Below are positions 1 to 64,000 of a stretch of 64,000 nucleotides of DNA, piece by piece. The notes beneath the pieces were generated by a model. That model saw nothing but the letters and a program-made list of their open reading frames with translations. It made no database searches and was not told the DNA's origin. The translations under genes and the position numbers were made by a program. The number at the start of each line of letters is the position of its first letter. Within the stretch, counting starts at the first letter, position 1. The DNA is taken from assembly GCF_004349055.1 (NCBI RefSeq), contig NZ_SMKX01000006.1:1-64000 (forward strand), read 5' to 3'. This stretch comes from Kribbella antibiotica (GTDB lineage: Bacteria; Actinomycetota; Actinomycetes; Propionibacteriales; Kribbellaceae).

Positions 1-31
1 GTTCCCCACCCGTGCCCCCTCTGTAGCCCCA

Positions 32-60
32 GACCCTCATCCTCTCGCAGGACGAGGGTC
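32..60. terminator. Hairpin at left window edge
   Basis: GACCCTC at 32-38 pairs with GAGGGTC at 54-60, and an inner CCT/AGG extends the stem. It has no clear T-tract. It probably ends a gene lying to the left of the window. No gene could be supported in 1-236. Confidence 0.45.
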
Positions 61-129
61 CGGTGCTGCCTGACGCGAATGCCAAAAGCAGCAGAGTGTT
101 TGCTCGAAGGTCTCGGCGCGCCGCCTTCT

Positions 130-224
130 CTTTGTGCTCGAGGTGGATCTTTGAGCACCCACCAGTCATTTTTCCGGCCGGAAAGTGGTTGGTGGGTGCA
201 CAAAGTCGGGGTTGGTGCACAAAG
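130..224. repeat. Nested inverted repeat with four related boxes
   Basis: Four copies of a CTTTGTGCACC-like box lie symmetrically about position 177. Two are forward, at 130-140 and 149-159, and two are reversed, at 195-205 and 214-224; the step is 19 bp on both sides. The outer arms CTTTGAGCACCCACCA (149-164) and TGGTGGGTGCACAAAG (190-205) differ at one position. The centre is a perfect palindrome TTTCCGGCCGGAAA (171-184). The block lies just beyond the 3' end of the arabinofuranosidase gene. It could be a multi-site operator for a gene to the left, or a transcribed hairpin. Confidence 0.6.
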
Positions 225-236
225 CCTCGGACATCT

Positions 237-2681
237 TCACTCGAACGCGAGATGCAGGAGGCCTCCGGAGAATGTCGGGCGAAGGATCGCTTCCACTCGG
301 ACGTACTGCGCACGTACTGGAGTGAAGGTGGTTGTGTTCAGGCGGTCGGTAGCGACGCCGTACGGCGTGGGGTTTGTGACTGGGCGCCAGGTGGTGCCGT
401 CTAGCCAGAGGACTCGCCAGGAGGCTGGGACTCGGCACTGGCCGGAGCCGGTGTCGTCGAACCAGTACGCCGAGGCCTGTCGGAGCTCACGGACCTCTCG
501 CAGGTCGTACTGGATCCACTCCGTGGAGCCGCGCCGGTCCCACCAGGTGAAGCGCGGAATGGAGGTGTCGGCGGAGGACGAGGGCAGGCGGCCGTCGTCG
601 GCGGCCTCTAGGGAGTCGCCGTCGAACACATGTGAAGCAGTGATCCGCGTACGGCGCTTCCAGGCGGCGCCAGTCGTGGTGGCCTGGGGGAAGGCGGTGA
701 TGCGGAGCCGTGCCGCGCCCATGGGGATCAGGGTGACTGTCTCCAGCGGCTCTGTCGTCTTGGCGGGGCTTGGCTGGAGCAGGCCGACCACGTTCTCGCT
801 GTCGGTCTCCCACTGCGGGATGCGGCGCGCCTTCGCGGTCAGGGCCACCGGCACACCCGCAGTCGTGAACGGGTCCGCCCCGGGCGCGGGAGTCCGCCGT
901 ACGACGGTGAATCCGGCATCTGGCGCCAGACCGTAGTTCCACGGGGAGTCCGCATGCACAGCGAGCTCGGGCCACTCCGTCGTACCGCCGATGCGCTCGT
1001 AGCGTTCGCTGATCGCTAGCGAGTAGGTGAGCGGACCACGGTCGACCGAAACCGAGCCCTGGTTGGCGGTCCACTGCCTAGTGGTGACCTGCATCGGCAG
1101 GACCAGCTTCACGCGGTCACCGGACTTCCAGGCCCGGTCCAGCTGGATCCAGCCACCTTCCGCGCGCACCCGGGCCCTCTCACCGTTCACAGCGACGGAA
1201 TAGCCGTCTGCCCAGCCAGGGACCCTTAAATACAAGGGGAAACGCGAGTTACCCTGCACAGTGAGGTTGATGGTGTCGCCGAACGGGTACTCGGTGTCCT
1301 GCACGATGCTGACAGTCTCACCGCCGCCCACCTTCGCAGTGACCTTGCTGGCGGCGTAGAGCGAGGCGGCCAGCCCGTTGTCGGTAGTGGCCAGCCAGAG
1401 CTCCTGCGCGTAGTACGGCCAGCCCATGCCGTAGTTGTGCGGGCAGCACCGGTACTGGTGGATGCCGTACTTGTAGGCCAGCATGGCGAACCCGTTCTGG
1501 AACTGCCCATGCTTGATGGTGTCGTCGAGCTCCACACTGTTCGCACAGGTGATGTAGTGCATCACCTGCTGCTTCGGGTCGTAAGAGGCAGTCAGCGAAT
1601 TGAACGCCAGCTCCTCGCACCGGTCCGCCCACACAGTCTCACCGGTGAAGCGGGACAGCATCTCGAAGCTGTGCATCAGCTCGACGATGCCGCAGGTCTC
1701 GAAGCCCTGCCGCGGGTCGCCGAACCCCGGCCGCGAGTTCTCATCCCCCGCGAACCCTCCGCCCGGGAACTGTCCGTACTGTCCCAGCACAGTGTCGTAG
1801 TTCCGGTACGTCGCCGCCCGGTGCTGCTCGTTGCCCGACAGAAGCCAGTACTGCAAGGGCTCTCGGAACCCCTGGGCGATGTTGACGTTGTGCCAGGTCG
1901 GAATGCCGTTCACATAGTCGGCCGAGCCGGAGTGCATCTTGTTGACCAGGTCGAGCAGCCATGACTCACCGGTGCGGTTGTAGAGCCAGTACGCACTGTC
2001 GATGTTGTCGCCCCAGCGGAACGCACCCCACGACCGGTTGAACACCTCAGCCGGCTGCGTGTTCTGAAACCGCAGGTACTTCGTCATGAACGGTACGACG
2101 CGCTGGTCGCCGGAGTACTCGTACCAGGACCGGATCGCGCCCAGCAGTGGCATGCCCGGCCAAAAGTCGGGTCCACCCTGCAGCGAGGTCCGGAGTCGGT
2201 CCGGACCGAACCAGCCGTCGGCTGCCTGGGTGCGCAGGATGCCGTCGATCCAGCGCTGCGCTCTGGTCAGCACACCGGCGTTTCCGGTGACATAGCCGAG
2301 GTCACCGAAGCCGCGGAGCCAGTACGGCAACTCCTCCCACGCATCCTTGGTGCGGTCGACCCACCCGTTGGTGTCGTAGACCAGGAAGTCTGAGATCTCG
2401 TCGTACCGGCCGCAGAGGCCGTCGACCTGGAGCTGCAACTGCTGCTTCAGCCAGCCGCGTGGCTCGATCGCGCCCGGCGGCAGCTTCTGGAACGGCACTG
2501 GCCGCAGTGGGGCTCGCTGCGGCACGTAGTAGCCGCCACGGCCGGCTGGTGGGCCCAGCGGTCGCGCAGCTGAGGCGGTGGACGGTTCGACGGCGCTCAC
2601 GGCAGCCGCCGCGGCAAGGGTGACACCGAGAAATTCACGGCGCGGCCAAACATTTTCAAACTGGCCCTTCGGAAAGGTCAT
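237..2681 (-). CDS. Secreted GH127-type beta-L-arabinofuranosidase
   Basis: This 814-residue exported enzyme belongs to the GH127/DUF1680 family, which removes beta-L-arabinofuranose from plant glycans. The N-terminus has a twin-arginine motif (RREFL) followed by an Ala-rich segment, so Tat export is likely. The catalytic zinc/cysteine set is visible: E328 and C330 in GFETCG and the pair C412-C413 in YRCCPHN. In the characterised HypBA1 enzyme the equivalent residues bind zinc and the first Cys of the pair is the nucleophile. The last ~150 residues form an extra beta-rich domain common in actinobacterial members. I chose the ATG at 2681 because it places the Tat signal at the N-terminus; an upstream ATG at 2744 would add 21 unlikely residues. 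It is divergent from a LacI regulator that probably controls it. The exact substrate is not certain. Confidence 0.85.
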   Translation of the reverse strand: MTFPKGQFENVWPRREFLGVTLAAAAAVSAVEPSTASAARPLGPPAGRGGYYVPQRAPLRPVPFQKLPPGAIEPRGWLKQQLQLQVDGLCGRYDEISDFLVYDTNGWVDRTKDAWEELPYWLRGFGDLGYVTGNAGVLTRAQRWIDGILRTQAADGWFGPDRLRTSLQGGPDFWPGMPLLGAIRSWYEYSGDQRVVPFMTKYLRFQNTQPAEVFNRSWGAFRWGDNIDSAYWLYNRTGESWLLDLVNKMHSGSADYVNGIPTWHNVNIAQGFREPLQYWLLSGNEQHRAATYRNYDTVLGQYGQFPGGGFAGDENSRPGFGDPRQGFETCGIVELMHSFEMLSRFTGETVWADRCEELAFNSLTASYDPKQQVMHYITCANSVELDDTIKHGQFQNGFAMLAYKYGIHQYRCCPHNYGMGWPYYAQELWLATTDNGLAASLYAASKVTAKVGGGETVSIVQDTEYPFGDTINLTVQGNSRFPLYLRVPGWADGYSVAVNGERARVRAEGGWIQLDRAWKSGDRVKLVLPMQVTTRQWTANQGSVSVDRGPLTYSLAISERYERIGGTTEWPELAVHADSPWNYGLAPDAGFTVVRRTPAPGADPFTTAGVPVALTAKARRIPQWETDSENVVGLLQPSPAKTTEPLETVTLIPMGAARLRITAFPQATTTGAAWKRRTRITASHVFDGDSLEAADDGRLPSSSADTSIPRFTWWDRRGSTEWIQYDLREVRELRQASAYWFDDTGSGQCRVPASWRVLWLDGTTWRPVTNPTPYGVATDRLNTTTFTPVRAQYVRVEAILRPTFSGGLLHLAFE

Positions 2682-2729
2682 GGCACGGCCTGCTTTCGGG
2701 TGATTCGGGGGCGGACGATCACACACGAG

Positions 2730-2755
2730 CCGGAAAAACGGCACACGTTTTCCGG
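2730..2755. promoter_or_regulatory. Probable LacI-family operator
   Basis: CCGGAAAAACG at 2730-2740 and CGTTTTCCGG at 2746-2755 form an inverted repeat with one extra A in the left arm. It lies in the 92-bp space between the divergent arabinofuranosidase and lacI-type genes. GATAAC at 2760-2765 sits 8 bp before the regulator ATG and has no Shine-Dalgarno behind it, so the regulator mRNA may be leaderless. Binding by the adjacent regulator to both promoters is inferred. Confidence 0.55.
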
Positions 2756-2773
2756 CACTGATAACGTAACACC

Positions 2774-3748
2774 ATGAAGCGCCCGGCGGTACGGATCACG
2801 GATGTCGCGGCACTGGCCGGCGTCTCCGCCGGGACGGCCTCCAAGGCGCTCAACAACACCGGCCAGCTCAGCCAGGACACCCGCGAGCGCGTACGGCGTG
2901 CTGCGGCCCAGCTCGGCTTCACACCGGACGTGCGCGGGCGCGCGCTGTCATCGGGGCGCACGTTCACGGTCGCCCTGCTGACCACCGACAGCTCCGGCCG
3001 GTTCAGCATCCCGATCATGCGGGGCGTGGAGGACGTGCTGAGCGCCGGCGAGCTGGCGACTGTGCTGTGCGACACCCGAGACGATCCGCTCCGCGAGCAG
3101 AGCTATCTGCGGTCGCTGGTGGCACGCGGGGTCGACGGCATCGTGGTGACCGGCCGACGAACCGAGCCGCGGCCACCGATCGACGTACCGCTGCCTGTTG
3201 TGTACGCGCTGGCTGCCTCGACCGATCCGGCAGATGCGTCGGTGATCGTCGACGACGCCGCCGGTGCGGCCACTGCGATCAAGCACCTGCAGGCTCTCGG
3301 GCGCACCCGCATCGCGCATGTCACCGGCCCGGCCGATCACCGCTCCGCTGTCGAGCGCGCCCAGGCGATGACGGCTCTGGTCGGCGAACCGCTGTTCGGT
3401 GACTGGAGTGAGCAGTGGGGTCGGCAGGCGACCGACCTGCTGCTCCGCACGCACCCCGACGTCGACGCGATCAGCTGTGGCAGCGACCAGATCGCCCGCG
3501 GTGTCTGCGACCGCCTGCGCGAGCTGGGGCGCGCCGTACCGGCTGAGATTGCGGTTACCGGCTACGACAACTGGCCGGTGATGGCACTGGCCAGCCGGCC
3601 GCCGCTCACCTCGGTGGATCTGCGACTTGAGGAGCTCGGCCGACGAGCAGCGCAACTCCTGCTGGATGCGATTGCCGGCAACCCGCATCACGGCGTACTG
3701 GAGCTTCCCGCGCAGCTCGTCCCGCGGGAATCGACACTAGGTCCCTGA
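2774..3748 (+). CDS. LacI-family transcriptional regulator
   Basis: This 324-residue repressor has the LacI architecture. The N-terminal helix-turn-helix and hinge (RITDVAALAGVSAGTASKALN) occupy roughly residues 6-60. A periplasmic-binding-protein-like effector domain follows, with the usual DGIVVTG, HVTGPADHRSA and AVTGYDNW segments. It is divergent from the GH127 gene, so the likely effector is an arabinose-containing sugar, an inference from context. No ribosome-binding site is seen before ATG 2774, and a -10-like GATAAC lies 8 bp upstream, suggesting a leaderless message. A palindrome at 2730-2755 overlaps this promoter and would allow autoregulation. Confidence 0.9.
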   Translation: MKRPAVRITDVAALAGVSAGTASKALNNTGQLSQDTRERVRRAAAQLGFTPDVRGRALSSGRTFTVALLTTDSSGRFSIPIMRGVEDVLSAGELATVLCDTRDDPLREQSYLRSLVARGVDGIVVTGRRTEPRPPIDVPLPVVYALAASTDPADASVIVDDAAGAATAIKHLQALGRTRIAHVTGPADHRSAVERAQAMTALVGEPLFGDWSEQWGRQATDLLLRTHPDVDAISCGSDQIARGVCDRLRELGRAVPAEIAVTGYDNWPVMALASRPPLTSVDLRLEELGRRAAQLLLDAIAGNPHHGVLELPAQLVPRESTLGP

Positions 3749-3754
3749 GTAGCC

Positions 3755-4138
3755 CTACTTGGTGGCTTGACCTCGCCGGGCCCACCGGAACGCGACGGCC
3801 GTCCAGAGGATGGCCGGCACGCCGAAGATCGCTGCCGCGACCTCGCGGCCGAAGACCAGGAACACCAGCCCCAGCAGGAAGAACGGCGCCGCCAGCCAGG
3901 CGGCGCCAACAAATGCCGCCCAGCGCCAGCGACCGGTCGGCCGCGGCGTTGGCTGGTACAGCGACGGAGTGGGTAGGCCCACGAAGATCGGCTGCAGATC
4001 GGCATGCGTGACCGCCTCATGCAGCCGGTCGACCCGCAGATGCAGCTCCGCCTCGTCGAGCCGGCCGATCGCAAACTGCTCGGACAGCTCGTCGGTACAG
4101 ACCCGCCGTTCCTCATCGGTCAGCCGGATACTGGCCAT
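3755..4138 (-). CDS. DUF1707 membrane protein
   Basis: From ATG 4138 the product has 127 residues. Residues 1-50 (MASIRLTDEERRVCTDELSE..., with GRLDEAELHLRVDRLHEAVT) match the DUF1707 pattern common at the N-terminus of small actinobacterial membrane proteins. Two hydrophobic helices follow, and the tail is basic. The frame is open back to an ATG at 4240, but the intervening Arg/Ala-rich residues do not look conserved. It converges with the lacI-type gene with a 6-bp gap. Function is unknown; DUF1707 is thought to be a non-enzymatic binding or regulatory module. Confidence 0.7.
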   Translation of the reverse strand: MASIRLTDEERRVCTDELSEQFAIGRLDEAELHLRVDRLHEAVTHADLQPIFVGLPTPSLYQPTPRPTGRWRWAAFVGAAWLAAPFFLLGLVFLVFGREVAAAIFGVPAILWTAVAFRWARRGQATK

Positions 4139-4282
4139 GCGTCGTCGCGCCGCGACAACGCGTGCCTCCTGACCAGCAGCCGCCGCCCGACCCATCAGGT
4201 CAGCCGGCTTCACCGGACGCCGCTCCACCATCCGCCTCACGCTCCCTTCCTACGAGTGTGCCAGACGATGGGGCAGCGCCAG

Positions 4283-4444
4283 GTCGGGTGTGGCGGCCCA
4301 GCGCCGTAGCGAGCAAGTGCTCGGTGCGGTGCATCGGTGCGCTGGAGGGGAGGCCTCGATGCTTTTCCATCGTGGCCTTTCCTCCAGTGCGGCGAGGTGC
4401 CGTGCCGAGTGCTGCGCAGTAGGTGATGGGTCGCCACACCCGAC
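4283..4444. repeat. Long-hairpin intergenic element, copy 1
   Basis: A 162-bp imperfect palindrome fills the space between purL and the DUF1707 gene. The outer arms GTCGGGTGTGGCGGCCCA (4283-4300) and TGGGTCGCCACACCCGAC (4427-4444) match at 17 of 18 positions. Pairing continues inward with interruptions to the apex CCTCGATG (4354-4361), loop CTTTTC, CATCGTGG (4368-4375). The apex and flanking GGAGG...TCCTCC and GCGAGGTGC blocks recur in the element at 43014-43180, so the two form a repeat family. It may act as a purL terminator, an RNA structure or a non-autonomous mobile element. Confidence 0.65.
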
Positions 4445-4458
4445 CAAGGTCCTCAGAG

Positions 4459-6720
4459 TCAGCCGAGGGCGGCCGGGAGGGTGGCGGACCAGACCTCGCG
4501 GAGCTCGGTGAGGGGGATCTCGAACTGGTCCTGTACGTCGAGGGTGTCGCCGGTGATGACGCCGATCTTGGTGTGCGGGAAGCGGCGGGCGGTGCACATG
4601 TCGGTGAAGCGGACCTCTTCAGTGCGCGGTACGGCGACCACTGCGCGGCCGGCGGACTCGGCGAACAGGAACAGGAACGGGTCCAGGTTGTCCGGCGCCC
4701 ACACCCGCGCACCGACGCCACCGCGGAGGGCGGACTCGACCAGCGTCTGGGCGACGCCGCCGTCGGACACGTCGTGGGCGGCGTCGATCAGGCCGTCGCG
4801 GGAGGCGTTGATCAGGATGTCGGCGAGCTGCTGCTCGGCCGCCAGGTCGACGGCCGGCGGGCGGCCTCCGAGGTGGCTGTGGACGACATGCGCCCACTCC
4901 GAACCCGACAGCTCCTCGGCGGTCTCACCGAGCAGGTAGAGCTGGTGGCCCTCCATCTCGCCGGTGAAGCCGATCGGCGTCCGGCGGGTGACGTCGTCGA
5001 TGACACCCAGTACGCCGATGACCGGCGTCGGCAGGATCGCCACGTCGCCGGTCTGGTTGTAGAACGACACGTTGCCGCCGGTGACCGGGATGCCGAGCTC
5101 CTTGCAGCCGTCGACCAGGCCGCGAATCGCCTCGGTGAACTGCCACATGACGTCCGGGTCCTCGGGGGAGCCGAAGTTCAGGCAGTCGGAGACGGCGACC
5201 GGACGGGCGCCGGTGGTGGCGACGTTGCGGAAGGACTCGGCCAGCGCGAGCTTGGCGCCGGTGTACGGGTCCAGCTTGGTGAAGCGGCCGTTGCAGTCGG
5301 TGGAGACCGCGACACCGAGGCCGCTGGTCTCGTCGACGCGGATCATGCCGCTGTCCTCGGGCTGCGCGAGCACCGAGTTGCCGAGCACGTAGCGGTCGTA
5401 CTGGTCGGTGACCCAGGACTTGTCGCACAGGTTCGGCGACGCGATCAGCTGCAGCAGGGTCGCCCGCAGCTCGTCCGCAGTCGTTGCCCGCGGCAACTTC
5501 TCGGCGCCGTCTGCCTGCAGCTCGTCCTGCCAGGACGGCCGCGCGAACGGACGGTTGTAGACCGGGCCCTCGTGCGCGACGGTCTCCGGCAGTACGTCGA
5601 CGACGCGCTCACCGTGCCAGTCGATCTCGAGCCGGCCGGTGTCGGTGACCTCACCGATCACGTCGGCCTGGACGTCCCACTTGGCGCAGATCTTCAGGAA
5701 CTCCTCGACGTTGGCCGGCGTCACGCAGGCCATCATCCGCTCCTGGGACTCGCTCATCAGGATCTCTTCCGGCGACAGCGAGGCGTCCCGCAGCGGCACC
5801 TTGTCCAGCGAGACGCGCATGCCGCCGTCGCCGGCGCTGGCCAGCTCCGAGGTCGCACAGGACAGACCGCCACCGCCGAGGTCCTGAATACCCTCGACGA
5901 CCTTCGCGGCGAAGAGCTCGAGCGTGCACTCGATCAGCAGCTTCTCCATGAACGGGTCGCCGACCTGGACCGCGGGACGCTTGGTCGGGCCGCCTTCGGC
6001 GAAGGTCTCGCTGGCAAGGATCGAGACGCCGCCGATTCCGTCACCACCGGTCTTGGCGCCGTACAGGATCATCTGGTTGCCGACGCCGGTCGCGTTGGCC
6101 AGGTGCAGGTCCTCGTGCCGCATCACGCCGACACACAGCGCGTTCACGAGCGGGTTGCCGATGTAGGTCGGGTCGAAGACGACCTCACCACCGATGTTCG
6201 GCAGGCCGAGGCTGTTGCCGTAACCGCCGATACCGGACACGATCCCCGGGAGCACGCGCTTGGTGTCCGGAGCGTCCAGCGGACCGAAGCGCAGCGGGTC
6301 CATCACCGCGACCGGGCGGGCGCCCATCGCGATGATGTCGCGGACGATGCCGCCGACACCGGTGGCCGCACCCTGGTAGGGCTCCACGTACGACGGGTGG
6401 TTGTGCGACTCGACCTTGAAGGTGACCGCGTAGCCCTCGCCGATGTCGATCACGCCGGCGTTCTCACCGATCCCGGCGAGCATCTTGCCGGCCGGCGTCT
6501 CCTGCGGGATCTCACCGAACCGCTTGAGGTGCACCTTGGACGACTTGTACGAGCAGTGCTCGCTCCACATCACCGAGTACATCGCCAGCTCGCAGCTGGT
6601 GGGGCGCCGATCCAGGATGTCGCGGATCCGCTGGTACTCGTCCGGCTTCAGTCCGAGCTCGGCCCACGGCTGCTCGACATCCGGGGTGCTGGTGGCGTTG
6701 GTGACGGTGTCGGTCGACAC
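4459..6720 (-). CDS. purL: Phosphoribosylformylglycinamidine synthase, large subunit
   Basis: This 753-residue small-type PurL carries out ATP-dependent conversion of FGAR to FGAM, with ammonia supplied by PurQ and the complex bridged by PurS. The conserved [10 protein letters not shown] motif with its catalytic His (H55) is present, as are two PurM-like repeats ([28 protein letters not shown]). Length is normal for the three-subunit enzyme. The start is GTG 6720, preceded by AGGAG in TAACGTG spacing, directly after the stop of the membrane-protein gene. It is the last gene of purS-purQ-membrane protein-purL. The long opposite-strand ORF through here is a codon-bias shadow. Confidence 0.97.
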
Positions 6721-6721
6721 G

Positions 6722-8782
6722 TTAGGACTCCTGCACTAGGTGGGACACAGGTGGAACGGTACTGGGCTGCTCGGTGGTGATCAGGTGCGCCACGAGCAGA
6801 GGTAGGGCGAAGCCGGTCATGATCGCGGGCAGTGCGACTCCGGCGTCGTTCAGCAGCATGCCGACCAGACCACAGGTCGACAGTGCGAGCAGAGTCGGCC
6901 GGATCATCGGCAGACTGGAGTAGTAGGACCGGTACGACGCGGAGGGGACTCGCGCGGGGAGCACAGTCGCCAGCATGGCGAGCACCACCCCGACGAGCAT
7001 CAGCCAGCCGACCGGACCATTGAAGAAGGCAACAGCCATCTGCAGCTTGCGGATCAGCACGTCGGCCACGTCACCGTCGAGCAACCGCGCGACGAACGCA
7101 CCGAAGTGACTGCGCTGGTCCGCCGGACGCAGGTAGTCGAGGAAAGCAACAGCAGACACAGCCAGTACGCCGGCGACGCCCACACCGACCAGTGCGCGGA
7201 AGGAGATGCTGCCGCGCCAGGTGAGCCACGCCATGAGCAGCACAGCCGGGGTCAGCGCGATGATGCCGCCGAAGTCGGTCCCCCAGCCCGGTCTACCGTC
7301 CACGACGATCGCAGCGCCGCCAATCGCGAGCACTGCAAGGGCTGCCTGCACCCTGCTCTTGTCGATCAGCTTCTGCGCGACCCAGCCGGCCGTGACGAGC
7401 GCACCGACCGCGAGAGTGGCGAAAGTCGAGTTCCCGAAGCCATAGAAGCGGCCACCGATCACAGGTCCGTCGGCAAACATGCTGCCGACCTGCAACGGCG
7501 TACCGAGCACTCCGTCGACCAACAACAGCAGGTAGGCGGCCAGCGCGAGGCCGACGAAGGCGTAGCGCTTCAGGAACACCTGTGCGAGCGCGGCCGAGAG
7601 AACGCTGATGCCGATCGTCACGGCATACAGGGAGAGGCCGGGCGACGGCCAGCGCCACCACAGCGTCGCTTGGGCCAGGAAGACCGCGATGAAGAAGCCG
7701 CCCAGCGTGAGCAGCGTGAAGACGACCGTACGACGGGATGCGGGGCTCCGGCGGATCAGGAACCACACAAGCGCCAGCAGGACCGCGCCCACGATCGTCG
7801 CTGCCACCGCACCCAGCATCGGCCGTGGCTGCTCGAACCGCTGATTCGCATCCAACCGGTCCTCGATCACTGCAGCGGCATCCGTGTGCACGTCACCGGT
7901 GAACCCGATCTCGGTGCCGTCCAGTGGTGCGGCCTGCGCAGATGCGGCCGGGTCGACCGGCTTGGCCTCGCCACGGAGCACGGTGGCAGTGATGTCGGTC
8001 AGCTGGATCAGACCGGGCCGACGGGTCGAGTCACTGGTCAGCCAGCGCGGACCGTTGTCCGGCGGAAGCTGCATCGCCACGAGGGTTTCCTGGTGCGTGT
8101 CGGCCGTCTCCTGGCCAATGCCGACGAGCAGCACCCAGCCATCGGCCGCTTTGGCCTGCCCGACCAGATCCGCGACCCGGCGCAGCGCCTCCGGCCGCCC
8201 CTCGCGCAGTGGCAGCGCACCGGCGTCGACGATCGAGTCACGGCATTCAGGGCTCGCCAGTCGGGGCAGGTTGAGATCAGGCAACCAGTTCGACACCGTG
8301 CCATCCGGCCGCGCGACAGCTACAGCCGCGCCCGGGCCGAAGCCGCACAAGCGATCGCCACTGATACCGAGCCGACCCAGTGGGGCACCGGTGTGGTGCT
8401 CGGCCTGACGGTCGATGTAGGTCTGCCAGTTGGCGACCTTCCCGCCGTTGACCGCGGGCAGGTCGGCACACGGCTGACCCAGTTGGCTGCCCCAGGCACG
8501 AGTGCCGGCGCTGATCGTCAGCCAGCCGCCCACCGGACAGGTGTGCGGCCCGGCCGACTTCACCGAGATCGAGCCCACATGCGACTGGTCCACCAGCGCG
8601 GTCAACTCGGGCGATGACTTGACGTCCTGCCAGGTCAGCCCCGGTACGCCGATGACCACGACCTTCGCCAGCAGGTCGGTCGGCTGGGCGTTCGCCGTAC
8701 CGGCTCCCACGCAGGCAAGGACACCCGCGGCCGCGGCAAAGAGGGTGCGGAGCAGGACGCGCCGCACCCCTGAGCGTCCCAT
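6722..8782 (-). CDS. Membrane protein with alkaline-phosphatase-like exoplasmic domain
   Basis: The product has 686 residues. Residues 1-32 are a signal peptide or first membrane segment ending ANA. Residues ~38-300 form an exoplasmic domain beginning [16 protein letters not shown], with a [16 protein letters not shown] segment and several conserved Trp/Gly blocks reminiscent of alkaline-phosphatase-like actinobacterial proteins; I assign this only tentatively. About eight transmembrane helices follow. The ATG overlaps the purQ stop by 1 nt (TGATG), and the stop is 1 nt before purL, so it is translated within the purine operon. Its role there is unknown. An envelope or nucleotide-linked function is possible but not shown. 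Confidence 0.7.
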
Positions 8783-9450
8783 CAGGAGGCGACGACGGCC
8801 TTCAGCACCGAGGTGAAGAAGCCCAGGCCGTCCGTGGTCGGTCCGGTGAGTGTCTCGACGGCGTGCTCCGGGTGCGGCATCAGGCCGACCACGTTGCCGC
8901 GCTCGTTGGTGATCCCGGCGATGTCGCGGTAGGAGCCGTTCGGGTTGTCGACGTAGCGCGCGACGACGCGGCCCTCACCCTCCAGGCGGTCCAGCGTCGC
9001 CTCGTCGGCGACGAACGAGCCGTCCTGGTTCTTCAGCACGATGGTGATCTCGTGGTTCGCGTCGTAGTCGCTGGTCCAGGCGGTGGTGTTGTTCTCGATC
9101 CGCAGCACCTGGTCCCGGCAGACGAACTTGCGCAGGCTGTTCTTGATCAGCGCACCGGGCAGCAGGTGCGACTCGCAGAGCACCTGGAAGCCGTTGCAGA
9201 TCCCCAGCACCGGGAGGCCCTCACCGGCCTTCTTGATGATGGTCTCCATCACCGGGGCAAACCGGGAGATCGCACCGGCGCGCAGGTAGTCGCCGTACGA
9301 GAAGCCGCCGGGCAGGACGACCGCGTCCACGCCGTGCAGGTCCGCGTCAGCGTGCCAGAGCGCAACGGCCTCGGCACCGGCCACGGCCGCAGCGCGGCGG
9401 GCGTCGGCGTCGTCCAGCGAGCCGGGGAAGGTGACTACCCCAACCTTCAC
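8782..9450 (-). CDS. purQ: Phosphoribosylformylglycinamidine synthase, glutaminase subunit
   Basis: This 222-residue class I glutamine amidotransferase supplies ammonia to PurL. The nucleophile Cys is C85 in [10 protein letters not shown], and the His-Glu pair lies in the C-terminal MPHPEHAVE. The oxyanion-strand Gly motif ([14 protein letters not shown]) is present. The start is GTG 9450, overlapping the purS stop as GTGA. The membrane-protein gene follows with a 1-nt overlap. Confidence 0.97.
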
Positions 9451-9698
9451 TGGTCGGCCTCGACGTGGAGGGTGAAGTCCTCGATCACCGAGTTGGACAG
9501 CAGCGTGTCCGCGGCCTTCCGGATCTCGGCGACCCGTTCCTCGGTCGCCTCACCGTCCAGGGTGATCTCGAACCGCTTTCCCTGCCGGACATCGGCCACG
9601 CCGTCGAAGCCGAGCCGGCCGAACGCGCCGTGCACCGCCTTGCCCTGCGGGTCGAGGATCTCGGGCTTGAGCATGACGTCGACGACAACGCGAGCCAC
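9447..9698 (-). CDS. purS: Phosphoribosylformylglycinamidine synthase subunit PurS
   Basis: This 83-residue PurS is the small dimeric subunit that joins PurQ and PurL. It shows the family features [18 protein letters not shown] and FEITLDG...A. The start is GTG 9698 with GGAG eight bases upstream; the downstream overlap with purQ is 4 nt. It is the first gene of the operon, so its promoter should lie in 9699-9777, where no convincing -10/-35 pair or purine riboswitch is evident. Confidence 0.95.
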
Positions 9699-9777
9699 TG
9701 ATTACTCCAGGTCTCGTTCCGGGGTGACGCCGTGAATCCTACCGACCGGCTGCCCAGAATCCCGCATCGGCAAACTA

Positions 9778-9807
9778 TTCACTCAGTACATACACGCGAT
9801 GTATAGT
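9778..9807 (+). promoter_or_regulatory. padR promoter with overlapping palindrome
   Basis: TTCACT (9778-9783) and TATAGT (9802-9807) with an 18-bp spacer resemble a -35/-10 pair. The ATG of padR starts 7 bp after the -10, so a leaderless transcript is likely; no Shine-Dalgarno is present. TACAT (9787-9791) and ATGTA (9799-9803) form an inverted repeat inside the promoter and resemble PadR operators, which are typically ATGT/ACAT palindromes. This would give autorepression of the following five-gene operon. Confidence 0.65.
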
Positions 9808-9814
9808 CCAGAAC

Positions 9815-10330
9815 ATGGCAACCGCTGAACTCGTCCTGGGCCTGCTCTCCGCAGGTCCAGCGCATGGGTACGACGTGAAGCGTGGCCACGACAGCTGGTT
9901 CCCCGACGGGCGCCCACTGGCATTCGGGCAGGTCTACACGACGCTGGGGCGACTGGAGCGGGACGGACTGGTCGAAGTGGTCGAGAAGACCTCCGGCGGC
10001 GGCCCGGACCGGACGGTCTACGCACTGACCGACAAGGGTCGCAAGCACCTGGCCGACTGGCTGGTCGACCCGGTGCCGCCCGCGTGGGGCAGTGCAGACG
10101 AGGTACTGCGCAAGCTCGTTGCCGCGGTCCGCACCGGCGGTGATGCCGCGGCCTTTCTGGCCAGACAACGAGCCAGCCACCTACGTCGGATCCGTGAGCT
10201 GCAGGAGAGCCCTGCCGGCCAGGACCCGACCTCGCCGCTCGTTCGCGACTACACCGTCGCCCACCTGGATGCCGACCTGCGCTGGCTCGACAGCGCCATT
10301 GAACGTCTTTCCGAGCAGGAGACCTCATGA
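9815..10330 (+). CDS. PadR-family transcriptional regulator
   Basis: This 171-residue PadR regulator has an N-terminal winged helix (LVLGLLSAGPAHGYDVKR, then FGQVYTTLGRLERDGLVEV) and a C-terminal dimerisation helix region (VAHLDADLRWLDSAIERL). PadR proteins usually repress an adjacent transporter operon. Here the next gene, an ABC ATPase, overlaps by 4 nt. The ATG 9815 appears to be the first transcribed codon. The effector is unknown; families of this arrangement often respond to membrane-active compounds. Confidence 0.9.
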   Translation: MATAELVLGLLSAGPAHGYDVKRGHDSWFPDGRPLAFGQVYTTLGRLERDGLVEVVEKTSGGGPDRTVYALTDKGRKHLADWLVDPVPPAWGSADEVLRKLVAAVRTGGDAAAFLARQRASHLRRIRELQESPAGQDPTSPLVRDYTVAHLDADLRWLDSAIERLSEQETS

Positions 10331-10998
10331 TCGCCCTTGAGCTGACCGACATCGAGTACTCCTACCGGCGCAACACCGCCCTGCGCGGGGTCTCGCTCCA
10401 GGTCGAGGCCGGTGAGATCGTCGCGATCACGGGCGCCAGTGGCTGCGGCAAGTCCACCCTGCTGCACTGCGCGGCCGGCATCCTGACCCCGGACAAGGGC
10501 TCGGTCCGGCTGGACGGCCAGGACCTGGCGGAGCTGTCAGCCGACGCCCGGGCCGCCCTGCGCCGGACCAAGATTGGCGTGGTCCTGCAGTTCGGCCAGT
10601 TGGTTCCGGACCTCCCGCTGATCGACAACGTCGCGCTGCCGTTGCTGCTCGCCGGTCACCAGCGGTCCGAGGCTCACGAGCACGCACGCGAGTGGCTGAC
10701 CCAGGTGGGCATCCAGGACGAGGCAGACGCCGTACCGTCTGAGCTGTCCGGTGGTCAGACTCAGCGGGCGGCCATTGCACGCGCCCTCGTCAGCGGTCCG
10801 TCCGTTGTATTGGCGGATGAGCCGACCGGCAGCTTGGACAGCCGGGCCGGCAAGGAACTGCTCGACGTCCTCGTCAGCACTGCTCGCTACCGCGGCGCGG
10901 CGCTGGTGATGGTCACCCATGACAACCTCGTGGCCGCTGCTGCCAACCGGGAGATCCGGCTCCGCGACGGTGTCATTCAGCACGAAGTAGCCCTGTGA
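10327..10998 (+). CDS. ABC transporter ATP-binding protein (MacB/LolD type)
   Basis: This 223-residue ATPase has Walker A GASGCGKST, a Q-loop, the signature LSGGQTQRAAIARAL, Walker B VVLADEPTGSLD and the switch His in VMVTHD. The EPTGSLDS signature is typical of MacB/FtsE/LolD ATPases that partner with FtsX-like permeases, and such a permease follows immediately with overlapping codons. It overlaps padR as ATGA. The pair probably drives mechanotransmission or export from the membrane rather than import. Confidence 0.92.
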   Translation: MIALELTDIEYSYRRNTALRGVSLQVEAGEIVAITGASGCGKSTLLHCAAGILTPDKGSVRLDGQDLAELSADARAALRRTKIGVVLQFGQLVPDLPLIDNVALPLLLAGHQRSEAHEHAREWLTQVGIQDEADAVPSELSGGQTQRAAIARALVSGPSVVLADEPTGSLDSRAGKELLDVLVSTARYRGAALVMVTHDNLVAAAANREIRLRDGVIQHEVAL

Positions 10999-12320
10999 TG
11001 ACTATCGAGACCCTGCTCCTGCTGGCCAGGACGCGGACCGATGCTGACCGCAGCCGCATCCGTCTCGCCACCGCAGCCCTCGCCTTCAGCGGCGCACTGC
11101 TGATCGACGCTGTTCACATCGGCCTGCTGGGGTCTCGCGAGCTGTCCTACGAGACCTCCAGTCGCTACGTGACCGAGCTGGGTCTTCGGCCTGGTCTCAT
11201 CGCAGTACTGGTGGTTCTGTCGGCACTGGCCGCCAGCCTGGCGGTGCAGGCGCTGCGGATCGGTACTGCGGCACGCGACCGTCGCTTCGCAGCGCTGGAG
11301 CTCGCTGGCGCGACCAAGGGCCAGGTGCGGCGCTTGTCGACCGTGGATGCGGGTTTGATCGGCCTGTTCGGCGGCCTGCTGTCTGGTCCGCTCTATGCCA
11401 TCCTCACCCTCCTTTTCAGCTGGTTCCCACCGCTGGTCAGGGTCTTCCCCGGCACATCCGTCACGGACGTCGGAGTCTGGGCCGCAGTCACTGTCGTGCT
11501 CACGGTGAGCGGTACGGCGATCGGTCACTTCACCTACCGCAGTCCAGCAACCCGTACGTCGTCCGTGCGTCTCCCGCGGGTGATGGGCATGGCCAGCGGC
11601 GCCGCACTCCTGGTGATCGGCCTGGTGAGCGCGGTCGCGTACGTGCTCCCCGCCATGCCGCTGACCCTCGCCGGTCTGGTCTTGCTGTGGATGACGTTGG
11701 CACCGCTGCGGATCCAGGCACTGGGCCGACGCCTCAGTGCGTCAGGTGACCCGGCTCGGCTGCTGGCCAGCGCCCGCCTGATCAATGACACCCGCTCTGT
11801 CGCGCGGCTTGGCGCCCTCCTCCTCGGATGCGCCTTCCTCGTCGGTGTTGTGACCCAGATGTCGCTCGAGATCCTCCGTGAGGCCAATAGCTACGATCTG
11901 GCGTTCTACCTGACCGGAATGGTGATGTCTGCGCTCGCGCTCGTCCTGATGGCTGCCATCGCGCTTGCTGCGCTGACAGTCGGAGTGGCCGACCAGCTCG
12001 TCGACCAGCGCCGTCAGCTCGCCTGCCTCACCGCGCTGGGAGTCGACGTGACCTTCCTGCGCCGCGTCGTCCGTGGCCAGATCGCCATGGTTGCGGCTCC
12101 GGCGCTGATGACCGGTACCTGCCTCGGCCTGCTGGCTGGCCCCAGCGGACTGGCAACCTATCTGGTCGAGCCGCTACCGCTGCTCTACCTCGCAGGCGGC
12201 CTGGCCGGTCTCCTGCTGCTGTCCTGGGGGTTCGCCGTCGGAGGTGCGTCCCTGGCCGGTTACCTGCTTCGCAATCAACTGCGGGATGCACTCGATCCCG
12301 AGAATCTGAGGGCTGCCTGA
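10998..12320 (+). CDS. FtsX-like ABC transporter permease
   Basis: The 440-residue permease has about eight to ten hydrophobic helices in two FtsX-like halves (near residues 80-190 and 270-430), without a large MacB periplasmic domain. The conserved ALELAGATKGQVRRL and LACLTALGVDVTFLRRVVRGQ segments resemble the cytoplasmic coupling helices of FtsX/LolE proteins. The start is ATG 10998, overlapping the ATPase stop by 1 nt; a GTG at 10995 in the same frame is the alternative. It is co-translated with the ATPase. The substrate is unknown. Confidence 0.85.
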   Translation: MTIETLLLLARTRTDADRSRIRLATAALAFSGALLIDAVHIGLLGSRELSYETSSRYVTELGLRPGLIAVLVVLSALAASLAVQALRIGTAARDRRFAALELAGATKGQVRRLSTVDAGLIGLFGGLLSGPLYAILTLLFSWFPPLVRVFPGTSVTDVGVWAAVTVVLTVSGTAIGHFTYRSPATRTSSVRLPRVMGMASGAALLVIGLVSAVAYVLPAMPLTLAGLVLLWMTLAPLRIQALGRRLSASGDPARLLASARLINDTRSVARLGALLLGCAFLVGVVTQMSLEILREANSYDLAFYLTGMVMSALALVLMAAIALAALTVGVADQLVDQRRQLACLTALGVDVTFLRRVVRGQIAMVAAPALMTGTCLGLLAGPSGLATYLVEPLPLLYLAGGLAGLLLLSWGFAVGGASLAGYLLRNQLRDALDPENLRAA

Positions 12321-12940
12321 TGGCCGCTGTTCCCATCCCACTGGCGGTCCGCCCGGCCCTCCTGCTCGGCGTCCCCAACCAGATCACACTGGTCCGGACG
12401 GTGATCGCCATGGTGATCGCTGCGATCGCGTTCCGCACTCACGACCTGACCTGGCTGATCCTGGGCTACGCGACGTACTGGCTGGGCGACATGGCCGACG
12501 GTGCGGTCGCCCGGCGCCGCAACGAGGAGTCCGAGGGCGGTGCGGTGTTCGACATCGTCTGCGACCGGGCCTGCTCGTTCCTGCTGGCCGCTGCGTTCAT
12601 GGCGGCGTTCCCGGAGACCATCGGACCGCTGGCCGTCTTCCTTGTGCAGTTCGGCGTCCTGGACACCATGCTGTCGCTCTCGTTCCTGCTCTGGCGCGGG
12701 ACGCTCAGCCCGAACTACTTCTACAAGGTCGACGACCCGATCTACCTCTGGAACTGGTCGAAGCCGGCCAAGGCGGTCAACACCGCCGCCGTGGTCATCT
12801 CACTCGTCATCGCGCATCACACCGGCGCGCAGTGGCTGCCCTACACCGTGGCGATCGGCGCTCTCGTGGTGAAGGTGGTCTCGTCGTACCGGCTGGTCGC
12901 CATCCTCCGCGGACGCACGCCCGCCGCACCGCGAGGATGA
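12320..12940 (+). CDS. CDP-alcohol phosphatidyltransferase family protein
   Basis: The 206-residue membrane enzyme contains the full CDP-alcohol phosphotransferase motif: DMADGAVARR, then GAVFDIVCD (D-G-x2-A-R-x8-G-x3-D-x3-D). It has about six transmembrane helices. This family makes phospholipids such as PG, PS or PIP from CDP-diacylglycerol and an alcohol; the alcohol cannot be read from sequence. The ATG overlaps the permease stop by 1 nt, tying lipid synthesis to the PadR-controlled ABC system. Confidence 0.85.
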   Translation: MAAVPIPLAVRPALLLGVPNQITLVRTVIAMVIAAIAFRTHDLTWLILGYATYWLGDMADGAVARRRNEESEGGAVFDIVCDRACSFLLAAAFMAAFPETIGPLAVFLVQFGVLDTMLSLSFLLWRGTLSPNYFYKVDDPIYLWNWSKPAKAVNTAAVVISLVIAHHTGAQWLPYTVAIGALVVKVVSSYRLVAILRGRTPAAPRG

Positions 12941-12941
12941 A

Positions 12942-13472
12942 ATGTTTGTGATTGCTCAGGCCGCAACGAATAGCCTCGAGGTCATGTGGGTGTGGCAGTT
13001 GTTGCTGGCGGTCGGGTTCGGGATCGGGTCCGCCATCATTCCGGTACTGAACGCCGAGGCCTACGTGCTCGGCGTCGGCGTCTCCGGCGCACTCAACCCG
13101 GTGGTGGCCGCCGTCGGCGTCTCGATCGGGCAGACCATCGGCAAGGTCGCCATGTTCCTCGCAGTCCGCTACCGCCCGGGCTATGCCGCACGGAAGACCA
13201 AAGAACCGAAGCCGGTCAACCTGGACACCCGCAGGGGCCGCTTCGTGCAGTGGAACCGGGATGTCAGCAAGCGCCTGCTGGATGCGATGAGCGACCGCCG
13301 CCTGGGCGTCCCTGTCACGCTGCTGAGCGCGTTCGTCGGCGTCCCACCCCTGTACGGCGTCGCTCTGATCGGCGGCGCCTCGCGGATGGGTGTGGTCGGC
13401 TTCGCGCTGTCCGTACTGGTCGGCCGCGGCGGCCGCTTCGTCCTGCTGGCCCTCGGCGTCGGCCTGTTCTAA
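12942..13472 (+). CDS. Small VTT/YqaA-like membrane protein
   Basis: The 176-residue protein has three or four hydrophobic segments. The region PVLNAEAYVLGVGVSG...VSIGQTIGKVAMFLAVR resembles the SNARE-associated/VTT (DedA, YqaA) fold. In that fold, a re-entrant loop with an acidic residue and a Gly-rich turn is followed by a basic residue. ATG 12942 has GAGG six bases upstream and begins 1 nt after the previous stop, so it belongs to the same operon. DedA-like proteins act as lipid flippases or scramblases, which would suit the neighbouring phospholipid enzyme. The assignment is tentative. Confidence 0.6.
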   Translation: MFVIAQAATNSLEVMWVWQLLLAVGFGIGSAIIPVLNAEAYVLGVGVSGALNPVVAAVGVSIGQTIGKVAMFLAVRYRPGYAARKTKEPKPVNLDTRRGRFVQWNRDVSKRLLDAMSDRRLGVPVTLLSAFVGVPPLYGVALIGGASRMGVVGFALSVLVGRGGRFVLLALGVGLF

Positions 13473-13498
13473 GACAGCCGGTTCTGGAGCAGCTCGGT

Positions 13499-14374
13499 CT
13501 AAGCGATGAAGGTGCGGCCGGTGAGCTGCTCGTAGGCGCCGATGTAGGCGGCGCGGGTGCGGTCGATGACCTCGTCGGTCAGCGGCGGCGGCGCCTCACC
13601 GGAGTGCCGGTCCCAGCCGGACTCGAACTCCAGCCAGTTCCGGATGATCTGCTTGTCGTACGACGGCTGCACCTGACCGGGCTTCCACTGGTCGGCCGGC
13701 CAGAACCGGCTGGAATCCGGGGTGAGCACCTCGTCGGCCAGCACCATGGTCCCGTCCGGGCGAGTGCCGAACTCGAACTTGGTGTCGGCCAGGATGATGC
13801 CGCGCTCCTCAGCCATCGCCCGAGCGCGCATGTAGATGTCCAGCGTCGCAGTCCGCAGCGCCGCGGCCGTCTCCGCACCGACAGTCGCCACGACCGCGTC
13901 GTACGAGACGTTCTCGTCGTGCTCGCCCAGCTCGGCCTTGGTCGCCGGGGTGAAGATCGCCTCGTCCAGTCGGGACGCCTCGACCAGTCCGGGCGGCAGC
14001 GGGATCTCACAGACCGTCCCGCTCGCCTGGTACTCCACGAGGCCGGAGCCGGTCAGGTAGCCGCGGGCGACACACTCGACCGGGAGCATCTCCAGCTTCT
14101 CGCAGATCACCGCACGGCCGGCGACCTCGGCCGGGACGTCGGTGGAGATGATGTGGTTCGGCACTCCGAGCTGCTCGAACCACCACAGGCTCATGGCGGT
14201 GAGCACCTTGCCCTTGTCCGGGATCGGCGTGCTCAGGATCCAGTCGAACGCACTCTGGCGGTCGCTGGCCACCATCAGCAGCTCACCGGACTCCAGCTCG
14301 TACAGGTCGCGGACCTTGCCGGAGTGGATGTGCTTCGCACCGGGGATCTCAGGAGCCTGCAGAGGTGTGGTCAC
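13499..14374 (-). CDS. purC: SAICAR synthase
   Basis: This 291-residue phosphoribosylaminoimidazole-succinocarboxamide synthase joins CAIR and aspartate using ATP. It starts with the GxxKxRDLYEL nucleotide motif (HSGKVRDLYEL) and contains VEFVARGY-like (VECVARGYLTGSG) and DEVLTPDSSRFWP signatures. The start is GTG 14374. It stands alone between an operon on the other strand and a flavin monooxygenase gene 15 nt upstream on the same strand, with which it may be co-transcribed. Confidence 0.97.
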   Translation of the reverse strand: MTTPLQAPEIPGAKHIHSGKVRDLYELESGELLMVASDRQSAFDWILSTPIPDKGKVLTAMSLWWFEQLGVPNHIISTDVPAEVAGRAVICEKLEMLPVECVARGYLTGSGLVEYQASGTVCEIPLPPGLVEASRLDEAIFTPATKAELGEHDENVSYDAVVATVGAETAAALRTATLDIYMRARAMAEERGIILADTKFEFGTRPDGTMVLADEVLTPDSSRFWPADQWKPGQVQPSYDKQIIRNWLEFESGWDRHSGEAPPPLTDEVIDRTRAAYIGAYEQLTGRTFIA

Positions 14375-14389
14375 AGGCCGATTGTTCCA

Positions 14390-15472
14390 CTAGCCCTTTC
14401 GGCGGAGTGCTGCAGCACCTCGAGCCGCTAGCGCGCCAGCTGCCATCAGCACGTCCCGCACTCCGATTGCGAGTGGGTTGTCCAGTTGGCCGAGCTGACC
14501 GATCTGCCGGGACCGCTTGACCAGCTGCGTGGCCACGGGGCGCCGCTCAGCGTCGTACCGGGTCAGTGCGGTGACTGGGTCGGGTGCTGCCTGGAGGTGT
14601 TTGGCCAGCGCGCCGGCGTCCTCGATGGCGGTGCAGGCGCCGCGTCCCATGTTCGGAGTCATCGCATGAGCGGCGTCACCGAGCAGTGCGATCCGGCCAG
14701 CAGCGAACGGGACCAGCGGCAACGGCAGGTCGTAGATGTCGTTCTGCAGCGCAGTCTGGGTCGCTGCGAGGATCGATGGGATCGGATCGTGCCAGCTGCC
14801 GTACCTGCGGACCACTGCGGCTAGGTCACCACCCTGTCCGGCCGGCTGATTCGCAGTGGCGTACCAGTACGTGCGCCCGTCGATCAGCTGGGCGACGCCG
14901 AATCGCTGCGCCGGCCCCCAGGTCTCTCCGCCGTCAGTTGCCCGTACGTCGGCAATCCCCCGGTACGCCGTATAGCCGGAGTACCGGGGTCCGGCGTACT
15001 GCGGATAGAGCGCGCCGCGGATCACACTGTGCAGACCGTCGGCCGCAACGACCAGGTCGGCCCGGAGTTCGTTGTTGATCAGCACACCGCTGTCATCCTG
15101 CGTCACGGTGACGACCGGGTAGCCGGTCCGGACGGTCACTGCCGGACCGAACTCGGCGGTGATCAGCTCATGCAACTGCCCCCGATGGATCATCACCGGC
15201 AACTCGACGCCCAGATCCGCCGCACCGACCACCCAGCGCCCACTGGGCTTCCGCAAGCCGACCGGGCCGGATAACGCCGCCGACCGCTCGATGCCCTTGA
15301 CCCCGAGCTCGGCGAGAACGGCGGCCGCTCCCGGCCACACCGAAATCCCGGCGCCAACCTCCCCCAGCGCGGCCGCGCGCTCCAGCACCGTGACTTCCCA
15401 GCCACACCGCTGCAACGCCACCGCCGCGGTGACCCCACCAATCCCCGCCCCCACCACGAGCACAGTTCTCAT
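14390..15472 (-). CDS. FAD-dependent monooxygenase (class A)
   Basis: This 360-residue flavoprotein has the FAD fingerprint VLVVGAGIGGVTAAVALQRCGWEVTVLER, a DG-motif region (DLVVAADGLHSVIRG) and the second FAD motif GDAAHAMTPNMGRGACTAIEDA. These define the salicylate-hydroxylase-like group that uses NAD(P)H and oxygen. The substrate is unknown. ATG 15472 lacks a Shine-Dalgarno and follows a -10-like TAGAGT by 6 nt, so the transcript may be leaderless. A 16-bp palindrome overlaps that promoter. purC lies 15 nt downstream on the same strand. Confidence 0.88.
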   Translation of the reverse strand: MRTVLVVGAGIGGVTAAVALQRCGWEVTVLERAAALGEVGAGISVWPGAAAVLAELGVKGIERSAALSGPVGLRKPSGRWVVGAADLGVELPVMIHRGQLHELITAEFGPAVTVRTGYPVVTVTQDDSGVLINNELRADLVVAADGLHSVIRGALYPQYAGPRYSGYTAYRGIADVRATDGGETWGPAQRFGVAQLIDGRTYWYATANQPAGQGGDLAAVVRRYGSWHDPIPSILAATQTALQNDIYDLPLPLVPFAAGRIALLGDAAHAMTPNMGRGACTAIEDAGALAKHLQAAPDPVTALTRYDAERRPVATQLVKRSRQIGQLGQLDNPLAIGVRDVLMAAGALAARGAAALRRKG

Positions 15473-15478
15473 ACAACA

Positions 15479-15495
15479 ACTCTACGCCTGTAGAG
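15479..15495 (-). promoter_or_regulatory. Palindromic operator at monooxygenase promoter
   Basis: CTCTACgcctGTAGAG (15480-15495) is a perfect inverted repeat with 6-bp arms. On the minus strand it overlaps TAGAGT (15484-15479), a -10-like hexamer six bases before the monooxygenase ATG. No regulator gene is adjacent, so the binding protein would be encoded elsewhere. Confidence 0.45.
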
Positions 15496-15735
15496 CCCGC
15501 TTTGAATAGGAGATCTCCCGGAGTACGCCGGAAATTGGAAGCATGCGTCGCATTGCTCAGCATTCCTCGCGCTCGCAAGGCTGTTCAAGGGTTTCGGCGC
15601 GATCGGCGACCGGCACAGGGCGACTGCGAATTGCACGTTCCTGCAGCTGACTTCAGTAGTGGCGACGACCCTCCGCCGATACCTTGTGGGGGTGCACGCA
15701 CGGTGAGGCTCTGTGCACATTACGAGGGGAGATTC

Positions 15736-16056
15736 ATGCGTTCCAAGAGATTGACCTGGGGATTGGCAACGGCGCTGGTGGTGGCGAGCACCGCTCTGCT
15801 CAGCGTCGCACCCGCGCAGGCGGTCGGCGGCAATTGCAGTGCGGGGAAGGACAAGAACCCCGAATACGACCAGTACCGGGGGAAGGCCGCGTGTAAATCG
15901 CTGCAGGGCGACTCAAGGGCTCGGCCCAAGCTCATCCGCGACGGTGGCCCTGACTACACCGGGGCCTATTTCACACGGCTCGACACCTTGTATTACACGA
16001 AGTGGTACGGCTGCTACCTGGGCTGCGAAGGCGCCTACGAGATCGCCCACGTGTGA
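15736..16056 (+). CDS. Small secreted four-cysteine protein
   Basis: The 106-residue precursor has a clear Sec signal (MRSKRLTWGLATALVVASTA..., cleavage after APAQA near residue 29). The mature ~77 residues contain four cysteines (GNCS, AACK, YGCY, LGCE) that could form two disulfides, and are rich in Tyr and basic residues. ATG 15736 follows AGGGGAG at 15724-15730; the frame is open upstream but lacks any signal there. No family is recognised. It precedes an ABC ATPase/permease pair by 88 nt on the same strand. Confidence 0.7.
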   Translation: MRSKRLTWGLATALVVASTALLSVAPAQAVGGNCSAGKDKNPEYDQYRGKAACKSLQGDSRARPKLIRDGGPDYTGAYFTRLDTLYYTKWYGCYLGCEGAYEIAHV

Positions 16057-16064
16057 TCTCGGTA

Positions 16065-16079
16065 CCGGCCCTGGGCCGG
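16065..16079. terminator. GC-rich hairpin after secreted-protein gene
   Basis: CCGGCCC and GGGCCGG form an inverted repeat just after the stop of the small secreted protein. There is no T-tract, so termination is uncertain and read-through into the ABC genes is possible. Confidence 0.3.
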
Positions 16080-16144
16080 GTGATCTTCGACCCGTCCCAG
16101 GGGTGGGTCCCCGGCGGGCCAGAGTATGCGGCAGAGTGCGGCCC

Positions 16145-16785
<641 letters not shown>

Positions 16786-16789
<4 letters not shown>

Positions 16790-19158
16790 GCTCGAGAGTC
16801 AGCGGGCCGCGGCTGGCGTGGGCATTCGTTCGCCACCGGCAGAGCCAGACCTTCACCCTCTTTCTGCTGGGATTCGTCCTCGCCTCGATGACGCTCGGGC
16901 TCGCCGCGGTCCGGAGCAGCGCCGAACACGCGATCGTTGATTCACTGCGAGCGGATCTCGGCGGCAGGGCCTATGCCCTGCAGACCGGGAATCCCGCCGC
17001 GATCACGACGCTGCGTGGGCTGTCCGACGTATTCGGCGTCCAAGATGAGCAGGGCCAGCTCACGGCCGATGGACTGACCGGGCCGGTGGTGGTGCGTGCG
17101 ATCGGCCAGCCGTCGCTCGAACTCGGCCTACTGACCGACGGAACACAGCCGCGCCAGGTCGGCGATGTCCTCCTGTCCGAGCTCACGGCAAAATCACTGA
17201 GCATCGCACTCGGAGACCCTGTCCGCATCCGGGCCGGGGACCTGGCGACCGAGGGGCGCGTCGTCGGGTTCTCAGTGGATTCCGCCGACGAATACGCCAG
17301 CACGGCGGTGGTCCTGGTCGACGGTCATTCGGCCCAATTCCGGCCGACGAGGTGGCTCAGCGACACCGACTTCTACCAGCAGCAGGGGCTGCGCCTGCCG
17401 CTTGACCGTCGGGTGGCCACGTACCAGTCCGTCGATGTCCTCCTCGAAGCCGCAGCGCAGAACCGTCCACAGTTCCTCAGCGCGCTGAGGTTCGTCCCTG
17501 CCGGCGCGGGCATCCTGCTCGGAATTCTCTTCCTCGCGGCCTGCACCGTGTTCGCGCGCGGGTGGAAGACCGACGTCGACGCACTGCTCGCCGCCGGTAT
17601 GGCGCCGGCGCGCGCCTGGAGTCGCATCCTTCGAATCGTCACAGGTATCGCGCTGTGTGGACAGATCGCCGGCGCAGTCGCGGCGTGCCTCCTCGTATGG
17701 TTGTTTCGTAGCCCGGTCTCGGGCTGGCTCGACCAGCACTGGACCGGGATCGCGATCCCGTGGCGTGAGCCGGTTCTCTTGATCGCACTCACCATCGTTG
17801 TGTCCCGGCTCGCGATACCGGCCACGCGTCTCGTCCAGCGACTGACCAAACGGACCACCGCTTCATCTGCTCGGCACCGCTTGCTCCCAGCAATCATGGT
17901 CGCCGCCGGTGCCGTCGGCGTTGCGCTCTGGATCGTGGGCATCCGCCACATGCTTCAGCCCAACGGCGACAGCGACCACGCAGCGATCCTGGCGCCCATC
18001 GGTGCCCTTGCCGTAGCAGCGGCGATCCCGTACGTCGTCGCTCCCCTCCTGAGTCTGGGCACTCCCGCCGCGAGCGGAGCGCTTGTCCGCTACCTCGCCA
18101 ACAGCCTTCGCCCGATCGCGTCAGTGACGGCAGTGGTCGTCGTCGCAACCAGCACCTGGGCAGCGACCACCACGTACGACGCCAATGCCGGCGAGGCAGC
18201 CTCGAGCCCGCTCCAACCGGCCGGATCGTTCGTGATCAGCGAAATCCCCGACACCGCGGTCGCCGGCTTGCGGCGGCTCTACGCAGACCACGGTGGCACC
18301 CAGGTCGTCACCTTTCAGATTCCGGACGAGACCGCAGCCAGGCTACGAGTCACCAGCCCGGCTCTGGTCACTTGCATGGCACAGAAAAAGGGTCTCTCTC
18401 CGGACCAATTGCCCGACAGCTGCTACCCCCGGGATGCCGCGGCACCGATCAACATCGTCATGCTCGGCGCCCCCGGCTCGCCGCAGCGCGCGGACCCACA
18501 TCTGCTCAGCCAAGGCAAAGTGGGCTTGATGCTGTTCACGGGCGCCGACGGCACTGCCTCAAGGCTCGCTGATACCAACGCGGCCGCAGACCCGATGCTC
18601 GGCGGTAACGTGCCCGGCCTCGTGGTCGCCCCGGACAGCAACGTCGCCCGCGAGTTCAAACTCCGCCCGGGTGGCACCAGCGAAGTCGTCTTGGTGGACT
18701 TCACCGAGCTGACCCCACAAGCACAGTTCCTGGTCCGGTCCGGTGTCCTGCGACTCGCGCCCGGGGCCACGACCGCGGACGGAACCGATCCGACCGCCTA
18801 CGACCGACTCAGATCGGTCGCCAACACGGTCGGTTTCCTCGGCGCCGCTGCTGCCCTGCTCTTCGTCCTTCTGGGCGGCGGTGCGCTGGTCGTCGCGCAC
18901 TCGGTCACCCGGCAGTCCCTGATCGACCTCGGCAGCAGGTCCGGACCGCGCCGGCGACTAGCCAGCCGATGGATCGCTCTCCTGGTGATCAGTTCGGCCG
19001 CGGCGCTCGCTCTGGCGATCCTGACCGCCGCTGGGGCCGGCCGACGCACTGGCCCTAGCTACGGCATTCTGTGGCTGCTGCCGGGCAGTTTCGCCGTCGC
19101 GGCCGCCTTCGTCGTGGCAGTTGCGTTCCTCCGCGTACCACCGACCGCGCGGGAGTGA
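16786..19158 (+). CDS. FtsX-like ABC permease with large exoplasmic domains
   Basis: This 790-residue permease has a first membrane helix near residues 22-45, then a large exoplasmic domain (~50-230) and a central helical bundle (~235-460). A second exoplasmic domain (~465-655) and three terminal helices follow. This is the architecture of long FtsX/MacB-related permeases found in actinobacteria. The second exoplasmic domain has a Cys pair (TCMAQKKG...DSCYPRD). The start overlaps the ATPase stop by 4 nt. A TetR gene begins 34 nt downstream and may control the pair. Confidence 0.85.
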
Positions 19159-19192
19159 ATCCGTCCTCGAACGGAAATGCGAGACTGCGGGC

Positions 19193-19795
19193 GTGACGAA
19201 GCAGGTGCCGTTGGGGGCGGATCGCCAGGATGCGATCGCCGATGCTGCGATCCGGCTGGTGGCCACGCGGGGGCTGCGGGGGCTCACGCATCGGGCGGTC
19301 GACGGTGAGGCCGGGCTGCCACCGGGGTCTACGTCGTACTACCTGCGGACCCGGAGCGCGCTGCTCACCGCGTGCGTGAACCGGATGCTGGCACGCGACG
19401 TGGACACGGTCGCACCCGCGCAGACCAAGCTCGCTCCGGCCGAGCTGGTGGTTGCGATGGTCGTCGGGCTGGCCGCCGAGCGTCCGGCCGATCTGATCGC
19501 GCGCTACGAGCTCTCCCTGGAGGCGAGCCGACAACCCGAGCTACGCGCCGCGATCGACGCGGGTGGACGACAGCTACGAGTGATGCTCGGCCAGCTGCTC
19601 GCGGCACTCGGCGTACCGGAACCGGAGCGGGCCGCCTGGCCGCTGGCGGCGATGCTGGACGGCCTCCTGTACGACCGGGTCGCCGGAGCGGGGTCGACAC
19701 TCTCCGAGGCCGACTACGAGGACGGCGTACGGCGTGCTGTTGGCGCGGTGCTCGATGGGTTGGTCAGAGGCGGTCCGTCAGCGTCACCCAGGTGA
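19193..19795 (+). CDS. TetR-family transcriptional regulator
   Basis: From GTG 19193 the product has 200 residues. The N-terminal TetR helix-turn-helix reads DAIADAAIRLVATRGLRGLTHRAV...GLPPGSTSYYLRTRSALL, and the ligand domain follows. The longer ORF from ATG 19121 overlaps the end of the permease gene and adds a basic stretch unlike TetR N-termini, so GTG is preferred. Its last 32 bases overlap the 3' end of a membrane-protein gene on the other strand. Regulation of the upstream ABC pair is plausible. Confidence 0.85.
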   Translation: MTKQVPLGADRQDAIADAAIRLVATRGLRGLTHRAVDGEAGLPPGSTSYYLRTRSALLTACVNRMLARDVDTVAPAQTKLAPAELVVAMVVGLAAERPADLIARYELSLEASRQPELRAAIDAGGRQLRVMLGQLLAALGVPEPERAAWPLAAMLDGLLYDRVAGAGSTLSEADYEDGVRRAVGAVLDGLVRGGPSASPR

Positions 19796-20186
19796 AGTAG
19801 CCCGCGCCGAGGAACACGCCCACATGGCCGAGCAGCGAGAGGCCGGCGCCGGAGCCCCAGGAATCACCGTGCGCATGCTCGGAGTGTTTGCCGCCACTCG
19901 GCAGCCAACGGGCCAGGAGCAACAAACCGACGACGGCGAGCAGCCACCACCCGGCCAGACCCAAGAGAGCGATCTCACGGCGACCGGTGACCAGAGCAAC
20001 GATCCAGACCAGCAGTGTGAGGACGCCTGCGGTGGTGTGAATCCGCAGCAAGGCAGCCGAGTATCCGACCGCTCCGCTGGATCGGCCGGTGCCCTCGACC
20101 ACCGCAGCTCCGAGCCGGACACGCGTCAACAGCACGACGACCGCACCGAGTGCGGTCAGGAACCACGTGACGTTCGACCATTCCAT
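19764..20186 (-). CDS. Four-helix membrane protein
   Basis: This 140-residue protein has four predicted transmembrane helices. His residues lie near helix ends (LRIHTTAGVL, LLGHVGVFL), with a short His-rich loop (GKHSEHAHGDSW) between helices 3 and 4. The His placement is loosely like small cytochrome-b-type proteins, but I would not assign heme binding. Its start codon lies inside a palindrome at 20182-20197, and its 3' end overlaps the TetR gene. Function unknown. Confidence 0.65.
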   Translation of the reverse strand: MEWSNVTWFLTALGAVVVLLTRVRLGAAVVEGTGRSSGAVGYSAALLRIHTTAGVLTLLVWIVALVTGRREIALLGLAGWWLLAVVGLLLLARWLPSGGKHSEHAHGDSWGSGAGLSLLGHVGVFLGAGYFTWVTLTDRL

Positions 20187-20197
20187 CTCCAGATGGA
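20182..20197. promoter_or_regulatory. Palindrome over a start codon
   Basis: TCCATCTccAGATGGA is a perfect inverted repeat with 7-bp arms. It covers the ATG at 20186 of the four-helix membrane protein. It could be an operator or a 5' hairpin limiting translation. Confidence 0.35.
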
Positions 20198-20239
20198 TAC
20201 CCCACTACGCACCCGTAACACCACCCCTTGTGACGAAAC

Positions 20240-20267
20240 GCCCGGTGAGCTTGGGAGCTCACCGGGC
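20240..20267 (-). terminator. Rho-independent-type terminator
   Basis: GCCCGGTGAGC (20240-20250) and GCTCACCGGGC (20257-20267) form a perfect 11-bp stem with a 6-nt loop. It lies 10 bp after the stop at 20278, and on the minus strand is followed by GTTTCGT. It ends the glycosyltransferase operon. Confidence 0.75.
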
Positions 20268-20277
20268 AACCTTCCGT

Positions 20278-20667
20278 CTAGCCGGGCTGGCCTTGCTGAC
20301 CCTGCTGGGGCTGCGTCTGCCCCGGCGGCACCTGCCCGCCTTGACCGTTCCCCGGGAACTGGCGAAGCCCGCCACCACCAGGACCACCGAACTGCGTCGG
20401 CGTGGTCGAGCTCCCGTCCCACGCATGCCCAACCGCCATCCCACCAAGGAAGGCGAGCACCGCCACGAGCGATCCAGCCCCGGCGAGCACCAGCCCACTA
20501 GGCCGACCGGTGTTGGTCTCGCGCGCGGGCGTAGCCACAGATGGGGAGCCGCCGAGGGGAGCGAAGGTGGAGGCGGCCGGGGAGCTCGTGGCGGGAGCCG
20601 CTTCGCTCTGGAAGCCACCCGCCGGCACCGCGGCCTGCGACTCGTTGGGGAACTGAGGATTCGTCAT
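20278..20667 (-). CDS. Gly/Gln/Pro-rich single-pass membrane protein
   Basis: The 129-residue product has a Pro/Ala/Ser-rich N-terminal 55 residues and one transmembrane helix (SGLVLAGAGSLVAVLAFLGGMAVG, ~58-81). A low-complexity C-terminus of Gly, Pro and Gln repeats follows. ATG 20667 has AGGAG upstream and lies 9 nt after the stop of the PMT-type glycosyltransferase, so it belongs to that operon. The low-complexity tail resembles the Gly-rich linker inside the upstream transferase. Function unknown; a scaffold or substrate of the cluster is conceivable. Confidence 0.65.
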   Translation of the reverse strand: MTNPQFPNESQAAVPAGGFQSEAAPATSSPAASTFAPLGGSPSVATPARETNTGRPSGLVLAGAGSLVAVLAFLGGMAVGHAWDGSSTTPTQFGGPGGGGLRQFPGNGQGGQVPPGQTQPQQGQQGQPG

Positions 20668-20676
20668 TACTAGCTC

Positions 20677-22683
20677 CTAGTTGCTGGTCAGGTCGTAGAC
20701 GGTCGAGGTGCCGATGGTCTGGGCCTGGAAGTTCTGCGCCACCCAGGTGGAGATCTCCGAGGAGGTGCCGCCGCTCCGGCCACCGCCGAAGCCGCCGCCG
20801 GTGCTGCCGATGAAGTAGTGGACCTTGCCCTGGGCAACCAGCTCCTTGAACTGCGCGAGGCTGGGTGCGGGGTCGGTCCCGTTGAAGCCGCCGATCGACA
20901 TGATCGGCACCTCGGCGGCGATCTGCAGCGGCGCGGCGGCGTTCGAGGTCACGGCCGCGGCGGCCCAGGTGTAGCCGTTCTTCCCTTGCTGCAACAGCGT
21001 CACCAGTTCACTCGACACTCCGCTGATCCCGCCGCCACCAAGGAAGCCACCACCACCGCGCATCCCGCCGGTCGGCGCACCTGTCGTCGCGCCACCAGTC
21101 GTCGCACCACCTGGCGGAGTCCCGGTCGTAGCACCCGGCGTACCCGTCCCGGTCTGCCCAGGCGGACCACCGGCGCGGTTGAACCCGCCGCCGCCCCGGC
21201 CACCGACACTCGCCGGCCCGGCGGTCGGGATCGCACCGGCGTGCGTCGTCGCGATCGTGCTCACCGAGTACGCCGTCGGTCCGGCCAATGCGGTCACCAC
21301 GAGCAGCGCGCCGGTGAACAGCCCGGCCCGTCGAGCCGTCGTACGGGTCAACTTCAGTTCAGGCACCATCAACACCGCGCCCGCCGCAAGAGCTCCGGTC
21401 ACCAGCACAACCCAGCGCAGCCACGGGTTCCAGGTCGGCGACGCATTCAGCAACGCGAAGCTCCACCCGGCCGTGAGCAAAATCCCGCCCGCAAGAGTTG
21501 CCCGCGGCAACCATTCGGCCCGCCGCTTCCAGAGCACCATCATGGCCGCACCGATCACGGCACCGATCGCCGGTGCCAGCGCGACCATGTAGTAGCTGTG
21601 GATGATTCCCTGCATGAAACTGAAGACCAGGCCGGTCACCACCAGCCAGCCGCCCCACAGCAACGCAAACGCCCGCGTCCGATCCGTCCGTGGCGCCTTT
21701 CCAGCAGCAACCACCAGTACGACGGTCGCCAGCAGCGCGGCCGGTAGCAACCAGGCGATCTGTGAGCCGAACTCACCGCCGAACAGCCGCTGGAGTCCCG
21801 TCGCACCACCCCAACCGGGGTTTCCGACACCACCACCAACGGACCCGGTCTCGTTACCGTTCAGCCGGCCAAGCCCGTTGTAGCCCAGCGTCAACTCAAG
21901 AATGCTGTTGGTCGACGAACCACCGACCCACGGCCGCGCCGACGCCGGCACCAGCTCCACGATCGCGATCCACCAACCAGCACTCACGATCATTGCGACT
22001 AAGGCGAGCCCACTATGCACAACCCGCTTCCCGAGCGCGGGCTTGCCGGCCACCAGGTATGCGATCCCGAACGCAGGAAGGATCAAGAACGCCTGCAGCA
22101 TCTTCGCCAGGAATCCGAACCCGACGAGCGCCCCGGCGAGCATCATCCAGCGCGCCGCATGCTTCTCCGAGTCGATCGCCCGCGTGACTGCCCACGCGCC
22201 GGCACACAGCAACATGATCAGCAGCGCATCGGGGTTGTTGAAGCGGAACATCAGTACGGCGACCGGTGTCAGCGCAAGGATGCCTCCGGCAAGCAATCCG
22301 GCATTGGCCGAGAACCAGCGCCGGACTGAGACGTAGACGAAGCCAACGCTCGCGACGCCCATCAGGGCCTGGGGAACGAGCATGCTCCAGCTACTGAAGC
22401 CGAAAATCCGGCCCGACAAACCCATCACCCACAAGGCCCCTGGCGTCTTGTCCACGGTGATGAAGCTCGACGAGTCGAAGGCTCCGAAGAACCAGGCTTT
22501 CCAGCTCGTCGATCCGGCCTGGACGGCAGCGGCGTAGTACTCGTTGGCATAGCCGTTCTTGGACAGGCCCCAGAGATACGCGATCGCGGTGAGGACCAGC
22601 AGGCCGCCGTACAGGGCTTTGTCCCGGCTGATCGTGAGTGGTCTGGCGATCACTCGTGGTCTGGATTCGGTCAGTGTCGCCAT
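20677..22683 (-). CDS. PMT/ArnT-type membrane glycosyltransferase
   Basis: The 668-residue protein has about twelve transmembrane helices in a GT39/GT83-like core (residues ~20-460). The first exoplasmic loop carries acidic residues (NGYANEYYAAAVQ) and an FITVDKTPGALWVMGLSGRIFG segment, a pattern of YkcB/ArnT-like transferases that use polyprenyl-phosphate sugars. A Gly/Thr/Pro-rich linker (~500-560) leads to a soluble C-terminal domain (~565-668) outside the membrane. ATG 22683 overlaps the end of the upstream GT2 gene by 13 nt. The partner GT2 probably makes its lipid-linked donor. The acceptor is unknown. Confidence 0.85.
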   Translation of the reverse strand: MATLTESRPRVIARPLTISRDKALYGGLLVLTAIAYLWGLSKNGYANEYYAAAVQAGSTSWKAWFFGAFDSSSFITVDKTPGALWVMGLSGRIFGFSSWSMLVPQALMGVASVGFVYVSVRRWFSANAGLLAGGILALTPVAVLMFRFNNPDALLIMLLCAGAWAVTRAIDSEKHAARWMMLAGALVGFGFLAKMLQAFLILPAFGIAYLVAGKPALGKRVVHSGLALVAMIVSAGWWIAIVELVPASARPWVGGSSTNSILELTLGYNGLGRLNGNETGSVGGGVGNPGWGGATGLQRLFGGEFGSQIAWLLPAALLATVVLVVAAGKAPRTDRTRAFALLWGGWLVVTGLVFSFMQGIIHSYYMVALAPAIGAVIGAAMMVLWKRRAEWLPRATLAGGILLTAGWSFALLNASPTWNPWLRWVVLVTGALAAGAVLMVPELKLTRTTARRAGLFTGALLVVTALAGPTAYSVSTIATTHAGAIPTAGPASVGGRGGGGFNRAGGPPGQTGTGTPGATTGTPPGGATTGGATTGAPTGGMRGGGGFLGGGGISGVSSELVTLLQQGKNGYTWAAAAVTSNAAAPLQIAAEVPIMSIGGFNGTDPAPSLAQFKELVAQGKVHYFIGSTGGGFGGGRSGGTSSEISTWVAQNFQAQTIGTSTVYDLTSN

Positions 22684-23906
22684 GTCAGCTGCTCCTGAGT
22701 TTCGAGGGTGGCGGGACGGTGTTTCATTGCCGGGAGGGTGGGTGCGTCGTCGTCGAAGACCCAGGCTTGGAAGAGGCTGAACCGGACCACGGTCGCGGCG
22801 AGATTCGCCAGTGTCAGAACAGTTACCTCGACCGCTTGATGCGGCACCGAGACCGCGGTGTGCAGCAGCCACAGGGCACAGGCGGTCAGGCTCCAGCCGA
22901 TGCCGAAGGTGACGAGGCCGCGCAGTTGATGCCGCCATCGGCCCTCGACACCGCGGACGCCGAAGGTGATCCGGCGGTTGAGTGCGGTGTTGCCGACGGC
23001 GGTGATCAGCAGCGCCAGCAGGTTTGCGACCTGCGCCGGCATGCCTTGCCGCAGGACGAGATAGAGCAGCGCATAGGCCAACGTGCTCAGTACGCCGATC
23101 GCGCAGAACCGCAGTACTCGCGCGGCGAGCGCCGTACGGGGATCGAGGACCCGCGGTCGGCCGTAGGTCTGGCGGATCGGCTCGAGGTCGACCCGGCTTC
23201 GGGTCAGTCGCGCGATACCCCGCAGGTCCTCGCCGACCGTCTTGGCGATCGCGACCCGCGAGTCGAGGTCGTCGACCCAGTCGACCGGGACCTCGTGGAT
23301 CCGCAGCCCGGCTCGCTCGGCCAGGACCAGCAGTTCGGTGTCGAAGAACCAACTGGTGTCCTCGACATGCGGGAGCAGTTCGCGCGCCACGTCGGCACGG
23401 ATCGCCTTGAAGCCACATTGAGCATCGGAGAAGTGCGTACTTAGTGTTGCTCTGAGCAACAAGTTGTAGGACCGGCTGATGAACTCCCGTTTCGGTCGCC
23501 GGACCACTCGTGAGCCGTTCGACAACCTGGTGCCGATGGCAACATCACTGTGCCCGGCGAAGAGCGGTGCCACCAACGGCAGCAGGGCGTTCAGGTTGGT
23601 GGACAGGTCCACGTCCATATAGGCGAGTACGTCGGCGGTCGACTCCGACCACACCTGCTTCAGGGCGCGCCCGCGGCCCGGCTGCTCGAGCCGGACCACC
23701 CGCACTCCGCGCAGCTCGGTCGCCAGTAGCGCGCCGATCTCGTACGTCGCGTCGGTACTGCCGTTGTCGGCGATGCAGACCTCGGCCGGATACGGAAATG
23801 CGGTGTCCAGGAACTCCCGCAACCGCCGGATATTCGGGCCGAGGTCGTGTTCCTCGTTCTTGACGGGTACGACGATCTCGACCCGAGGATGACCTGATGT
23901 CTGCAT
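22671..23906 (-). CDS. GT2 polyprenyl-phosphate glycosyltransferase fused to GtrA domain
   Basis: From ATG 23906 the product has 411 residues; an in-frame ATG at 23978 would add 24 residues without conserved sequence. Residues ~5-240 are a DPM1-like GT2 domain: VEIVVPVKNEEHDL, DNGSTDAT, the metal-binding MDVDLSTNL and DAQCGFKAI. Residues ~275-400 hold four transmembrane helices of GtrA type (RFCAIGVLSTLAYALLY, NTALNRRITF). GtrA proteins help move polyprenyl-phosphate sugars across the membrane, so this fusion couples donor synthesis with flipping. The downstream PMT-type enzyme is the likely user. Confidence 0.88.
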   Translation of the reverse strand: MQTSGHPRVEIVVPVKNEEHDLGPNIRRLREFLDTAFPYPAEVCIADNGSTDATYEIGALLATELRGVRVVRLEQPGRGRALKQVWSESTADVLAYMDVDLSTNLNALLPLVAPLFAGHSDVAIGTRLSNGSRVVRRPKREFISRSYNLLLRATLSTHFSDAQCGFKAIRADVARELLPHVEDTSWFFDTELLVLAERAGLRIHEVPVDWVDDLDSRVAIAKTVGEDLRGIARLTRSRVDLEPIRQTYGRPRVLDPRTALAARVLRFCAIGVLSTLAYALLYLVLRQGMPAQVANLLALLITAVGNTALNRRITFGVRGVEGRWRHQLRGLVTFGIGWSLTACALWLLHTAVSVPHQAVEVTVLTLANLAATVVRFSLFQAWVFDDDAPTLPAMKHRPATLETQEQLTWRH

Positions 23907-24010
23907 GGCTTCGATGCTGTCCGGCGAACCTGGGCCAGCCCCTGCGGAGAGCTGGCAGTTCACTGGGAGTCGCGACATGCACGGCCAGGCAGGATGGCGA
24001 CGGGCACCCT

Positions 24011-24038
24011 AAAGTGGCAGTTACTTCCACTTTATAAC
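24011..24038 (+). promoter_or_regulatory. Near-perfect palindrome over flavoprotein promoter
   Basis: AAAGTGG (24011-24017) and CCACTTT (24027-24033) flank an inner AGT-T-ACT palindrome. The result is a 23-bp symmetrical site with only one mismatched pair plus the central base. TATAAC (24033-24038) immediately follows and fits a -10 box 16 bp before the flavoprotein ATG 24055. The site lies in the space between the divergent GT2 gene and the flavoprotein gene, so it could serve either. No regulator gene is adjacent. Confidence 0.55.
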
Positions 24039-24054
24039 GCCCTGGGGGGCCACC

Positions 24055-25464
24055 ATGGTCGAGTCAGCTGCCGAACGCTTCGCCCGGATCACCGGGGTGG
24101 AGCGACCGGCGAAGCCGCAGGTCCTGATGGAACGCGCGGTCGTGCTCGGCGCGAGTATGGCCGGCCTGATGGCGGCCCGGGTGCTGTCCGATCACGCCGA
24201 CGAGGTGCTGATCATCGAGCGGGACACGACCGGCGACTCGGTCGAGCCGCGCCCCGGCGTACCGCAGGGCAGTCAGGTGCACGCACTACTGCCGGCCGGA
24301 CACGCCCAGCTGGATCGCTGGTTCCCTGGGTTCTCCGAGGAGGCTTTGGCCGCTGGGGCGGTGAACCCACCACCGGAGCAGAGCCGGACCTACATCAACG
24401 GTGAGCTCCGTCCGGGACCGCCGCCGGGCTCGATCGGTGCGGCACTGATCAGTACGCGGCCATTCCTCGAGGCGATGGTTCGTCGCCGTACGCTCGAAAT
24501 CGGAAACATCCGGCTCGTGAACGGCCGCGCGGACGGCATCGACTTCACCGACGACCGGGTCACTGCCGCCCGCTATCAGCCCGACGGCACCGCCGGACCG
24601 GAGTCGGTGGTCACCGTGCCGGCCGACCTGGTTGTCGACGCGACCGGCCGCTCGAGCCGGCTCAGCGACTGGCTCGGCTCAGCCGGGTGGCCGCAGCCCG
24701 AGATGCGGCGGATGCCGATCAAGCTCAACTATGCCAGCGCGCTGTTCCGACGGGATCCGAAGATCTCGGACATCGGCGTCTCGATCGCGCAGAACCAGCC
24801 CGGCAGTGGGCGACCGCTACGTCAGGGCGGCATCCTCGCCGTCGAGGGCGATCGCTGGCTGGTGCTCGTCGCCGGTTACGCCGACGATCGGCCGACCCGC
24901 GATATCGACGACTTCCGGAAGCGGTGCCGCTCGGACTACCCGACCGAGTTCGCGCAGATCGCCGAACACGGTGAGCTCCTCGGTGAGGTGAACACGTATC
25001 ACCAAGCCGACAGCCGGCGGCGGGACTATCACGAGCTGGAACGGATCCCGGCCGGGCTGTTCGTGGCCGGGGATGCGGTCGCGTCCTTCAACCCGATCTA
25101 CGGGCAAGGGATGACGTCGGCGACGCTGCATGCGTCGTGCCTGTCGGCGTACCTGTCGTCAGATCCTGACCTGTCGCAGCCGGCCCGCTCGTACTTCAGC
25201 GATGTCAACGTGGTCGTGGATGTCGCGTGGCAGCTGTCGACGCTGGCCGACCTGGCGCTACCGCATGTCGATGGGCCGTATCCGCGCGGCTACAAGCTGA
25301 CGAAGTGGTTCTCCGGCCTGATCTTCGCGGCGACCGCGAAGGACGACGACCTGAATGTGCAGTTCAACCGAGTCACCACCATGCTCGACCACCCGACCGC
25401 GCTCGCCCGACCGCAGTTCATCCTGCGGGCACTGCGGTTCGCGCTGCTACCGAGTGCGACGTAG
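24055..25464 (+). CDS. FAD-dependent oxidoreductase (epoxidase/monooxygenase-like)
   Basis: This 469-residue flavoprotein has an N-terminal dinucleotide fold with the variant fingerprint VVLGASMAGLMAARVLSDHADEVLIIERD. Then come PQGSQVHALLPAG, DLVVDATGRSSRLSDWL and the second FAD motif FVAGDAVASFNPIYGQGMTSA. Such proteins in actinobacteria are usually annotated as squalene-epoxidase-like or polyprenyl-methoxyphenol hydroxylase-like; the substrate is unknown. A palindrome covers the promoter. The last 18 bases overlap the 3' end of the opposite-strand membrane protein. Confidence 0.82.
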   Translation: MVESAAERFARITGVERPAKPQVLMERAVVLGASMAGLMAARVLSDHADEVLIIERDTTGDSVEPRPGVPQGSQVHALLPAGHAQLDRWFPGFSEEALAAGAVNPPPEQSRTYINGELRPGPPPGSIGAALISTRPFLEAMVRRRTLEIGNIRLVNGRADGIDFTDDRVTAARYQPDGTAGPESVVTVPADLVVDATGRSSRLSDWLGSAGWPQPEMRRMPIKLNYASALFRRDPKISDIGVSIAQNQPGSGRPLRQGGILAVEGDRWLVLVAGYADDRPTRDIDDFRKRCRSDYPTEFAQIAEHGELLGEVNTYHQADSRRRDYHELERIPAGLFVAGDAVASFNPIYGQGMTSATLHASCLSAYLSSDPDLSQPARSYFSDVNVVVDVAWQLSTLADLALPHVDGPYPRGYKLTKWFSGLIFAATAKDDDLNVQFNRVTTMLDHPTALARPQFILRALRFALLPSAT

Positions 25465-25839
25465 CCAGAGCAGGCCGAGGATCGGGAGCACCAGCGGAAC
25501 GAAGCCGTAGCCCTGGCCGAAGTGCGACCACACGGTCGCCTCCGGGAAGTCCTCCGGTACGGCGTAACTGAACGCACCGATCCCCAGTACGCCGATCAGC
25601 TCGATCGCGATCGCGATTGTCGCCACTCGGCGGGAGAGCGCGGTTGCCTTCGCGAGGGCGAAAGTCGCCGCGCAGTAGATGACCGCGGCGACCGCTGAGA
25701 GTAGATACGCGATCGGGGCCTCGGCGAACTGGAGCGCGATCTGGACGCCAGCGCGGGCGGTCGCGGACAGCGCGAAGACGCCGTACACGAGGATGAGGAT
25801 CCGGCCGGGCCCGTGCCTGGTGGCCTCTGGGGAGGTCAT
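25447..25839 (-). CDS. Four-helix membrane protein, second gene of a pair
   Basis: This 130-residue protein has four predicted helices (near residues 12-30, 35-58, 65-85, 105-125) and ends in RRTR. ATG 25839 overlaps the preceding gene's stop as ATGA and follows GGAG-poor sequence; an upstream in-frame start would lie inside the neighbour. No family is recognised. It is co-translated with the 118-residue membrane protein. Confidence 0.65.
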   Translation of the reverse strand: MTSPEATRHGPGRILILVYGVFALSATARAGVQIALQFAEAPIAYLLSAVAAVIYCAATFALAKATALSRRVATIAIAIELIGVLGIGAFSYAVPEDFPEATVWSHFGQGYGFVPLVLPILGLLWLRRTR

Positions 25840-26192
25840 GCGACCCAGATTTGGTGCAGGCGCAGTTCGACGACGGGCATCACGAAGCAGGCGACGGCCA
25901 GGGCGCCTGCACCCCAGCGGCTGCTCTCGGCAAGCGCCCACAGGGCACCTACCGGGAGCACGAGCAGCGAGCCGATCAGGTAGCCGACGAAGAACGGGCC
26001 GGAGACATCCCGGTCCGTGCCGACGAGCTGCACGATGCCGACCACGAGCTGCGCCAGCAGGCCGACCTCGACCACGCCGAGGACGCCCAGCAGCGGCCAG
26101 CTGATCCGTTTGTCGCGGGCCGCCAGCGCGATGGCATAGGCCATCGCGGCGAGCGAGAGCCCGACCAGGGCCCAGGTAAGCGGTACGAACAC
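25836..26192 (-). CDS. Four-helix membrane protein, first gene of a pair
   Basis: The 118-residue product has four hydrophobic helices and short polar loops; one loop contains GTDRDVSGPFF. The gene lies 3 nt beyond the purB stop on the same strand and overlaps the next membrane-protein gene by 4 nt. It may therefore be a tail of the purD-purB transcript. No family is recognised; the pair could form a heteromeric membrane unit. Confidence 0.65.
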   Translation of the reverse strand: MFVPLTWALVGLSLAAMAYAIALAARDKRISWPLLGVLGVVEVGLLAQLVVGIVQLVGTDRDVSGPFFVGYLIGSLLVLPVGALWALAESSRWGAGALAVACFVMPVVELRLHQIWVA

Positions 26193-26195
26193 GAG

Positions 26196-27632
26196 CTAGA
26201 GAATGTCACCCGGGCTGTACGACGCTGCCTCGGGGTACCGCTTGGCGAGCTCGTCGATGCGCGCAACGACCGCGCCGACCTGCGCGACAGCCGCACCGGT
26301 GAAGGACAGCGGCTCCCCGACGATGCCGACGATCTGCTCCTCGGTCAGGCCGAGACGGCCGTCCGCGCCGAGGCGGTGGAACAGGTCGTTCGCGGCCAGG
26401 CCCTTACGCAGGTCGAGGGCGGTGGCGACCGCGTGCTCCTTGATGACCTCGTGTGCGGTCTCGCGGCCGACACCGTTCTTCACCGCGGCCATCAGGACCT
26501 TCGTCGAAGTCAGGAACGGGAGGTACCGCTCGAGCTCCCGGCTCACGACCGCCGGGTAGACCCCGAACTCGTCGAGCACGGTCAGGAACGTCTCGAACAA
26601 CCCGTCCAGCGCGAAGAACGCGTCCGGCAGGGCAACCCGCCGTACGACGGAACAGAAGACGTCGCCCTCGTTCCACTGGTTGCCGGCCAGCTCGCCGGCC
26701 ATCGACGCGTACCCGCGGATGATCACGGCGAGGCCGTTCACGCGCTCGCAGGAGCGGGTGTTCATCTTGTGCGGCATCGCAGAGGATCCGACCTGGCCCT
26801 CCTTGAAGCCCTCGGTGACCAGCTCGTGGCCGGCCATCAGCCGGATCGTGGTCGCCAGGCTCGACGGGCCGGCGGACAGCTGGACGAGCGCCGAGACGAC
26901 GTCGTAGTCGAGCGACCGCGGGTAGACCTGGCCGACGCTGGTCAGCGTGTGGCTGAAGCCGAGGTGCTGGGCGATGTCGCTCTCCAGCTTGTCCAGCTTC
27001 GCCGGGTCCCCGCCGAACAGGTCGAGCATGTCCTGCGACGTGCCGACCGGGCCCTTGATCCCCCGCAGCGGGTAGCGCTCGATGAGCTCTTCGAGCCGCC
27101 CGATCGCCACCAGCAGCTCATCGGCCGCCGAAGCGAACCGCTTGCCAAGCGTGGTCGCCTGCGCCGCGACGTTGTGCGACCGCCCGGTCAGCACCAGCGC
27201 CGCGTGATCCGCAGCCTTCTGCCCAAGCCGTACGGCGGTCGCGACCGCGCGATCGCGGACGAGCTCCAGCCCGGCCCGGATCTGCAGCTGCTCGACGTTC
27301 TCGGTCAGATCCCGGCTCGTCATGCCCTTGTGAATGTGCTCGTGCCCGGCGAGCGCGCTGAACTCCTCGATCCGCGCCTTCACGTCGTGCCGCGTGACCC
27401 GCTCCCGCGCCGCGATCGACTCCAGGTCGACCTGGTTCACGACGCGCTCGTAGTCCTCGACGACGCCGTCCGGAACCGCGACGCCAAGGTCCTTCTGCGC
27501 CTTCAGCACCGCCAGCCACAGCTGCCGCTCCAGCACAATCTTGTGCTCCGGCGACCACAGCTGCGCCATCGACAAACTGGCGTAACGAGACGCAAGAACA
27601 TTCGGGATCCGGGGCTTCACAGGGCTCGACAC
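26196..27632 (-). CDS. purB: Adenylosuccinate lyase
   Basis: This 478-residue lyase catalyses two purine steps, release of fumarate from SAICAR and from adenylosuccinate. The fumarase/aspartase signature GSSAMPHKMNTRSCE is present, with catalytic His segments TGRSHNVAAQ and SRDLTENVEQ. I chose GTG 27632 (SSPVKPRIPNVLASRYAS...), matching the usual start of actinobacterial PurB; GTG 27620 is also possible. The frame remains open upstream into purD, but that part is a shadow. It follows purD by 31 nt. Confidence 0.95.
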   Translation of the reverse strand: MSSPVKPRIPNVLASRYASLSMAQLWSPEHKIVLERQLWLAVLKAQKDLGVAVPDGVVEDYERVVNQVDLESIAARERVTRHDVKARIEEFSALAGHEHIHKGMTSRDLTENVEQLQIRAGLELVRDRAVATAVRLGQKAADHAALVLTGRSHNVAAQATTLGKRFASAADELLVAIGRLEELIERYPLRGIKGPVGTSQDMLDLFGGDPAKLDKLESDIAQHLGFSHTLTSVGQVYPRSLDYDVVSALVQLSAGPSSLATTIRLMAGHELVTEGFKEGQVGSSAMPHKMNTRSCERVNGLAVIIRGYASMAGELAGNQWNEGDVFCSVVRRVALPDAFFALDGLFETFLTVLDEFGVYPAVVSRELERYLPFLTSTKVLMAAVKNGVGRETAHEVIKEHAVATALDLRKGLAANDLFHRLGADGRLGLTEEQIVGIVGEPLSFTGAAVAQVGAVVARIDELAKRYPEAASYSPGDIL

Positions 27633-27663
27633 ACTCCCATTCTCCCAGATCCGTCGGCGAGCC

Positions 27664-28941
27664 TCAGACGGTGATCTCGCCGCGAGCAGCTTTGAGGGCG
27701 ATGTCGGTGCGGTGCTGGGAGCCCTTGATGCGGATCTGGCCGACGGCTGCGTAGGCGCGTTGGCGGGCCTCGTCGAGATCCTTGCCGGTGGCGCTGACCG
27801 CGAGTACGCGGCCGCCGGCGGTGACGAGGTCGTCGCCGTCGAGCGCCGTACCGGCATGGAAGACGCGGACGGTGTCGCCCTCGGCCTGGTCGATGCCGGC
27901 GATCGTGTCGCCGCTGCGCGGGTTGACCGGGTACTTCTTGGCAGCCAGTACGACGGCCACCGCGGAGCCGTTCCGCCAGCTCAGCTGGTCGTAGTCGGCC
28001 AGCTTGCCGGTGGCGGCCGCGAGCAGGAGGCCGCCGAGCGGGGTCTTCAGCATCGGCAGCAGGGCCTGGGTTTCCGGGTCGCCGAAGCGGCAGTTGAACT
28101 CGATCACGCGAACACCGCGGGAGGTGAGTGCGAGACCGGCGTACAGGAGGCCACTGAACGGCGTACCGCGGCGGCGCATCTCGTCGACGGTCGGCTGCAG
28201 CACCTTGTCGGTGATCTCGGCAACCATTCCTTCCGGTGCCCAAGGCAACGGTGTGTAGGCGCCCATACCGCCGGTGTTCGGGCCTTCGTCGTTGTCGCCG
28301 AGACGCTTGAAGTCCTGGGCGGGCTGCATCGGCAGGACCGTCGTACCGTCGGTGATCGCGAACAGCGACACCTCGGGACCGTCCAGGAACTCCTCGATCA
28401 GCACCTGCTCACACCCGGCTGCGTGCGCGAGCGCCTCGGCACGGTCCGACGTGACCACGACACCCTTGCCGGCGGCAAGCCCGTCGTCCTTCACCACGTA
28501 CGGCGGCCCGAACGCGTCAATGGCCTCAGCCGCCTGCTCAGGCGTCGTACAGACGTAGGCCCGGCTGGTCGGCACGCTCGCGGCGGCCATCACGTCCTTG
28601 GCGAACGCCTTCGACCCCTCGAGCTGGGCAGCGTCCTTGGACGGCCCGAAAACGGGGATCCCGGCGTCGCGGAGCGGATCGGCCAGCCCGGCGACCAGCG
28701 GCGCCTCCGGACCGACGACGGCCAGATCGACCCCGATCTCGGTCGCCAGCGCGACCACCGCGGCATGGTCCGAAACATCCACCGGGCGGCAAACAATCGT
28801 CTGCCCGTCGTACGCCGGATGCAAGGCGGCAATGCCAGGGTTTCCCGGGGCCGCCACCACCTGCTCGACATCCGCATCCTGGGCCAAAGCCCACACCAGA
28901 GCGTGCTCGCGGCCACCCGAACCGATCACCAAGACCTTCAC
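27664..28941 (-). CDS. purD: Phosphoribosylamine-glycine ligase
   Basis: This 425-residue GAR synthetase begins with the PurD N-domain (MKVLVIGSGGREHALVWAL, VGPEAPLVAGL). It has an ATP-grasp core (VVKDDGLAAGKGVVV, LIEEFLDGPEVSLFAI, NTGGMGAY) and the signature RFGDPETQALLP. Length and motifs are normal. It is the first gene of purD-purB. The 76-bp space upstream is shared with the divergent sugar-phosphate transporter operon. Confidence 0.97.
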   Translation of the reverse strand: MKVLVIGSGGREHALVWALAQDADVEQVVAAPGNPGIAALHPAYDGQTIVCRPVDVSDHAAVVALATEIGVDLAVVGPEAPLVAGLADPLRDAGIPVFGPSKDAAQLEGSKAFAKDVMAAASVPTSRAYVCTTPEQAAEAIDAFGPPYVVKDDGLAAGKGVVVTSDRAEALAHAAGCEQVLIEEFLDGPEVSLFAITDGTTVLPMQPAQDFKRLGDNDEGPNTGGMGAYTPLPWAPEGMVAEITDKVLQPTVDEMRRRGTPFSGLLYAGLALTSRGVRVIEFNCRFGDPETQALLPMLKTPLGGLLLAAATGKLADYDQLSWRNGSAVAVVLAAKKYPVNPRSGDTIAGIDQAEGDTVRVFHAGTALDGDDLVTAGGRVLAVSATGKDLDEARQRAYAAVGQIRIKGSQHRTDIALKAARGEITV

Positions 28942-29017
28942 GGGCGCTCAGCCTAGCGTGCCCTGGACCTCTCGGCCCCGGGCGGTGCAAGACTGCGCTC
29001 TGACTGGAGGTAAACGC

Positions 29018-29926
29018 TTGACTACCCATACCGTATCCGGACGGCGCCCCACGCCCGCATCCCTGCTCTCCTGGCTGATGCTCGTTCCCTGCGTGGTCAT
29101 CTTCGCGCTGTTCATCGTCTGGCCGCTCGGCAAGTCCGTTTCGCTGTCGCTGCACGGTTCCGACCTCTTCGGCCGCCCCGACGCCTTCGTCGGGCTGCAG
29201 CACTACCGCGACATGCTCGGCTCCGCAGAGTTCCGGCACATCCTCTGGGTGACGCTGGCCTTCGTTCTGCTCACCGTGATCCCCGGGGTCCTCGGCGGGC
29301 TGCTCGTCGTCCTGCTGCTCGAACAGCACATCAAGGGCATCCGGATCTTCCGGACCGCGTTCGCGCTGCCGTTCGCGTTCTCGGTGGCCAGCGCGTCGGT
29401 CATCTTCGCCACCATCTACAACCCGGCGATCGGGCTGGCCAACGGCATCCTCGGCAAGTTCGGGGTGGATCGGATCGGCTGGCTGACCGACCCGTCGTGG
29501 GCGCTGATCAGCGTCGCGATCACGACGGTCTGGATGAGCATCGGCTACAACGTGCTCGTCCTGTCGGCCGGTATCGGTGCGATCCCGGACGAGATCAACG
29601 AGGCCGCGACTCTGGACGGCGCCGGCGGCTGGCGGGCCGCCCGGTTCATCACCGTGCCGATGCTTGGTCCGCAGCTGTTCTTCCTGGTCGTCATCTCGAC
29701 GATCCAGTCGCTGCAGAGCTTCGGCCAGATCAAGATCCTGACGCCCGAGGGCGGGCCGGAGCAGTCGACCAAGACCTTGGTCTACTCGATCTACCACACC
29801 GCCTTCGCGAACAACGCCAGCGATTTCGGCGCCGCGTCGGCCCAGGCGATCGTGCTGTTCGTGATCCTGCTGATCTGCACGGGGATCCAGTTCGGCGTCC
29901 TCGAGAGGCGGGTGCACTACAAGTGA
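29018..29926 (+). CDS. Sugar-phosphate ABC transporter permease, UgpA-like
   Basis: This 302-residue inner-membrane permease has six helices and the EAA coupling motif EINEAATLDGAGGWRAARFITVPML. Its C-terminal ERRVHYK resembles UgpA. The start is an unusual TTG at 29018 with a perfect GGAGGT six bases upstream (29006-29011); earlier in-frame starts lie in the purD-antisense region. It overlaps the next permease as GTGA. With its two partners it forms an importer for glycerol-3-phosphate or a glycerophosphodiester, judging from family resemblance. Confidence 0.88.
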   Translation: MTTHTVSGRRPTPASLLSWLMLVPCVVIFALFIVWPLGKSVSLSLHGSDLFGRPDAFVGLQHYRDMLGSAEFRHILWVTLAFVLLTVIPGVLGGLLVVLLLEQHIKGIRIFRTAFALPFAFSVASASVIFATIYNPAIGLANGILGKFGVDRIGWLTDPSWALISVAITTVWMSIGYNVLVLSAGIGAIPDEINEAATLDGAGGWRAARFITVPMLGPQLFFLVVISTIQSLQSFGQIKILTPEGGPEQSTKTLVYSIYHTAFANNASDFGAASAQAIVLFVILLICTGIQFGVLERRVHYK

Positions 29927-30774
29927 GACAACTGACGGCCGGACGCGTGGTCACCTACGCCGTCCTGATCCTCGCCGCACTCGCGGTGATCTTCCCCGTG
30001 TACTACGTGATCGCGGGCTCGGTCATGTCCCCCGGCCAGATCTCGTCATACCCGCCGGATCTGTTCCCGCACGGGCTGTTCACCGGCAACTACGAAGGCG
30101 CGACACACTCGGGGACGCCGATCGGGCAGCAGTACCTGAACTCGATCCTGCAGACCTCGGTCATCACGCTGTCGCAGCTGATCACCAGCGTGCTCGCGGC
30201 GTACGCGTTCGTCTTCATGAAGATGTGGGGCCGGACGGTGCTGTTCGGGCTGTTCCTGGCCACGCTGATGGTTCCCTGGGAATCGATCGTGCTGCCGAAC
30301 TACCTGACGATCACCGGCTGGTCGATCGGTGGCGAGCGCCTGACCGCGTCGCACGCCGGGACCATGCTCGCGCTGGTCCTGCCGTTCCTGGCGAACGCGT
30401 TCGGGGTGTTCCTGCTTAGGCAGTCGTTCCTGCAGTTCCCGCTGGAGTTGCGGGACGCGGCGACGATCGACGGCGCCGGGCACTGGCGGTTCCTGACCCG
30501 CATCCTGATGCCGCTGAACAAACCGGCTCTGATGGCAGTCAGCCTGTACGTCTTCCTGGCCGCCTGGAACCAGTTCTTCTGGCCGCTGCTGATCGGCGAC
30601 TCGGCATCCCGCCGGACGCTGCAGATCGGGATCAGCCAGCTCAACGACGCGGAGGCCGCCGACCCGGGACTCATCCTGGCCGGCGTCACGCTGTCGATCC
30701 TGCCCACCCTGGCCATCGTGATCTTCGGCCAGCGCTTCATCGTCCGCGGCCTGACCGCGGGCGCGATCCGTTGA
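29923..30774 (+). CDS. Sugar-phosphate ABC transporter permease, UgpE-like
   Basis: From GTG 29923, overlapping the previous stop as GTGA, the product has 283 residues. It has six transmembrane helices and the EAA motif ELRDAATIDGAGHWRFLTRILMPLNKPAL. The N-terminal PVYYVIAGSVMSPGQI and PPDLFP segments are typical of UgpE/MalG partners. The gene for the binding protein starts 23 nt later. No ATPase lies nearby, so a shared MsiK/UgpC-type ATPase encoded elsewhere probably energises the system. Confidence 0.88.
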   Translation: MRQLTAGRVVTYAVLILAALAVIFPVYYVIAGSVMSPGQISSYPPDLFPHGLFTGNYEGATHSGTPIGQQYLNSILQTSVITLSQLITSVLAAYAFVFMKMWGRTVLFGLFLATLMVPWESIVLPNYLTITGWSIGGERLTASHAGTMLALVLPFLANAFGVFLLRQSFLQFPLELRDAATIDGAGHWRFLTRILMPLNKPALMAVSLYVFLAAWNQFFWPLLIGDSASRRTLQIGISQLNDAEAADPGLILAGVTLSILPTLAIVIFGQRFIVRGLTAGAIR

Positions 30775-30797
30775 TGTACTCGAGAGAGGTTCCTGTG

Positions 30798-32198
30798 ATG
30801 CGTTCAATCCGACGTACGGCATCCGCGGTGTCGGTCCTGGCCGCACTGGCGCTGATTGCGGCCGGCTGTGGCGGCAGCGACACGAAGGGCGACTCCGCCG
30901 GCTCGGTGGACGCCCCCGACGCGAGCGCGCTCGACAGCGCGACCGGCGTCACGAAGGTCACCTTCTGGCACGGCATGAAGGGCGCCAACGGGACGGCGGT
31001 CGACAAGCTGGTCGCGGCGTTCAACGAGGCCAACAAGGGCAAGATCGAGGTCACCCCGGTCTACCAGGGTGACTACGACGAGACGATCACGAAGTACAAG
31101 ACGTCGGTGCAGCAGGGCAACACGCCCTCGGTCGTCCAGATCTACGACATCGGCTCGCGGTTCATGATCGACTCCAAGCAGACGGTCGCGATCCAGAAGT
31201 TCGCTGACAAGGACGGCTACACGCTGGACTCGATCGAGCCGAACATCGCGAACTACTACTCGATCGACGGCAAGTTGAACTCGATGCCGTTCAACACCTC
31301 GATGCCCTTGCTGTACATCAACAAGGAAGCCTTCGTGAAGGCCGGCCTCGACCCCGCGAAGCCGCCGGCGAACCTGGACGAGATCATGGCGGCGGCGAAG
31401 AAGCTGACCGTCAAAGAGGGTGGCAAGACCGTTCAGTACGGCTTCAACGCGGCCATCTACGGCTGGTTCGTCGAGCAGCTGATCGCGCAGTCCGGGACGA
31501 CCTACTGCGACAACGAGAACGGCCGCAAGGACCTCGCCTCGCAGGTGGACTTCGCCGGTGAGCAAGGCGTGAAGATCGCCACCTGGTACCAGGAGATGGT
31601 CAAGCAGGGTCTGATGCCGAACACCGGCAAGAAGACCGACGACGCCCAGGCCGTCTTCAAGTCCGGTACGTCGGCCATGCACCTGGAGTCGACCGGCTCC
31701 CTGCGCGGCTACATCGACGCGGCGAAGGGCAAGTTCACCGTGATGACCGCGCCGTTCCCGCACCTGAGCGCGACCGACACCGGTGGCCCGATCATCGGTG
31801 GCGCCTCACTGTGGGTCGACGGCCCCGGCCACTCCGACGCCGAGAAGCGCGCCTCCTGGGAGTTCGTGAAGTTCGCCTCCACCCCCGAGCAGCAGGCGCT
31901 GTGGCACACCGGGACCGGCTACTTCCCGATCAACTCCAAGGCCCTCGACCTCCCGGCCGACAAGGCCTGGGTCGCGCAGTACCCGCAGTTCACCACCGCC
32001 ATCACCCAGCTCCACAACACCAAGCCGACCAACGCCTCCTCCGGCTGCATCCTCGGCGTCATGCCGCAGGCCCGCAAGGCGGCTGAGGACGGTCTTGAGA
32101 AGGCAGTCCTGGGAACCGACCCGGCCACGGCCATGAAGGCCGCCGCCGAATCCATCAAGCCCCAGATCGACACCTACAACAAGGCAGTCAAGAAGTAA
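30798..32198 (+). CDS. Extracellular sugar-phosphate-binding lipoprotein, UgpB-like
   Basis: The 466-residue precursor has a lipoprotein signal with lipobox IAAGC (Cys24). The mature part matches UgpB: VTFWHGMKGANGTAVDKLV, then TPSVVQIYDIGSRFMID and NTSMPLLYINKEAF. UgpB proteins bind sn-glycerol-3-phosphate or glycerophosphocholine. ATG 30798 has AGAGGT about seven bases upstream; an in-frame ATG at 30771 overlaps the permease end and is less likely. It is last in the operon and ends at a strong bidirectional hairpin. Confidence 0.88.
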   Translation: MRSIRRTASAVSVLAALALIAAGCGGSDTKGDSAGSVDAPDASALDSATGVTKVTFWHGMKGANGTAVDKLVAAFNEANKGKIEVTPVYQGDYDETITKYKTSVQQGNTPSVVQIYDIGSRFMIDSKQTVAIQKFADKDGYTLDSIEPNIANYYSIDGKLNSMPFNTSMPLLYINKEAFVKAGLDPAKPPANLDEIMAAAKKLTVKEGGKTVQYGFNAAIYGWFVEQLIAQSGTTYCDNENGRKDLASQVDFAGEQGVKIATWYQEMVKQGLMPNTGKKTDDAQAVFKSGTSAMHLESTGSLRGYIDAAKGKFTVMTAPFPHLSATDTGGPIIGGASLWVDGPGHSDAEKRASWEFVKFASTPEQQALWHTGTGYFPINSKALDLPADKAWVAQYPQFTTAITQLHNTKPTNASSGCILGVMPQARKAAEDGLEKAVLGTDPATAMKAAAESIKPQIDTYNKAVKK

Positions 32199-32207
32199 CT
32201 CGTACTG

Positions 32208-32256
32208 CGCCGACGCCCGTTGCTACTAGTAGTGCCAGTAGTAGCGGGCGTCGGCG
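32208..32256. terminator. Bidirectional terminator hairpin
   Basis: CGCCGACGCCCG (32208-32219) and CGGGCGTCGGCG (32245-32256) form a perfect 12-bp stem with inner CTACT/AGTAG pairing. It lies between converging genes. Its right arm is also the last codons of the secreted-protein gene on the minus strand. Confidence 0.75.
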
Positions 32257-32942
32257 TTCCAGTTCACGGGGACCGTGGTGCGGTTGGTGAAGGCCATGCC
32301 TTGGCCTTTGGCAAGCTCCAGGGTGCGGGAGAGCTGGAGGGCATAGGCGTGGTTGTTGTCGTCCCACCACTCCTCGAACTGAGTGATGCAGGTCTGACCG
32401 GTGAAGTACGGGTTGGAGCAGTCGTGCGGGGGCGACCACTTCTGCAGGTGGCGGAAGTTGACCGTCGTGGAGCCGTTCGGGGGCTTGATGGTGCCAGTGG
32501 CGTCGAGGCAGTAGCCCGTCGCGGGGATGTTCCACTTCACGTAGTGCTGGCGGCCGTTCGACGACGGGATCGGTGTGAGGTTGTTGCAGTTGGCATCGCC
32601 GATCTTCTCGGACGTGACGCGCTGGATCTGCGTGAGCGGGCGGCCGGCGCCGTCGTTGTAGCCGTCGAGCAGGACCCAGTCGCCGTCGTGGATGAAGCGC
32701 TCGGCCGATTTCGGCGGCCAGGTCTTCGGGTCGCCCCACGAGATGTCGGACTCGGTTGCGCTCAGCGGGGTCCAGGCCCACTGGCCGGCCGCGGAACCAC
32801 CGGCCCAGTACTGGCCGGCTGACTTCTCGAACATCAGCGAGTACTCGCCGTAATTCGGCCCGGCGGCGTGCGCCGTACCGGTACCGGCCATGGTCAGTGC
32901 AACTGCCGCGAACGTCGCCAGAAGTTTTCTCCGCATGGCCAT
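32226..32942 (-). CDS. Secreted protein of unknown function
   Basis: The 238-residue product has a Sec signal (MAMRRKLLATFAAVALTMAG, cleavage after TAHA near residue 26). The mature domain is rich in Trp, Tyr and Asn and has four cysteines (ANCN, GYCL, HDCS, QTCI). It looks like a folded extracellular domain, but I recognise no family. ATG 32942 or 32936 (MAMRRK/MRRK) starts the signal; the open frame beyond runs into the neighbouring gene. The last codons form one arm of the terminator shared with the converging transporter operon. Confidence 0.7.
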   Translation of the reverse strand: MAMRRKLLATFAAVALTMAGTGTAHAAGPNYGEYSLMFEKSAGQYWAGGSAAGQWAWTPLSATESDISWGDPKTWPPKSAERFIHDGDWVLLDGYNDGAGRPLTQIQRVTSEKIGDANCNNLTPIPSSNGRQHYVKWNIPATGYCLDATGTIKPPNGSTTVNFRHLQKWSPPHDCSNPYFTGQTCITQFEEWWDDNNHAYALQLSRTLELAKGQGMAFTNRTTVPVNWNADARYYWHY

Positions 32943-32947
32943 CGAGA

Positions 32948-33409
32948 CTAGTGCGGTCCGGGTGCAGGCGCGGACCCCTTCGATTCTCCTCGAAAGAACG
33001 CCCTCGACGCGCGCGGCGCCCACAGCAGGACGACCAGCGCGACCTCGACCAGCCCGACCACCGGGATCACGGCGTGGAACATCGGGGACGACGACCACGA
33101 CACGAAGCCGAACACCACCGACAGCACCTGCGAGACGGTCGCCAACCGGCGGACCCACGGCAGACCGGTCGGCAGCTTCACGATCAGCCACAGCGCCAGA
33201 GCCAACAGCAGAACGTGGAACACGACCGCCGAGCCGACGGCCACGTCGACCGCCTTGCCCAGCTCGACCGGGCCGAGCTCGGGCGACCCCTCCGCGATCG
33301 TCGTCCGCAGGTCAGCGCGGGCGGCCCACATCACGATCGGCACGATCAGATGGCTGAGCGCAACCAGTCCGAGCAGCCCGCGCGCCCACTGCACCGGCCG
33401 GGGCGTCAT
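32948..33409 (-). CDS. Four-helix membrane protein
   Basis: This 153-residue protein has four transmembrane helices (near residues 10-28, 58-80, 88-108, 112-130) and a polar tail rich in Pro and Ser. It overlaps the MarR gene by 4 nt and lies downstream of it, so it is co-expressed and probably controlled by that regulator. No family is recognised. Confidence 0.65.
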   Translation of the reverse strand: MTPRPVQWARGLLGLVALSHLIVPIVMWAARADLRTTIAEGSPELGPVELGKAVDVAVGSAVVFHVLLLALALWLIVKLPTGLPWVRRLATVSQVLSVVFGFVSWSSSPMFHAVIPVVGLVEVALVVLLWAPRASRAFFRGESKGSAPAPGPH

Positions 33410-33897
33410 GACTGCCCCTGCATAGTACGGCGCCAGCGTGGCCCTGCACCCGGTCTTGTCAGCGGGATATCGGTACGGCGGCGCTCGGCCCAGGTCGTGT
33501 TCAGTCGCTCGATCAGCTCGCGGGCGGCGACCACGTCCTCGTCAGGCCAGTCCGCGATCACGGTGGCGAAGGCCGCCGTACCGGCCTCGACCGTGGCGAC
33601 GGAATCGGCGCGGCCGCTCGCGGTGATCCGCGCCAGGAAGGTGCGGTTGTCGTCGGGGTCGGCCTCGAACTCGATCTGGCCGGCCTGCTCCAGCGCCGCC
33701 AGGTGCCGACTGGTCGACGACGCGGTCAGCCCGAGGTCAGCCGCGATCACGCTCGGCCGGATCGGGCCGCGCACGCCGACAAGCGCCAGGATCCGCACGC
33801 GGGTCAGGTCGAGCCGCCGGGAAATCTGCCGGTGCCCCTCGTCGATCAGGTCCATCACCGCGAGAGCCAACGCCGTACGATCATTTCGTTGCGCCAC
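33406..33897 (-). CDS. MarR-family transcriptional regulator
   Basis: This 163-residue regulator carries the MarR winged helix: LTRVRILALVGVRGPIRPSVIAADLGLTASSTSRHLAALEQAGQIEF, with a wing DPDDNRTFLARIT. The start is GTG 33897. A -35 TTGGAG, 17-bp spacer and -10 TAAAGT end six bases before it, so the message is probably leaderless. An inverted repeat overlaps the start codon, implying autorepression. It is divergent from an alpha/beta hydrolase gene and co-translated with a membrane protein. Confidence 0.88.
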   Translation of the reverse strand: MAQRNDRTALALAVMDLIDEGHRQISRRLDLTRVRILALVGVRGPIRPSVIAADLGLTASSTSRHLAALEQAGQIEFEADPDDNRTFLARITASGRADSVATVEAGTAAFATVIADWPDEDVVAARELIERLNTTWAERRRTDIPLTRPGAGPRWRRTMQGQS

Positions 33898-33932
33898 GAA
33901 ATGACTTTAGCGCCGACTCGCGACATCTCCAA
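33882..33932 (-). promoter_or_regulatory. marR promoter and operator
   Basis: On the minus strand TTGGAG (33932-33927), a 17-bp gap and TAAAGT (33909-33904) form a promoter. CATTTCGT (33882-33889) and ACGAAATG (33896-33903) form a perfect 8-bp inverted repeat that spans the presumed transcription start and the GTG codon. The site could also affect the divergent hydrolase gene. Confidence 0.65.
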
Positions 33933-33977
33933 GGAACGGCTCTAGGCTCAGACACACCAGCCATCGGAGGAGCACGC

Positions 33978-34826
33978 ATGCCGGAGATCACCCTTCCCGG
34001 AGTCACCCTGACGTACGACGTTCGCGGGAGTCTGACCGATCGCGACCAGCTCGTGCTGCTGCTGATCGGGTGCCCGATGGGCGCGGGTGGATTCGCGACT
34101 CTGGCCTCGCACTTCACCGACCGCACGGTCGTCACCTATGACCCGCGCGGCGTCGAGCGCAGCGTGCGGAGCGACACCGGGGAGCTGAACCCGGAGATCC
34201 ACACGGCCGACCTGATCGCGCTGATCGAGACGCTCGCCGTCGGTCCGGTCGACGTCTTCGCCAGCAGCGGCGGCGCCGTGAACGCGCTGGCCCTGATCAC
34301 CGCCCGGCCCGACCTCGTCAACAAGCTGGTCGCCCACGAGCCCCCGCTGGTCACGCTCGTGCCGGACGCCGAGGCAGCGCAGGCTGCGACCGACGACATC
34401 TACGCGACCTACCAGCGCGATGGACTCGGCGCCGGGATGGCGAAGTTCATCGCGTTCGTCAGCTTCGAAGGCGAGGTCCCCGCCGACTACACCTCCGGCC
34501 CGGCGCCCGACCCCGCCATGTTCGGCCTGCCCGCCGAGGACGACGGCAGCCGGGACGACATCCTGATCGGCCAGAACCTTCGTGGCACGACGTCGTACCA
34601 GCCGGACTTCGAGGCGCTCGCCGCCGTTGCGGACAAGCTCGTGATCGGCGTCGGCGAAGAGTCCGCTCAGCAGCTCGCGGCCCGCGGCGGCCAGGCGGTC
34701 GCGGAGCGGCTCGGTCTCACGCCGGCCGTCTTCCCCAGCAACCACGGCGGCTTCCTCGGCGACGAGTACGGCATGCCTGGCAAGCCCGCCGAGTTCGCGG
34801 TGAAACTGCGCGAGGTCCTCGGCTGA
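33978..34826 (+). CDS. Alpha/beta hydrolase
   Basis: This 282-residue alpha/beta hydrolase has the oxyanion region LLIGCPMGAGGF and the strand-turn TYDPRGVERS. The nucleophile elbow is ASSGG (FASSGGAVNALAL), a variant of GxSxG, and a C-terminal His lies in PSNHGGFL. ATG 33978 has GGAGGAG five bases upstream. It is divergent from MarR and 1 nt before a GNAT gene. The substrate is unknown; actinobacterial relatives include hydrolases of small esters or peroxide-type enzymes. Confidence 0.85.
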   Translation: MPEITLPGVTLTYDVRGSLTDRDQLVLLLIGCPMGAGGFATLASHFTDRTVVTYDPRGVERSVRSDTGELNPEIHTADLIALIETLAVGPVDVFASSGGAVNALALITARPDLVNKLVAHEPPLVTLVPDAEAAQAATDDIYATYQRDGLGAGMAKFIAFVSFEGEVPADYTSGPAPDPAMFGLPAEDDGSRDDILIGQNLRGTTSYQPDFEALAAVADKLVIGVGEESAQQLAARGGQAVAERLGLTPAVFPSNHGGFLGDEYGMPGKPAEFAVKLREVLG

Positions 34827-34827
34827 C

Positions 34828-35379
34828 ATGCCCACGCTGACCACGCCGGCGATCGCCAGTACGACGTTCGCCGGCGCGCAACCTCTGCTCGACAACCTCC
34901 GTCCGTGGCGCCAGACCGACGTACCGGCGGTGCTCGAGGCCTTCGGTAACGCCGAGATCCAGCAATGGCACGTCCTGCGCCTCGACGACGAGGCCGAGGC
35001 CCGTGGCTGGGTCGACCAGTGGGCCCCGCGCTGGTCCGCCGCCGAGGCCGCCTCCTGGGCGATCACGGCAGCGGGCGAGGTCGCCGGGCAAATAGGCCTG
35101 CGCCACATCTCCCTCTCGAACGCCACCGTCGAACTCTCCTACTGGGTGCTCCCCGCCGCCCGCGGCCAGGGCCTGGCGCCCCAAGCCATCGCCACGCTCG
35201 AGCGCTGGTGCTTCGCCCTCGGATTCGAGCGGATCGTCCTCCAGCACTCAACCCGCAACCAGCAGTCCTGCCGAGTCGCCGAGAAGGCCGGCTACGCGCT
35301 GGAAGGCACCCTGCGCAGCGCCTGGCGACTCGCCGACGGCCGCCACGACGCCCACCTGCACGCACGCACCACGCCCTGA
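34828..35379 (+). CDS. GNAT-family N-acetyltransferase (RimJ/RimL type)
   Basis: The 183-residue product has the RimJ-like GNAT fold: LRPWRQTDVPAVLEAF at the start, then VELSYWVLPAARGQGLAPQAI with the acetyl-CoA loop (R/Q-x-x-G-x-A variant ARGQGLA). The C-terminal block NQQSCRVAEKAGYALEGTLR is typical of this group. Members acetylate N-terminal or small-molecule amines. The ATG is 1 nt after the hydrolase stop, so the genes are co-transcribed. Confidence 0.88.
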   Translation: MPTLTTPAIASTTFAGAQPLLDNLRPWRQTDVPAVLEAFGNAEIQQWHVLRLDDEAEARGWVDQWAPRWSAAEAASWAITAAGEVAGQIGLRHISLSNATVELSYWVLPAARGQGLAPQAIATLERWCFALGFERIVLQHSTRNQQSCRVAEKAGYALEGTLRSAWRLADGRHDAHLHARTTP

Positions 35380-35422
35380 CCCGCTGAACCGGGTGGACCA
35401 GGGGTCTGGTTAGCCTGGTGGC

Positions 35423-35794
35423 ATGACTGACAAGCCAGAGATCGACTTTCCCGACGGACCGCCGCCGGCGGATCTCGAGATCACCGACATCACCGAGGGC
35501 GACGGCGCCGAGGCAGTAGCCGGCTCGCGGGTGAACGTGCACTACGTGGGCGTTGCGCACTCCACCGGCGAGGAGTTCGACGCGTCGTACAACCGGGGCG
35601 CGCCGCTGGGCTTCCAGCTCGGCATCGGCCAGGTCATCCAGGGCTGGGACACCGGCGTCCAGGGCATGAAGGTCGGTGGCCGCCGCAAGCTGGTCATCCC
35701 GCCGCACCTGGGCTACGGCGACCGTGGCGCCGGCAGCGCGATCAAGCCGGGCGAGACCCTGATCTTCGTCGTCGACCTGCTGAGCGTCGGCTGA
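35423..35794 (+). CDS. FKBP-type peptidyl-prolyl isomerase
   Basis: This 123-residue cytoplasmic FKBP spans one domain: VNVHYVGVAHSTGEEFDASYNRG, FQLGIGQVIQGWDTGVQGMKVGGRRKLVIPPHLGYGDRG and ETLIFVVDLLSV. The active-site aromatic and Asp residues (Y, F-D, V-I, W, Y) are kept. There is no signal peptide. It speeds proline isomerisation during folding. It ends at a strong terminator. Confidence 0.95.
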   Translation: MTDKPEIDFPDGPPPADLEITDITEGDGAEAVAGSRVNVHYVGVAHSTGEEFDASYNRGAPLGFQLGIGQVIQGWDTGVQGMKVGGRRKLVIPPHLGYGDRGAGSAIKPGETLIFVVDLLSVG

Positions 35795-35809
35795 TCTCAC
35801 TCCTTTGAG

Positions 35810-35846
35810 CCCCCGCGATCGGTCACACTGACCAGGATCGCGGGGG
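35810..35846 (+). terminator. Rho-independent terminator after FKBP gene
   Basis: CCCCCGCGATC (35810-35820) pairs with GATCGCGGGGG (35836-35846). An inner GGTCA/TGACC extension leaves a 3-nt loop, and TTCTT follows. Confidence 0.85.
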
Positions 35847-35901
35847 TTCTTCGCGTAGATGTACTCATCCGCGTCGCCCAGCGGTCGGTTTGACTGAGAG
35901 C

Positions 35902-36525
35902 ATGACGACGATGGTTGCTCCGCCGACAGCACCGGACACCCGCACCAGCCGGGTCCGGTACGCCGCTCTGATCGCGAAGGTACTGCTCTTCGCCTTGTTG
36001 CTGACGGCCCTCATCTGGCCCGACCTGAGCGGGATCAAGGGCAAGGCCTCCGGGGCGCGCCTGGTCGTCTACCCGCTCGGCGCCATGGTGCTGCCGCTCT
36101 GGTGGTGGGCCTACGGCCGCACCCGCAGCAAGCTGCACCACGCCTTCCCCTGGCCCGCCGACCTGCTGCTGACGCTGCCGTGGCTGATCGACCTGCTCGG
36201 CAACCGCCTGAACCTGTTCGACACCGTCACCTGGTGGGACGACGCCATGCACTTCGTCCTCTGGGGCTTCCTCACCGCCGGCGCCCTGCTCGCCTTCGCT
36301 CCGCGCAACCTCTCCCTCGCCGTCACCGCCTTCGTAGCCCTCGGCTTCGGCACCACCGCCGCCGTCATCTGGGAACTCGGCGAATACGTCGCCTTCGTCC
36401 GCCACTCCCCCGAACTCCAGTCGGCCTACACCGACACCCTCGGCGACCTGGCCCTAGGCACCCTCGGCGCCCTGCTAGCAGGCCTCCTCCTCCACCGCCT
36501 AGCCTTCCGCCCCAAAGCCAACTAA
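35902..36525 (+). CDS. DUF2238/YjdF-like membrane protein
   Basis: From ATG 35902 the product has 207 residues with six transmembrane helices. The conserved WWDDAMHFVLWG, WELGEYVAF and YTDTLGDLALGTLGAL segments, with polar Asp/His/Glu residues in helices, match the DUF2238/YjdF family. An in-frame TTG at 35890 is an alternative start. Function is unknown; the buried Asp, His and Glu residues suggest a metal site or proton pathway. Confidence 0.75.
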   Translation: MTTMVAPPTAPDTRTSRVRYAALIAKVLLFALLLTALIWPDLSGIKGKASGARLVVYPLGAMVLPLWWWAYGRTRSKLHHAFPWPADLLLTLPWLIDLLGNRLNLFDTVTWWDDAMHFVLWGFLTAGALLAFAPRNLSLAVTAFVALGFGTTAAVIWELGEYVAFVRHSPELQSAYTDTLGDLALGTLGALLAGLLLHRLAFRPKAN

Positions 36526-36532
36526 CCGCGCT

Positions 36533-36577
36533 AACGTCCGAAAGACCGGAGGGCCCGCGTCCGGTCCTTCGGACGTT
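36533..36577 (+). terminator. Hairpin terminator after DUF2238 gene
   Basis: AACGTCCGAAAGACCGGA (36533-36550) and TCCGGTCCTTCGGACGTT (36560-36577) form an 18-bp stem with one mismatch and a 9-nt loop. It lies 8 bp after the stop. A GTT sequence ends it without a long T-tract. Confidence 0.7.
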
Positions 36578-36699
36578 GTGACGGTGGCGGGCGGACGTTC
36601 GACGGCAAGCGCTCGACGCTCCGGCTCGGTGACAAGCTCACGGGTCCCCCACCAATCCATGGGTCTACCCACCAGGTGGTGCGGCAGGTGCGCCCCGAC

Positions 36700-36791
36700 C
36701 CCATTTGATGGGCTGACCCATGCGCTTGTGGGTGGGCTCATCGCATGCGGTGGGCCCACCCACAACCCGGTGGGCTGACCCATCAAATGGG
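36700..36791. repeat. Nested palindrome downstream of helicase gene
   Basis: CCCATTTGATGGG starts at 36700 and its reverse form CCCATCAAATGGG ends at 36791; the flanking TGACCCA/TGGGCTG extend the arms to 21 bp with few mismatches. Inside, TGTGGGTGGGC (36727-36737) and GCCCACCCACA (36754-36764) form a perfect 11-bp stem. Each outer arm is itself a short palindrome. The whole stretch 36650-36790 is packed with TGGGT/ACCCA words, unlike the flanking coding DNA. It lies between the helicase stop (36822) and the terminator at 36577. It may be a terminator, a protein-binding array or the remains of a mobile element. I see no gene in 36526-36821. Confidence 0.6.
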
Positions 36792-36821
36792 ACCCGCGGA
36801 CGAGGGCGGTGACCGAGGGGG

Positions 36822-39800
36822 TTAGGCGTCGGTGGGGCGGTGGAGGGTTTCCAGGAGGTGGGTTAGCACTTTGTCTGGGGATTGGATCCAGTCGGCGGTG
36901 AGGACGTGGTGGACTCGCCAGCCGGTGGTTTTGAGGGCGGCTGGGTGGGTGGTGAGGCGTTCTAGGAGGGTGTCGGCGGAGACTCGGGCTGGGGTGTCTA
37001 CGAGGACTGCCATGCGGTAGCCGGGGTCGCCGGGGAGGCGGAGGGCCAGGTCGCAGCGGAAGACGGAGTTGCCGACGGTGGTTTCGACCTCGACGCCATG
37101 GGCTTCCAGCGCCTCGCGGAGTTGGGTGACAACGGCAGCCTGTACGGCGGTAGCAGTCGCCGGTGCGGACGCGCGACGGGCTGGGGCGGTGAACGAGGCG
37201 AGCGCGGCGCGGGCTGCGGGGACGTCGCCTCGGGAGACTGCGGAGGCGTAGCCGAGGAATCGGCGGAGGGTGTTGGCGCCGTCGTTGTAGGTGTTGGTGA
37301 TCGCCTCGGGCTCGATGCTGCTGACGACGACCATGTGGTGGCGGGCTCGGCTGAAGATGACGTTCAGGCGCTTCTCACCGCCGGAGGTGTTGATCGGGCC
37401 GAAGTTCATCAGCATGCGGCCGTCGGCACCGGCGGCGTAGCAGACGCTCATCAGGATGATGTCGCGCTCGTCGCCCTGGACGTTCTCCAGGTTCTTCACG
37501 AACAGGCCGACGTCTTGCTCGCCCTGCGTCCGCACCTGTTCCGCGTCGTAGAGCGCGCCGAACTCAGGATCGCCCTCCGCCAGTTCGTCCAGCGCACGCT
37601 CGATTTCGGTCTGCTGGGCCTCGGAGAACGCGACAATCCCGATGCTCTTCCCGGTCTCCCGCGACAACAGCTCTCGCACGAGTTCCGCGATCCAGCGGGC
37701 CTCGGCCGGGTTGGTCCGCCGTACGTAGACGCCGTCGGCCAGCCGGATCGAGGTGATGCTGCCGTTCAGCAGGCTGTCGCAGACCTCGCTCACCATCGGC
37801 GCGTCCGAGCGCAGGAGCCACGGCGGCGCGACGTTGGCCGGGAGCCGATCCGGGACTGTGGCCAGCCGGCTTTGGTAGAACGCCGAGTTGCTGAACGAAA
37901 TCAGCGCCTCCGAACGACTGCGGTAGTGCCAGGTGAGCATCGTGGAGGCGAGTCGCAGCGCACTGATCGAGAGGAAGCTGTCCTCTGTCAACGCGACCCC
38001 GACCTGCTCCGAGGACTCCTCCTCAAGATCCCCATCCGAGCGGACCCGGAAGTACTGCGTCGGCGGCAGCTGCATCTGGTCGCCGACGACGACCACCTGC
38101 GGCGCCCGATGGAGGGCCGGAATCGCTTCCTCCACTGGGATCTGGCTCGCCTCGTCGTACACGACGACATCGAAGTCCGCGGTCAGTGGCAACGTGTCCG
38201 ACACCGACGACGGACTCATCAACCAGACCGGCCGGAGCGCAGACACCACGGCACCCGGAGCACCCGAAGCCAGGTCGCGGATCGACCGGTACCGCATCAC
38301 CTTGCCGAACTCGTGCTCCACCTCCCGCCGTCCGGTCGCGAACTGCTTCTTCCGAGCGCGGTCGTCCGGCGACATCCCGGTGACGCTCTGCTCGGAATGC
38401 TGAACCTCAGCGAGGAACCGCCGCCGAACCCCCGCGACGATCACCTCCGCCTCGAGCTCGGTCAGCTCGTCGTACACGACTCCCAGCTCGCCGACGATCG
38501 AATCCACCCGCGCTGACGGCAACCGCAGCGCCGCGGCCGATCGGGCCCGCTCCCATTCCGCCGCACACACGGAGTACTCAAGCTCATCAGGTGACGCGTC
38601 CAATCGCCGTACCGCGGTCTGCACGGTCGTCGATGCGGTCTGCAATTCGCGCAGCACCGGACCGACCGCCCGCACGACAGAGTCCGCGGCGATGAGTCGA
38701 TCCACCATCTCGCGGAGCGCGTCGACAGTCAGCGCCGCGTACTCCGCATCCAGCAGCTCCTGCGTCGGCCCCGAGGCAGCATCAAGCGCGCCCGCCAGCA
38801 ACACCAACCGCTCCGGTACGCCGTCCGCCAGCGCGAACCGCCAATCCGGCAACCGGGAATCAGCGCGGACCGCGGCCAGCCGCTCGACCAGCTCGCGCGG
38901 ATCGTCCACGCCCCACTCGGCCCGCTGCTGCTCGGCATGCGCAACCACTGCTGCAGTCGCCGAATGTGCAGCCACCAAGTCCGTCAGTATCTCCACCACG
39001 GCCGGCCGCACGGCCCGGCCCGAGCTGTCGAACCGGCTGTTCACCAGGCTCTTGACGCGTCGCCAATCCCCAGCCAGGAAGGAAAAAGGACCACCTTCCT
39101 TGCTCTGGGCAATGATCAGGGCCGACTTGGCATCGGCCGGAGCCAACGGCTCACTCCACCCCGCTGCACCCTCCCAAGCACTCCGCTCGGCGCCGGCCAA
39201 TCGCTCTCGCTCCGCGGCACTCGAGGCGAGACGCATGGCAGCATCCGAGCGTGGATCCAGCGCCTGCGCCCGATCCCGCCCGGCTAGGGGCGCCAACACC
39301 CGCCCCAACCTGGCGAGCGCCGCCACCTGACCCACAGTCCAATCACTCTCAGCCTCGGCTGTGATTGCTGCGGTTAGGGCGTCGGCAACGGTCGTCCATG
39401 CAGTGCGGACTGTGCGGGCGCGGTCGGACAGCTCGTCATCCGCCCAGCGAGCGGCAGCTACGTAGGCCAATGGGCTCCGAGCCAGCACTCCTCCGGTCTG
39501 CGGATCGGCGCTCGCCAGCTCTCGAGCTATCGCACGGACGGCATCGCGCGCAGGCCACCACTCGGCGGCCCGCGGAATCAGGTCGCCCTCAGCCTCGAAG
39601 CGATGGTCACGGAGCTCGGCGAGGCGGTCGACAACCTCCCGGAGCCGGGGTGAGCCCGCAGCCAGGATGCCCTCGAAATCGCCGACGGCGACCAGCAACC
39701 GGTCAACCCGGGCGACCAACTCGGAGCGCCGTTCGGTCAACTCGTCGAGGTTGTCCTCGCTGGCCAGCCAGGCTTCGTAGGTCTCGCGCAGCCCGTGCAC

Positions 39801-41849
39801 GAACGCCTTCTTGTCCGCCTGCGAGTCGTGGATCAGCGTGCACAACCCGTCCAGCCGCCGGCTCGCCAGCCGCGCGTGCACAACATCCAGCGCCGCCCGC
39901 TTCTGGCACACGAACAGCACTCGCTGCCCGCGCGCCACGAAGTCCGCGATCATGTTGGTGATCGTCTGCGACTTCCCCGTCCCCGGCGGCCCTTGGATCA
40001 CAAAGCTCTCGCCACGCTGCGCCCGCGCGATCGCACCGACCTGCGAACCGTCCGCCGGCACGACGAGGTGTCGCTCCCCCACCGGCAGCTCCGGCGGCAC
40101 CGGGCTGATCGGTCGCGGCCGATCCGAGAACAACTGATCGAACGACGCCGCGCTCTCACCCGAAGAAAGCAGCTCGTCGTAGTCGCGGACCAGCCCCAAC
40201 GTCCGGTAGTTGAAGTTCGCCAGCGACACCGCACACAAGTCGACGTCCCACGAATACGGTCCGCCGCCCGTGTCGAGCGAATAGGTGTCAGTCTCGATCG
40301 CCGCCGGATGCCGCGGCTCCGCGCCCAGCGCGACCCCCAGCGGCAGCACCTGCTGGACGATCTGCGACCGGAAGATCTGCACCCCGAGCGGCTGATAGTC
40401 CGACCGCCGGTACGAATACGCATACTGCTTGCCCGTGAAACCGACAGCTCCGCGCCGCTTGCCCCGCTGGTAGCTGCGCAGTTTCACGATCGCCCGCTGC
40501 CGCACGAGGTCGATCCGCGGCTTCTCCTGCAGGTGCAGCTGCAACCCTGGCTCGGTCGCCTGAATCTCCTTCGCCAGCCGCTCGTGGAGCATCATCAGCG
40601 CACCACGCTCGGACAGATCCACCGTCTCCGGCAACGTGATCCCGTACAGCTGATGCAAGTGATGACGCAGTGTCGGATTGACCTCGGCGATCGGATCAGT
40701 CACCCGGATCGTGTACGAGTCACGCACTCCGCGCTTCTTCGCCAGCTCAACCTTCACCAGGACCAAGGGCGAGGCCAGTCGCGTCCCCGGATCGTTCTTC
40801 AGGTCATGCCAGCGCAGGAACGCCGGCACCAACCGCAACTGATCCTGCCCGTACTCCGTCCGGTCCCGACGCGCCGTCGCGATCAGCTTGTCCAGCGTGC
40901 TCGCCGCGTACGGCGCCTCGTCGTACCGGATCCACTTACCGAGCGCCTGGGTCTTCCCCAGCAGTTGCGCTGCCAGGTCGTCGCGCCACGTGAACAACTG
41001 CTCCGCGCGGATCGTGCGGACGTCGAGCATCAGCGGCACCGACACCTCGGTCAGGTTCAGCGTCTGGCCGGTCGGGCGGAAGTTGATCAACCGGTTCCGC
41101 CGCGACAGATCAAAGAGCCGGTTCCGGAGCGCGCCGAGCACCGCCGTACGGCGGTCAGCTCCCGCAGCCGTGATCGCGGTGACGTCGAAGTCGAGCGGCT
41201 GGTCGCGGTAGTTCTCCAGCTGCTCGATCAGCGAGTGCAGATCCTGCGCCCGGCGGTGCCGATCCGGCTCGGCCATCTGCGCGGCGATCGAGACGATCAC
41301 CGGATGCAGTTGCGGCGCCAGCCGATAAAGGTTGCCGCGGGCATCGATCAGCTCGGCCACGTCCTCCGGACGGGACAGATCCAGGCCGATCCCCAGCGCC
41401 AGCAGTAGCTGGCCGAGGCTGTAGACATCGGTCAGCGGGTCGTGATGGCCGACCACGTGCTCCCAGCTCTGCCACCCCGGCACATGCGTCGGCGCAGTGA
41501 TCGCATCCGGAACGGGCTCAACCACCGACGTCTTGGCCCGACCACCGTCCGAACCGAGATCCAGCTCCGCCTGGCGATGCGCCACCACCTCGACGGCCGA
41601 GCTTCGTGGCCCCTGGCGACGGTCGATCTCCATCACGGCCAGGGTCGGTCGCCCGGCATCCTCGGGCCCGAACCCAAGCTGATGCTGATCATCAACAGTC
41701 AGCCGATCCAGCCCACGCAGCGGCGCCACCAGCCCTCGCTCGTGCACCTCGGCAGTCGCCCGGAACAGCGGCAGCACTGCGGCGAGCAGCGCATCGCTCC
41801 CGAGGCCATCCTCGGTCACGGCCAGCACGACCAACTCTTCGGCGCTCAC
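36822..41849 (-). CDS. Pseudokinase-DUF4011-SF1 helicase-Vsr-like nuclease
   Basis: This 1675-residue protein starts at GTG 41849, overlapping the protease stop as GTGA. Residues ~25-220 resemble a kinase C-lobe (AEVHERGLV, WQSWE, DVYSLGQLLLAL) whose HRD and DFG are replaced. Residues ~238-600 hold a DUF4011 region (ALRNRLFDLSRRNRLINF). A split superfamily 1 helicase follows: Walker A GPPGTGKSQT with K626, Walker B VVYDEASQIP with D1232-E1233, then LTWHYRSRSEALI, VQGDERDIILMSV and RLNVIFSRAR. Residues ~1570-1675 are a Vsr/MTES_1575-like nuclease (FRCDLALRLPGD with D1600, AVLVDTP, WRVHHVLTADWI). The DUF4011-helicase-Vsr core resembles the anti-phage protein Hhe. The protease partner and pseudokinase lobe suggest a protease-coupled nucleic-acid defence system, which is inferred. 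Confidence 0.85.
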   Translation of the reverse strand: MSAEELVVLAVTEDGLGSDALLAAVLPLFRATAEVHERGLVAPLRGLDRLTVDDQHQLGFGPEDAGRPTLAVMEIDRRQGPRSSAVEVVAHRQAELDLGSDGGRAKTSVVEPVPDAITAPTHVPGWQSWEHVVGHHDPLTDVYSLGQLLLALGIGLDLSRPEDVAELIDARGNLYRLAPQLHPVIVSIAAQMAEPDRHRRAQDLHSLIEQLENYRDQPLDFDVTAITAAGADRRTAVLGALRNRLFDLSRRNRLINFRPTGQTLNLTEVSVPLMLDVRTIRAEQLFTWRDDLAAQLLGKTQALGKWIRYDEAPYAASTLDKLIATARRDRTEYGQDQLRLVPAFLRWHDLKNDPGTRLASPLVLVKVELAKKRGVRDSYTIRVTDPIAEVNPTLRHHLHQLYGITLPETVDLSERGALMMLHERLAKEIQATEPGLQLHLQEKPRIDLVRQRAIVKLRSYQRGKRRGAVGFTGKQYAYSYRRSDYQPLGVQIFRSQIVQQVLPLGVALGAEPRHPAAIETDTYSLDTGGGPYSWDVDLCAVSLANFNYRTLGLVRDYDELLSSGESAASFDQLFSDRPRPISPVPPELPVGERHLVVPADGSQVGAIARAQRGESFVIQGPPGTGKSQTITNMIADFVARGQRVLFVCQKRAALDVVHARLASRRLDGLCTLIHDSQADKKAFVHGLRETYEAWLASEDNLDELTERRSELVARVDRLLVAVGDFEGILAAGSPRLREVVDRLAELRDHRFEAEGDLIPRAAEWWPARDAVRAIARELASADPQTGGVLARSPLAYVAAARWADDELSDRARTVRTAWTTVADALTAAITAEAESDWTVGQVAALARLGRVLAPLAGRDRAQALDPRSDAAMRLASSAAERERLAGAERSAWEGAAGWSEPLAPADAKSALIIAQSKEGGPFSFLAGDWRRVKSLVNSRFDSSGRAVRPAVVEILTDLVAAHSATAAVVAHAEQQRAEWGVDDPRELVERLAAVRADSRLPDWRFALADGVPERLVLLAGALDAASGPTQELLDAEYAALTVDALREMVDRLIAADSVVRAVGPVLRELQTASTTVQTAVRRLDASPDELEYSVCAAEWERARSAAALRLPSARVDSIVGELGVVYDELTELEAEVIVAGVRRRFLAEVQHSEQSVTGMSPDDRARKKQFATGRREVEHEFGKVMRYRSIRDLASGAPGAVVSALRPVWLMSPSSVSDTLPLTADFDVVVYDEASQIPVEEAIPALHRAPQVVVVGDQMQLPPTQYFRVRSDGDLEEESSEQVGVALTEDSFLSISALRLASTMLTWHYRSRSEALISFSNSAFYQSRLATVPDRLPANVAPPWLLRSDAPMVSEVCDSLLNGSITSIRLADGVYVRRTNPAEARWIAELVRELLSRETGKSIGIVAFSEAQQTEIERALDELAEGDPEFGALYDAEQVRTQGEQDVGLFVKNLENVQGDERDIILMSVCYAAGADGRMLMNFGPINTSGGEKRLNVIFSRARHHMVVVSSIEPEAITNTYNDGANTLRRFLGYASAVSRGDVPAARAALASFTAPARRASAPATATAVQAAVVTQLREALEAHGVEVETTVGNSVFRCDLALRLPGDPGYRMAVLVDTPARVSADTLLERLTTHPAALKTTGWRVHHVLTADWIQSPDKVLTHLLETLHRPTDA

Positions 41850-43003
41850 TCGGCCGCCTCCCCGACCAGCCGAGCGCGTTCCTTGTCGCTCCACCCGAGC
41901 TCGCTGTCCGCAACATCGACGTACCCACCAAGCCCAGTACGACGGGCAATCCCGAGCGACGCGATCAGCCCATCAGCACCGGTATCGGGATCAGCGGTGG
42001 CCAGGTCCAGCAGCAGGTACGCCAGATAGCGCCTGGTGGAGTCGGCCAACGGCCGGGGTCGAGGCAATGGCGCGCCATCAACCGGCCGCACCGTCAGCGG
42101 CTCGTCGAACCGCAACACCGACCCAGGCACCCCCAACGGCCCCGGCGGATCCGCGAACCCGGCCGCCGCCACCGCGACCGCTTCCGTCGCCAACCCGTCC
42201 GTCCCAGCGATCAACGCCGCGAAGTCCCGACTGACCTCAGCCAGCAACTCGGCATCGAGCAGATCGGGCGCATCCACGTCGAGCGCGCCGGTGACCACGG
42301 ACTCCACGTTCTCCTCCGCCAGCCAGCCCTTCAACGCCCAGGCCCGCATCACCGCCTCGGGATGCGACGTCCCCCGGCTCCCCGAACTCAGATCGACCGT
42401 CTCCGCCTGCCGCAGGTACGCCGCCGGGTCCGCCGAACTCAGCCCGGTCTCCAGCTTCAGCAACGCGCGAATCGTCGTACCGAGGTCGCCGCACGCGGTC
42501 AGTGCACCGCGGTCGGCAAACAGCTCGGTCGCCAGCGACCAGCGTCGATGCGTCTCCAGATATTGCGCCGACGTCCGCGCGTCACCCGCCGCCGCATCAA
42601 GCAAACGATCGACAGCGAGATACGCGCCGTCCTCGCTCTGCCACAACAGCCGATGGGCCAGCTCGTGCCCAATGACGGCCGTCAGCTCGTCTTCGTCCAG
42701 CCGATCGATCAGGGCGCCCTGGAACAGCACGACCGCCCGCCCAGCCTGATGCAGGTACGACGCGTTGGGCGCGCCGTTCACCTGGTAATACTCGACCGCG
42801 CTGTCCATCTCGAGGGCCTCAGCAGCACGCTGACCGGCCCGATGCACGCCCGGGTGTGCGTCAGCGGTCAGGAGATAGGCATTCCGGCGCAAGGCATCGT
42901 CGAGCTCGCCGTCGGGCGCACCCCGCAACGCAGCCCACGCAGCCTCGTCCTGACGGCGGACAACCGTCAGGACGGCTCGGTGATAACCCAGGACGGACAA
43001 CAT
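41846..43003 (-). CDS. Soluble M48-like zinc metalloprotease
   Basis: The 385-residue protein has the zinc protease motif VIGHELAHRLL (H113, E114, H117) and a downstream ELFADRGAL (E160...D164) matching the ExxAD third-ligand motif of M48 peptidases. An M48-type HEAT/TPR-like C-terminal region without membrane helices follows. M48 enzymes such as HtpX and BepA are usually membrane-bound or periplasmic; this one has no signal or transmembrane segment, so it should act in the cytoplasm. ATG 43003 lies 10 bp from a long palindromic element. It is translationally coupled to the pseudokinase-helicase-nuclease gene. A role in cleaving a host or phage protein after helicase activation is a hypothesis. 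Confidence 0.8.
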   Translation of the reverse strand: MLSVLGYHRAVLTVVRRQDEAAWAALRGAPDGELDDALRRNAYLLTADAHPGVHRAGQRAAEALEMDSAVEYYQVNGAPNASYLHQAGRAVVLFQGALIDRLDEDELTAVIGHELAHRLLWQSEDGAYLAVDRLLDAAAGDARTSAQYLETHRRWSLATELFADRGALTACGDLGTTIRALLKLETGLSSADPAAYLRQAETVDLSSGSRGTSHPEAVMRAWALKGWLAEENVESVVTGALDVDAPDLLDAELLAEVSRDFAALIAGTDGLATEAVAVAAAGFADPPGPLGVPGSVLRFDEPLTVRPVDGAPLPRPRPLADSTRRYLAYLLLDLATADPDTGADGLIASLGIARRTGLGGYVDVADSELGWSDKERARLVGEAAE

Positions 43004-43013
43004 GGCGGCAACC

Positions 43014-43180
43014 TAGTGTCGGGAGTCGGGAGGTCGGCGAGTGCCGGAGGGGTCCAGGTGCGTGCATCGCAAGGCGGAGGAGCGTCCTCGATGCGGTGTT
43101 CATCGTGGATGCTTCTCCAACGCAGCGAGGTGCGTGCCTGGGCGCCTCCGGTGCCGTCGAACTTCTGACTCCCGACACTA
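43014..43180. repeat. Long-hairpin element, copy 2, with perfect terminal repeats
   Basis: The element begins TAGTGTCGGGAGTC (43014-43027) and ends GACTCCCGACACTA (43167-43180), perfect 14-bp terminal inverted repeats. Pairing continues inward (GGAGGTCGGCG/CGTCGAACTTCT, CCGGAGG/CCTCCGG) to the apex CCTCGATG (43086-43093), CATCGTGG (43101-43108). The core matches copy 1 at 4283-4444. It occupies most of the space between the siderophore ATPase and the protease gene and forms the upstream region of the protease operon. No transposase is nearby. A MITE-like repeat or a structured RNA leader are both possible. Confidence 0.7.
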
Positions 43181-43207
43181 ATCGGGCCCGCCGACAAATT
43201 GGATCGG

Positions 43208-44137
43208 TCAGCGTTCCGAGGGCTTGCAGACCCCGTTCGCGGCCGCCGAAGCAGCTAGTGCGGCCACGGCGGAGTTGCTCGCAACCATGTCCTGAACGCG
43301 GTCGGTCCGGGTGGTGTGCCGACCCAGCGGCACGACCATCGGCGTACCGGCGACCGGGTCCGGGATGATCTTCACGTGCAGCCCGAAGACGTCGTGCACG
43401 ACCTCTTCGGTGATCACGTCCGCCGGGTTGCCCTTGGCAACGATCGCGCCGTTCTTCATCGCGATCAGGTGGTCGCCGAACCGGCAGGCCTGGTTCAGGT
43501 CGTGCAGCACCAGGACGATGGTGCGGTTGTCGCGCTTGTTCAGGTCGACGAGCAGATCGAGGACCTCGAACTGATGCGTCAGGTCGAGGAAGGTGGTCGG
43601 CTCGTCGAGCAGCAGGATGTCGGTCTCCTGGGCGAGCGCCATCGCGATCCAGACCCGCTGGCGCTGACCACCGGACAGCTCGTCGATCGGCCGGTCGGCG
43701 AGCTCCAGGACGCTGGTCGAGGTCATCGCGTCCGCGACCGCCTCGTCGTCGGCCTTGGTCCACTGCCGGATCCAGCGCGTCCGCGGGTAGCGGCCGCGAC
43801 CGACCAGGTCGGCGACCGTGATGCCTTCCGGCGCGGTCGGTGACTGCGGCAGCAGACCCAGCTGGGTGGCGACCTCACGGGTCGGGATCGACTGAATGCT
43901 CTTGCCGTCCAGCAGCACCCTGCCCTTGGACGGCTTGAGCAGCCGGGCCAGTGTCTTCAGCAGCGTGGACTTACCGCACGCGTTCGCGCCGACGATGACG
44001 GTGATCTTGCCGGTGGGGATCTCGACCGACAGGTCGGCGATGATCTGCCGCTGGTCGTAGCCGACGGCCAGCCCCTCGGCCGCAAGGCTGTGCTTGGTCT
44101 CGGGCTTCTCCACGGAGTTCTCCATCTCAGCCACCAC
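43208..44137 (-). CDS. Iron-siderophore ABC transporter ATP-binding protein
   Basis: This 309-residue FepC/FecE-type ATPase has Walker A GANACGKST, signature LSGGQRQRVWIAMAL, Walker B ILLLDEPTTFLD and switch His VLVLHDLNQA, with the family segment GLLPQSPTAPEGITVADLVGRGRYP. The first codon is GTG 44137, with in-frame alternatives GTG 44134 and ATG 44125; the upstream permease ends at 44127. It energises the two FecCD permeases. The ~40-residue Ala-rich C-terminal tail is longer than in most relatives. Confidence 0.93.
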   Translation of the reverse strand: MVAEMENSVEKPETKHSLAAEGLAVGYDQRQIIADLSVEIPTGKITVIVGANACGKSTLLKTLARLLKPSKGRVLLDGKSIQSIPTREVATQLGLLPQSPTAPEGITVADLVGRGRYPRTRWIRQWTKADDEAVADAMTSTSVLELADRPIDELSGGQRQRVWIAMALAQETDILLLDEPTTFLDLTHQFEVLDLLVDLNKRDNRTIVLVLHDLNQACRFGDHLIAMKNGAIVAKGNPADVITEEVVHDVFGLHVKIIPDPVAGTPMVVPLGRHTTRTDRVQDMVASNSAVAALAASAAANGVCKPSER

Positions 44138-45170
44138 TTCCCACCCGGTTCGTCCGAGCCAGCAGATACATCAGGTACGGAGCGCCCACGACGCCGGTCA
44201 CTACCCCGACCGGCAACTGCGTTTCGCCGAACGCATGCTGGGCAATCAGGTCGGACACGGCCACCACCAGCGCACCGATCAGCGCGGAGGTGATCATCGC
44301 CGGTCCCGGCGACCGGGTGAGCCGGCGCGCGATCGGCGGGCCGACGAACGCGACGAACCCGATCGGGCCGGCCGCAGCCGTCGCAACTGCCGCCAGGAAC
44401 ACACCCACCACGATCAGCCCGAGCCGCGAGCTCTCCACCCGCAGACCCAGCCCGTACGCCGTCTCGTCGCCGAGCTGCAGAATGCGCAGCCGGTGCACAA
44501 GCCAGACCGACAGCGGCGCGCTGATCGCCAGCGTGACCGTCATCGCCTGGACGTTCGACCAGTCCCGCCCGTTCAGCGAGCCGGTGAGCCAGATCAGCGC
44601 CTGCTGGGCGATCTCGACCCGCGCTTTGGTCAGCAGGAAGGACGTGATGCTGGTGGCGATCGCACCGATCCCGATCCCGATCAGGATCAACCGGTAGCTC
44701 GACACCCCGTGCCGCCAGGCCAGGACGTACATGATGAACGCGGTCAGGATCGCGCCGGCGATGGCGAACCCGGACACCGCCAGCCCGGTCATCCCGAGCG
44801 TGACGATCGCGAACACGGCGAACGCACTGGCGCCGTACGTGACACCGATGATGTCGGGGCTGGCCAGCGGATTGCGGGCGATGCTCTGGAAGATCGCACC
44901 GGACATGCCGAGCGCCGCGCCCACCATCAGGCCGGTCAGGGCCCGCGGCAACCGGAGCCGGTTCACGATGAACTCGGTGGCCTTGTCACCGCCACCGAAC
45001 AGCGTCTTCACAACGTCGATGACCGGGATCTTGAAGTCACCCAGCGACAGCGAGACGCAGAACGTGACGAAGACGAGCATCGCCAGTACGCCGATCACGG
45101 CGACCGTGCGCGCCTGCCGGACCGCTCGCGCATGGCTGATGATGTGGACTGCTTCTTCGGCGGTGGTCAC
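44127..45170 (-). CDS. FecCD-family siderophore permease (second)
   Basis: The 347-residue permease has about ten helices and the FecCD signature RLPRALTGLMVGAALGMSGAIFQSIARNPLASPDIIGVTYGA, with GPIGFVAFVGPPIARRL near the C-terminus. It overlaps the other permease by 4 nt (start ATG 45170). Together they form the membrane part of a BtuCD-type importer for a ferric siderophore. Confidence 0.93.
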   Translation of the reverse strand: MTTAEEAVHIISHARAVRQARTVAVIGVLAMLVFVTFCVSLSLGDFKIPVIDVVKTLFGGGDKATEFIVNRLRLPRALTGLMVGAALGMSGAIFQSIARNPLASPDIIGVTYGASAFAVFAIVTLGMTGLAVSGFAIAGAILTAFIMYVLAWRHGVSSYRLILIGIGIGAIATSITSFLLTKARVEIAQQALIWLTGSLNGRDWSNVQAMTVTLAISAPLSVWLVHRLRILQLGDETAYGLGLRVESSRLGLIVVGVFLAAVATAAAGPIGFVAFVGPPIARRLTRSPGPAMITSALIGALVVAVSDLIAQHAFGETQLPVGVVTGVVGAPYLMYLLARTNRVGSGG

Positions 45171-46240
45171 AGGTCTGCCAGCTTCCGCCGGCGAACCAGC
45201 ATGATGAAGAACGGAGCGCCGATGACCGCGGTCACGATGCCGACCTGCAGCTCACCCGGCAGCGCGACGACCCGGCCGATCACATCGGAGCCGAGCAGCA
45301 GGATCGGCGACAGCACCGCGGAGTACGGCAGGATCCAGCGGTAGTCGGGGCCGGTGATGAGGCGCGCGACATGCGGGATGGTCAGTCCGACGAACCCGAT
45401 CGGCCCGGCCGCGGCGGTGGCGGCGCCACAGAGCAGCACGACGACGACCGCGACGAACAACCGTGCCAGGCCCACGCGCTGGCCCAGCGACTTCGCGACC
45501 TCGTCACCCAGCGACATCGCGTTCAGAACGCGGCCACAGAACATCGACAGCACGATCCCGATCAGGATGAACGGCGCCACCTGGCTCGCGATGTCCGAAC
45601 CGCGACCGGCCAGCGACCCGACCGACCAGAAGCGGAACTGGTCGAAGGTGTCGACATCGCTGATCAGCAAGGCGGTCGTCAGCGACCCGAGCATCGCGGT
45701 CAGCGCCGCACCGGCCAGCGCGAGCTTGACCGGCGTCGCGCCTTCGCGGCCGAGCGAACCGAGGAAGTAGACCGCCACCGAAGCCGCTGCCGCACCGGCG
45801 AAGGCGAGCCAGACGTACGCCGTCAGGCTGGCCAGCCCGAACCAATAGATGCCGCCGACAACGAAGAGTGCGGCACCGCCGTTGACGCCGAGAATTCCGG
45901 GGTCGGCGAGCGGGTTGCGGGTGACGCCCTGCATCAAGGCACCGGACAGCCCGAGTGCGGCACCGACCAGAAGGCCGATGATCGTCCTGGGCACACGCAG
46001 TGAGTGAATGATGACGTGATCGGTGTTCGACTCGTCGTAATGACGCAAGGCATCGATCACCGTCGACAACGGAATCTGCTTCGACCCGACGGCGATACTG
46101 AGCAGAACCACCAGCGCGAGCAGGGCGATCGCGCCGACCAGCCCCAGCACCAAGATGGCGCGCCGGGTCCGGCGCGGGCGTGCCGAAACGGCAGCGGTCG
46201 CAGCGCGACCTGCGGAATCGACCGTGGAGCTAGGCGGCAT
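45167..46240 (-). CDS. FecCD-family siderophore permease (first)
   Basis: This 357-residue permease has a ~35-residue polar N-terminus, then ten helices with RVPRTIIGLLVGAALGLSGALMQGVTRNPLADPGILGVNGGA and GPIGFVGLTIPHVARLI. It is first in the operon and starts at ATG 46240, 19 bp from an IdeR/DmdR-type iron box. Iron repression is therefore likely. No periplasmic siderophore-binding lipoprotein gene is in the window; it must be encoded elsewhere. Confidence 0.93.
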   Translation of the reverse strand: MPPSSTVDSAGRAATAAVSARPRRTRRAILVLGLVGAIALLALVVLLSIAVGSKQIPLSTVIDALRHYDESNTDHVIIHSLRVPRTIIGLLVGAALGLSGALMQGVTRNPLADPGILGVNGGAALFVVGGIYWFGLASLTAYVWLAFAGAAAASVAVYFLGSLGREGATPVKLALAGAALTAMLGSLTTALLISDVDTFDQFRFWSVGSLAGRGSDIASQVAPFILIGIVLSMFCGRVLNAMSLGDEVAKSLGQRVGLARLFVAVVVVLLCGAATAAAGPIGFVGLTIPHVARLITGPDYRWILPYSAVLSPILLLGSDVIGRVVALPGELQVGIVTAVIGAPFFIMLVRRRKLADL

Positions 46241-46258
46241 CAGGCTTTTGGTTTCCTC

Positions 46259-46277
46259 TTAGGTAAGGCTAACCTCT
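46259..46277. promoter_or_regulatory. IdeR/DmdR-type iron box
   Basis: TTAGGTAAGGCTAACCTCT differs from the known DtxR/IdeR consensus TTAGGTTAGGCTAACCTAA at three positions. It lies between the divergent siderophore permease operon and the siderophore-interacting protein gene. Iron-loaded DtxR-family repressor should block both. Confidence 0.85.
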
Positions 46278-46340
46278 AGGTGCCTCAGAATAACCCGAGC
46301 CTTCCCGCCTGCGCACCCGAGGCTGATGTGGAGTGACCTG

Positions 46341-47174
46341 ATGACCGCTGTCGCCACCCCGCCCATCATGTTCGACTCGCTGTTCGTGACCGTCCAGGCA
46401 GTCGAGGATCTGAGCCCGCACCTACGTCGCGTGACGTTCGTCGCACCGCGGCTCACCGACGCCGTCGTCGCCGGTCCCGACCAGCGGATCAAGATCCTGC
46501 TGCCGCCCCCGAACGGCAGCAACCTCAAGCTTCTGTCCGGCGAGGACTGGTATGCCGACTGGTGCGCCCAACCCGAGGACGAGCGCTTCATCATGCGGAC
46601 GTACACGATCCGCGAACTGCGCGCCGAGCAGGGCGAGCTGGATATCGAGTTCGTCCTGCACGGTGTGAACGGACCCGCGTCGGCGTGGGCGACGGACGTC
46701 GTACCGGGTGCTGAGATTGCGCTGCTCATCCCGTTCGCGGTCGACACGACCAGCGCCAAGGGGATGCTGAACTCGGGCGTCGACTACGTGCCGCCGAGCA
46801 CGAGCAAGCACCGCGTCCTGATCGCCGACGAGACCGCGCTCCCGGCGCTGACCGGCATCCTCGAGCAACTACCAGCCGATACGCACGCCACCGTTTTCGC
46901 CCAGGTCCCGGACAAGCGCGACATCCGCCCGCTGCCGACCCCCGGCACCGCCGACATCACCTGGATCACTACGGCACCCGACTCGGACACCGACCTTCCG
47001 TTGCTCGAGGCCCTCAAATCCGCTGAACTGCCGGGGTCCGTCGACTTCGCCTGGGTCGCCGGCGAGTCCTCGATGATCAAGTCGGTACGACGCCACCTGG
47101 TCAATGTGGTCGGTCTGCCGAAACCGTCGATCTCGTTCCAGGGTTACTGGAAACGCGGCGAGGCGATCGGTTGA
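46341..47174 (+). CDS. Siderophore-interacting FAD-binding protein
   Basis: The 277-residue flavoprotein belongs to the SIP/ViuB group that releases iron by reducing ferric siderophores in the cytoplasm. The FAD motif RTYTIRELR is present, as are HGVNGPASAWA and the C-terminal AGESSMIKSVRRHLV...GYWKRGE blocks. ATG 46341 has GGAG seven bases upstream; an ATG at 46326 is in frame but lacks a site. It shares the iron box with the divergent permease operon. Its last 31 bases overlap the 3' end of the acyl-CoA synthetase gene. Confidence 0.92.
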   Translation: MTAVATPPIMFDSLFVTVQAVEDLSPHLRRVTFVAPRLTDAVVAGPDQRIKILLPPPNGSNLKLLSGEDWYADWCAQPEDERFIMRTYTIRELRAEQGELDIEFVLHGVNGPASAWATDVVPGAEIALLIPFAVDTTSAKGMLNSGVDYVPPSTSKHRVLIADETALPALTGILEQLPADTHATVFAQVPDKRDIRPLPTPGTADITWITTAPDSDTDLPLLEALKSAELPGSVDFAWVAGESSMIKSVRRHLVNVVGLPKPSISFQGYWKRGEAIG

Positions 47175-48703
47175 TCCAGTTGGTTGCGCAAGGCAAATTT
47201 CTGGATCTTCCCCGAGGCGGTGGTCGGGAACTCCTCGACCACCCGCCACACTTTCGGGACCTTGTGCCGCGCCAACCGCCCGTGCAGGAACTCTTCGAGC
47301 TCGGCGATCGAAACCGGGCCTACCGGCCGCACGAAAGCCGCGACCTGTTCACCCCAATGATCGTCCGGTACGCCGACCACCGCGACGTCGGCGACCGATG
47401 GATGCGTCGCGATCAGCTGCTCGATCTCGCGCGGGTAGATGTTCTCGCCGCCGCGGATGATGACCTCCTTCAGCCGCCCCTCGATCCGGCAGTAGCCACG
47501 CGTATCCATGCTCGCGAGGTCGCCGGTCCGAAGCCAGCCGTCTTCGCCGAGGGCCGCCGCGGTCTGGACGGGATCCTCGAAGTAGCCGGCCATCACGTGG
47601 TAGCCGCGCGTCCACAGCTCGCCGACCTCATCCGCCGCCGCAAGCTCACCGTCGGAGGGCCGGACGATCTTCACCTCGGCGCCAGGCAACGGTCGGCCGA
47701 TCGTGTCGGATCGGTCCTCCGGTGTGTCATCCAGTTCGGTCATGGTGATGACCGGCGAGGCCTCGGTCTGCGCGTAGACGATGGCCAGCGGTACGCCGAG
47801 CTCCGCCTCAACCCGCCGTACCAGCTCTGGCGCGACGGTGGCACCGCCTGACACTGCGTAGCGCACGGAGGAGAGATCGGTGGTCTTGAAGGCCGGGTGG
47901 CCGAGGATGGCGAGCAGCATCGTCGGTACGGCGCCCAGCTGCGCCCCGCGCTCGGATTCGATCAGGTGCAGGTGCAGCGCCGGATCGAACCCTGGCAGCA
48001 GCACCTGTGTCCCAAGGCTGATCAGCGGAGCGAGTGTCCCCTGCACACAGCCGGCGGTGTGGAACAGCGGCATCGTGTTGATGAACACCTCCCCCGGCTG
48101 CATGTCGAATGCCCGCACATACGACAGCCTGGCGTTGTTGGTGATCCCCCGGTGCCGCAGTACGGCGCCCTTCGGAGCCCCCGTCGTACCGGAGGTGTAC
48201 TGGATCTGCGCTGGGTCGTCAGGGTGGACTGTCGGGAGCACCTGGGTCGGTGACGCGGTCTCACGGAAGCTCTTCCAGTCCTCGAAGAGCAGGACCTCGC
48301 GCAGGTCGGGTAGCTCGTTTCTGATCGCGAGCAGTGTCTCCAGCATCGGGTTGTCGCGGTACTGCCGGATCAGGAAGATGCCGGCCGAGCGGGACTGCCG
48401 CAGTACGTGCACGACCTCTCGCTCGCGCAGCGCCGGGTTGACGGTCACGAGGGTGAGACCGGCCAGACCGGCCGCCATCTCCAGCAGGGTCCACTCGGGG
48501 AGGTTGTTGGCCCAGACGGCGATCCGCTCACCATGTGCGAATCGTCCAAGCAGGGCCTGCGCTACCTGCTCAGACTCGGCCAGCAGCTCGGAGTAGCGCC
48601 AGCGCCGCCGGTCGGTGGGAGTCCCCTCCACCAGTGCAACTGTGGACGGCGCCTGCTCGGCGGCATGGCGCAGCAAAGACCCGACCGTGTCCTCGGTGAT
48701 CAT
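47144..48703 (-). CDS. AMP-dependent acyl-CoA synthetase
   Basis: The 519-residue adenylate-forming enzyme has the AMP-binding motif IQYTSGTTGAPKGAV and YAQTEASP. The C-terminal hinge region is DGWLRTGDLASMDTRGYCRIEGRLKEVIIRGGENIYP, with the catalytic Lys in ASGKIQKFALR. It activates a carboxylic acid (fatty or aromatic) as its CoA ester. ATG 48703 follows GGGAGGAA and overlaps the SDR stop as ATGA. The divergent PucR regulator probably controls the pair. The substrate is not readable from sequence. Confidence 0.9.
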   Translation of the reverse strand: MITEDTVGSLLRHAAEQAPSTVALVEGTPTDRRRWRYSELLAESEQVAQALLGRFAHGERIAVWANNLPEWTLLEMAAGLAGLTLVTVNPALREREVVHVLRQSRSAGIFLIRQYRDNPMLETLLAIRNELPDLREVLLFEDWKSFRETASPTQVLPTVHPDDPAQIQYTSGTTGAPKGAVLRHRGITNNARLSYVRAFDMQPGEVFINTMPLFHTAGCVQGTLAPLISLGTQVLLPGFDPALHLHLIESERGAQLGAVPTMLLAILGHPAFKTTDLSSVRYAVSGGATVAPELVRRVEAELGVPLAIVYAQTEASPVITMTELDDTPEDRSDTIGRPLPGAEVKIVRPSDGELAAADEVGELWTRGYHVMAGYFEDPVQTAAALGEDGWLRTGDLASMDTRGYCRIEGRLKEVIIRGGENIYPREIEQLIATHPSVADVAVVGVPDDHWGEQVAAFVRPVGPVSIAELEEFLHGRLARHKVPKVWRVVEEFPTTASGKIQKFALRNQLDQPIASPRFQ

Positions 48704-49608
48704 GCGTTCCTCCCATCGATCCAGAACGGCTCCGCCGGCGCCGTACCGGTCAGCCAGTAGGAGTCGAGCTCCTCCGCCGTCCAGCCGCGCTCGGTCAGGA
48801 TCTCCTCGTCGGTGAGCATCCTCCCGGTGCAGGTCCGCGGCTCGCTGGTCAGGATCTCCATGGCGGCGTCCACATAGATGTCGACCCGCCGCCACTGTGC
48901 CGGATCACCCATCCGCTCGCTACCCCAGTTGCGCGTCGCCGCAGTGTCCACCGGCGCAGCCGGCCACAGTGCGTTCGCAGCAACGTTGTCAGCCAAGTGT
49001 TCGGCCGCAATGCCGAGCTGCAGCCGGCTCATGCCCATCTTGGTCGTCATGTACGCCGCCTTGCCCGGCGTGGCCATGGTCGTCACCTCCGGACTGTTGG
49101 TGAGCAGATGCCCCCACCCCTGCTCGACCATGTGCGGCAGCGCGTAGTACGCCGCCAGATAGGCCGCCCGCACATTGACCTGCCACATCAGGTCGTACCG
49201 CTTCGGCGGAGTGTCCATCACCCGCTCCCACCACAGCGCACCAGCATTGCTCACCACAATGTCCACCCGGCCGAACTCTTCAACAGTCCGCCCGATCAGC
49301 CGCTCCACCTCAGCCTCATCCCGCACATCAGTCCGTACGGCGAGCGCCCGGCCACCCAGCGCCCGCACCTCCTCCGCCACCGAGTGGATCGTGCCTGGCA
49401 CGCGGGGGTCCTCGGTCTCGCTCTTGCCACTCACCACCACATCCGCCCCAGCGCGCGAAAGCGCCAGCACCAATGCACGCCCAATCCCCCGGCTGCTCCC
49501 GGTCACCACTGCGACTCGTCCGCTCAGCTCACCCTTGTGATCCCGGTTCTCCATCGTCGCAGCGTCGGTCCGCGCGGGCGGGCGGACAATGTCTGCGCTG
49601 AGCGACAT
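48700..49608 (-). CDS. Short-chain dehydrogenase/reductase
   Basis: The 302-residue SDR has the nucleotide motif VVTGSSRGIGRAL, SNAG at the end of strand 4 and catalytic YMTTK. The usual active-site Ser falls in TNSPEVTT. The C-terminal extension (GRMLTDEEILTERGWTAEELDSYWL) is like SDRs of the HSDL2-type group. ATG 49608 is given; ATG 49554 nearer the Rossmann fold is also possible. It is co-translated with the acyl-CoA synthetase and may act on the same acyl chain. Confidence 0.88.
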   Translation of the reverse strand: MSLSADIVRPPARTDAATMENRDHKGELSGRVAVVTGSSRGIGRALVLALSRAGADVVVSGKSETEDPRVPGTIHSVAEEVRALGGRALAVRTDVRDEAEVERLIGRTVEEFGRVDIVVSNAGALWWERVMDTPPKRYDLMWQVNVRAAYLAAYYALPHMVEQGWGHLLTNSPEVTTMATPGKAAYMTTKMGMSRLQLGIAAEHLADNVAANALWPAAPVDTAATRNWGSERMGDPAQWRRVDIYVDAAMEILTSEPRTCTGRMLTDEEILTERGWTAEELDSYWLTGTAPAEPFWIDGRNA

Positions 49609-49672
49609 CGCAGCGCCAGATTGTTCGGTCTGACAACTCCTGTGGGCTGACCTGCGGAGTTACGCTGCTGCA

Positions 49673-50827
49673 ATGAGTGAGCTGCCGGCGCTTAGCTCCC
49701 TGGTTCTCGAGCGGCTCGACGCAGTGGTCGAGTCGATGAGCCGGCGCGTTTACTCCGAGCTGCCGTTCTACTCCGAGGGCGATGTGTCGACCATCGATCT
49801 ACGCCGGTCGATCTACGGCAACCTGGTGCCGGTACTGCGCAGTCTGAGCGCGGCTGAGCCGCTGGATCTCGGACCGGCGCGGGCGACCGGTCGGGAGCGG
49901 GCCGAGCAGAACGCACCGCTGCCGGAGGTGCTGCGGGCGTTTCGGATCGGGTTCGAAGAGCTCTGGCATGACCTGGTGACGACCGCCCGGACCACTGGGA
50001 TCGCCAGTGACACCAGTCTGGTCGATGCGGCGACCACGGTCTGGCGACTGGCGGGTGAGTGCACCGATGCGCTCGCCATCGCCTACCGCGCGTCCTCGAC
50101 CGAGCTAGCTGTCCAGCTGGAGCACCGGCGGCTCGCACTGCTCGATGCGCTGTTCCTTGGGACCGCATCTGACACCACGACCCTGTGGGAGATCGGTGAA
50201 GCACTCGGTACGCCGCTCAGTGGGCGGTTCCTGGTCGCGATCACCAGGAGCGGGGAGGGCCAGGAGCTGACGACGCAGTTGCGGCGGCACGGCGTTCACT
50301 CGACCTGGCGGTGGCAACCGGATGCGCTCACTGGGCTGCTGTCGCTCGGCCGCAGTACGACGGAGGCCGCCGTACTGGCTGATCTTGAGAGCAGTGCTGA
50401 GGGTGACATGGGAGTCAGCGCAGTGTTTGAGCATCTGCGGGACACTCCGCGGGCGCTGCATGATGCGCGGATCGCCTTGACCACGCTGACGCATCGCGGC
50501 GGCAAGGTGGTGCAGTACGACCCGAGTCCGCTGGCCATGCTCGTCAGTGCGGCGCCGGTTGAGGCAGAGCGGATCAGTGCCGCCGTACTGGGTGAGTTAC
50601 TGGCGCTTGGGGTGCATGAGAGGTCCGTACTGATTCAGACGCTGCGCACCTGGTGCGCCAACGAGGGTTCACCGAACCGGACTGCCGAGCAGATGCACTG
50701 TCACGCCAACACCGTTCGCTACCGGCTGCGGCGCATCGAGACGCTGACTGGACGGTCGCTGCGTGATCCACAGCAGCTGGCTGAGCTGGTCACCGCGCTC
50801 AGTGCGCTGCGAGTGACGTCGCACTGA
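49673..50827 (+). CDS. PucR/CdaR-type transcriptional regulator
   Basis: The 384-residue regulator has an N-terminal sensory helical domain (RsbRD-like) and a central GGDEF-like degenerate domain (~155-280). The C-terminal PucR helix-turn-helix reads ERSVLIQTLRTWCANEGSPNRTAEQMHCHANTVRYRLRRIETLTGRSL. It is divergent from the SDR/acyl-CoA synthetase operon, which is its likely target. TTGTTCGGTCTGACAA at 49621-49636 in the shared space is a weak inverted repeat that could be its site. Confidence 0.85.
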   Translation: MSELPALSSLVLERLDAVVESMSRRVYSELPFYSEGDVSTIDLRRSIYGNLVPVLRSLSAAEPLDLGPARATGRERAEQNAPLPEVLRAFRIGFEELWHDLVTTARTTGIASDTSLVDAATTVWRLAGECTDALAIAYRASSTELAVQLEHRRLALLDALFLGTASDTTTLWEIGEALGTPLSGRFLVAITRSGEGQELTTQLRRHGVHSTWRWQPDALTGLLSLGRSTTEAAVLADLESSAEGDMGVSAVFEHLRDTPRALHDARIALTTLTHRGGKVVQYDPSPLAMLVSAAPVEAERISAAVLGELLALGVHERSVLIQTLRTWCANEGSPNRTAEQMHCHANTVRYRLRRIETLTGRSLRDPQQLAELVTALSALRVTSH

Positions 50828-50828
50828 T

Positions 50829-50861
50829 GGCCCGAGAGCACCACTGAGGTACTCCCGGGCC
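50829..50861 (+). terminator. Hairpin after PucR regulator
   Basis: GGCCCGAGAG (50829-50838) and CTCCCGGGCC (50852-50861) form a 10-bp stem with one mismatch. It lies between converging genes and lacks a T-tract. Confidence 0.5.
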
Positions 50862-50880
50862 ACAGCCTGAGTCTGCTACC

Positions 50881-52080
50881 TCAGGCGGGGTTCTCCGCGT
50901 GGGTCAAGGTCTCCCAAGCCACGAAGAGTGCGTTCGTACCGGCGGGCCGGTTGGCCTCCGTGAGCGCCTGGGTGTTCGCCATGGCGATCCCCAGCCGGGT
51001 GTGCAGTGCGTTGTAACCGACCTCGGTGATCGGGCCGAGACCGCGGTTCACGCTGCCGCCGCACAGCCAGGACGGAACCGCCTCGGCCTGCCGCTCGTAC
51101 TTGGCCTGGAACCCGAGTGCCTGCCGCAGCCGCTCGCCGTACTGCGGGTAGAGGTCGATGCCCTGGATGCGCGAGGTCTCCAGGACGTGCGAGATCGAGG
51201 AGATGCCGTAGCCGGTGTGGACGAAGTCGCGACAGGTCTCCTGAGTCAGACCGCTCACGAACGTGCCCTGCCCTTGCCAGTAGCTGACGATCTTGTCGCG
51301 GGTGTTGAGGTTCTGGCTCGGCACCGTCTTCGGCAGCGCGCCGTCGGACTCCAGGTACACGTACGCCGGAGCGCGGTTGGCGAACAGCGAGAGTGCCTTG
51401 TCGTAGATCGTCCGGTCCTCGAGGAAGACGCCGATCCCCTGCAGGGCCTCGATGATCGTCAATTCCCAGTTACCGTTGGAGTTCGAGCCGTTGATGATCT
51501 CCGGCACGTAGACGTTGCGCAGCATGGTGCCGAAGCGCGCCGAGTTCGGCCAGTTGCCGTAGGCATGCTTGATGATCTCGGCAGCCTTCGGCCAGGATGA
51601 CGCGGCCCAGCCGGTCTGCAGGGCTGCGTTGCTGTTGGTGTGATCGCGGATCGTTGCCGACCAGGCGTCCATCAGTGCAATGGACTTCTGGGCGTAGCGC
51701 ACGTCACCGCTGATGTACCAGATCAAAGCATCCGTGTACGCCGCGATCGCGTCCTGACGCTCGTTGGTACAACCGTTGTTCGGCTGGGAGTAGGGACCGC
51801 ATTCGACCACCGCGCGCGGCGTCGGCGTCCGGGACAGCGAACCGTAGGCACTGTTCTTGGCCTGGTTGTACGCGTTGGTCCACGGCTGCGCACCGGCCAG
51901 GACCTTCGCCTTCACGAAGTCGAGCTGGGCCCGGCTGACACCGACACCGGGATGCGCGAACACAGCCGGCGCCTCGGCGGGCGCGGGAGTGGGCGGCTGC
52001 GCGGCAACTGCTGGGCTGCTCAACGCGCCGGCCACCAGACCGGCACTCGCCACAGCCACCAGAAGAGGCTTGATTCTCAT
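50881..52080 (-). CDS. Secreted alginate-lyase-like polysaccharide lyase
   Basis: The 399-residue precursor has a Sec signal (MRIKPLLVAVASAGLVAGAL, cleavage after AVAA). The mature helical (alpha/alpha toroid) domain matches the alginate lyase superfamily: FAHPGVGVSRAQLDFVKAKVLAG, NSNGNWELTIIEALQGIGVFLED and RDFVHTGYGISSISH, with a candidate catalytic Asn/His/Tyr set. In soil actinobacteria such enzymes act on uronic-acid polymers. ATG 52080 has AGGAA about eight bases upstream. Its upstream region is shared with the divergent GH105 gene. Confidence 0.8.
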   Translation of the reverse strand: MRIKPLLVAVASAGLVAGALSSPAVAAQPPTPAPAEAPAVFAHPGVGVSRAQLDFVKAKVLAGAQPWTNAYNQAKNSAYGSLSRTPTPRAVVECGPYSQPNNGCTNERQDAIAAYTDALIWYISGDVRYAQKSIALMDAWSATIRDHTNSNAALQTGWAASSWPKAAEIIKHAYGNWPNSARFGTMLRNVYVPEIINGSNSNGNWELTIIEALQGIGVFLEDRTIYDKALSLFANRAPAYVYLESDGALPKTVPSQNLNTRDKIVSYWQGQGTFVSGLTQETCRDFVHTGYGISSISHVLETSRIQGIDLYPQYGERLRQALGFQAKYERQAEAVPSWLCGGSVNRGLGPITEVGYNALHTRLGIAMANTQALTEANRPAGTNALFVAWETLTHAENPA

Positions 52081-52109
52081 GGGCGGATTCCTGTTCCTCG
52101 GGGCGGAGG

Positions 52110-52194
52110 CTCTGCGGCTCCCTCCCAGAGCGCTCAGAGCGCCCGATCCGCAGAGTCTTTTCGGAAGTTTGACGACGGACCGTAAGCGCGTCAA
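52110..52194. promoter_or_regulatory. Inverted repeats between divergent polysaccharide genes
   Basis: CTCTGCGG (52110-52117) pairs with CCGCAGAG (52148-52155), and TTGACG (52169-52174) pairs with CGTCAA (52189-52194). The second is a candidate operator or a -35 element for either direction. No regulator gene is adjacent. Confidence 0.35.
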
Positions 52195-52274
52195 CATCTC
52201 AGCAGGCATTACTTCACGCTGGAACTAATCGCCCCGTTTTCCCAGCTCAGTGGAACAAAGTGAGGATTCGTCCC

Positions 52275-53393
52275 ATGAAGAGACGTCAGTTCCTGACCGT
52301 CGGAACCGCAGCCCTGGCCGCCCCGGCGCTACCCTCTGTCATCACCACCGCCAGCGCGGCTCCGCCCGCGAACAGCCTGCCGCGGCGGGCCGACATCATC
52401 GCCGTGGTGCGCCGCGTCGCCGACCAGTGGATCGCCACGCACAGCAACTCCGGCGACAACGGCTGGGCCCGCGCCACCTTCTTCAGCGGCCTGATGGCTG
52501 CCCACAAACTGACCGGCGAGGTGCGCTACCTGAACTACGCGCGGGCCTGGGCCGAGCGGCACAACTACGGCATCCCCGGCGGCGTCACCACCCGGCATGC
52601 CGACAACCACAACTGCATCCAGACCTACCTCGATCTCTACGATCTCGAAGGCGGCGCCAACAAGCTCACCGCGTCGGTCGACACGTTGAGCCGGATGGTG
52701 AACAGCACCAAGATCGACGACTGGTGGTGGTGCGACGCCCTGCACATGGCGATGCCGCCGTTCGCGCGAATCGGCCGGTTGCGCGCAGATCCGGCGTACT
52801 GGACGAAGGTCTACCAGCTCTACAACCACACCAAGCGAACCCGGAAACTGTGGATCAGTTCGAACGGGTTGTGGTACCGCGACGACCGCTTCCTACCGAC
52901 CGGAATCCTTTCTCCCAACGGGAAGCCGGTCGTCTGGTCCCGCGGTGACGGCTGGGTCGCGGCCGCTCACGTGAAGACCTTGAAGGCACTTCCGGGCGAG
53001 CAGGCGAATGTCGCGGAATACAAGACCGGCCTGACGCAGCTGGTGGGTTCGTTGCGGTCGATCCAGCGCACCGACGGCTTCTGGAACGTCAACCTGGCCG
53101 ACCCGCAGCACCTGCCCGGCCCCGAAACCAGCGGTACGGCGTTCTTCGCGTACTCGGCCGCCTACGCCGTCCGGGCCGGGTTGTTGCCTTCGGTCACCTA
53201 TCTGCCGATGGCGGCCCGGGCGTGGAACGGAATGGTGCAGACCGCCGTGCACCCGGACGGCTTCCTCGGCTTCGTGCAGAAGGTAGGCGACCGGCCGGAA
53301 TCGAGCCAGCCGGTGAACTACGAATCGACCGCCGACTTCGGCGTCGGCGCGTTCCTGCTGGCCGGCGCTGAGCTTGCCCAGCTGACGAACTGA
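52275..53393 (+). CDS. Secreted GH105 unsaturated glycuronyl hydrolase
   Basis: The 372-residue product has a Tat-type signal (MKRRQFLTVGTAALAAPALP). Its alpha/alpha barrel matches YteR/RhiN: HADNHNCIQTYLDLY with D110 and WWWCDALHMAMPPF with D154 correspond to the two catalytic Asp residues of YteR. It would remove the unsaturated uronic acid left by a lyase, which suits the neighbouring lyases. ATG 52275 is preferred to GTG 52260 because GAGGAT then lies at a good distance. Confidence 0.87.
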   Translation: MKRRQFLTVGTAALAAPALPSVITTASAAPPANSLPRRADIIAVVRRVADQWIATHSNSGDNGWARATFFSGLMAAHKLTGEVRYLNYARAWAERHNYGIPGGVTTRHADNHNCIQTYLDLYDLEGGANKLTASVDTLSRMVNSTKIDDWWWCDALHMAMPPFARIGRLRADPAYWTKVYQLYNHTKRTRKLWISSNGLWYRDDRFLPTGILSPNGKPVVWSRGDGWVAAAHVKTLKALPGEQANVAEYKTGLTQLVGSLRSIQRTDGFWNVNLADPQHLPGPETSGTAFFAYSAAYAVRAGLLPSVTYLPMAARAWNGMVQTAVHPDGFLGFVQKVGDRPESSQPVNYESTADFGVGAFLLAGAELAQLTN

Positions 53394-53400
53394 TCACGAC

Positions 53401-53430
53401 ACCCCTGGCGACCGTCGGGTCGTCAGGGGT
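53401..53430. terminator. Bidirectional terminator
   Basis: ACCCCTGGCGACC (53401-53413) and GGTCGTCAGGGGT (53418-53430) form a 13-bp stem with one mismatch. It lies between converging GH105 and F420-type genes and covers the stop of the latter. Confidence 0.7.
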
Positions 53431-53821
53431 GGCCCAGCTGGCTGGTGATGCGCTCGACAGTGACACCAGCCGCGAAACGCGGCGTACCGGGCGGCTCGAC
53501 GTCCGACCAGTCACCGACGTACTTGTGGGCAATGGCCTTCTCGAGCTGGAGCTCCGGATCGGGCATCAACTCGTCGACCCGGCCGCGCAGCTCGAGATAG
53601 TACGTCGGTCGCGCGGGGTCGACGATCAGCACCGAGATCGCCGGATTCCGCCGGAGGTTGCGCAGCTTCTGGCGGCCCTCGACCAGACTGATCCGGACCT
53701 GCTCGCCGTCCCAGAGGAACCACTGCGGGGTGATCTGCGGCTCGCCCTGCTTGCCGATCGTGCCCACGATCGCGACAGCGGTCGAGGACAGCAGATCCTT
53801 GAACTCGGCGGGAATCTCCAT
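53423..53821 (-). CDS. PPOX-class (F420-dependent type) oxidoreductase
   Basis: The 132-residue split-barrel protein matches PPOX/F420-dependent enzymes: VAIVGTIGKQGEPQITPQWFLWDG, SLVEGRQKLRNLRRNPAISVLIVDP and YLELRGRVDEL. The Lys/Arg-rich GRQKLRNL segment is the usual cofactor-phosphate contact. Whether it uses F420 or FMN is not settled. It stands alone, next to a TetR gene. Confidence 0.85.
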   Translation of the reverse strand: MEIPAEFKDLLSSTAVAIVGTIGKQGEPQITPQWFLWDGEQVRISLVEGRQKLRNLRRNPAISVLIVDPARPTYYLELRGRVDELMPDPELQLEKAIAHKYVGDWSDVEPPGTPRFAAGVTVERITSQLGHP

Positions 53822-53841
53822 CCTCGGACGGTACCCCGGGG

Positions 53842-54429
53842 TCAGTTCAGGTGACCGGCCAGTTCCGGAACGTGGATACCGGCCGCGTCCAGCAGGGCGC
53901 CGGCGGTCAGCACGCCGATGCCGCCGAGCTCCCGGGCGCGAACCACGGCCCGCGCGGCGCCGCCGTCGTAGATCAGCGTCAGCTGGATCGCGAGCGTGCC
54001 GGGATCCTCGGCGCCGGCCTTCGCCAGCTCCCGGTGGAAAAAGTCGGTGAGCTGCTGCTTGAAGTGCCGGGCCACCACCGACCCCGGGTGCTCCGGATCC
54101 TTCAGCTCCACGGCCGTGGCGACGTACGGGCAGCCGAGGAAGTTGCCTTCAGCAACAAGATTGTCCTGGCGCTCGAAGACATCCACGATCCGCTCCCGCG
54201 GCGACCGGTCGTCCGGACCCGGATACAACATCGCCTGCAGTGCCGGACCACGGCTCGCGAGGCTCTCCGCGATCAGCTCGTCCTTGGAGCGGAACAGCTG
54301 GTACATCGACTTCTTCGACACCCCGGCAGCCTTGCAGAGTGCATCCACTCCGATATTCACGCCGTCGCTGTAGAAGAGTTCACCCGCGGCCTCGAGGAGG
54401 CGTTCGCGGGGTGTCGCCGAGCTGCTCAT
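53842..54429 (-). CDS. TetR-family transcriptional regulator
   Basis: This 195-residue regulator has the TetR helix-turn-helix RERLLEAAGELFYSDGVNIGVDALCKAAGVSKKSMYQLFRSKDELI and a C-terminal domain with NFLGCPYVATAVEL, typical of an SDR-linked subgroup. It is divergent from an SDR gene, and the shared 92-bp space contains two GAAACAGATCGGTTT sites. It probably represses that SDR and itself. Confidence 0.92.
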   Translation of the reverse strand: MSSSATPRERLLEAAGELFYSDGVNIGVDALCKAAGVSKKSMYQLFRSKDELIAESLASRGPALQAMLYPGPDDRSPRERIVDVFERQDNLVAEGNFLGCPYVATAVELKDPEHPGSVVARHFKQQLTDFFHRELAKAGAEDPGTLAIQLTLIYDGGAARAVVRARELGGIGVLTAGALLDAAGIHVPELAGHLN

Positions 54430-54460
54430 ACGACGAGGGTACCGGCTGGATTTGGGAATA

Positions 54461-54500
54461 GAAACAGATCGGTTTACGCTCTGGGAAACAGATCGGTTTC
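54461..54500. promoter_or_regulatory. Tandem TetR operators
   Basis: GAAACAGATCGGTTTA (54461-54476) and GAAACAGATCGGTTTC (54485-54500) are two near-identical inverted repeats 24 bp apart. They lie between divergent tetR and SDR genes. The second ends 21 bp before the SDR ATG. Confidence 0.8.
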
Positions 54501-54521
54501 CATTTCACTCAGGAGCAGCTC

Positions 54522-55226
54522 ATGACCGCATTGCAAGGCGCCGTCGTTCTCGTCACCGGCGGACAGCGTGGTATCGGCAAGGCTCTGGTCGACGACCTGC
54601 TGGCCCGCGGGGTCGCCAAGGTCTACGCGACAGCCCGTACGCCGAAGCCGAGCGCCGACCCACGCGTCGTACCGCTCCCGCTGGAGGTCACCGACGCAGC
54701 GTCGGTCGCCGCCCTGGCAGCGGCGGCGCCTGATGTGACAGTGCTCATCAACAACGCTGGTGCGAGCGCGCCAGACAGCTACCTGGACGCACCGACCGAC
54801 GACCTGCGTGCCGTCTTCGAGGCGAACTTCTTCGGCCCGTTGGAGGTCACCAAGGCCTTCGTCCCGATCATCGAGCGCAACGGCGGCGGCCACATCCTGA
54901 ACGCGCACTCCGCGCTGTCCTGGGTCGCGCGGCACGGCGTCTACTCGGCCACCAAGGCGGCCTTCTGGCTCCAGTCGAACTCGCTGCGCGTCGAACTGCT
55001 GAATCGTGGCGTCGGTGTCACCGGACTGCACATGGGGTACGTCGACACCGACATGACCGAAGGCATCTCCGGTCCGAAGACTTCGCCGAAGGACGTCGCC
55101 AAGCAGGCGCTCGACGGGATCGAGTCCGGCGCCTACGAGGTGCTCGCCGACGACACTGCGCGGTGGGCGAAGCAGTCGGTCTCCGGTGACCTCGCGGCGG
55201 CGTATCCCGAGCTGCAGAAGAGCTGA
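54522..55226 (+). CDS. TetR-controlled short-chain dehydrogenase/reductase
   Basis: The 234-residue SDR has VVLVTGGQRGIGKALVDDLL, INNAG, the catalytic Ser in NAHSALSW and YSATK. Length and motifs are complete. It has AGGAG before ATG 54522. The twin TetR sites upstream imply induction by a small molecule, perhaps an aldehyde or quinone. The substrate is unknown. Confidence 0.9.
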   Translation: MTALQGAVVLVTGGQRGIGKALVDDLLARGVAKVYATARTPKPSADPRVVPLPLEVTDAASVAALAAAAPDVTVLINNAGASAPDSYLDAPTDDLRAVFEANFFGPLEVTKAFVPIIERNGGGHILNAHSALSWVARHGVYSATKAAFWLQSNSLRVELLNRGVGVTGLHMGYVDTDMTEGISGPKTSPKDVAKQALDGIESGAYEVLADDTARWAKQSVSGDLAAAYPELQKS

Positions 55227-55364
55227 CAACGCGGTGTCATGAGTCAGGCCATTGGGCGCAGGGTTTGGACCGCTGACCGCAGGAGTGTGGTCCGGCCCGA
55301 GCTTGGGGCCAGGTTGTCGCCTACCAAAGGGTCTGACAACCGCCCCGCCCCCGGAGGTCCGCCC

Positions 55365-57410
55365 ATGCCTCGACGTCTTTTTGCTGTGTCTGTCATAGCC
55401 ACCCTGCTGGCTTCGACGGTCACAGTGCAGGCCCATGCTGTCCTGCCTGCACTCCGAGATCCCGGAACCGGATGTGCAGCCGCAGCAGTCGGCTACACAC
55501 CCATCCTGCAGCTGACACTGCCCGAGCGCGCCGGCTGGCTCGACCGGGAGCTGCCGTACACGCTGGACCGCCGTACCGAGGTGGGGTCGAACTTCGACCG
55601 CGTCGGCTACTGCCTCGAGCTGAACGGGCCCGACGGGCCGCAGCGGGTCTGGACCGCGATGGAGCCGTTCTCAGCGGACGCCCGCACCATCGGACTGCCC
55701 ACTAAGGCCGGACAGGTCACCAGGCAGCGCGTCGACGACCTTGAGGTCGCGTCGAACGTGCCGAACGTGACCACTGGGCTTGGACAGACCGGCTACCTGG
55801 AGATGTGGCCGAACACCTACGCCGAACAGACCAGTACTCAGGTAGCGAACACCTCTCCGATCACGTTCGACGTGGACGACAGCCCGACCACAGGTGCTTA
55901 CGGGTCGTTCCAGATCTCGCAGGTCGGCGGGACGCGACCATCTGGCGCGGCTGCGAAGACAGTGCTGGCGATCAACTCCTTCACGCAGCCGGCCGACGTA
56001 CCGCTATCGATCGGCATCGGAACGGCTGCTTCTGGGCAACCGGACTGGACGTTCGCCAACAACTCGGCGCGGTACACCCAGCGGAAGCTGACTGCGTTCG
56101 TCCGGACATCCCTGGTGAGTCTGTCCGAGGCGCCGCAGGACCGGCAGCTCATCCCACGCGACGCTGCGAACGGCGCCAACGTCGCGGTGGCCGGGCGGAT
56201 CACTGACCCTGCTGTCAGCCAGGTGCAGCTGCGGGTGACCAGCCTTGGGCACACCGACACGTACACCTCGCAGTCCCGCGACTTCCGGTTCACTCCGCGG
56301 ATCAACGCGGCGCTGCAGGAGTACACCTTCGAACTGCGTGCGATTGGCAGCGGAATCGATCGCGTGGTCGCTCGCCGTACTGGTGTGGTTTCTGGAGACG
56401 TGTATGTGATCCAGGGGCAGTCCAACGCGGAGGCGGCCAAGTTCAACGGCGCTGCGAATGGCGAGGAGTCGCCATGGCTGCGCAGCTACGGCACTCCAAC
56501 CTCGGACGGACAGATCTCCGGAGCAGACCGGGTCTGGCACTACGCGACTGGTGACGTGACAGTGCAGTCCGGCTCGGTCGGCCAGTGGGCAATCCGGATG
56601 GGTCGCCGGATCGTCGACACGTACAAGGTGCCGGTGGCGATCGTCCAGGGAGCGCATGGTGGTCAGCCGATCAGCTTCTTCCAGCGGAACGACGCCACCC
56701 CGGATGACCTCACCACCAACTACGGACGACTGCGCACGCGGCTCAAGGCAGCTGGTGTGATCGGTTCGATCCGCGGAGTGCTCTGGTATCAAGGCGAGAG
56801 CGACAACGACAACGCAGCCGTGCACGTGACTGGATTCCGCGCTCTGCTGGCGGACTGGCGAGCCGACTTCGGTACGGCGACCCGGTACTACGTGAACCAG
56901 GTCCGCACGTCGCCGTGCAACAACACCACCAGCATCAACCTGCGTGAGGCGCAGCGGGCCCTCGGCGACACCGATGGCGTCGTACTGCTCTCTACTAACG
57001 GGCTGTCTGGACACGACGGCTGCCACTACGCGTACCTCGGCGGCTACCGCGACCTGGGCGACCACAACTTCGCAGTGATCGCCCGCGACCTGTACGGCGG
57101 CTCCTCGGCCGGCGTCTCGGCGCCGAACCCGGCCAGTGTCACTGCGAGTGGCACACAGCTCGTGGTGAAGCTGCGGACGACTGACCCGCTCACGGTGGCT
57201 GCTGGCTCGGCTGCTGACTTCCGGGTCGAGGGCGCTGCGGTGACGGTGTCCTCGGTGGCCTACCGGACCGACGGGAGTCTGGTGCTCACACTGTCTGGGC
57301 CGGCAACCGGAGTGACCGCTTTGGTCTACCAGAGCCACATCGGCTCCGGACCGTGGATCGCGAACGCTTCCGGGACCGGACTGCTCGCGTTCCGACTGCG
57401 GGTTAGCTGA
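55365..57410 (+). CDS. Secreted SGNH carbohydrate esterase (SASA type)
   Basis: The 681-residue protein has a signal peptide (MPRRLFAVSVIATLLASTVTVQAHA). An N-terminal beta-rich region (~30-340) precedes an SGNH domain with nucleophile block VIQGQSNAEA, the GVLWYQGESD block and a C-terminal HDGCHYAYLGG Asp/His block. This matches the sialate-O-acetylesterase (SASA) family that removes acetyl groups from glycans. The last ~100 residues are another beta-sandwich. ATG 55365 has GGAGGT six bases upstream; the frame is open further up but lacks a signal. Confidence 0.82.
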   Translation: MPRRLFAVSVIATLLASTVTVQAHAVLPALRDPGTGCAAAAVGYTPILQLTLPERAGWLDRELPYTLDRRTEVGSNFDRVGYCLELNGPDGPQRVWTAMEPFSADARTIGLPTKAGQVTRQRVDDLEVASNVPNVTTGLGQTGYLEMWPNTYAEQTSTQVANTSPITFDVDDSPTTGAYGSFQISQVGGTRPSGAAAKTVLAINSFTQPADVPLSIGIGTAASGQPDWTFANNSARYTQRKLTAFVRTSLVSLSEAPQDRQLIPRDAANGANVAVAGRITDPAVSQVQLRVTSLGHTDTYTSQSRDFRFTPRINAALQEYTFELRAIGSGIDRVVARRTGVVSGDVYVIQGQSNAEAAKFNGAANGEESPWLRSYGTPTSDGQISGADRVWHYATGDVTVQSGSVGQWAIRMGRRIVDTYKVPVAIVQGAHGGQPISFFQRNDATPDDLTTNYGRLRTRLKAAGVIGSIRGVLWYQGESDNDNAAVHVTGFRALLADWRADFGTATRYYVNQVRTSPCNNTTSINLREAQRALGDTDGVVLLSTNGLSGHDGCHYAYLGGYRDLGDHNFAVIARDLYGGSSAGVSAPNPASVTASGTQLVVKLRTTDPLTVAAGSAADFRVEGAAVTVSSVAYRTDGSLVLTLSGPATGVTALVYQSHIGSGPWIANASGTGLLAFRLRVS

Positions 57411-57435
57411 GCGCTCGGCGATCGGCGTACTGGGG

Positions 57436-57756
57436 TCAGGCCAGTACGTCGGTCGCCTTGTGGCTGCGGTCGACGCCCTCCAGCACCATCGTGATGCCGT
57501 CCGAGTTCTTCGTGCGCAGCGGGAGAATCGCCTGGTAGGCGGGTGATTCGTACCAGCCGAGAACACTCGCCCGGTCGGGGAACTCGATCACGATCAGCGT
57601 CCCCGCCCACTCGCCTTCCAGGTACTCCGGCTGCTTGCCGTGGATGATGAAGTGGCCGTCGTACGGCGCGAGGGTGGCGTCGATGCGGGCCAGGTAGTCG
57701 GCGATGTCGGCGCCGAGCTGGACGTTCTGCAGGTTGGCGATCGCGTAGTGGGTCAT
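57436..57756 (-). CDS. DUF1330 family protein
   Basis: From ATG 57756 the product has 106 residues with a ferredoxin-like DUF1330 pattern (IADYLARIDATLAPYDGHFIIHG, LIVIEFPDRASVLGWYESPAYQAILPLR). GGAGG lies eight bases upstream, which favours this start over ATG 57810. The function is unknown. It is divergent from the membrane kinase gene. Confidence 0.85.
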   Translation of the reverse strand: MTHYAIANLQNVQLGADIADYLARIDATLAPYDGHFIIHGKQPEYLEGEWAGTLIVIEFPDRASVLGWYESPAYQAILPLRTKNSDGITMVLEGVDRSHKATDVLA

Positions 57757-57846
57757 GGCCTCAGCCTCCGCTGCGGAGCGCGTTCCGGCGATTACCTCCG
57801 AGGTCATCATGGCTGGTTGATCTGCTCTCGACGTACAGTCGATGGC

Positions 57847-59838
<1,992 letters not shown>

Positions 59839-59862
59839 CGGGGATGTCGCCGGACCGATCCG

Positions 59863-61143
59863 TTAGAGCTGGACCATTTGGGAGCGTTCCGGGCCTACGC
59901 CGACCGCGGAGATGCGGGCGCCGCTGAGGGACTCGACGGCTCGGACGTAGGTCTGGGCTGCCTTGGGGAGGTCTTCGAAGCTGCGGCAGCCGGTGATGTC
60001 TTCGGACCAGCCGTCGAACTCTTCGTAGATCGGGGTGGCGTGGTGGAAGTCGGTCTGGGTCATCGGCATCTCTTCGTGCCGGACGCCGTTCACGTCGTAC
60101 GCGACGCAGACCGGGATCTTGTCGCGGCCGGTGAGGGTGTCGAGCTTGGTGAGGACGAAGTCGGAGACACCGTTGACGCGGGCGGCGTAGCGCGCGATGA
60201 CCGTGTCGTACCAGCCACAGCGGCGCGGACGACCGGTCGTCGTACCGAACTCGAAGCCCTGCTGGCGCAGCCACTCGCCGTCGGCATCCAGGAGCTCGGT
60301 CGGGAACGGGCCCTCACCCACACGGGTCGTGTAGGCCTTCACAACCGCCATCACGCGGTCGATGCGGGTCGGCGGGATACCTGTGCCAGTGCAGGCGCCG
60401 GCGGAGATCGCGTTCGAGGAGGTGACGAACGGGTACGTCCCGTGGTCCACATCCAGCAGTGTGGCCTGGCCGGCCTCCATGAGGACGGTCTTGCCGTCGT
60501 CCAGCGCCTTGTTCAGCAGGAGGCTGGTGTCGGCGACCATGGGACGGAGGCGGTCGGCATACCCGAGCAGCTCGTCCAGGACCTCGCGGATCTCGACAGC
60601 ACGCCGGTTGTAGACCTTCACCAGCAGGTGGTTCTTCTGCTCCAGCGCCGCGGAGACCTTCTGCTCCAGGATCTTCTCGTCGTACAGGTCCTGGACGCGG
60701 ATACCGATCCGGTTCATCTTGTCGGCGTACGTCGGCCCGATCCCGCGGCCCGTCGTACCGATCTTGCGGCTGCCGAGGAAGCGCTCGGCGACCTTGTCGA
60801 GGGTCCGGTTGTACGGCGGGATCAGGTGCGCGCTCGCGCTGACCACCAGCCGGGACGTGTCGACGCCGCGCGCCTCGAGCGCCTCCAGCTCCTCGAACAG
60901 CACCCCGAGGTCGACAACGACCCCGTTGCCGATCACCGGCGTCACACCGGGGGTCAGGATCCCGCTCGGCAGCAGGTGCAGCGCGTACTTCTCGGTTCCG
61001 ATCACGACCGTGTGGCCGGCGTTGTTCCCGCCGTTGAACTTGACCACGTAGTCGATGACCGCCCCGGTGTTGCCGAGCAGATCGGTCGCCTTACCCTTGC
61101 CCTCATCGCCCCACTGGGCGCCGACGAGCACGATTGCGGGCAT
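59863..61143 (-). CDS. purA: Adenylosuccinate synthetase
   Basis: The 426-residue enzyme makes adenylosuccinate from IMP, aspartate and GTP. It starts [18 protein letters not shown] with the P-loop-like motif and catalytic Asp13. NNAGHTVV provides His41, and [30 protein letters not shown] and [10 protein letters not shown] are later signatures. ATG 61143 has GGAGGG upstream; the frame is open to 61182 without conserved residues. It lies apart from the other pur genes. Confidence 0.97.
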
Positions 61144-61455
61144 CTCAGCCCTCCTCTTCACGCGTCGGCCCGCGGCCCTCACGACGTGCGGCAGCCGGAC
61201 GCTGGAAACGGTGAAGCCCGGAGACGTTCACCGGCGGTTCATCGGCAACGTACCCAGGCTCTTACGACCGAAGCCTACCGGACGCCGGTCCACCTGCTGA
61301 GTTCATCGCGCTGAGCGCGGAGGCGACCACTTGAAGTAAGTGTTTCATCGTCTGACGGGTTGCCAATTTCCGTGATCACGTGCACACTCTTAGTCAGCGG
61401 CCCGCCGAAACTGCCGCAGGGGACGGTTCCGGCGGGCCGCTTCCTTATGCCGTCT
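61144..61455. other. Intergenic region upstream of purA
   Basis: This 312-bp space holds the purA upstream region and the terminator at 61396-61441. A short CACTT-gaagt-AAGTG palindrome lies near 61333. I see no supported gene, RNA gene or riboswitch. Confidence 0.5.
61396..61441 (-). terminator. Large hairpin terminator after VOC gene
   Basis: AGCGGCCCGCCG (61396-61407) pairs with CGGCGGGCCGCT (61430-61441). Partial inner pairing continues (AAC/GTT). It lies 15 bp after the VOC-protein stop. Confidence 0.7.
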
Positions 61456-61956
61456 TTAGGCGAGTTCTGAAGGGTTGGCATCGAGCCATTCCTGGACCCG
61501 CCGCTCGGCCTCTTCACGGCTCACATCCTCGACCTTCGTCAGGATCGCCCAGCGATGCCCGAACGGATCGATCACCGTCCCGAACCGGTCCCCGGTCATG
61601 AAGGTCTGCACCGCCTCCACCGCCTTCGCGCCGGCCGCGATCGCCTTCGCGTACGTCGCATCCACGTCCGGCACGTAGTGGACGAGCGAGGAGTGCACCC
61701 ACTCGCCGTTCGGCGCCCGCAGGCCGATCTGCGGCATCTGGTCGCTGAGCTGCAGCATCGAGTTCCCGATCAGCAGTTCGGCCTGTCCGACCCGCCCGTC
61801 CGGCATGTCCTGCCGGCTGCGCACCTGCGCCCCGAACGCTTCCTCGTAGAACGCGATCGCTTTCGGGCCGTCCGGAACCGCCAGGTACGGCGTGAGTGAG
61901 TGGTAACCGTCGGGGATGGGCTTGACTACGCTGTTTTTGTCGGTGTCCGTCGTCAT
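61456..61956 (-). CDS. VOC-family (PhnB/glyoxalase-like) protein
   Basis: The 166-residue protein has the VOC beta-alpha-beta-beta-beta fold: PYLAVPDGPKAIAFYEEAFGAQ, GQAELLIGNSMLQLSDQ and VIDPFGHRWAILTKVEDVS. It resembles the PhnB-like subgroup with a weak metal site. ATG 61956 is preferred over a TTG at 61968. It is divergent from an AraC-type regulator, a pairing often seen for these proteins. The substrate is unknown. Confidence 0.88.
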   Translation of the reverse strand: MTTDTDKNSVVKPIPDGYHSLTPYLAVPDGPKAIAFYEEAFGAQVRSRQDMPDGRVGQAELLIGNSMLQLSDQMPQIGLRAPNGEWVHSSLVHYVPDVDATYAKAIAAGAKAVEAVQTFMTGDRFGTVIDPFGHRWAILTKVEDVSREEAERRVQEWLDANPSELA

Positions 61957-62012
61957 GCTGGTAGTCAACCCGCCGACCGCCGGACCGGTCTTGTAAGAAA
62001 GCGACAGCCACT

Positions 62013-62834
62013 GTGAGCACTCCTTCGGACAGCGAGAAGGGCATCCTGCACCCGCGGGAGCAGGCCCGGCACCGCACGCTGAGCCGGCTCGCCCCCGGCC
62101 CTGGCGCTGAGCGCTTCGTGGAGTGGTACTGGATCGTCGAGTGGGATCTGGACGAGCCCTACACCGCCGAGGTGCTGCCGTTTCCCAGCGTGAACGTCAC
62201 CTTCGAGCAGCCGGGCGGTGCGTTCGTGAACGGCGTCTACACGCGCAAGTTCGAGCGGCAACTGACCGGCCGCGGCCGGGTGTTCGGGGTGAAGTTCTGG
62301 GCCGGCGGATTCGGAGCCGTGACCGGGCTGGATGTCGGCTCCCTCAGCGACCAGGTGCTCCCGCTGACCGCAGTCTTCCCTGACGGCGATCGGCTGGCTG
62401 ACCTCATCTTCGCCGAGGAGTCCGACGTACGGCGTCGTGCTGTGTTCGAGGCGTTCTTGCGCGACCACCTGGCTCCGCCAGACGCGTCGTACGAGCTGGT
62501 CCGCGACATCGTCACCGCCATGGCCACAGACCGCTCGCTGGCGCGAGTGGACGAGGTCACGGAGCGTTTCGGCATACCGATCCGCACCCTGCAACGCCTC
62601 TTCCGCCGGTACGTCGGCGTCGGGCCCAAGTGGGTGCTGCGCCGCTACCGCCTGCATGACGGCGCCGAGCTGCTGGCGCGCGGCGACGTCACCGAGCTCG
62701 CCGCGCTCTCGACCGCACTCGGCTACTTCGACCAGGCGCATTTCTCGAAGGAGTTCAAACAGCAGATCGGCCTGGCCCCGGCCGAGTACGCGCTCCGGGC
62801 CCAGGCCGAACGTGCCGTCACCGCCTATCGCTGA
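62013..62834 (+). CDS. AraC-family transcriptional regulator
   Basis: The 273-residue regulator has an N-terminal effector domain (~20-150, DUF6597-like, WYWIVEWDL, VNGVYTRKFERQL, GVKFWAGGFGAV). A C-terminal double helix-turn-helix follows (VTERFGIPIRTLQRLFRRYVGVGPKWVLRRYRLHDGAE, STALGYFDQAHFSKEFKQQIGLAPAEY). The start is GTG 62013, on the opposite strand to the VOC gene 56 bp away. It may control that gene. Confidence 0.9.
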   Translation: MSTPSDSEKGILHPREQARHRTLSRLAPGPGAERFVEWYWIVEWDLDEPYTAEVLPFPSVNVTFEQPGGAFVNGVYTRKFERQLTGRGRVFGVKFWAGGFGAVTGLDVGSLSDQVLPLTAVFPDGDRLADLIFAEESDVRRRAVFEAFLRDHLAPPDASYELVRDIVTAMATDRSLARVDEVTERFGIPIRTLQRLFRRYVGVGPKWVLRRYRLHDGAELLARGDVTELAALSTALGYFDQAHFSKEFKQQIGLAPAEYALRAQAERAVTAYR

Positions 62835-64000
62835 GGACTGCGAACCACGATGCTCGGCGGCTTCGGCTGCACCATGTCCTGGCCGATGAAGAAGCTCGGG
62901 TGTGGCGGCTGGTTGTACGCCGTGTTCTGCCACGCCACACCCAGCCGGTAGACCGGGTCGTGCATCAACGTGTGCAGCCGCCGATCGGTCGGATGCGGGG
63001 TGCTGTAGATCCGGAGCTCCGAGCTGTCCGCACTGCGCCAGGCAATCTCCTCACGCCAGTCGCCGAACAGGTCGGCCTGGATCACCGGCGTACCTTTCGT
63101 CCCGTTGTTGGAGCGGGCTCCAGGGTCGGCGAGCAGGACGTTGGTGGAGCTCGTTTCCCAGTCCCACTTGGCGATCGTCGGCGTCCCGGTCAGTGTGGTG
63201 GTGTTCCAGTCGTGGTCCACGATCTCGCGCAGCGGATCGCCGTCCCACCAGGCCAGGAAGTTGGCTGCCGGGATCGTCGTCGACACCAGCTCGCCGGTGG
63301 CGGACTTGAGCTGGCCGACCCGGGAGTTCCAGGCCGCATCACCGCCGACCGCCCATCCCTCGGCGCCCGGGTGGCGCGGATCGATGTCGCCGGCCGCGGC
63401 CCGGCCGGTGTCCTTGGTGGCAGGGATGTCCCAGATGATTGCGCCGGTCCGGGCGTCGCGCATCGTGGCACCACGGTTGCCACTTTGCCCCATGGACTCG
63501 TGCGCCGCGAAGACCTCCAGCCCCGGGCGGGCCGGAATCAGGTCACTGACGTGCAGCGCGTCGCCATGCCCGAGACCCGTGCTGTACAACAGTTTCCCGT
63601 TGTCGTCGACGGTCATCGAGCCGAACACGATCTCGTCCTTGCCATCGGCATCGGCATCGGCCACCGACAGGTTGTGGTTGCCCATCCCGTAGCCGCCCTC
63701 GCTGCCCTTGTCGTTGGTGTCGAACACCCAGCGCTGTTGCAGCTTCCCGCCGACGAAGTCGTACGCCGCCAGTACGGTCCGGGTGTAGTAGCCGCGGCTG
63801 AACACGACGCTCGGGTGTTCGCCGTCCAGATATGCGACACCGGCCAGGAATCGGTCGACCCGGTTGCCGTAGGCATCTCCCCAGGACCCGACATCACCCC
63901 GCGCCGGCGTGTAGTCCACGGTGTCCAGGACCTTGCCGGTCGAGCCTTCGAAGACGCTCAGGAACTCGGGTCCGGTCAGGACGTACCCGCTGCTGTTGCG
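62825..64000 (-). CDS. PL11 rhamnogalacturonan lyase (partial)
   Basis: The C-terminal 391 residues lie in the window; the gene continues beyond 64000, where the frame is still open. The sequence matches the beta-propeller lyase family PL11 (YesW/YesX): EFLSVFEGSTGKVL, MGNHNLSVADADADGKDEIVFGSM, GHGDALHVSDLIPARPGLEVFAAHE, FGDWREEIAWR and PSFFIGQDMVQPKPP. Repeated Asp-rich DADADGKDE loops would bind calcium. It cuts rhamnogalacturonan I and fits with the GH105 and SGNH esterase nearby. Its last 10 bases overlap the end of the AraC gene. Confidence 0.9.
   Translation of the reverse strand, partial: RNSSGYVLTGPEFLSVFEGSTGKVLDTVDYTPARGDVGSWGDAYGNRVDRFLAGVAYLDGEHPSVVFSRGYYTRTVLAAYDFVGGKLQQRWVFDTNDKGSEGGYGMGNHNLSVADADADGKDEIVFGSMTVDDNGKLLYSTGLGHGDALHVSDLIPARPGLEVFAAHESMGQSGNRGATMRDARTGAIIWDIPATKDTGRAAAGDIDPRHPGAEGWAVGGDAAWNSRVGQLKSATGELVSTTIPAANFLAWWDGDPLREIVDHDWNTTTLTGTPTIAKWDWETSSTNVLLADPGARSNNGTKGTPVIQADLFGDWREEIAWRSADSSELRIYSTPHPTDRRLHTLMHDPVYRLGVAWQNTAYNQPPHPSFFIGQDMVQPKPPSIVVRSPQR

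What the first reader, a model, noticed from the sequence alone, without database searches (positions are those of the whole stretch)
36822..43003. Two-gene operon of a soluble M48 protease and a pseudokinase-helicase-nuclease
Seen: the protease (HExxH at 113-117, ExxAD at 160-164, no membrane segment) overlaps by GTGA a 1675-residue protein. That protein carries a kinase-like lobe, a DUF4011 region, helicase motifs split by a ~600-residue insert (Walker A K626, Walker B D1232) and a C-terminal Vsr/MTES_1575-like nuclease. Known: a single protein with DUF4011, helicase and Vsr domains (Hhe) blocks phage. Inference: this is a related defence module in which helicase sensing of foreign nucleic acid could be coupled to a cytoplasmic protease and a pseudokinase scaffold. 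I know of no described system with this set.
Basis: partly seen in the sequence, partly recalled or inferred. Interest (0 to 1): 0.9.

Follow-up and report, generated by a model that had tools for sequence, protein, structure and literature searches.

The report
DNA-damage-induced protease–helicase gene pair
A protein-cutting enzyme and a giant DNA-motor protein are encoded as one tightly coupled unit in bacteria of at least four phyla, and in this genus the unit sits behind the switch used for DNA-repair genes, so it looks like an undescribed machine that strips or cuts proteins on damaged DNA rather than a classic anti-virus system.

Summary
A soluble M48 protease (41846-43003) overlaps a 1675-aa helicase (36822-41849). 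The pair is an obligate module: of 197 genomes, 28 have both genes and none has only one. In a wider scan 43 of 44 protease loci carry the helicase, in Actinomycetota, Pseudomonadota, Verrucomicrobiota and Planctomycetota, nearly always with overlapping stop/start. The helicases form one clade (100/100), sister to the anti-phage proteins ProA and Hhe but far below both curated cut-offs. Three findings change the reading. (1) The C-terminal nuclease is probably dead: its catalytic Glu is absent in 40/40 paired helicases (present in 9/14 unpaired), so the protease is the likely effector. (2) The N-terminus is a kinase C-lobe only, without N-lobe or catalytic residues. (3) All 24 Kribbella relatives have a PafBC-type DNA-damage promoter just upstream; the same motif precedes uvrA, exoVII, LigD and rarA homologues. 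In the window genome a 167-bp MITE splits it. No phage or plasmid carries the protease, neighbours are mostly metabolic, and distant relatives add WGR or BRCT domains. I favour a DNA-damage-induced helicase-protease acting on proteins bound to DNA, with phage defence as main rival. Function is untested; the set is, to my knowledge, undescribed.

The parts
41846..43003 (-). M48-family metalloprotease, 385 aa, soluble; first gene of the operon
   Evidence: Pfam M48 44.2 bits, cut-off 20.3; HExxH, E160, D164, H214 and N80-A81 invariant or near-invariant across 24 homologues from four phyla; AlphaFold pLDDT 86.6, closest folds 3c37, BepA, ZMPSTE24
42653..42667 (-). zinc-binding HELAH motif (residues 113-117)
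   Evidence: sequence; invariant HExxH in alignment
36822..41849 (-). 1675-aa pseudokinase-DUF4011-SF1 helicase-degenerate REase protein; starts at the GTG within the GTGA overlap
   Evidence: overlap conserved in 25 of 27 Kribbella/Nocardioides loci and most other loci
41202..41849 (-). protein-kinase C-lobe fold without N-lobe and without HRD/DFG catalytic residues (residues 1-216)
   Evidence: AlphaFold pLDDT about 90; VIA-align Z 14.1 to PknB 98-278, all listed hits kinases; alignment
40656..41120 (-). DUF4011 (residues 244-398)
   Evidence: Pfam PF13195 57.8 bits, cut-off 22.2
39849..40052 (-). helicase motif I region with Walker A K626 (residues 600-667)
   Evidence: Pfam AAA_11; GPPGTGKS invariant
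38367..39848 (-). fast-evolving insert between helicase motifs (about residues 668-1161)
   Evidence: few conserved columns and many indels in most of this stretch
37308..38186 (-). C-terminal helicase motor, Walker B D1232 to motif VI (residues 1222-1514)
   Evidence: Pfam AAA_12 66.1 bits; DEAS, GDxMQLPPT and KRLNVIFSRAR invariant or near-invariant
36843..37124 (-). degenerate REase_MTES_1575 domain (residues 1576-1669); catalytic Glu replaced by Leu1616, RDRD motif lost
   Evidence: Pfam 46.8 bits; catalytic Glu absent in 40/40 paired proteins, present in 9/14 unpaired
43175..43197 (-). PafBC/recA-P1-type DNA-damage promoter element TTGTCGGCG-N8-TAGTGT; the last 6 bases come from the inserted element
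   Evidence: only match in the whole window on both strands; 24/24 Kribbella homologues have the element 29-50 nt upstream
43014..43180 (.). 167-bp MITE-like element with 26-nt terminal inverted repeats, inserted in the -10 region of the operon promoter in this strain
   Evidence: inverted repeat 43014-43039/43155-43180; second copy 95% identical elsewhere in the genome plus about 9 diverged copies

Best explanation
The two genes encode one complex, a DNA-damage-induced helicase-protease. Shown by computation: the genes are inseparable and co-diverge; the protease keeps every M48 catalytic residue while the helicase's nuclease domain has lost catalytic residues; the kinase lobe lacks the ATP-binding lobe and catalytic residues; the Kribbella promoter belongs to the DNA-repair promoter class. 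Inferred: in response to DNA damage (single-stranded DNA activating PafBC) the operon is switched on. The SF1 helicase loads on damaged or stalled DNA, using the dead REase-fold domain (and WGR or BRCT in other phyla) as a DNA-binding foot and the pseudokinase lobe and/or DUF4011 as docking sites for the protease. ATP-driven translocation brings the protease to proteins that are crosslinked to, or stuck on, DNA and lets it cut them. This is analogous in logic to SPRTN/Wss1 acting with helicases, but with an unrelated protease family.
For: Obligate pairing: of 197 genomes 28 have both genes and 169 have neither; 43/44 protease loci carry the helicase; gene overlap kept across phyla; mirror-tree r 0.97, 0/2000 permutations. 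Effector logic: protease catalytic residues invariant, REase Glu lost in 40/40 and RDRD lost in 40/40, Walker A/B conserved. DNA-damage control: promoter element 24/24 in Kribbella, also at unrelated genomic positions, with only 3 other hits in 0.96 Mb; genome-wide 28, 16 and 15 sites against 1, 0 and 6 for the reversed pattern; downstream genes include UvrA, ExoVII large subunit, LigD prim-pol, MgsA/RarA and a RadA-like ATPase; consensus as published (PMC5656591); tandem WYL genes near a Pup-ligase homologue. DNA rather than RNA target: WGR and BRCT domains in relatives. Not mobile: no match on plasmids or phages, mostly metabolic neighbours.
Against: No experiment exists. Patchy distribution (25/38 genomes of the genus, rare elsewhere) is unusual for core repair. 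Sister families Hhe and ProA are anti-phage. The promoter element was clear only in Kribbella and one other actinomycete (L096); no SOS-type box was found in the other phyla. PafBC responds to ssDNA (PMC11804915), which phage infection can also produce. In the window strain itself the promoter is altered by a MITE. The substrate of the protease is unknown.
Confidence: 0.45

Rival explanations
1. Anti-phage defence with an effector swap: an Hhe/ProA-like helicase senses phage DNA or replication intermediates; its own nuclease is dead and the M48 protease has taken over as effector, cutting phage or host proteins. The DNA-damage promoter raises the dose during infection.
For: Closest described relatives are the anti-phage proteins ProA (665 bits) and Hhe (436 bits); patchy presence and whole-unit loss; wide phylogenetic spread; Mokosh has a related helicase fused to a kinase domain with a separate effector gene (own knowledge). 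An M48 gene has been found in another defence island (PMC12255303).
Against: Neighbours are mostly metabolic; no plasmid or phage carriage of the protease, whereas related helicases match 437 plasmid records; one ancestral locus shared by many Kribbella; promoter shared with DNA-repair genes.
Confidence: 0.33
2. Damage-signalling protease: the helicase senses DNA structures and switches on the protease to cleave one specific regulator (a repressor, anti-sigma factor or toxin-antitoxin partner), as a regulatory step rather than bulk removal of proteins from DNA.
For: The protease fold also resembles the BlaR1 protease domain (Z 8.2), a signalling protease; a pseudokinase lobe suits scaffolding; damage promoter.
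Against: No conserved third gene next to the pair that could be the substrate.
Confidence: 0.14
3. RNA surveillance: the Upf1-like helicase acts on RNA or stalled ribosomes and the protease removes stalled or nascent proteins.
For: Best sequence matches in the PDB are SMUBP-2, UPF1/Nam7 and Sen1.
Against: WGR and BRCT domains in relatives and a DNA-repair promoter point to DNA.
Confidence: 0.06

Closest known systems
ProA (NCBIfam NF058533, anti-phage protein; these proteins also match PADLOC PDC-S37 best)
   Same: DUF4011, split SF1 helicase and MTES_1575 order; 665 bits to the model
   Different: Below the 1500-bit cut-off, while single-gene homologues score 1772-2317. ProA-type proteins examined lack the kinase C-lobe at the N-terminus, mostly keep the REase motif, some carry DUF3320, and none examined has an M48 partner
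Hhe (NCBIfam NF042953)
   Same: DUF4011-helicase-Vsr-like single protein
   Different: 436 bits against a 2000-bit cut-off; Hhe has IECDG and RDRD intact and no protease
Mokosh (MkoA/MkoB, MkoC)
   Same: Related helicase; type I fuses it to a kinase domain with a separate effector gene (own knowledge)
   Different: MkoA 126 bits, best stretch the C-terminal motor; effector is a PLD nuclease (own knowledge), here an M48 protease; here only a kinase C-lobe
SPRTN/Wss1/SprT DNA-protein-crosslink proteases
   Same: Proposed logic: metalloprotease directed to DNA by helicase or DNA-binding parts
   Different: Different family: SprT-like Pfam 14.7 bits, cut-off 25.6; fold search gives M48 (BepA, ZMPSTE24) first
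PafBC (recA P1) DNA-damage regulon of actinobacteria
   Same: Promoter consensus tTGTCRgtg-8-TannnT (PMC5656591) matched, in a slightly relaxed form, upstream of all Kribbella copies
   Different: Regulation by PafBC inferred from sequence only; position 2 is usually C in this operon

Membership tests
Peptidase family M48 | HExxH zinc motif, downstream ExxAD Glu, M48 fold | tested here: met
   Over the Pfam cut-off; residues invariant; fold matches BepA/ZMPSTE24/3c37 with Z 8.5-9.5
Hhe | NCBIfam equivalog score of at least 2000 | tested here: not met
   436 bits
ProA | NCBIfam equivalog score of at least 1500 | tested here: not met
   665 bits for this protein, 682 for a verrucomicrobial member
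Hhe/ProA-type nuclease effector | Intact REase motif D...IECDG...RDRD | tested here: not met
   Glu absent 40/40, RDR[DE] absent 40/40 in paired proteins
Mokosh type I | PLD nuclease partner gene (MkoB) | tested here: not met
   Partner gene is M48 in 28/28 and 43/44 loci
Mokosh type I | MkoA helicase plus full kinase domain | tested here: not met
   MkoA match best over the motor; only the kinase C-lobe is present
SprT/SPRTN proteases | SprT-like domain | tested here: not met
   14.7 bits, cut-off 25.6
Active protein kinases | N-lobe with ATP site, HRD and DFG | tested here: not met
   Model aligns only to the C-lobe (PknB 98-278); HRD/DFG absent in alignment
PafBC-type DNA-damage regulon | Promoter consensus tTGTCRgtg-N8-TannnT upstream | tested here: met
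   24/24 Kribbella copies with a relaxed form of the consensus; class validated by repair genes downstream of the same pattern
PafBC-type DNA-damage regulon | Induction by DNA damage dependent on PafBC | not testable with these tools
   no expression data
Anti-phage defence systems | Enrichment in defence islands or mobile elements | tested here: not met
   110 neighbours mostly metabolic; no plasmid or phage match; one weak partial viral-contig match
Anti-phage defence systems | Protection in a plaque assay | not testable with these tools
   no experiment possible

The most novel reading that the evidence does not exclude
A dedicated bacterial DNA-protein-crosslink repair machine: an SF1 helicase whose nuclease died and became a DNA-binding foot, obligately coupled to a cytoplasmic M48 protease, induced by DNA damage, and spread over at least four phyla. 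It would be functionally convergent with eukaryotic SPRTN/Wss1 pathways.
Probability: 0.3. Interest if true: 0.92.

Novelty: new variant of a known kind. Interest (0 to 1): 0.76.

Why it matters
To my knowledge no dedicated helicase-coupled protease for damaged DNA has been described in bacteria, and the related helicases are known only from phage defence. If right, this clade shows a DUF4011 helicase that swapped its nuclease for a protease and joined the DNA-damage response, linking anti-phage helicases with genome maintenance. It is directly testable: two genes, one promoter, clear point mutants, and natural deletion strains in the same genus. It also warns that annotation pipelines that label such proteins Hhe- or ProA-like may transfer the wrong function.

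Tried and rejected
Active nuclease: rejected as likely, because the catalytic Glu and RDRD are missing in all 40 paired proteins; note that some unpaired actinobacterial relatives (L135-L137) lost the Glu as well. Defence-island membership: a PADLOC scan of 110 neighbours gave scattered single hits, largely generic kinases and SNF2 helicases. LexA/SOS boxes upstream of non-Kribbella copies: none found. TerB-like C-terminal domain of the protease: suspected by eye, but residues beyond 239 drew almost no structural match, inconclusive. Literature on ProA/'Prometheus' architecture: the name was found in DefenseFinder-based papers only, no description held; that ProA equals Prometheus A is a guess that I do not use. 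A full-length P0001 search of the phylum failed on the server and was replaced by residues 1-720.
Full report
WHAT IS THERE. On the - strand, a 385-aa M48 protease (41846-43003) overlaps by GTGA a 1675-aa protein (36822-41849). Pfam finds M48 in the first protein, and DUF4011, AAA_11/AAA_12 and REase_MTES_1575 in the second, all above their cut-offs. The protease has no membrane-like segment; its AlphaFold model (pLDDT 86.6) is M48, closest to 3c37, BepA, ZMPSTE24 and Ste24p. Residues 1-216 of the large protein fold as a protein kinase C-lobe (Z 14.1 to PknB, rmsd 3.0 over 155 residues), starting at PknB residue 98, so the N-lobe is absent. HRD and DFG are not present in the alignment. It is a pseudokinase lobe, not an enzyme.

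IT IS ONE MODULE. Of 197 genomes searched (the window's and its relatives), 28 carry a close protease homologue and the same 28 carry the helicase; no genome has one without the other. A scan of 84,980 species with the protease profile gave 44 loci; in 43 the helicase is present, directly downstream in 42 and separated by a gltX-like gene in one (L108), in Kribbella, Nocardioides, Cellulomonas, Kineosporia, Verrucomicrobiota, Paraburkholderia, Arenimonas, Denitromonas, Rhodobacteraceae and Planctomycetota. The one solitary protease (L110) is the most distant. In a random phylum sample the only full-length helicase of this kind also has the protease. Stop and start overlap in 25 of 27 Kribbella/Nocardioides loci and in most of the rest. 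Distances of the two proteins correlate at r = 0.97, and 0.93 when most Kribbella are left out. Part of the search patterns required HEL[AS]H, so the conservation of the zinc motif itself is partly built in; the pairing is not.

THE HELICASES ARE A SEPARATE CLADE. A maximum-likelihood tree of the motor puts all paired helicases on one side of a branch (100/100) and 14 unpaired DUF4011 helicases on the other. Single-gene relatives score 1772-2317 bits with the curated ProA model (cut-off 1500), this protein 665 and a verrucomicrobial member 682. The kinase C-lobe profile matches the paired but none of the unpaired proteins examined. Paired proteins from Verrucomicrobiota and Pseudomonadota add a C-terminal WGR domain, and one adds BRCT.

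THE NUCLEASE IS PROBABLY DEAD. Active-looking relatives have D...IECDG...RDRD. In all 40 paired helicases the Glu is Leu (38), Trp or Ile, and the RDRD motif is gone; the Asp equivalents of D1600 and D1618 and the fold-defining GW and W stay. Of 14 unpaired proteins 9 keep the Glu and 11 the RDR motif. The parsimonious reading is that the domain became a DNA-binding part and the protease took over as effector. This is sequence inference, not an assay.

THE PROMOTER. Upstream of the protease in all 24 Kribbella homologues lies [TC]NGTCNG-N10-TANNNT, 29 to 50 nt before the start codon, also where the operon sits at an unrelated place in the chromosome; the same 0.96 Mb holds only three other matches. 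This is a relaxed form of the published LexA-independent DNA-damage promoter consensus of mycobacteria, tTGTCRgtg-8 nt-TannnT (PMC5656591), served by PafBC, which is activated by single-stranded DNA (PMC11804915). In three Kribbella genomes the pattern occurs 28, 16 and 15 times against 1, 0 and 6 for the reversed pattern; the strict consensus gives 12 and 7 against 0 and 0 in two of them. Genes directly downstream of the pattern include UvrA, exonuclease VII large subunit, LigD primase-polymerase, MgsA/RarA, an HD-domain dGTPase-like protein, a DEDD-GIY-YIG exonuclease and a RadA-like ATPase. The genome has a Pup-ligase homologue with tandem WYL genes about 5 kb downstream. So in Kribbella the operon belongs, by sequence, to the DNA-damage regulon. 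One other actinomycete (L096) has the same element; other phyla show none.

IN THIS STRAIN the element is interrupted. The only match in the window (43175-43197) lies about 170 nt from the start codon because a 167-bp element with 26-nt inverted ends (43014-43180) sits in the -10 region. The genome has a second copy 95% identical and several diverged ones, so it is a MITE. Its end supplies a new TAGTGT, so the promoter may still work, with a structured leader. In another Kribbella (G019) one deletion joins protease codon 30 to the last codons of the helicase, leaving the promoter and both flanks: the module was lost as a unit.

CONTEXT. In many Kribbella the pair lies between an FKBP/membrane-protein segment and a siderophore transport operon, elsewhere at other places. 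Neighbours of 31 loci are mostly metabolic genes; defence hits are scattered. The protease is absent from 72,556 plasmid and 50,697 phage records, with one weak partial match in viral contigs. Related helicases match 437 plasmid records. This is not how most defence systems behave.

MECHANISM. Shown computationally: obligate, overlapping gene pair; intact M48 site; intact ATPase motifs; degenerate nuclease; catalytically empty kinase lobe; damage-type promoter in Kribbella. Inferred: the helicase is the targeting and sensing motor on DNA and the protease the effector, most likely removing proteins crosslinked to or stuck on DNA (0.45). Phage defence with effector swap (0.33) is the main rival, because Hhe and ProA are anti-phage, distribution is patchy, and phage infection also makes ssDNA. 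A regulatory protease (0.14) and RNA surveillance (0.06) are less likely.

NOVELTY. Searches of the paper library for an M48-helicase or DUF4011-protease system found none; an M48 gene in an R-M/DarTG defence island is the nearest report (PMC12255303). Subscription papers and most preprints are not held, so prior description cannot be excluded.

Noticed in passing
window 43014-43180: 167-bp MITE with 26-nt inverted ends, 95% identical copy at G000:C309:27446-27613 and about nine diverged copies; among the Kribbella loci compared it splits the operon promoter in this strain only.
   Followed up: partly
L058 9648-9781 (G019:C2): Scar of a single deletion that removed both genes, leaving the promoter element, 30 protease codons and the helicase tail.
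   Followed up: yes
L098, L100, L101, L103 (C-terminal ends of the helicase); L108 helicase residues 1764-1832: WGR or BRCT domains appended after the degenerate REase domain in non-actinobacterial members.
   Followed up: partly
L108 3059-4662: A gene resembling glutamyl-tRNA synthetase on the opposite strand sits between protease and helicase, yet both genes are kept.
   Followed up: no
L110 9836-11041: Solitary distant protease homologue in a Blastopirellula MAG without a helicase nearby; its zinc motif reads HELSH.
   Followed up: no
L135-L137: Unpaired actinobacterial DUF4011 helicases that also lost the REase Glu (LLD in place of ECD), perhaps another effector change.
   Followed up: no
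L076: Record named Streptomyces sp. SID13031 groups in the same genus as Kribbella (G036), so it is probably misnamed.
   Followed up: no
L163, L164, L170: Genes of unclear role (DUF3090, RibD_C-like, unannotated) behind the damage-type promoter in Kribbella: candidate new damage-response genes.
   Followed up: no
L081-L088 upstream regions: Cellulomonas copies mostly show TGTC-N12-TATCGT, the same spacing as the Kribbella element, possibly a diverged form of the damage promoter.
   Followed up: no

Follow-up and report, generated by a model that had tools for sequence, protein, structure and literature searches.

Proteases of the SPRTN/SprT type are HEXXH enzymes that serve in the processing of DNA–protein crosslinks and act on DNA-bound proteins. 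In Mokosh type I, a COG1112-type helicase is paired with an STK domain (PMC11672841). Furthermore, PglW of type 2 BREX and some DndF proteins are large multidomain proteins of nucleic-acid systems that contain a pseudokinase, which lies beside an active kinase and a NERD nuclease; an SF1 helicase in the same chain is not described for them (PMC12839542). Here, we analysed a two-gene locus of Kribbella antibiotica lying in a stretch of 64,000 nucleotides (hereafter the window, taken from a genome assembly of 9.28 Mb in 348 contigs), in which a kinase fold is joined to a helicase and accompanied by a metalloprotease. This architecture is not described in the literature covered on DUF4011 helicases, M48–helicase defence pairs and COG1112–kinase fusions, a scope that subscription papers mostly fell outside.

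The two genes and their domains lie on the reverse strand (−). The helicase gene occupies positions 36822–41849 and encodes a product of 1675 amino acids. Its GTG start codon at 41849 shares the tetranucleotide GTGA with the stop codon of the upstream open reading frame, and this start is supported by relatives, whose start codon lies at the same place. Pfam leaves residues 1–240 blank and then assigns a DUF4011 domain (residues 244–398, 40656–41120; PF13195, E 1.7e-15), a COG1112-like SF1 helicase core composed of AAA_11 and AAA_12 (residues 600–1511, 37317–40052; PF13086/PF13087) and an MTES_1575 restriction-endonuclease fold (residues 1576–1669, 36843–37124; PF18741, E 3.2e-12). The motifs of the helicase core are intact, and they are invariant in 23 full-length homologues (GPPGTGKSQT, DEASQ, GDQMQLPPT, QGDER, and SRA). 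On the other hand, the A(V/I)E(C/T)DG of canonical MTES_1575 domains is replaced in the endonuclease domain by AVLVD, AILLD or a similar sequence (AVLVD for AVECDG in the present protein), and the catalytic glutamate is missing in all 23 aligned full-length family members. Given this family-wide loss, the nuclease is probably inactive, as judged from its sequence. The same replacement was observed in two other DUF4011 helicases (L151 and L153), and the nuclease annotation of this branch may therefore be wrong. Three Verrucomicrobiota members sent to Pfam (L068, L123, and L131) additionally carry a C-terminal WGR domain on the helicase. In PARPs, WGR domains are associated with DNA breaks.

The upstream gene (41846–43003), whose stop overlaps the helicase start, encodes a soluble M48-type zinc metalloprotease (PF01435, E 2.5e-11). 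Its zinc-binding HELAH is located at 42653–42667, and the glutamate serving as third ligand lies within TELFADR at about 42524–42526. Both the HEXXH motif and this downstream glutamate are kept in the alignment of the partner proteases. Some homologues of the protease also match SprT-like weakly, below the cut-off of Pfam. The C-terminus of the protease (about residues 300–385) is conserved, helical-looking and, by eye, TerB-like, with no Pfam call.

The N-terminus of the helicase protein, submitted as a single sequence, gave no kinase match in Pfam or PDB sequence searches. Among 34 family members only two attained even E 0.15, and the weak class-level matches of single sequences were mostly due to chance, with the exception of L030, a true kinase. 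An earlier AlphaFold model built on 25 Kribbella sequences, i.e., on close relatives only, reached a pLDDT of 39.7 and was unusable. Taken by themselves, these results favour the view that the N-terminus is no kinase at all and resembles one by chance. We nevertheless assign a negligible probability to it, given that profile searches, profile–profile comparison with shuffled controls and fold comparison all agree on a kinase. A profile of 10 family rows retrieved eight proteins from outside the family at E 1.6e-8 to 0.007 over profile residues 123–227, all of them Hanks kinases in which HRD and DFG are intact, while a ninth such match (E 0.008) was spurious. This retrieval is in line with the first-pass annotation, which had read the N-terminus as a kinase C-lobe. 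When the 34-row family alignment was compared with Hanks kinases by hhalign, residues 10–216 aligned to helices D–I (probability 97.6%, E 2.8e-12 against active kinases; probability 99.0%, E 5e-17 and a score of 92.4 on repetition with other settings), whereas 30 column-shuffled controls scored at most 10.6. As the kinases used in this comparison had themselves been selected by the family profile, the shuffles and the fold constitute the independent tests. A PDB search started from the family profile likewise yielded kinases for the most part, again in this register, although no match was better than E 0.017.

The two halves of the domain differ in how strongly they are recognized. Residues 1–118 aligned alone obtained a profile score of 14.0, which is weak (the best full-length shuffle is the 10.6 given above), in the correct register; by sequence alone, the signal is thus strong after residue 119 and weak, though in register, before it. 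The kinase assignment of the N-terminal half consequently comes mainly from the structure model. AlphaFold2, run on a diverse alignment that contained no active kinase, produced a kinase C-lobe with a pLDDT of 82.8 and a pTM of 0.77, in which residues 1–80 and 110–170 are mostly around or above pLDDT 90. Kinases were the top matches among those listed when Foldseek was run against the PDB and a viral library. In VIA-align, the model matched residues 98–278 of Mycobacterium tuberculosis PknB (Z 14.5, 2.9 Å over 152 residues) and IRAK4 (Z 14.6). Profile, shuffle and fold evidence together make the kinase fold secure over the whole of residues 1–216 (41202–41849), which almost certainly represent the dead C-lobe of a Hanks-type protein kinase, comprising helices D to I, without the N-lobe. 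The first-pass annotation had confined the domain to 41400–41849 and placed its beginning near helix E. A C-lobe is indeed found there, but it runs on to about residue 216 (41202), and the model puts its start at helix D. The same model bears out the proposed fold itself.

The residues lost and kept were then counted in 34 aligned homologues from Actinomycetota and Verrucomicrobiota. Helices D and E, up to the invariant His36 of an AHxxG motif, span residues 3–37 (41739–41843), as placed by the secondary structure of the model and by the profile alignment, with conservation of His36 in 34/34. At the position aligned to HRDIKP, residues 42–44 (41718–41726) read Ala-Pro-Leu in place of HRD, and these letters are kept in 33, 30, and 33 of the 34 sequences, respectively. 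The HRD aspartate is replaced by Leu or Ile throughout, the position of the catalytic-loop lysine holds Gly in 31 sequences, and DFG occurs in the activation-segment region of none. A longer insert (residues ~61–120), partly of low confidence in the model, takes the place of the activation segment. On the other hand, Glu130 of the APE-like SWE (residues 128–130, 41460–41468), Asp141 and Gly146 of the subdomain IX element DVYSLG at the start of helix F (residues 141–146, 41412–41429), and Arg200 in the subdomain XI block EPDRHRRAQD (residues 194–203, 41241–41270), the counterpart of the invariant kinase arginine, are found in 34/34. In both phyla the catalytic set has disappeared, while the residues from which the C-lobe is built are retained.

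These counts bear on most of what had been read from the single sequence. The reading frame, GTG 41849 and the motifs HERGLV (36–41), APLRGLD (42–48), GFG (59–61), and SWE (128–130) are present as quoted, as is the subdomain IX block DVYSLGQLLLAL at residues 141–152. The reported loss of HRD is solid. The letters GFG were correctly located, but their interpretation as what is left of DFG was rejected, as G61 is shared by only 3 of the 34 aligned relatives. Likewise, the absence of an N-lobe and of catalytic residues holds for all homologues retrieved from the two phyla: the protein begins at helix D, and an N-lobe with a glycine-rich loop and lysine was found in none of them. It had also been considered that homologues might retain HRD and DFG, or that the N-lobe might be encoded upstream. 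Neither was seen in any homologue, and the second candidate was rejected because the upstream gene is that of the M48 protease.

Some pseudokinases perform unexpected chemistry, for example, AMPylation and glutamylation. Studies of pseudokinases of this kind are cited in PMC13174449. By analogy, the degenerate lobe could be an atypical enzyme carrying out another reaction. We consider this very improbable, since the HRD aspartate, the catalytic-loop lysine and DFG are gone in all aligned homologues and, with the N-lobe absent, there is neither a glycine-rich loop nor a lysine for the nucleotide.

Our main reading, to which we give slightly better than even odds (roughly 0.55), is that the C-lobe functions as a non-catalytic docking or regulatory module in a two-gene protease–helicase system. 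The first-pass annotation had proposed a protein-binding or sensing platform, which is a reasonable suggestion. The lobe would most likely use the face with which the former kinase docked its substrates to bind either a client protein or the partner protease. Such binding would be coupled to the helicase, with the C-lobe either controlling the helicase or being carried by it. Alternatively, the lobe might be a structural remnant, i.e., a rigid scaffold packed against DUF4011 that places it and the helicase, without any binding partner of its own. In all cases the C-lobe is fused to DUF4011, with conservation extending across the linker from one into the other, as a scaffold would predict. However, the family possesses invariant or near-invariant motifs of its own (HERGLVAPL, WExxxGHHD, and HPVI), whose conservation exceeds what the kinase fold requires, and a separate protease is inherited together with the helicase. 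We therefore regard the scaffold as unlikely.

The co-inheritance of the two genes is relevant to the docking module. The protease gene was found 5′ of the helicase gene at all 25 Kribbella loci, in the single actinobacterium outside Kribbella and in 15 of the 16 Verrucomicrobiota, and at nearly all loci the two genes are directly adjacent. In one genome (G1237), a small open reading frame separates the two genes, and no HEXXH protease was seen near the helicase at L124/G878. With the family-specific protease counted as present at E 1e-145 or better, protease and helicase were both present in 25 and both absent in 13 of 38 Kribbella genomes (raw counts that ignore kinship). The 13 genomes without the pair possess only a distant M48 paralogue. 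One of them (G019) retains a relic of the protease start (G019:C2:139685-139780; 32 residues, 66% identity), which is a sign of loss.

The module is the same in all 42 genomes in which it was found, namely 25 Kribbella, one other actinobacterium and 16 Verrucomicrobiota, and searches of plasmids and viral contigs found no homologues. In the window, a siderophore ABC transport operon adjoins the protease–helicase pair, an arrangement common to several Kribbella; in others, the pair sits elsewhere, with its position conserved within sub-clades. Neighbours in Verrucomicrobiota include purB as well as mutL-like and RND-efflux-like genes, the latter two recognized by eye. Three Verrucomicrobiota MAGs (L069–L071) share a conserved order running from a mutL-like gene to purB, the M48 protease and the helicase. 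Furthermore, in two distant Verrucomicrobiota the gene following the helicase (L068:11614-12726 and L129:11177-13063) has a shared start, GxTWLWGPxLYxRNRxLF; no Pfam family was found for the L129 gene. Visual inspection and selected Pfam searches of the fetched neighbourhoods showed no defence-island context.

These distributions also bear on whether the pair serves in anti-phage defence, as a member of the broad class of COG1112 helicase systems that includes Mokosh, Hhe, and PDC-S37. The dead lobe would then sense a phage protein, and sensing would free the helicase and the protease to attack phage DNA or host targets. The occurrence within the genus is patchy (25 of 38 Kribbella, besides the G019 relic), and the helicase core matches PDC-S37, Hhe, and MkoA, types listed as defence candidates. 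The precedents of a helicase with STK in Mokosh type I (PMC11672841) and of the PglW pseudokinase in type 2 BREX (PMC12839542) point in the same direction. Nevertheless, the neighbours named above are ordinary chromosomal genes, plasmids and viral contigs are without any match, the position of the locus is kept within sub-clades, and the nuclease glutamate is gone. Defence with the lobe as a phage sensor is possible, but we hold it to be clearly less probable than the docking or regulatory module.

Given that module, the active enzymes of the pair would be an ATP-driven translocase and a protease only. Such a composition suggests loading onto nucleic acid, where bound proteins would be removed or degraded, whether in DNA–protein crosslinks or in stalled or foreign nucleoprotein complexes; the suggestion of protein removal is drawn from gene pairing and domain content. 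A translocase coupled to a protease on nucleoprotein would fit either the repair of DNA–protein crosslinks or defence. As a tentative extension, in the two-gene system, found in at least two phyla, the C-lobe may recruit or control the M48 protease, so that translocation is coupled to the stripping or cutting of proteins for crosslink repair or defence. Both the partner protease and the lost nuclease glutamate, neither of which the first-pass annotation had mentioned, are relevant to the mechanism. The locus provides an unusual and testable case of a kinase fold retained for other purposes, as a module only. It also exposes a conserved protease–helicase gene pair, and, the C-lobe being invisible to Pfam, such DUF4011 helicases are parsed incorrectly.

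Compared with known systems, the family shares with Hanks kinases such as PknB and IRAK4 the fold of helices D–I, the APE glutamate, the aspartate and glycine of subdomain IX and the arginine of subdomain XI, but it differs from them in having no N-lobe, HRD, catalytic-loop lysine or DFG and in the longer insert that occupies the site of the activation segment. SPRTN/SprT-type proteases differ from the partner protease, which is M48 by Pfam and encoded by a separate gene next to the helicase. The helicase core resembles that of Mokosh in that the PADLOC MkoA profile matches it at 3.2e-37. However, a PLD nuclease domain, a Mokosh feature, was found by Pfam in neither the helicase protein nor the adjacent gene, and the system is therefore not Mokosh. 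It further differs from Mokosh type I in its M48 protease partner, in having a kinase domain of which one half is missing and the other dead, and in the added DUF4011 and restriction-endonuclease fold. PADLOC PDC-S37 matches the SF1 core at 4.5e-186 (best stretch at residues 534–1335, profile positions 218–1045 of 1550), and PADLOC Hhe matches the C-terminal helicase–endonuclease part at 2.3e-94 (best stretch from residue 1167), although the endonuclease glutamate is lost here. As these stretches begin at residues 534 and 1167, respectively, the pseudokinase front lies outside both. In our comparison, PglW of type 2 BREX comes closest as an earlier example of a dead kinase in this kind of context. 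Kinase–helicase pairings and pseudokinases are thus already known, and what is unusual here is a kinase of which the C-lobe is all that remains, which is dead in all relatives across the two phyla and co-inherited with a protease.

What the first reader, a model, noticed from the sequence alone, without database searches (positions are those of the whole stretch)
43014..43180. Perfect 14-bp terminal inverted repeats on a 167-bp hairpin directly upstream of the protease operon
TAGTGTCGGGAGTC (43014-43027) and GACTCCCGACACTA (43167-43180) are exact inverted copies. Pairing continues almost to the apex. The element ends 10 bp before the protease ATG, so it must contain or displace the promoter. 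It could be a non-autonomous mobile element that brought or rewired the operon, or a structured leader controlling it.
Basis: seen in the sequence. Interest (0 to 1): 0.6.

Follow-up and report, generated by a model that had tools for sequence, protein, structure and literature searches.

The report
Replication-oriented hairpin mobile element in promoter
A 167-base mobile hairpin has jumped into the promoter of a protease operon in a soil bacterium of the genus Kribbella, and its many relatives across the genus almost all point the same way relative to DNA replication, which is unusual for this kind of element.

Summary
The hairpin is real (14-bp perfect ends; RNA fold z -11.9) and is one copy of a dispersed mobile family, an IS630/Tc1-mariner-type MITE. 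Identical copies sit between unrelated flanks, it targets and duplicates TA, and its ends resemble those of some IS630 transposons in the genus. Own genome: 35 places by covariance model. Genus: 38 of 38 genomes. It inserted here: 24 of 24 other Kribbella protease orthologs lack it and carry an intact promoter of the PafBC DNA-damage type (TTGTCRGTG-N8-TAnnnT). It landed on the TA of that -10 box. Its TAGTGT end recreates TAnnnT, so the promoter may survive with a 167-nt hairpin in a formerly almost leaderless mRNA (inferred).

Two features go beyond a standard MITE. The outer arms vary widely between copies yet stay complementary, with G-U far above A-C mispairs on one strand. Orientation is locked to the replichore: 76 of 78 motif hits and 117 of 118 model hits (overlapping sets, ten genomes), very recent identical copies included. 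The strand with the stronger hairpin is the leading-strand template. What enforces this is unsolved; fork-coupled insertion or immediate loss of the wrong orientation are the live options.

The parts
43014..43180 (+). 167-bp hairpin MITE, subfamily A; '+' is the strand with the stronger fold
43014..43027 (+). left perfect 14-bp terminal inverted repeat; begins with target TA
43167..43180 (+). right perfect 14-bp terminal inverted repeat; ends with target TA
43014..43015 (.). one copy of the duplicated TA target
   Evidence: comparison with empty orthologous sites
43179..43180 (.). other copy of the duplicated TA target
   Evidence: comparison with empty orthologous sites
43055..43069 (+). conserved core motif CAGGTGCGTGCATCG, left side of the stem
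43175..43197 (-). PafBC/P1-type promoter TTGTCGGCG-N8-TAGTGT, recreated across the element boundary; TAGTGT is supplied by the element
   Evidence: 1 match, 0.01 expected; consensus from PMC5656591
43010..43015 (-). TAGGTT, the original -10 box left next to the protease ATG, now separated from its activator motif
41846..43003 (-). M48-family metallopeptidase gene whose promoter is interrupted
36822..41849 (-). DUF4011 / AAA helicase / MTES_1575 nuclease gene downstream of the peptidase
43208..44137 (-). siderophore-type ABC ATPase gene upstream of the element
4280..4447 (+). second copy in the window, subfamily B (168 nt), same orientation

Best explanation
An IS630/Tc1-mariner-type MITE inserted by cut-and-paste at a TA dinucleotide, which happened to be the first two bases of the -10 box of a PafBC-type DNA-damage promoter driving an M48 peptidase and helicase-nuclease operon. 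Shown: mobile family, TA target, empty sites in orthologs, exact position in the promoter motif, IS630-like ends. Inferred: that an IS630-family transposase, now absent from this genome, moved it; that TAGTGT, made of the target TA plus the element end, still works as a -10 box, so the mRNA now starts with the hairpin instead of close to the ATG, lowering or re-regulating translation. The family adopts one orientation relative to the replication fork, with the weaker hairpin strand on the lagging-strand template. My preferred cause is that the reverse orientation is not inserted or does not survive at the fork; this step is not shown.
For: Own genome 35 distinct places by covariance model, 12 by blastn. 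Genus 38 of 38 genomes. Identical or near-identical copies with unrelated flanks: L128/L191/L192; four identical in G016 and three in G028, all TA...TA. Empty sites: 0 of 24 non-own genus orthologs and 0 of 12 named ones have it at the protease promoter. P1 motif across the boundary, 0.01 expected; all 24 orthologs score 6 to 8 of 9 with N8-TAnnnT, against 2 of 5000 random stretches scoring 6 or more. IS630 ends: of 30 loci fetched, 16 gave a TIR pair, all starting TAGTG; 11 of 32 ends match an element arm as well as at most 1 of 500 shuffles. Orientation lock: 76 of 78 and 117 of 118.
Against: No IS630 DDE_3 match in the own genome, and element-rich G028, G023, G003, G018 and G030 have none either. 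Copy number does not differ significantly with IS630 presence (p 0.17). The TAGTGCCTC lineage of IS630 (14 of the 32 ends) matches the arms no better than chance. Ends are TA...TA in only 37 of 90 copies; the rest differ at one or both ends. No transcription data, and whether PafBC is encoded here was not tested. In the few IS630 copies with a known origin (14 in three genomes) the transposase genes show no lock, so IS630 alone does not explain it.
Confidence: 0.8

Rival explanations
1. The hairpin is a cis-acting structured RNA (leader, attenuator or terminator) that evolved at this locus and is kept for gene control.
For: 44 of 69 consensus pairs show changes on both sides. G-U exceeds A-C 207 to 5 in the outer arms. 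Changes are also compensated between copies at the same site.
Against: Absent from 24 of 24 orthologs. Identical copies at unrelated sites. Orientation does not follow neighbouring genes: same direction 19, opposite 31, divergent 25, convergent 14 of 90, one undetermined. No Rfam family reached its gathering score in the window.
Confidence: 0.06
2. The family moves as single-stranded DNA at the replication fork, like IS200/IS605 or REP/RAYT elements, through an unidentified HUH-type enzyme.
For: Near-absolute replichore orientation, shared by very recent identical copies. Covariation with G-U rather than A-C mispairs marks one strand as the folded one.
Against: Y1 transposase (PF01797) in 1 of 38 genus genomes, none in the own one. 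TA is duplicated. Some IS630 ends match. The strongly folding strand is not on the lagging-strand template, which IS608 is reported to use (PMC6006769).
Confidence: 0.12
3. About the lock only: it reflects selection after random insertion, because the orientation that puts the stronger hairpin on the lagging-strand template is deleted or harmful.
For: The '+' strand folds better as DNA in 90 of 90 A and 16 of 16 B copies (mean -78.7 against -61.9 kcal/mol for A) and lies on the leading-strand template in all but 3 counted hits.
Against: Both strands still fold very stably. Recent identical copies already obey. The two outliers tested (L206, L212) have ordinary asymmetry.
Confidence: 0.4
4. The elements are polar chromosome-organisation sequences, kept because they mark the direction from origin to terminus.
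For: 76 of 78 and 117 of 118 hits point towards the origin.
Against: Match rows range from 3 to 68 per genome within one genus, and the copies are mobile.
Confidence: 0.06

Closest known systems
RUP of Streptococcus pneumoniae (107 bp, proposed to be moved by IS630-Spn1)
   Same: Small non-coding intergenic repeat, TA at the ends, inverted repeats resembling those of a resident IS630 element (PMC2229807, passages).
   Different: Here the element is 167 bp, GC-rich and a near-complete hairpin; arms vary between copies but stay complementary; orientation is replichore-locked; this genome has no IS630 DDE_3 match.
Correia/NEMIS elements of Neisseria
   Same: TA ends, long terminal inverted repeats, long and short versions, stem-loop RNA, insertion next to genes (PMC2229807, passages).
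   Different: No sequence comparison was made; bacterial MITEs are described there as A+T-rich, this one has 66% GC; no replichore lock is mentioned in the passages seen.
IS630/Tc1-mariner elements such as ISY100
   Same: TA target duplicated on insertion, short inverted repeats (PMC2170065, abstract and passages); TAGTG ends as in Kribbella IS630 copies.
   Different: No transposase gene in the element; its hairpin core motif was not found in the 30 IS630 loci.
IS200/IS605 and REP/RAYT elements
   Same: Hairpins and coupling to the replication fork (PMC6006769, abstract and passages).
   Different: No Y1 transposase in 37 of 38 genomes; target duplication present.

Membership tests
MITE of the IS630/Tc1-mariner family | TA target, duplicated | tested here: met
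   window against 24 empty orthologs; nine recent copies TA...TA (L247-L251 and L203, L204, L205, L210)
MITE of the IS630/Tc1-mariner family | terminal inverted repeats shared with an autonomous element | tested here: met
   11 of 32 IS630 ends beat all but at most 1 of 500 shuffles; not all independent; 14 TAGTGCCTC-type ends do not match
MITE of the IS630/Tc1-mariner family | short, non-coding, several mobile copies | tested here: met
MITE of the IS630/Tc1-mariner family | matching transposase in the same genome (supporting, not strictly defining) | tested here: not met
   PF13358: 0 in own genome; 15 of 38 in the genus. A non-autonomous copy can outlive its transposase, but this is a gap
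MITE of the IS630/Tc1-mariner family | actual transposition by the IS630 transposase | not testable with these tools
   needs an assay
IS200/IS605 or REP/RAYT | Y1 HUH transposase in the genome | tested here: not met
   1 of 38 genus genomes, 0 in own
IS200/IS605 or REP/RAYT | insertion orientation follows replication | tested here: met
   76 of 78 and 117 of 118; works like, does not make it a member
PafBC (P1/RecA-NDp) promoter | tTGTCRgtg-8 nt-TannnT upstream of the operon | tested here: met
   24 of 24 orthologs score 6-8 of 9; window match across the element boundary; consensus from PMC5656591
PafBC (P1/RecA-NDp) promoter | induction by DNA damage through PafBC | not testable with these tools
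   needs expression data; presence of pafBC was not searched
Rfam structured RNA | match above a family's gathering score | tested here: not met
   0 families in the window; sub-threshold hits are generic long miRNA-type hairpins

The most novel reading that the evidence does not exclude
A bacterial hairpin MITE whose insertion is strand-specific at the replication fork: one strand folds as an obligate single-stranded (DNA or RNA) form during movement, which imposes replichore-locked orientation, the G-U over A-C bias, and continuous mutual correction of the two arms, using a DDE-type TA-specific transposase or an unknown enzyme.
Probability: 0.35. Interest if true: 0.85.

Novelty: new variant of a known kind. 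Interest (0 to 1): 0.66.

Why it matters
TA-targeting MITEs are known, but a genus-wide family in which about 99% of counted copies, fresh ones included, obey the direction of replication gives a clean natural data set on how the fork dictates the orientation of mobile DNA or long hairpins. It also shows a MITE landing exactly in a DNA-damage-type promoter and regenerating the -10 box from its own end, which would turn a nearly leaderless mRNA into one with a strong hairpin leader. Both are directly testable.

Tried and rejected
Structured RNA family: Rfam gathering 0 in the window; weak hits to miRNA precursors are generic hairpin matches. Cis-regulatory RNA: rejected as origin because orientation does not follow genes. 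IS200/REP: rejected for lack of Y1 transposase. Autonomous long version with the same core: none seen. Of 12 exact core-motif hits in the own genome, 11 are elements already listed; the twelfth (C88) and the one-mismatch hit (C144) lie in sequence with no model match. In G028 and G027, 13 and 5 exact hits not listed before were fetched and all 18 are elements; two further G027 exact hits (7194487, 7889136) were not fetched. Recurrent partner gene next to copies: none; 114 of 177 predicted flanking proteins were scanned, 153 Pfam families, the commonest in 4 proteins. Plasmids: 1 weak partial match, in a Streptomyces plasmid; phages: none. Mutational strand bias as the cause of the G-U excess: judged unlikely, because the leading strand is slightly G-rich in the G028 stretches, which would favour A-C on the '+' strand. 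Element flanked by a gene it brought in: rejected, operon conserved without it. My first idea of a one-base deletion at the insertion was dropped: the flanks join to TTGTCGGCG-N8-TAGGTT with 6 nt to ATG, and L096 and L097 also have 6 nt.

Rows dropped: L013 and L011 (same place as L001, other strand) were left out of alignment A1; 26 reverse-strand duplicate rows of 144 were left out of the orientation count; G000 was left out of it because its contigs have no known distance to the origin; one duplicate of 91 sequences was dropped; one-mismatch motif hits were not counted. The A/B split used an arbitrary 110-bit cut.

Full report
What was claimed. The finding described a 167-bp hairpin with perfect 14-bp ends 10 bp before a protease gene. 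Both are exactly as stated. The fold is far beyond chance (z -11.9, 0 of 200 shuffles). The protease is an M48-family peptidase on the minus strand, followed by a large DUF4011/AAA/MTES_1575 helicase-nuclease gene; upstream lies a FecCD-type siderophore transporter operon. The genus is Kribbella, from named orthologs.

It is a dispersed repeat. blastn found 12 places in the own genome (13 rows, one the opposite strand of itself). A covariance model from 40 copies (A1) found 35 distinct places (50 rows). In the genus 38 of 38 genomes have matches, 3 to 68 rows each (rows count some copies on both strands). In the order it was 68 of 196 genomes and 10 of 29 genera. There are two related subfamilies: A (165-169 nt, CAGGTGCGTGCATCG core) and B (mostly 167-168 nt). 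The window holds one of each, both on '+'.

It is mobile. Copies 99.4 to 100% identical sit between unrelated flanks in G032. In G016 four copies are identical and a fifth differs by one base; in G028 three are identical and a fourth differs by two. All of these nine read TA...TA, with C before the first TA and G after the last. Shortened copies that lack the apex but keep matching arms also occur (L208, L213-L215).

It inserted here. The protease ortholog is present in 24 of the other 37 genus genomes (E < 1e-140) and in 12 named genomes, which may overlap with them. None has the element in front of the protease. In its place all 24 have a conserved box that fits the PafBC/P1 consensus tTGTCRgtg-8 nt-TannnT (PMC5656591, passage seen), with 6 to 8 of 9 positions matched and the fixed spacing; only 2 of 5000 random stretches of the window scored 6 or more. 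In the window, TTGTCGGCG-GGCCCGAT-TA is followed by the element, and the element by TA-GGTTGCCGCC-ATG (minus strand). The element therefore sits on the TA of the -10 box, with TA duplicated. Because it starts TAGTGT, the motif TTGTCGGCG-N8-TAGTGT is intact at 43175-43197; the pattern occurs once in the window, 0.01 expected. The old -10 box TAGGTT remains next to the ATG without its activator motif.

Likely consequence (inferred). In the 15 orthologs whose match begins at the shared ATG (L083-L097) the -10 box ends 6 or 7 nt before it, so the mRNA is probably leaderless or nearly so. After insertion the activated start would lie inside the element and the mRNA would begin with a hairpin worth -86 kcal/mol on the minus strand. 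Reduced or altered translation is expected. No expression data were available.

What moved it. TA duplication and inverted repeats are marks of IS630/Tc1-mariner elements (PMC2170065, abstract and passages). The IS630 domain DDE_3 is absent from the own genome but present in 15 of 38 genus genomes. From 30 fetched IS630 loci, 16 gave a terminal repeat pair in a search that required only TA at the start; all 16 begin TAGTG at both ends, and 11 of 32 ends resemble element arms beyond nearly all shuffles. The window element is the best match for IS630 ends in L218, L220, L234 and L244 (19 to 21 of 28), and L223 matches another element arm at 24 of 28. One IS630 lineage (TAGTGCCTC, 14 ends) does not match beyond TAGTG. 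Copy number is not significantly tied to IS630 presence. Y1 transposases are nearly absent.

First unusual feature: variable but complementary arms. Median pairwise identity of copies is 72%, yet in 90 distinct copies 2778 of 3060 scored outer-arm pairs are Watson-Crick, 207 are G-U, 5 are A-C and 70 are other. In the 24 outermost pairs it is 54 G-U against 4 A-C. A G-U pair on one strand is an A-C mispair on the other, so the strand here called '+' is the one kept foldable. Compensated changes also occur between copies at the same genomic site: in four such pairs of loci, 14 arm pairs changed on both sides and stayed Watson-Crick, 5 changed between Watson-Crick and G-U through one change, 3 became mismatched through one change and 5 fell in other classes. 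Ten of the 14 come from one pair of loci with only 69 and 84% flank identity, which may be a re-insertion. The alignment was fitted to the model, which leans towards the structure, but copies align with few gaps.

Second unusual feature: replichore lock. Taking dnaA as origin and the opposite point as terminus, 76 of 78 exact core-motif hits in five genomes and 117 of 118 model hits in six (28 of 28 A, 89 of 90 B-like) have their '+' strand pointing towards the origin (G016 is in both sets). In G028 the switch lies between 5,729,721 and 5,795,848, with dnaA at 5,757,530. The identical copies obey it on both chromosome arms. Neighbouring genes do not explain it (19 same direction, 31 opposite, p 0.12). 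By synteny the window locus lies left of the origin, about 0.43 to 0.45 Mb away in G012, G016, G002, G013 and G014, and both window copies have the expected '+' orientation. On this geometry the more stable hairpin strand ('+' in 90 of 90 A and 16 of 16 B copies folded) is the leading-strand template. IS630 transposase genes, 14 copies in three genomes, show no such lock.

Reading of the lock. Fork-coupled strand-specific insertion, or rapid loss of insertions that expose the stronger hairpin on the lagging-strand template, both fit; the second would also favour A-C mispairs on the lagging-template strand, that is G-U on '+'. I cannot separate them. [quoted passage not shown]

Literature. Searches for Kribbella repeats, MITEs with TA and IS630, bacterial MITEs with lagging-strand orientation bias, MITEs with replichore, IS630 MITEs in actinobacteria and a mixed query (12 of 186 listed) listed no description of this family or of a replichore-locked MITE; the 2024 MITE review has no occurrence of replication, lagging or IS630 (PMC10969869, term search). 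One relevant-sounding paper on orientation of bacterial transposable elements and the sliding clamp was seen only as a reference and is not held. Subscription papers were not searched.

Noticed in passing
window 4280-4447: A second hairpin element of the related subfamily B (168 nt), same orientation as the main one.
   Followed up: partly
L048 2874-3040 and L087 3616-3782: In Kribbella sindirgiensis (L048; L087 looks like the same locus) a model match sits between the fecD-like and fhuC-like genes of the operon just upstream of the protease, an independent insertion in the same neighbourhood.
   Followed up: partly
copies of alignment A2: In 21 of 90 copies a neighbouring gene uses the TAG at the element end as its stop codon; in 4 of these both convergent genes do (for example L057, L119).
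   Followed up: partly
Kribbella protease-helicase operon, orthologs L083-L106: The M48 peptidase operon has a conserved PafBC-type promoter in 24 of 24 orthologs, suggesting an unrecognised DNA-damage-response operon.
   Followed up: partly
L047, about 3760-3960: Kribbella rubisoli has a different imperfect inverted repeat between fhuC and the protease promoter, not matched by the model.
   Followed up: no
L208, L213, L214, L215: Short 105-118 bp derivatives lacking the apical part; two in G027 (L213, L215) are alike at different sites, so short forms may also move.
   Followed up: partly
conserved core, both arms: The motif AGGTGCGTGC stands as a direct repeat in both arms and pairs with itself through four nearly fixed G-U pairs in subfamily A; B looks similar by eye.
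   Followed up: no
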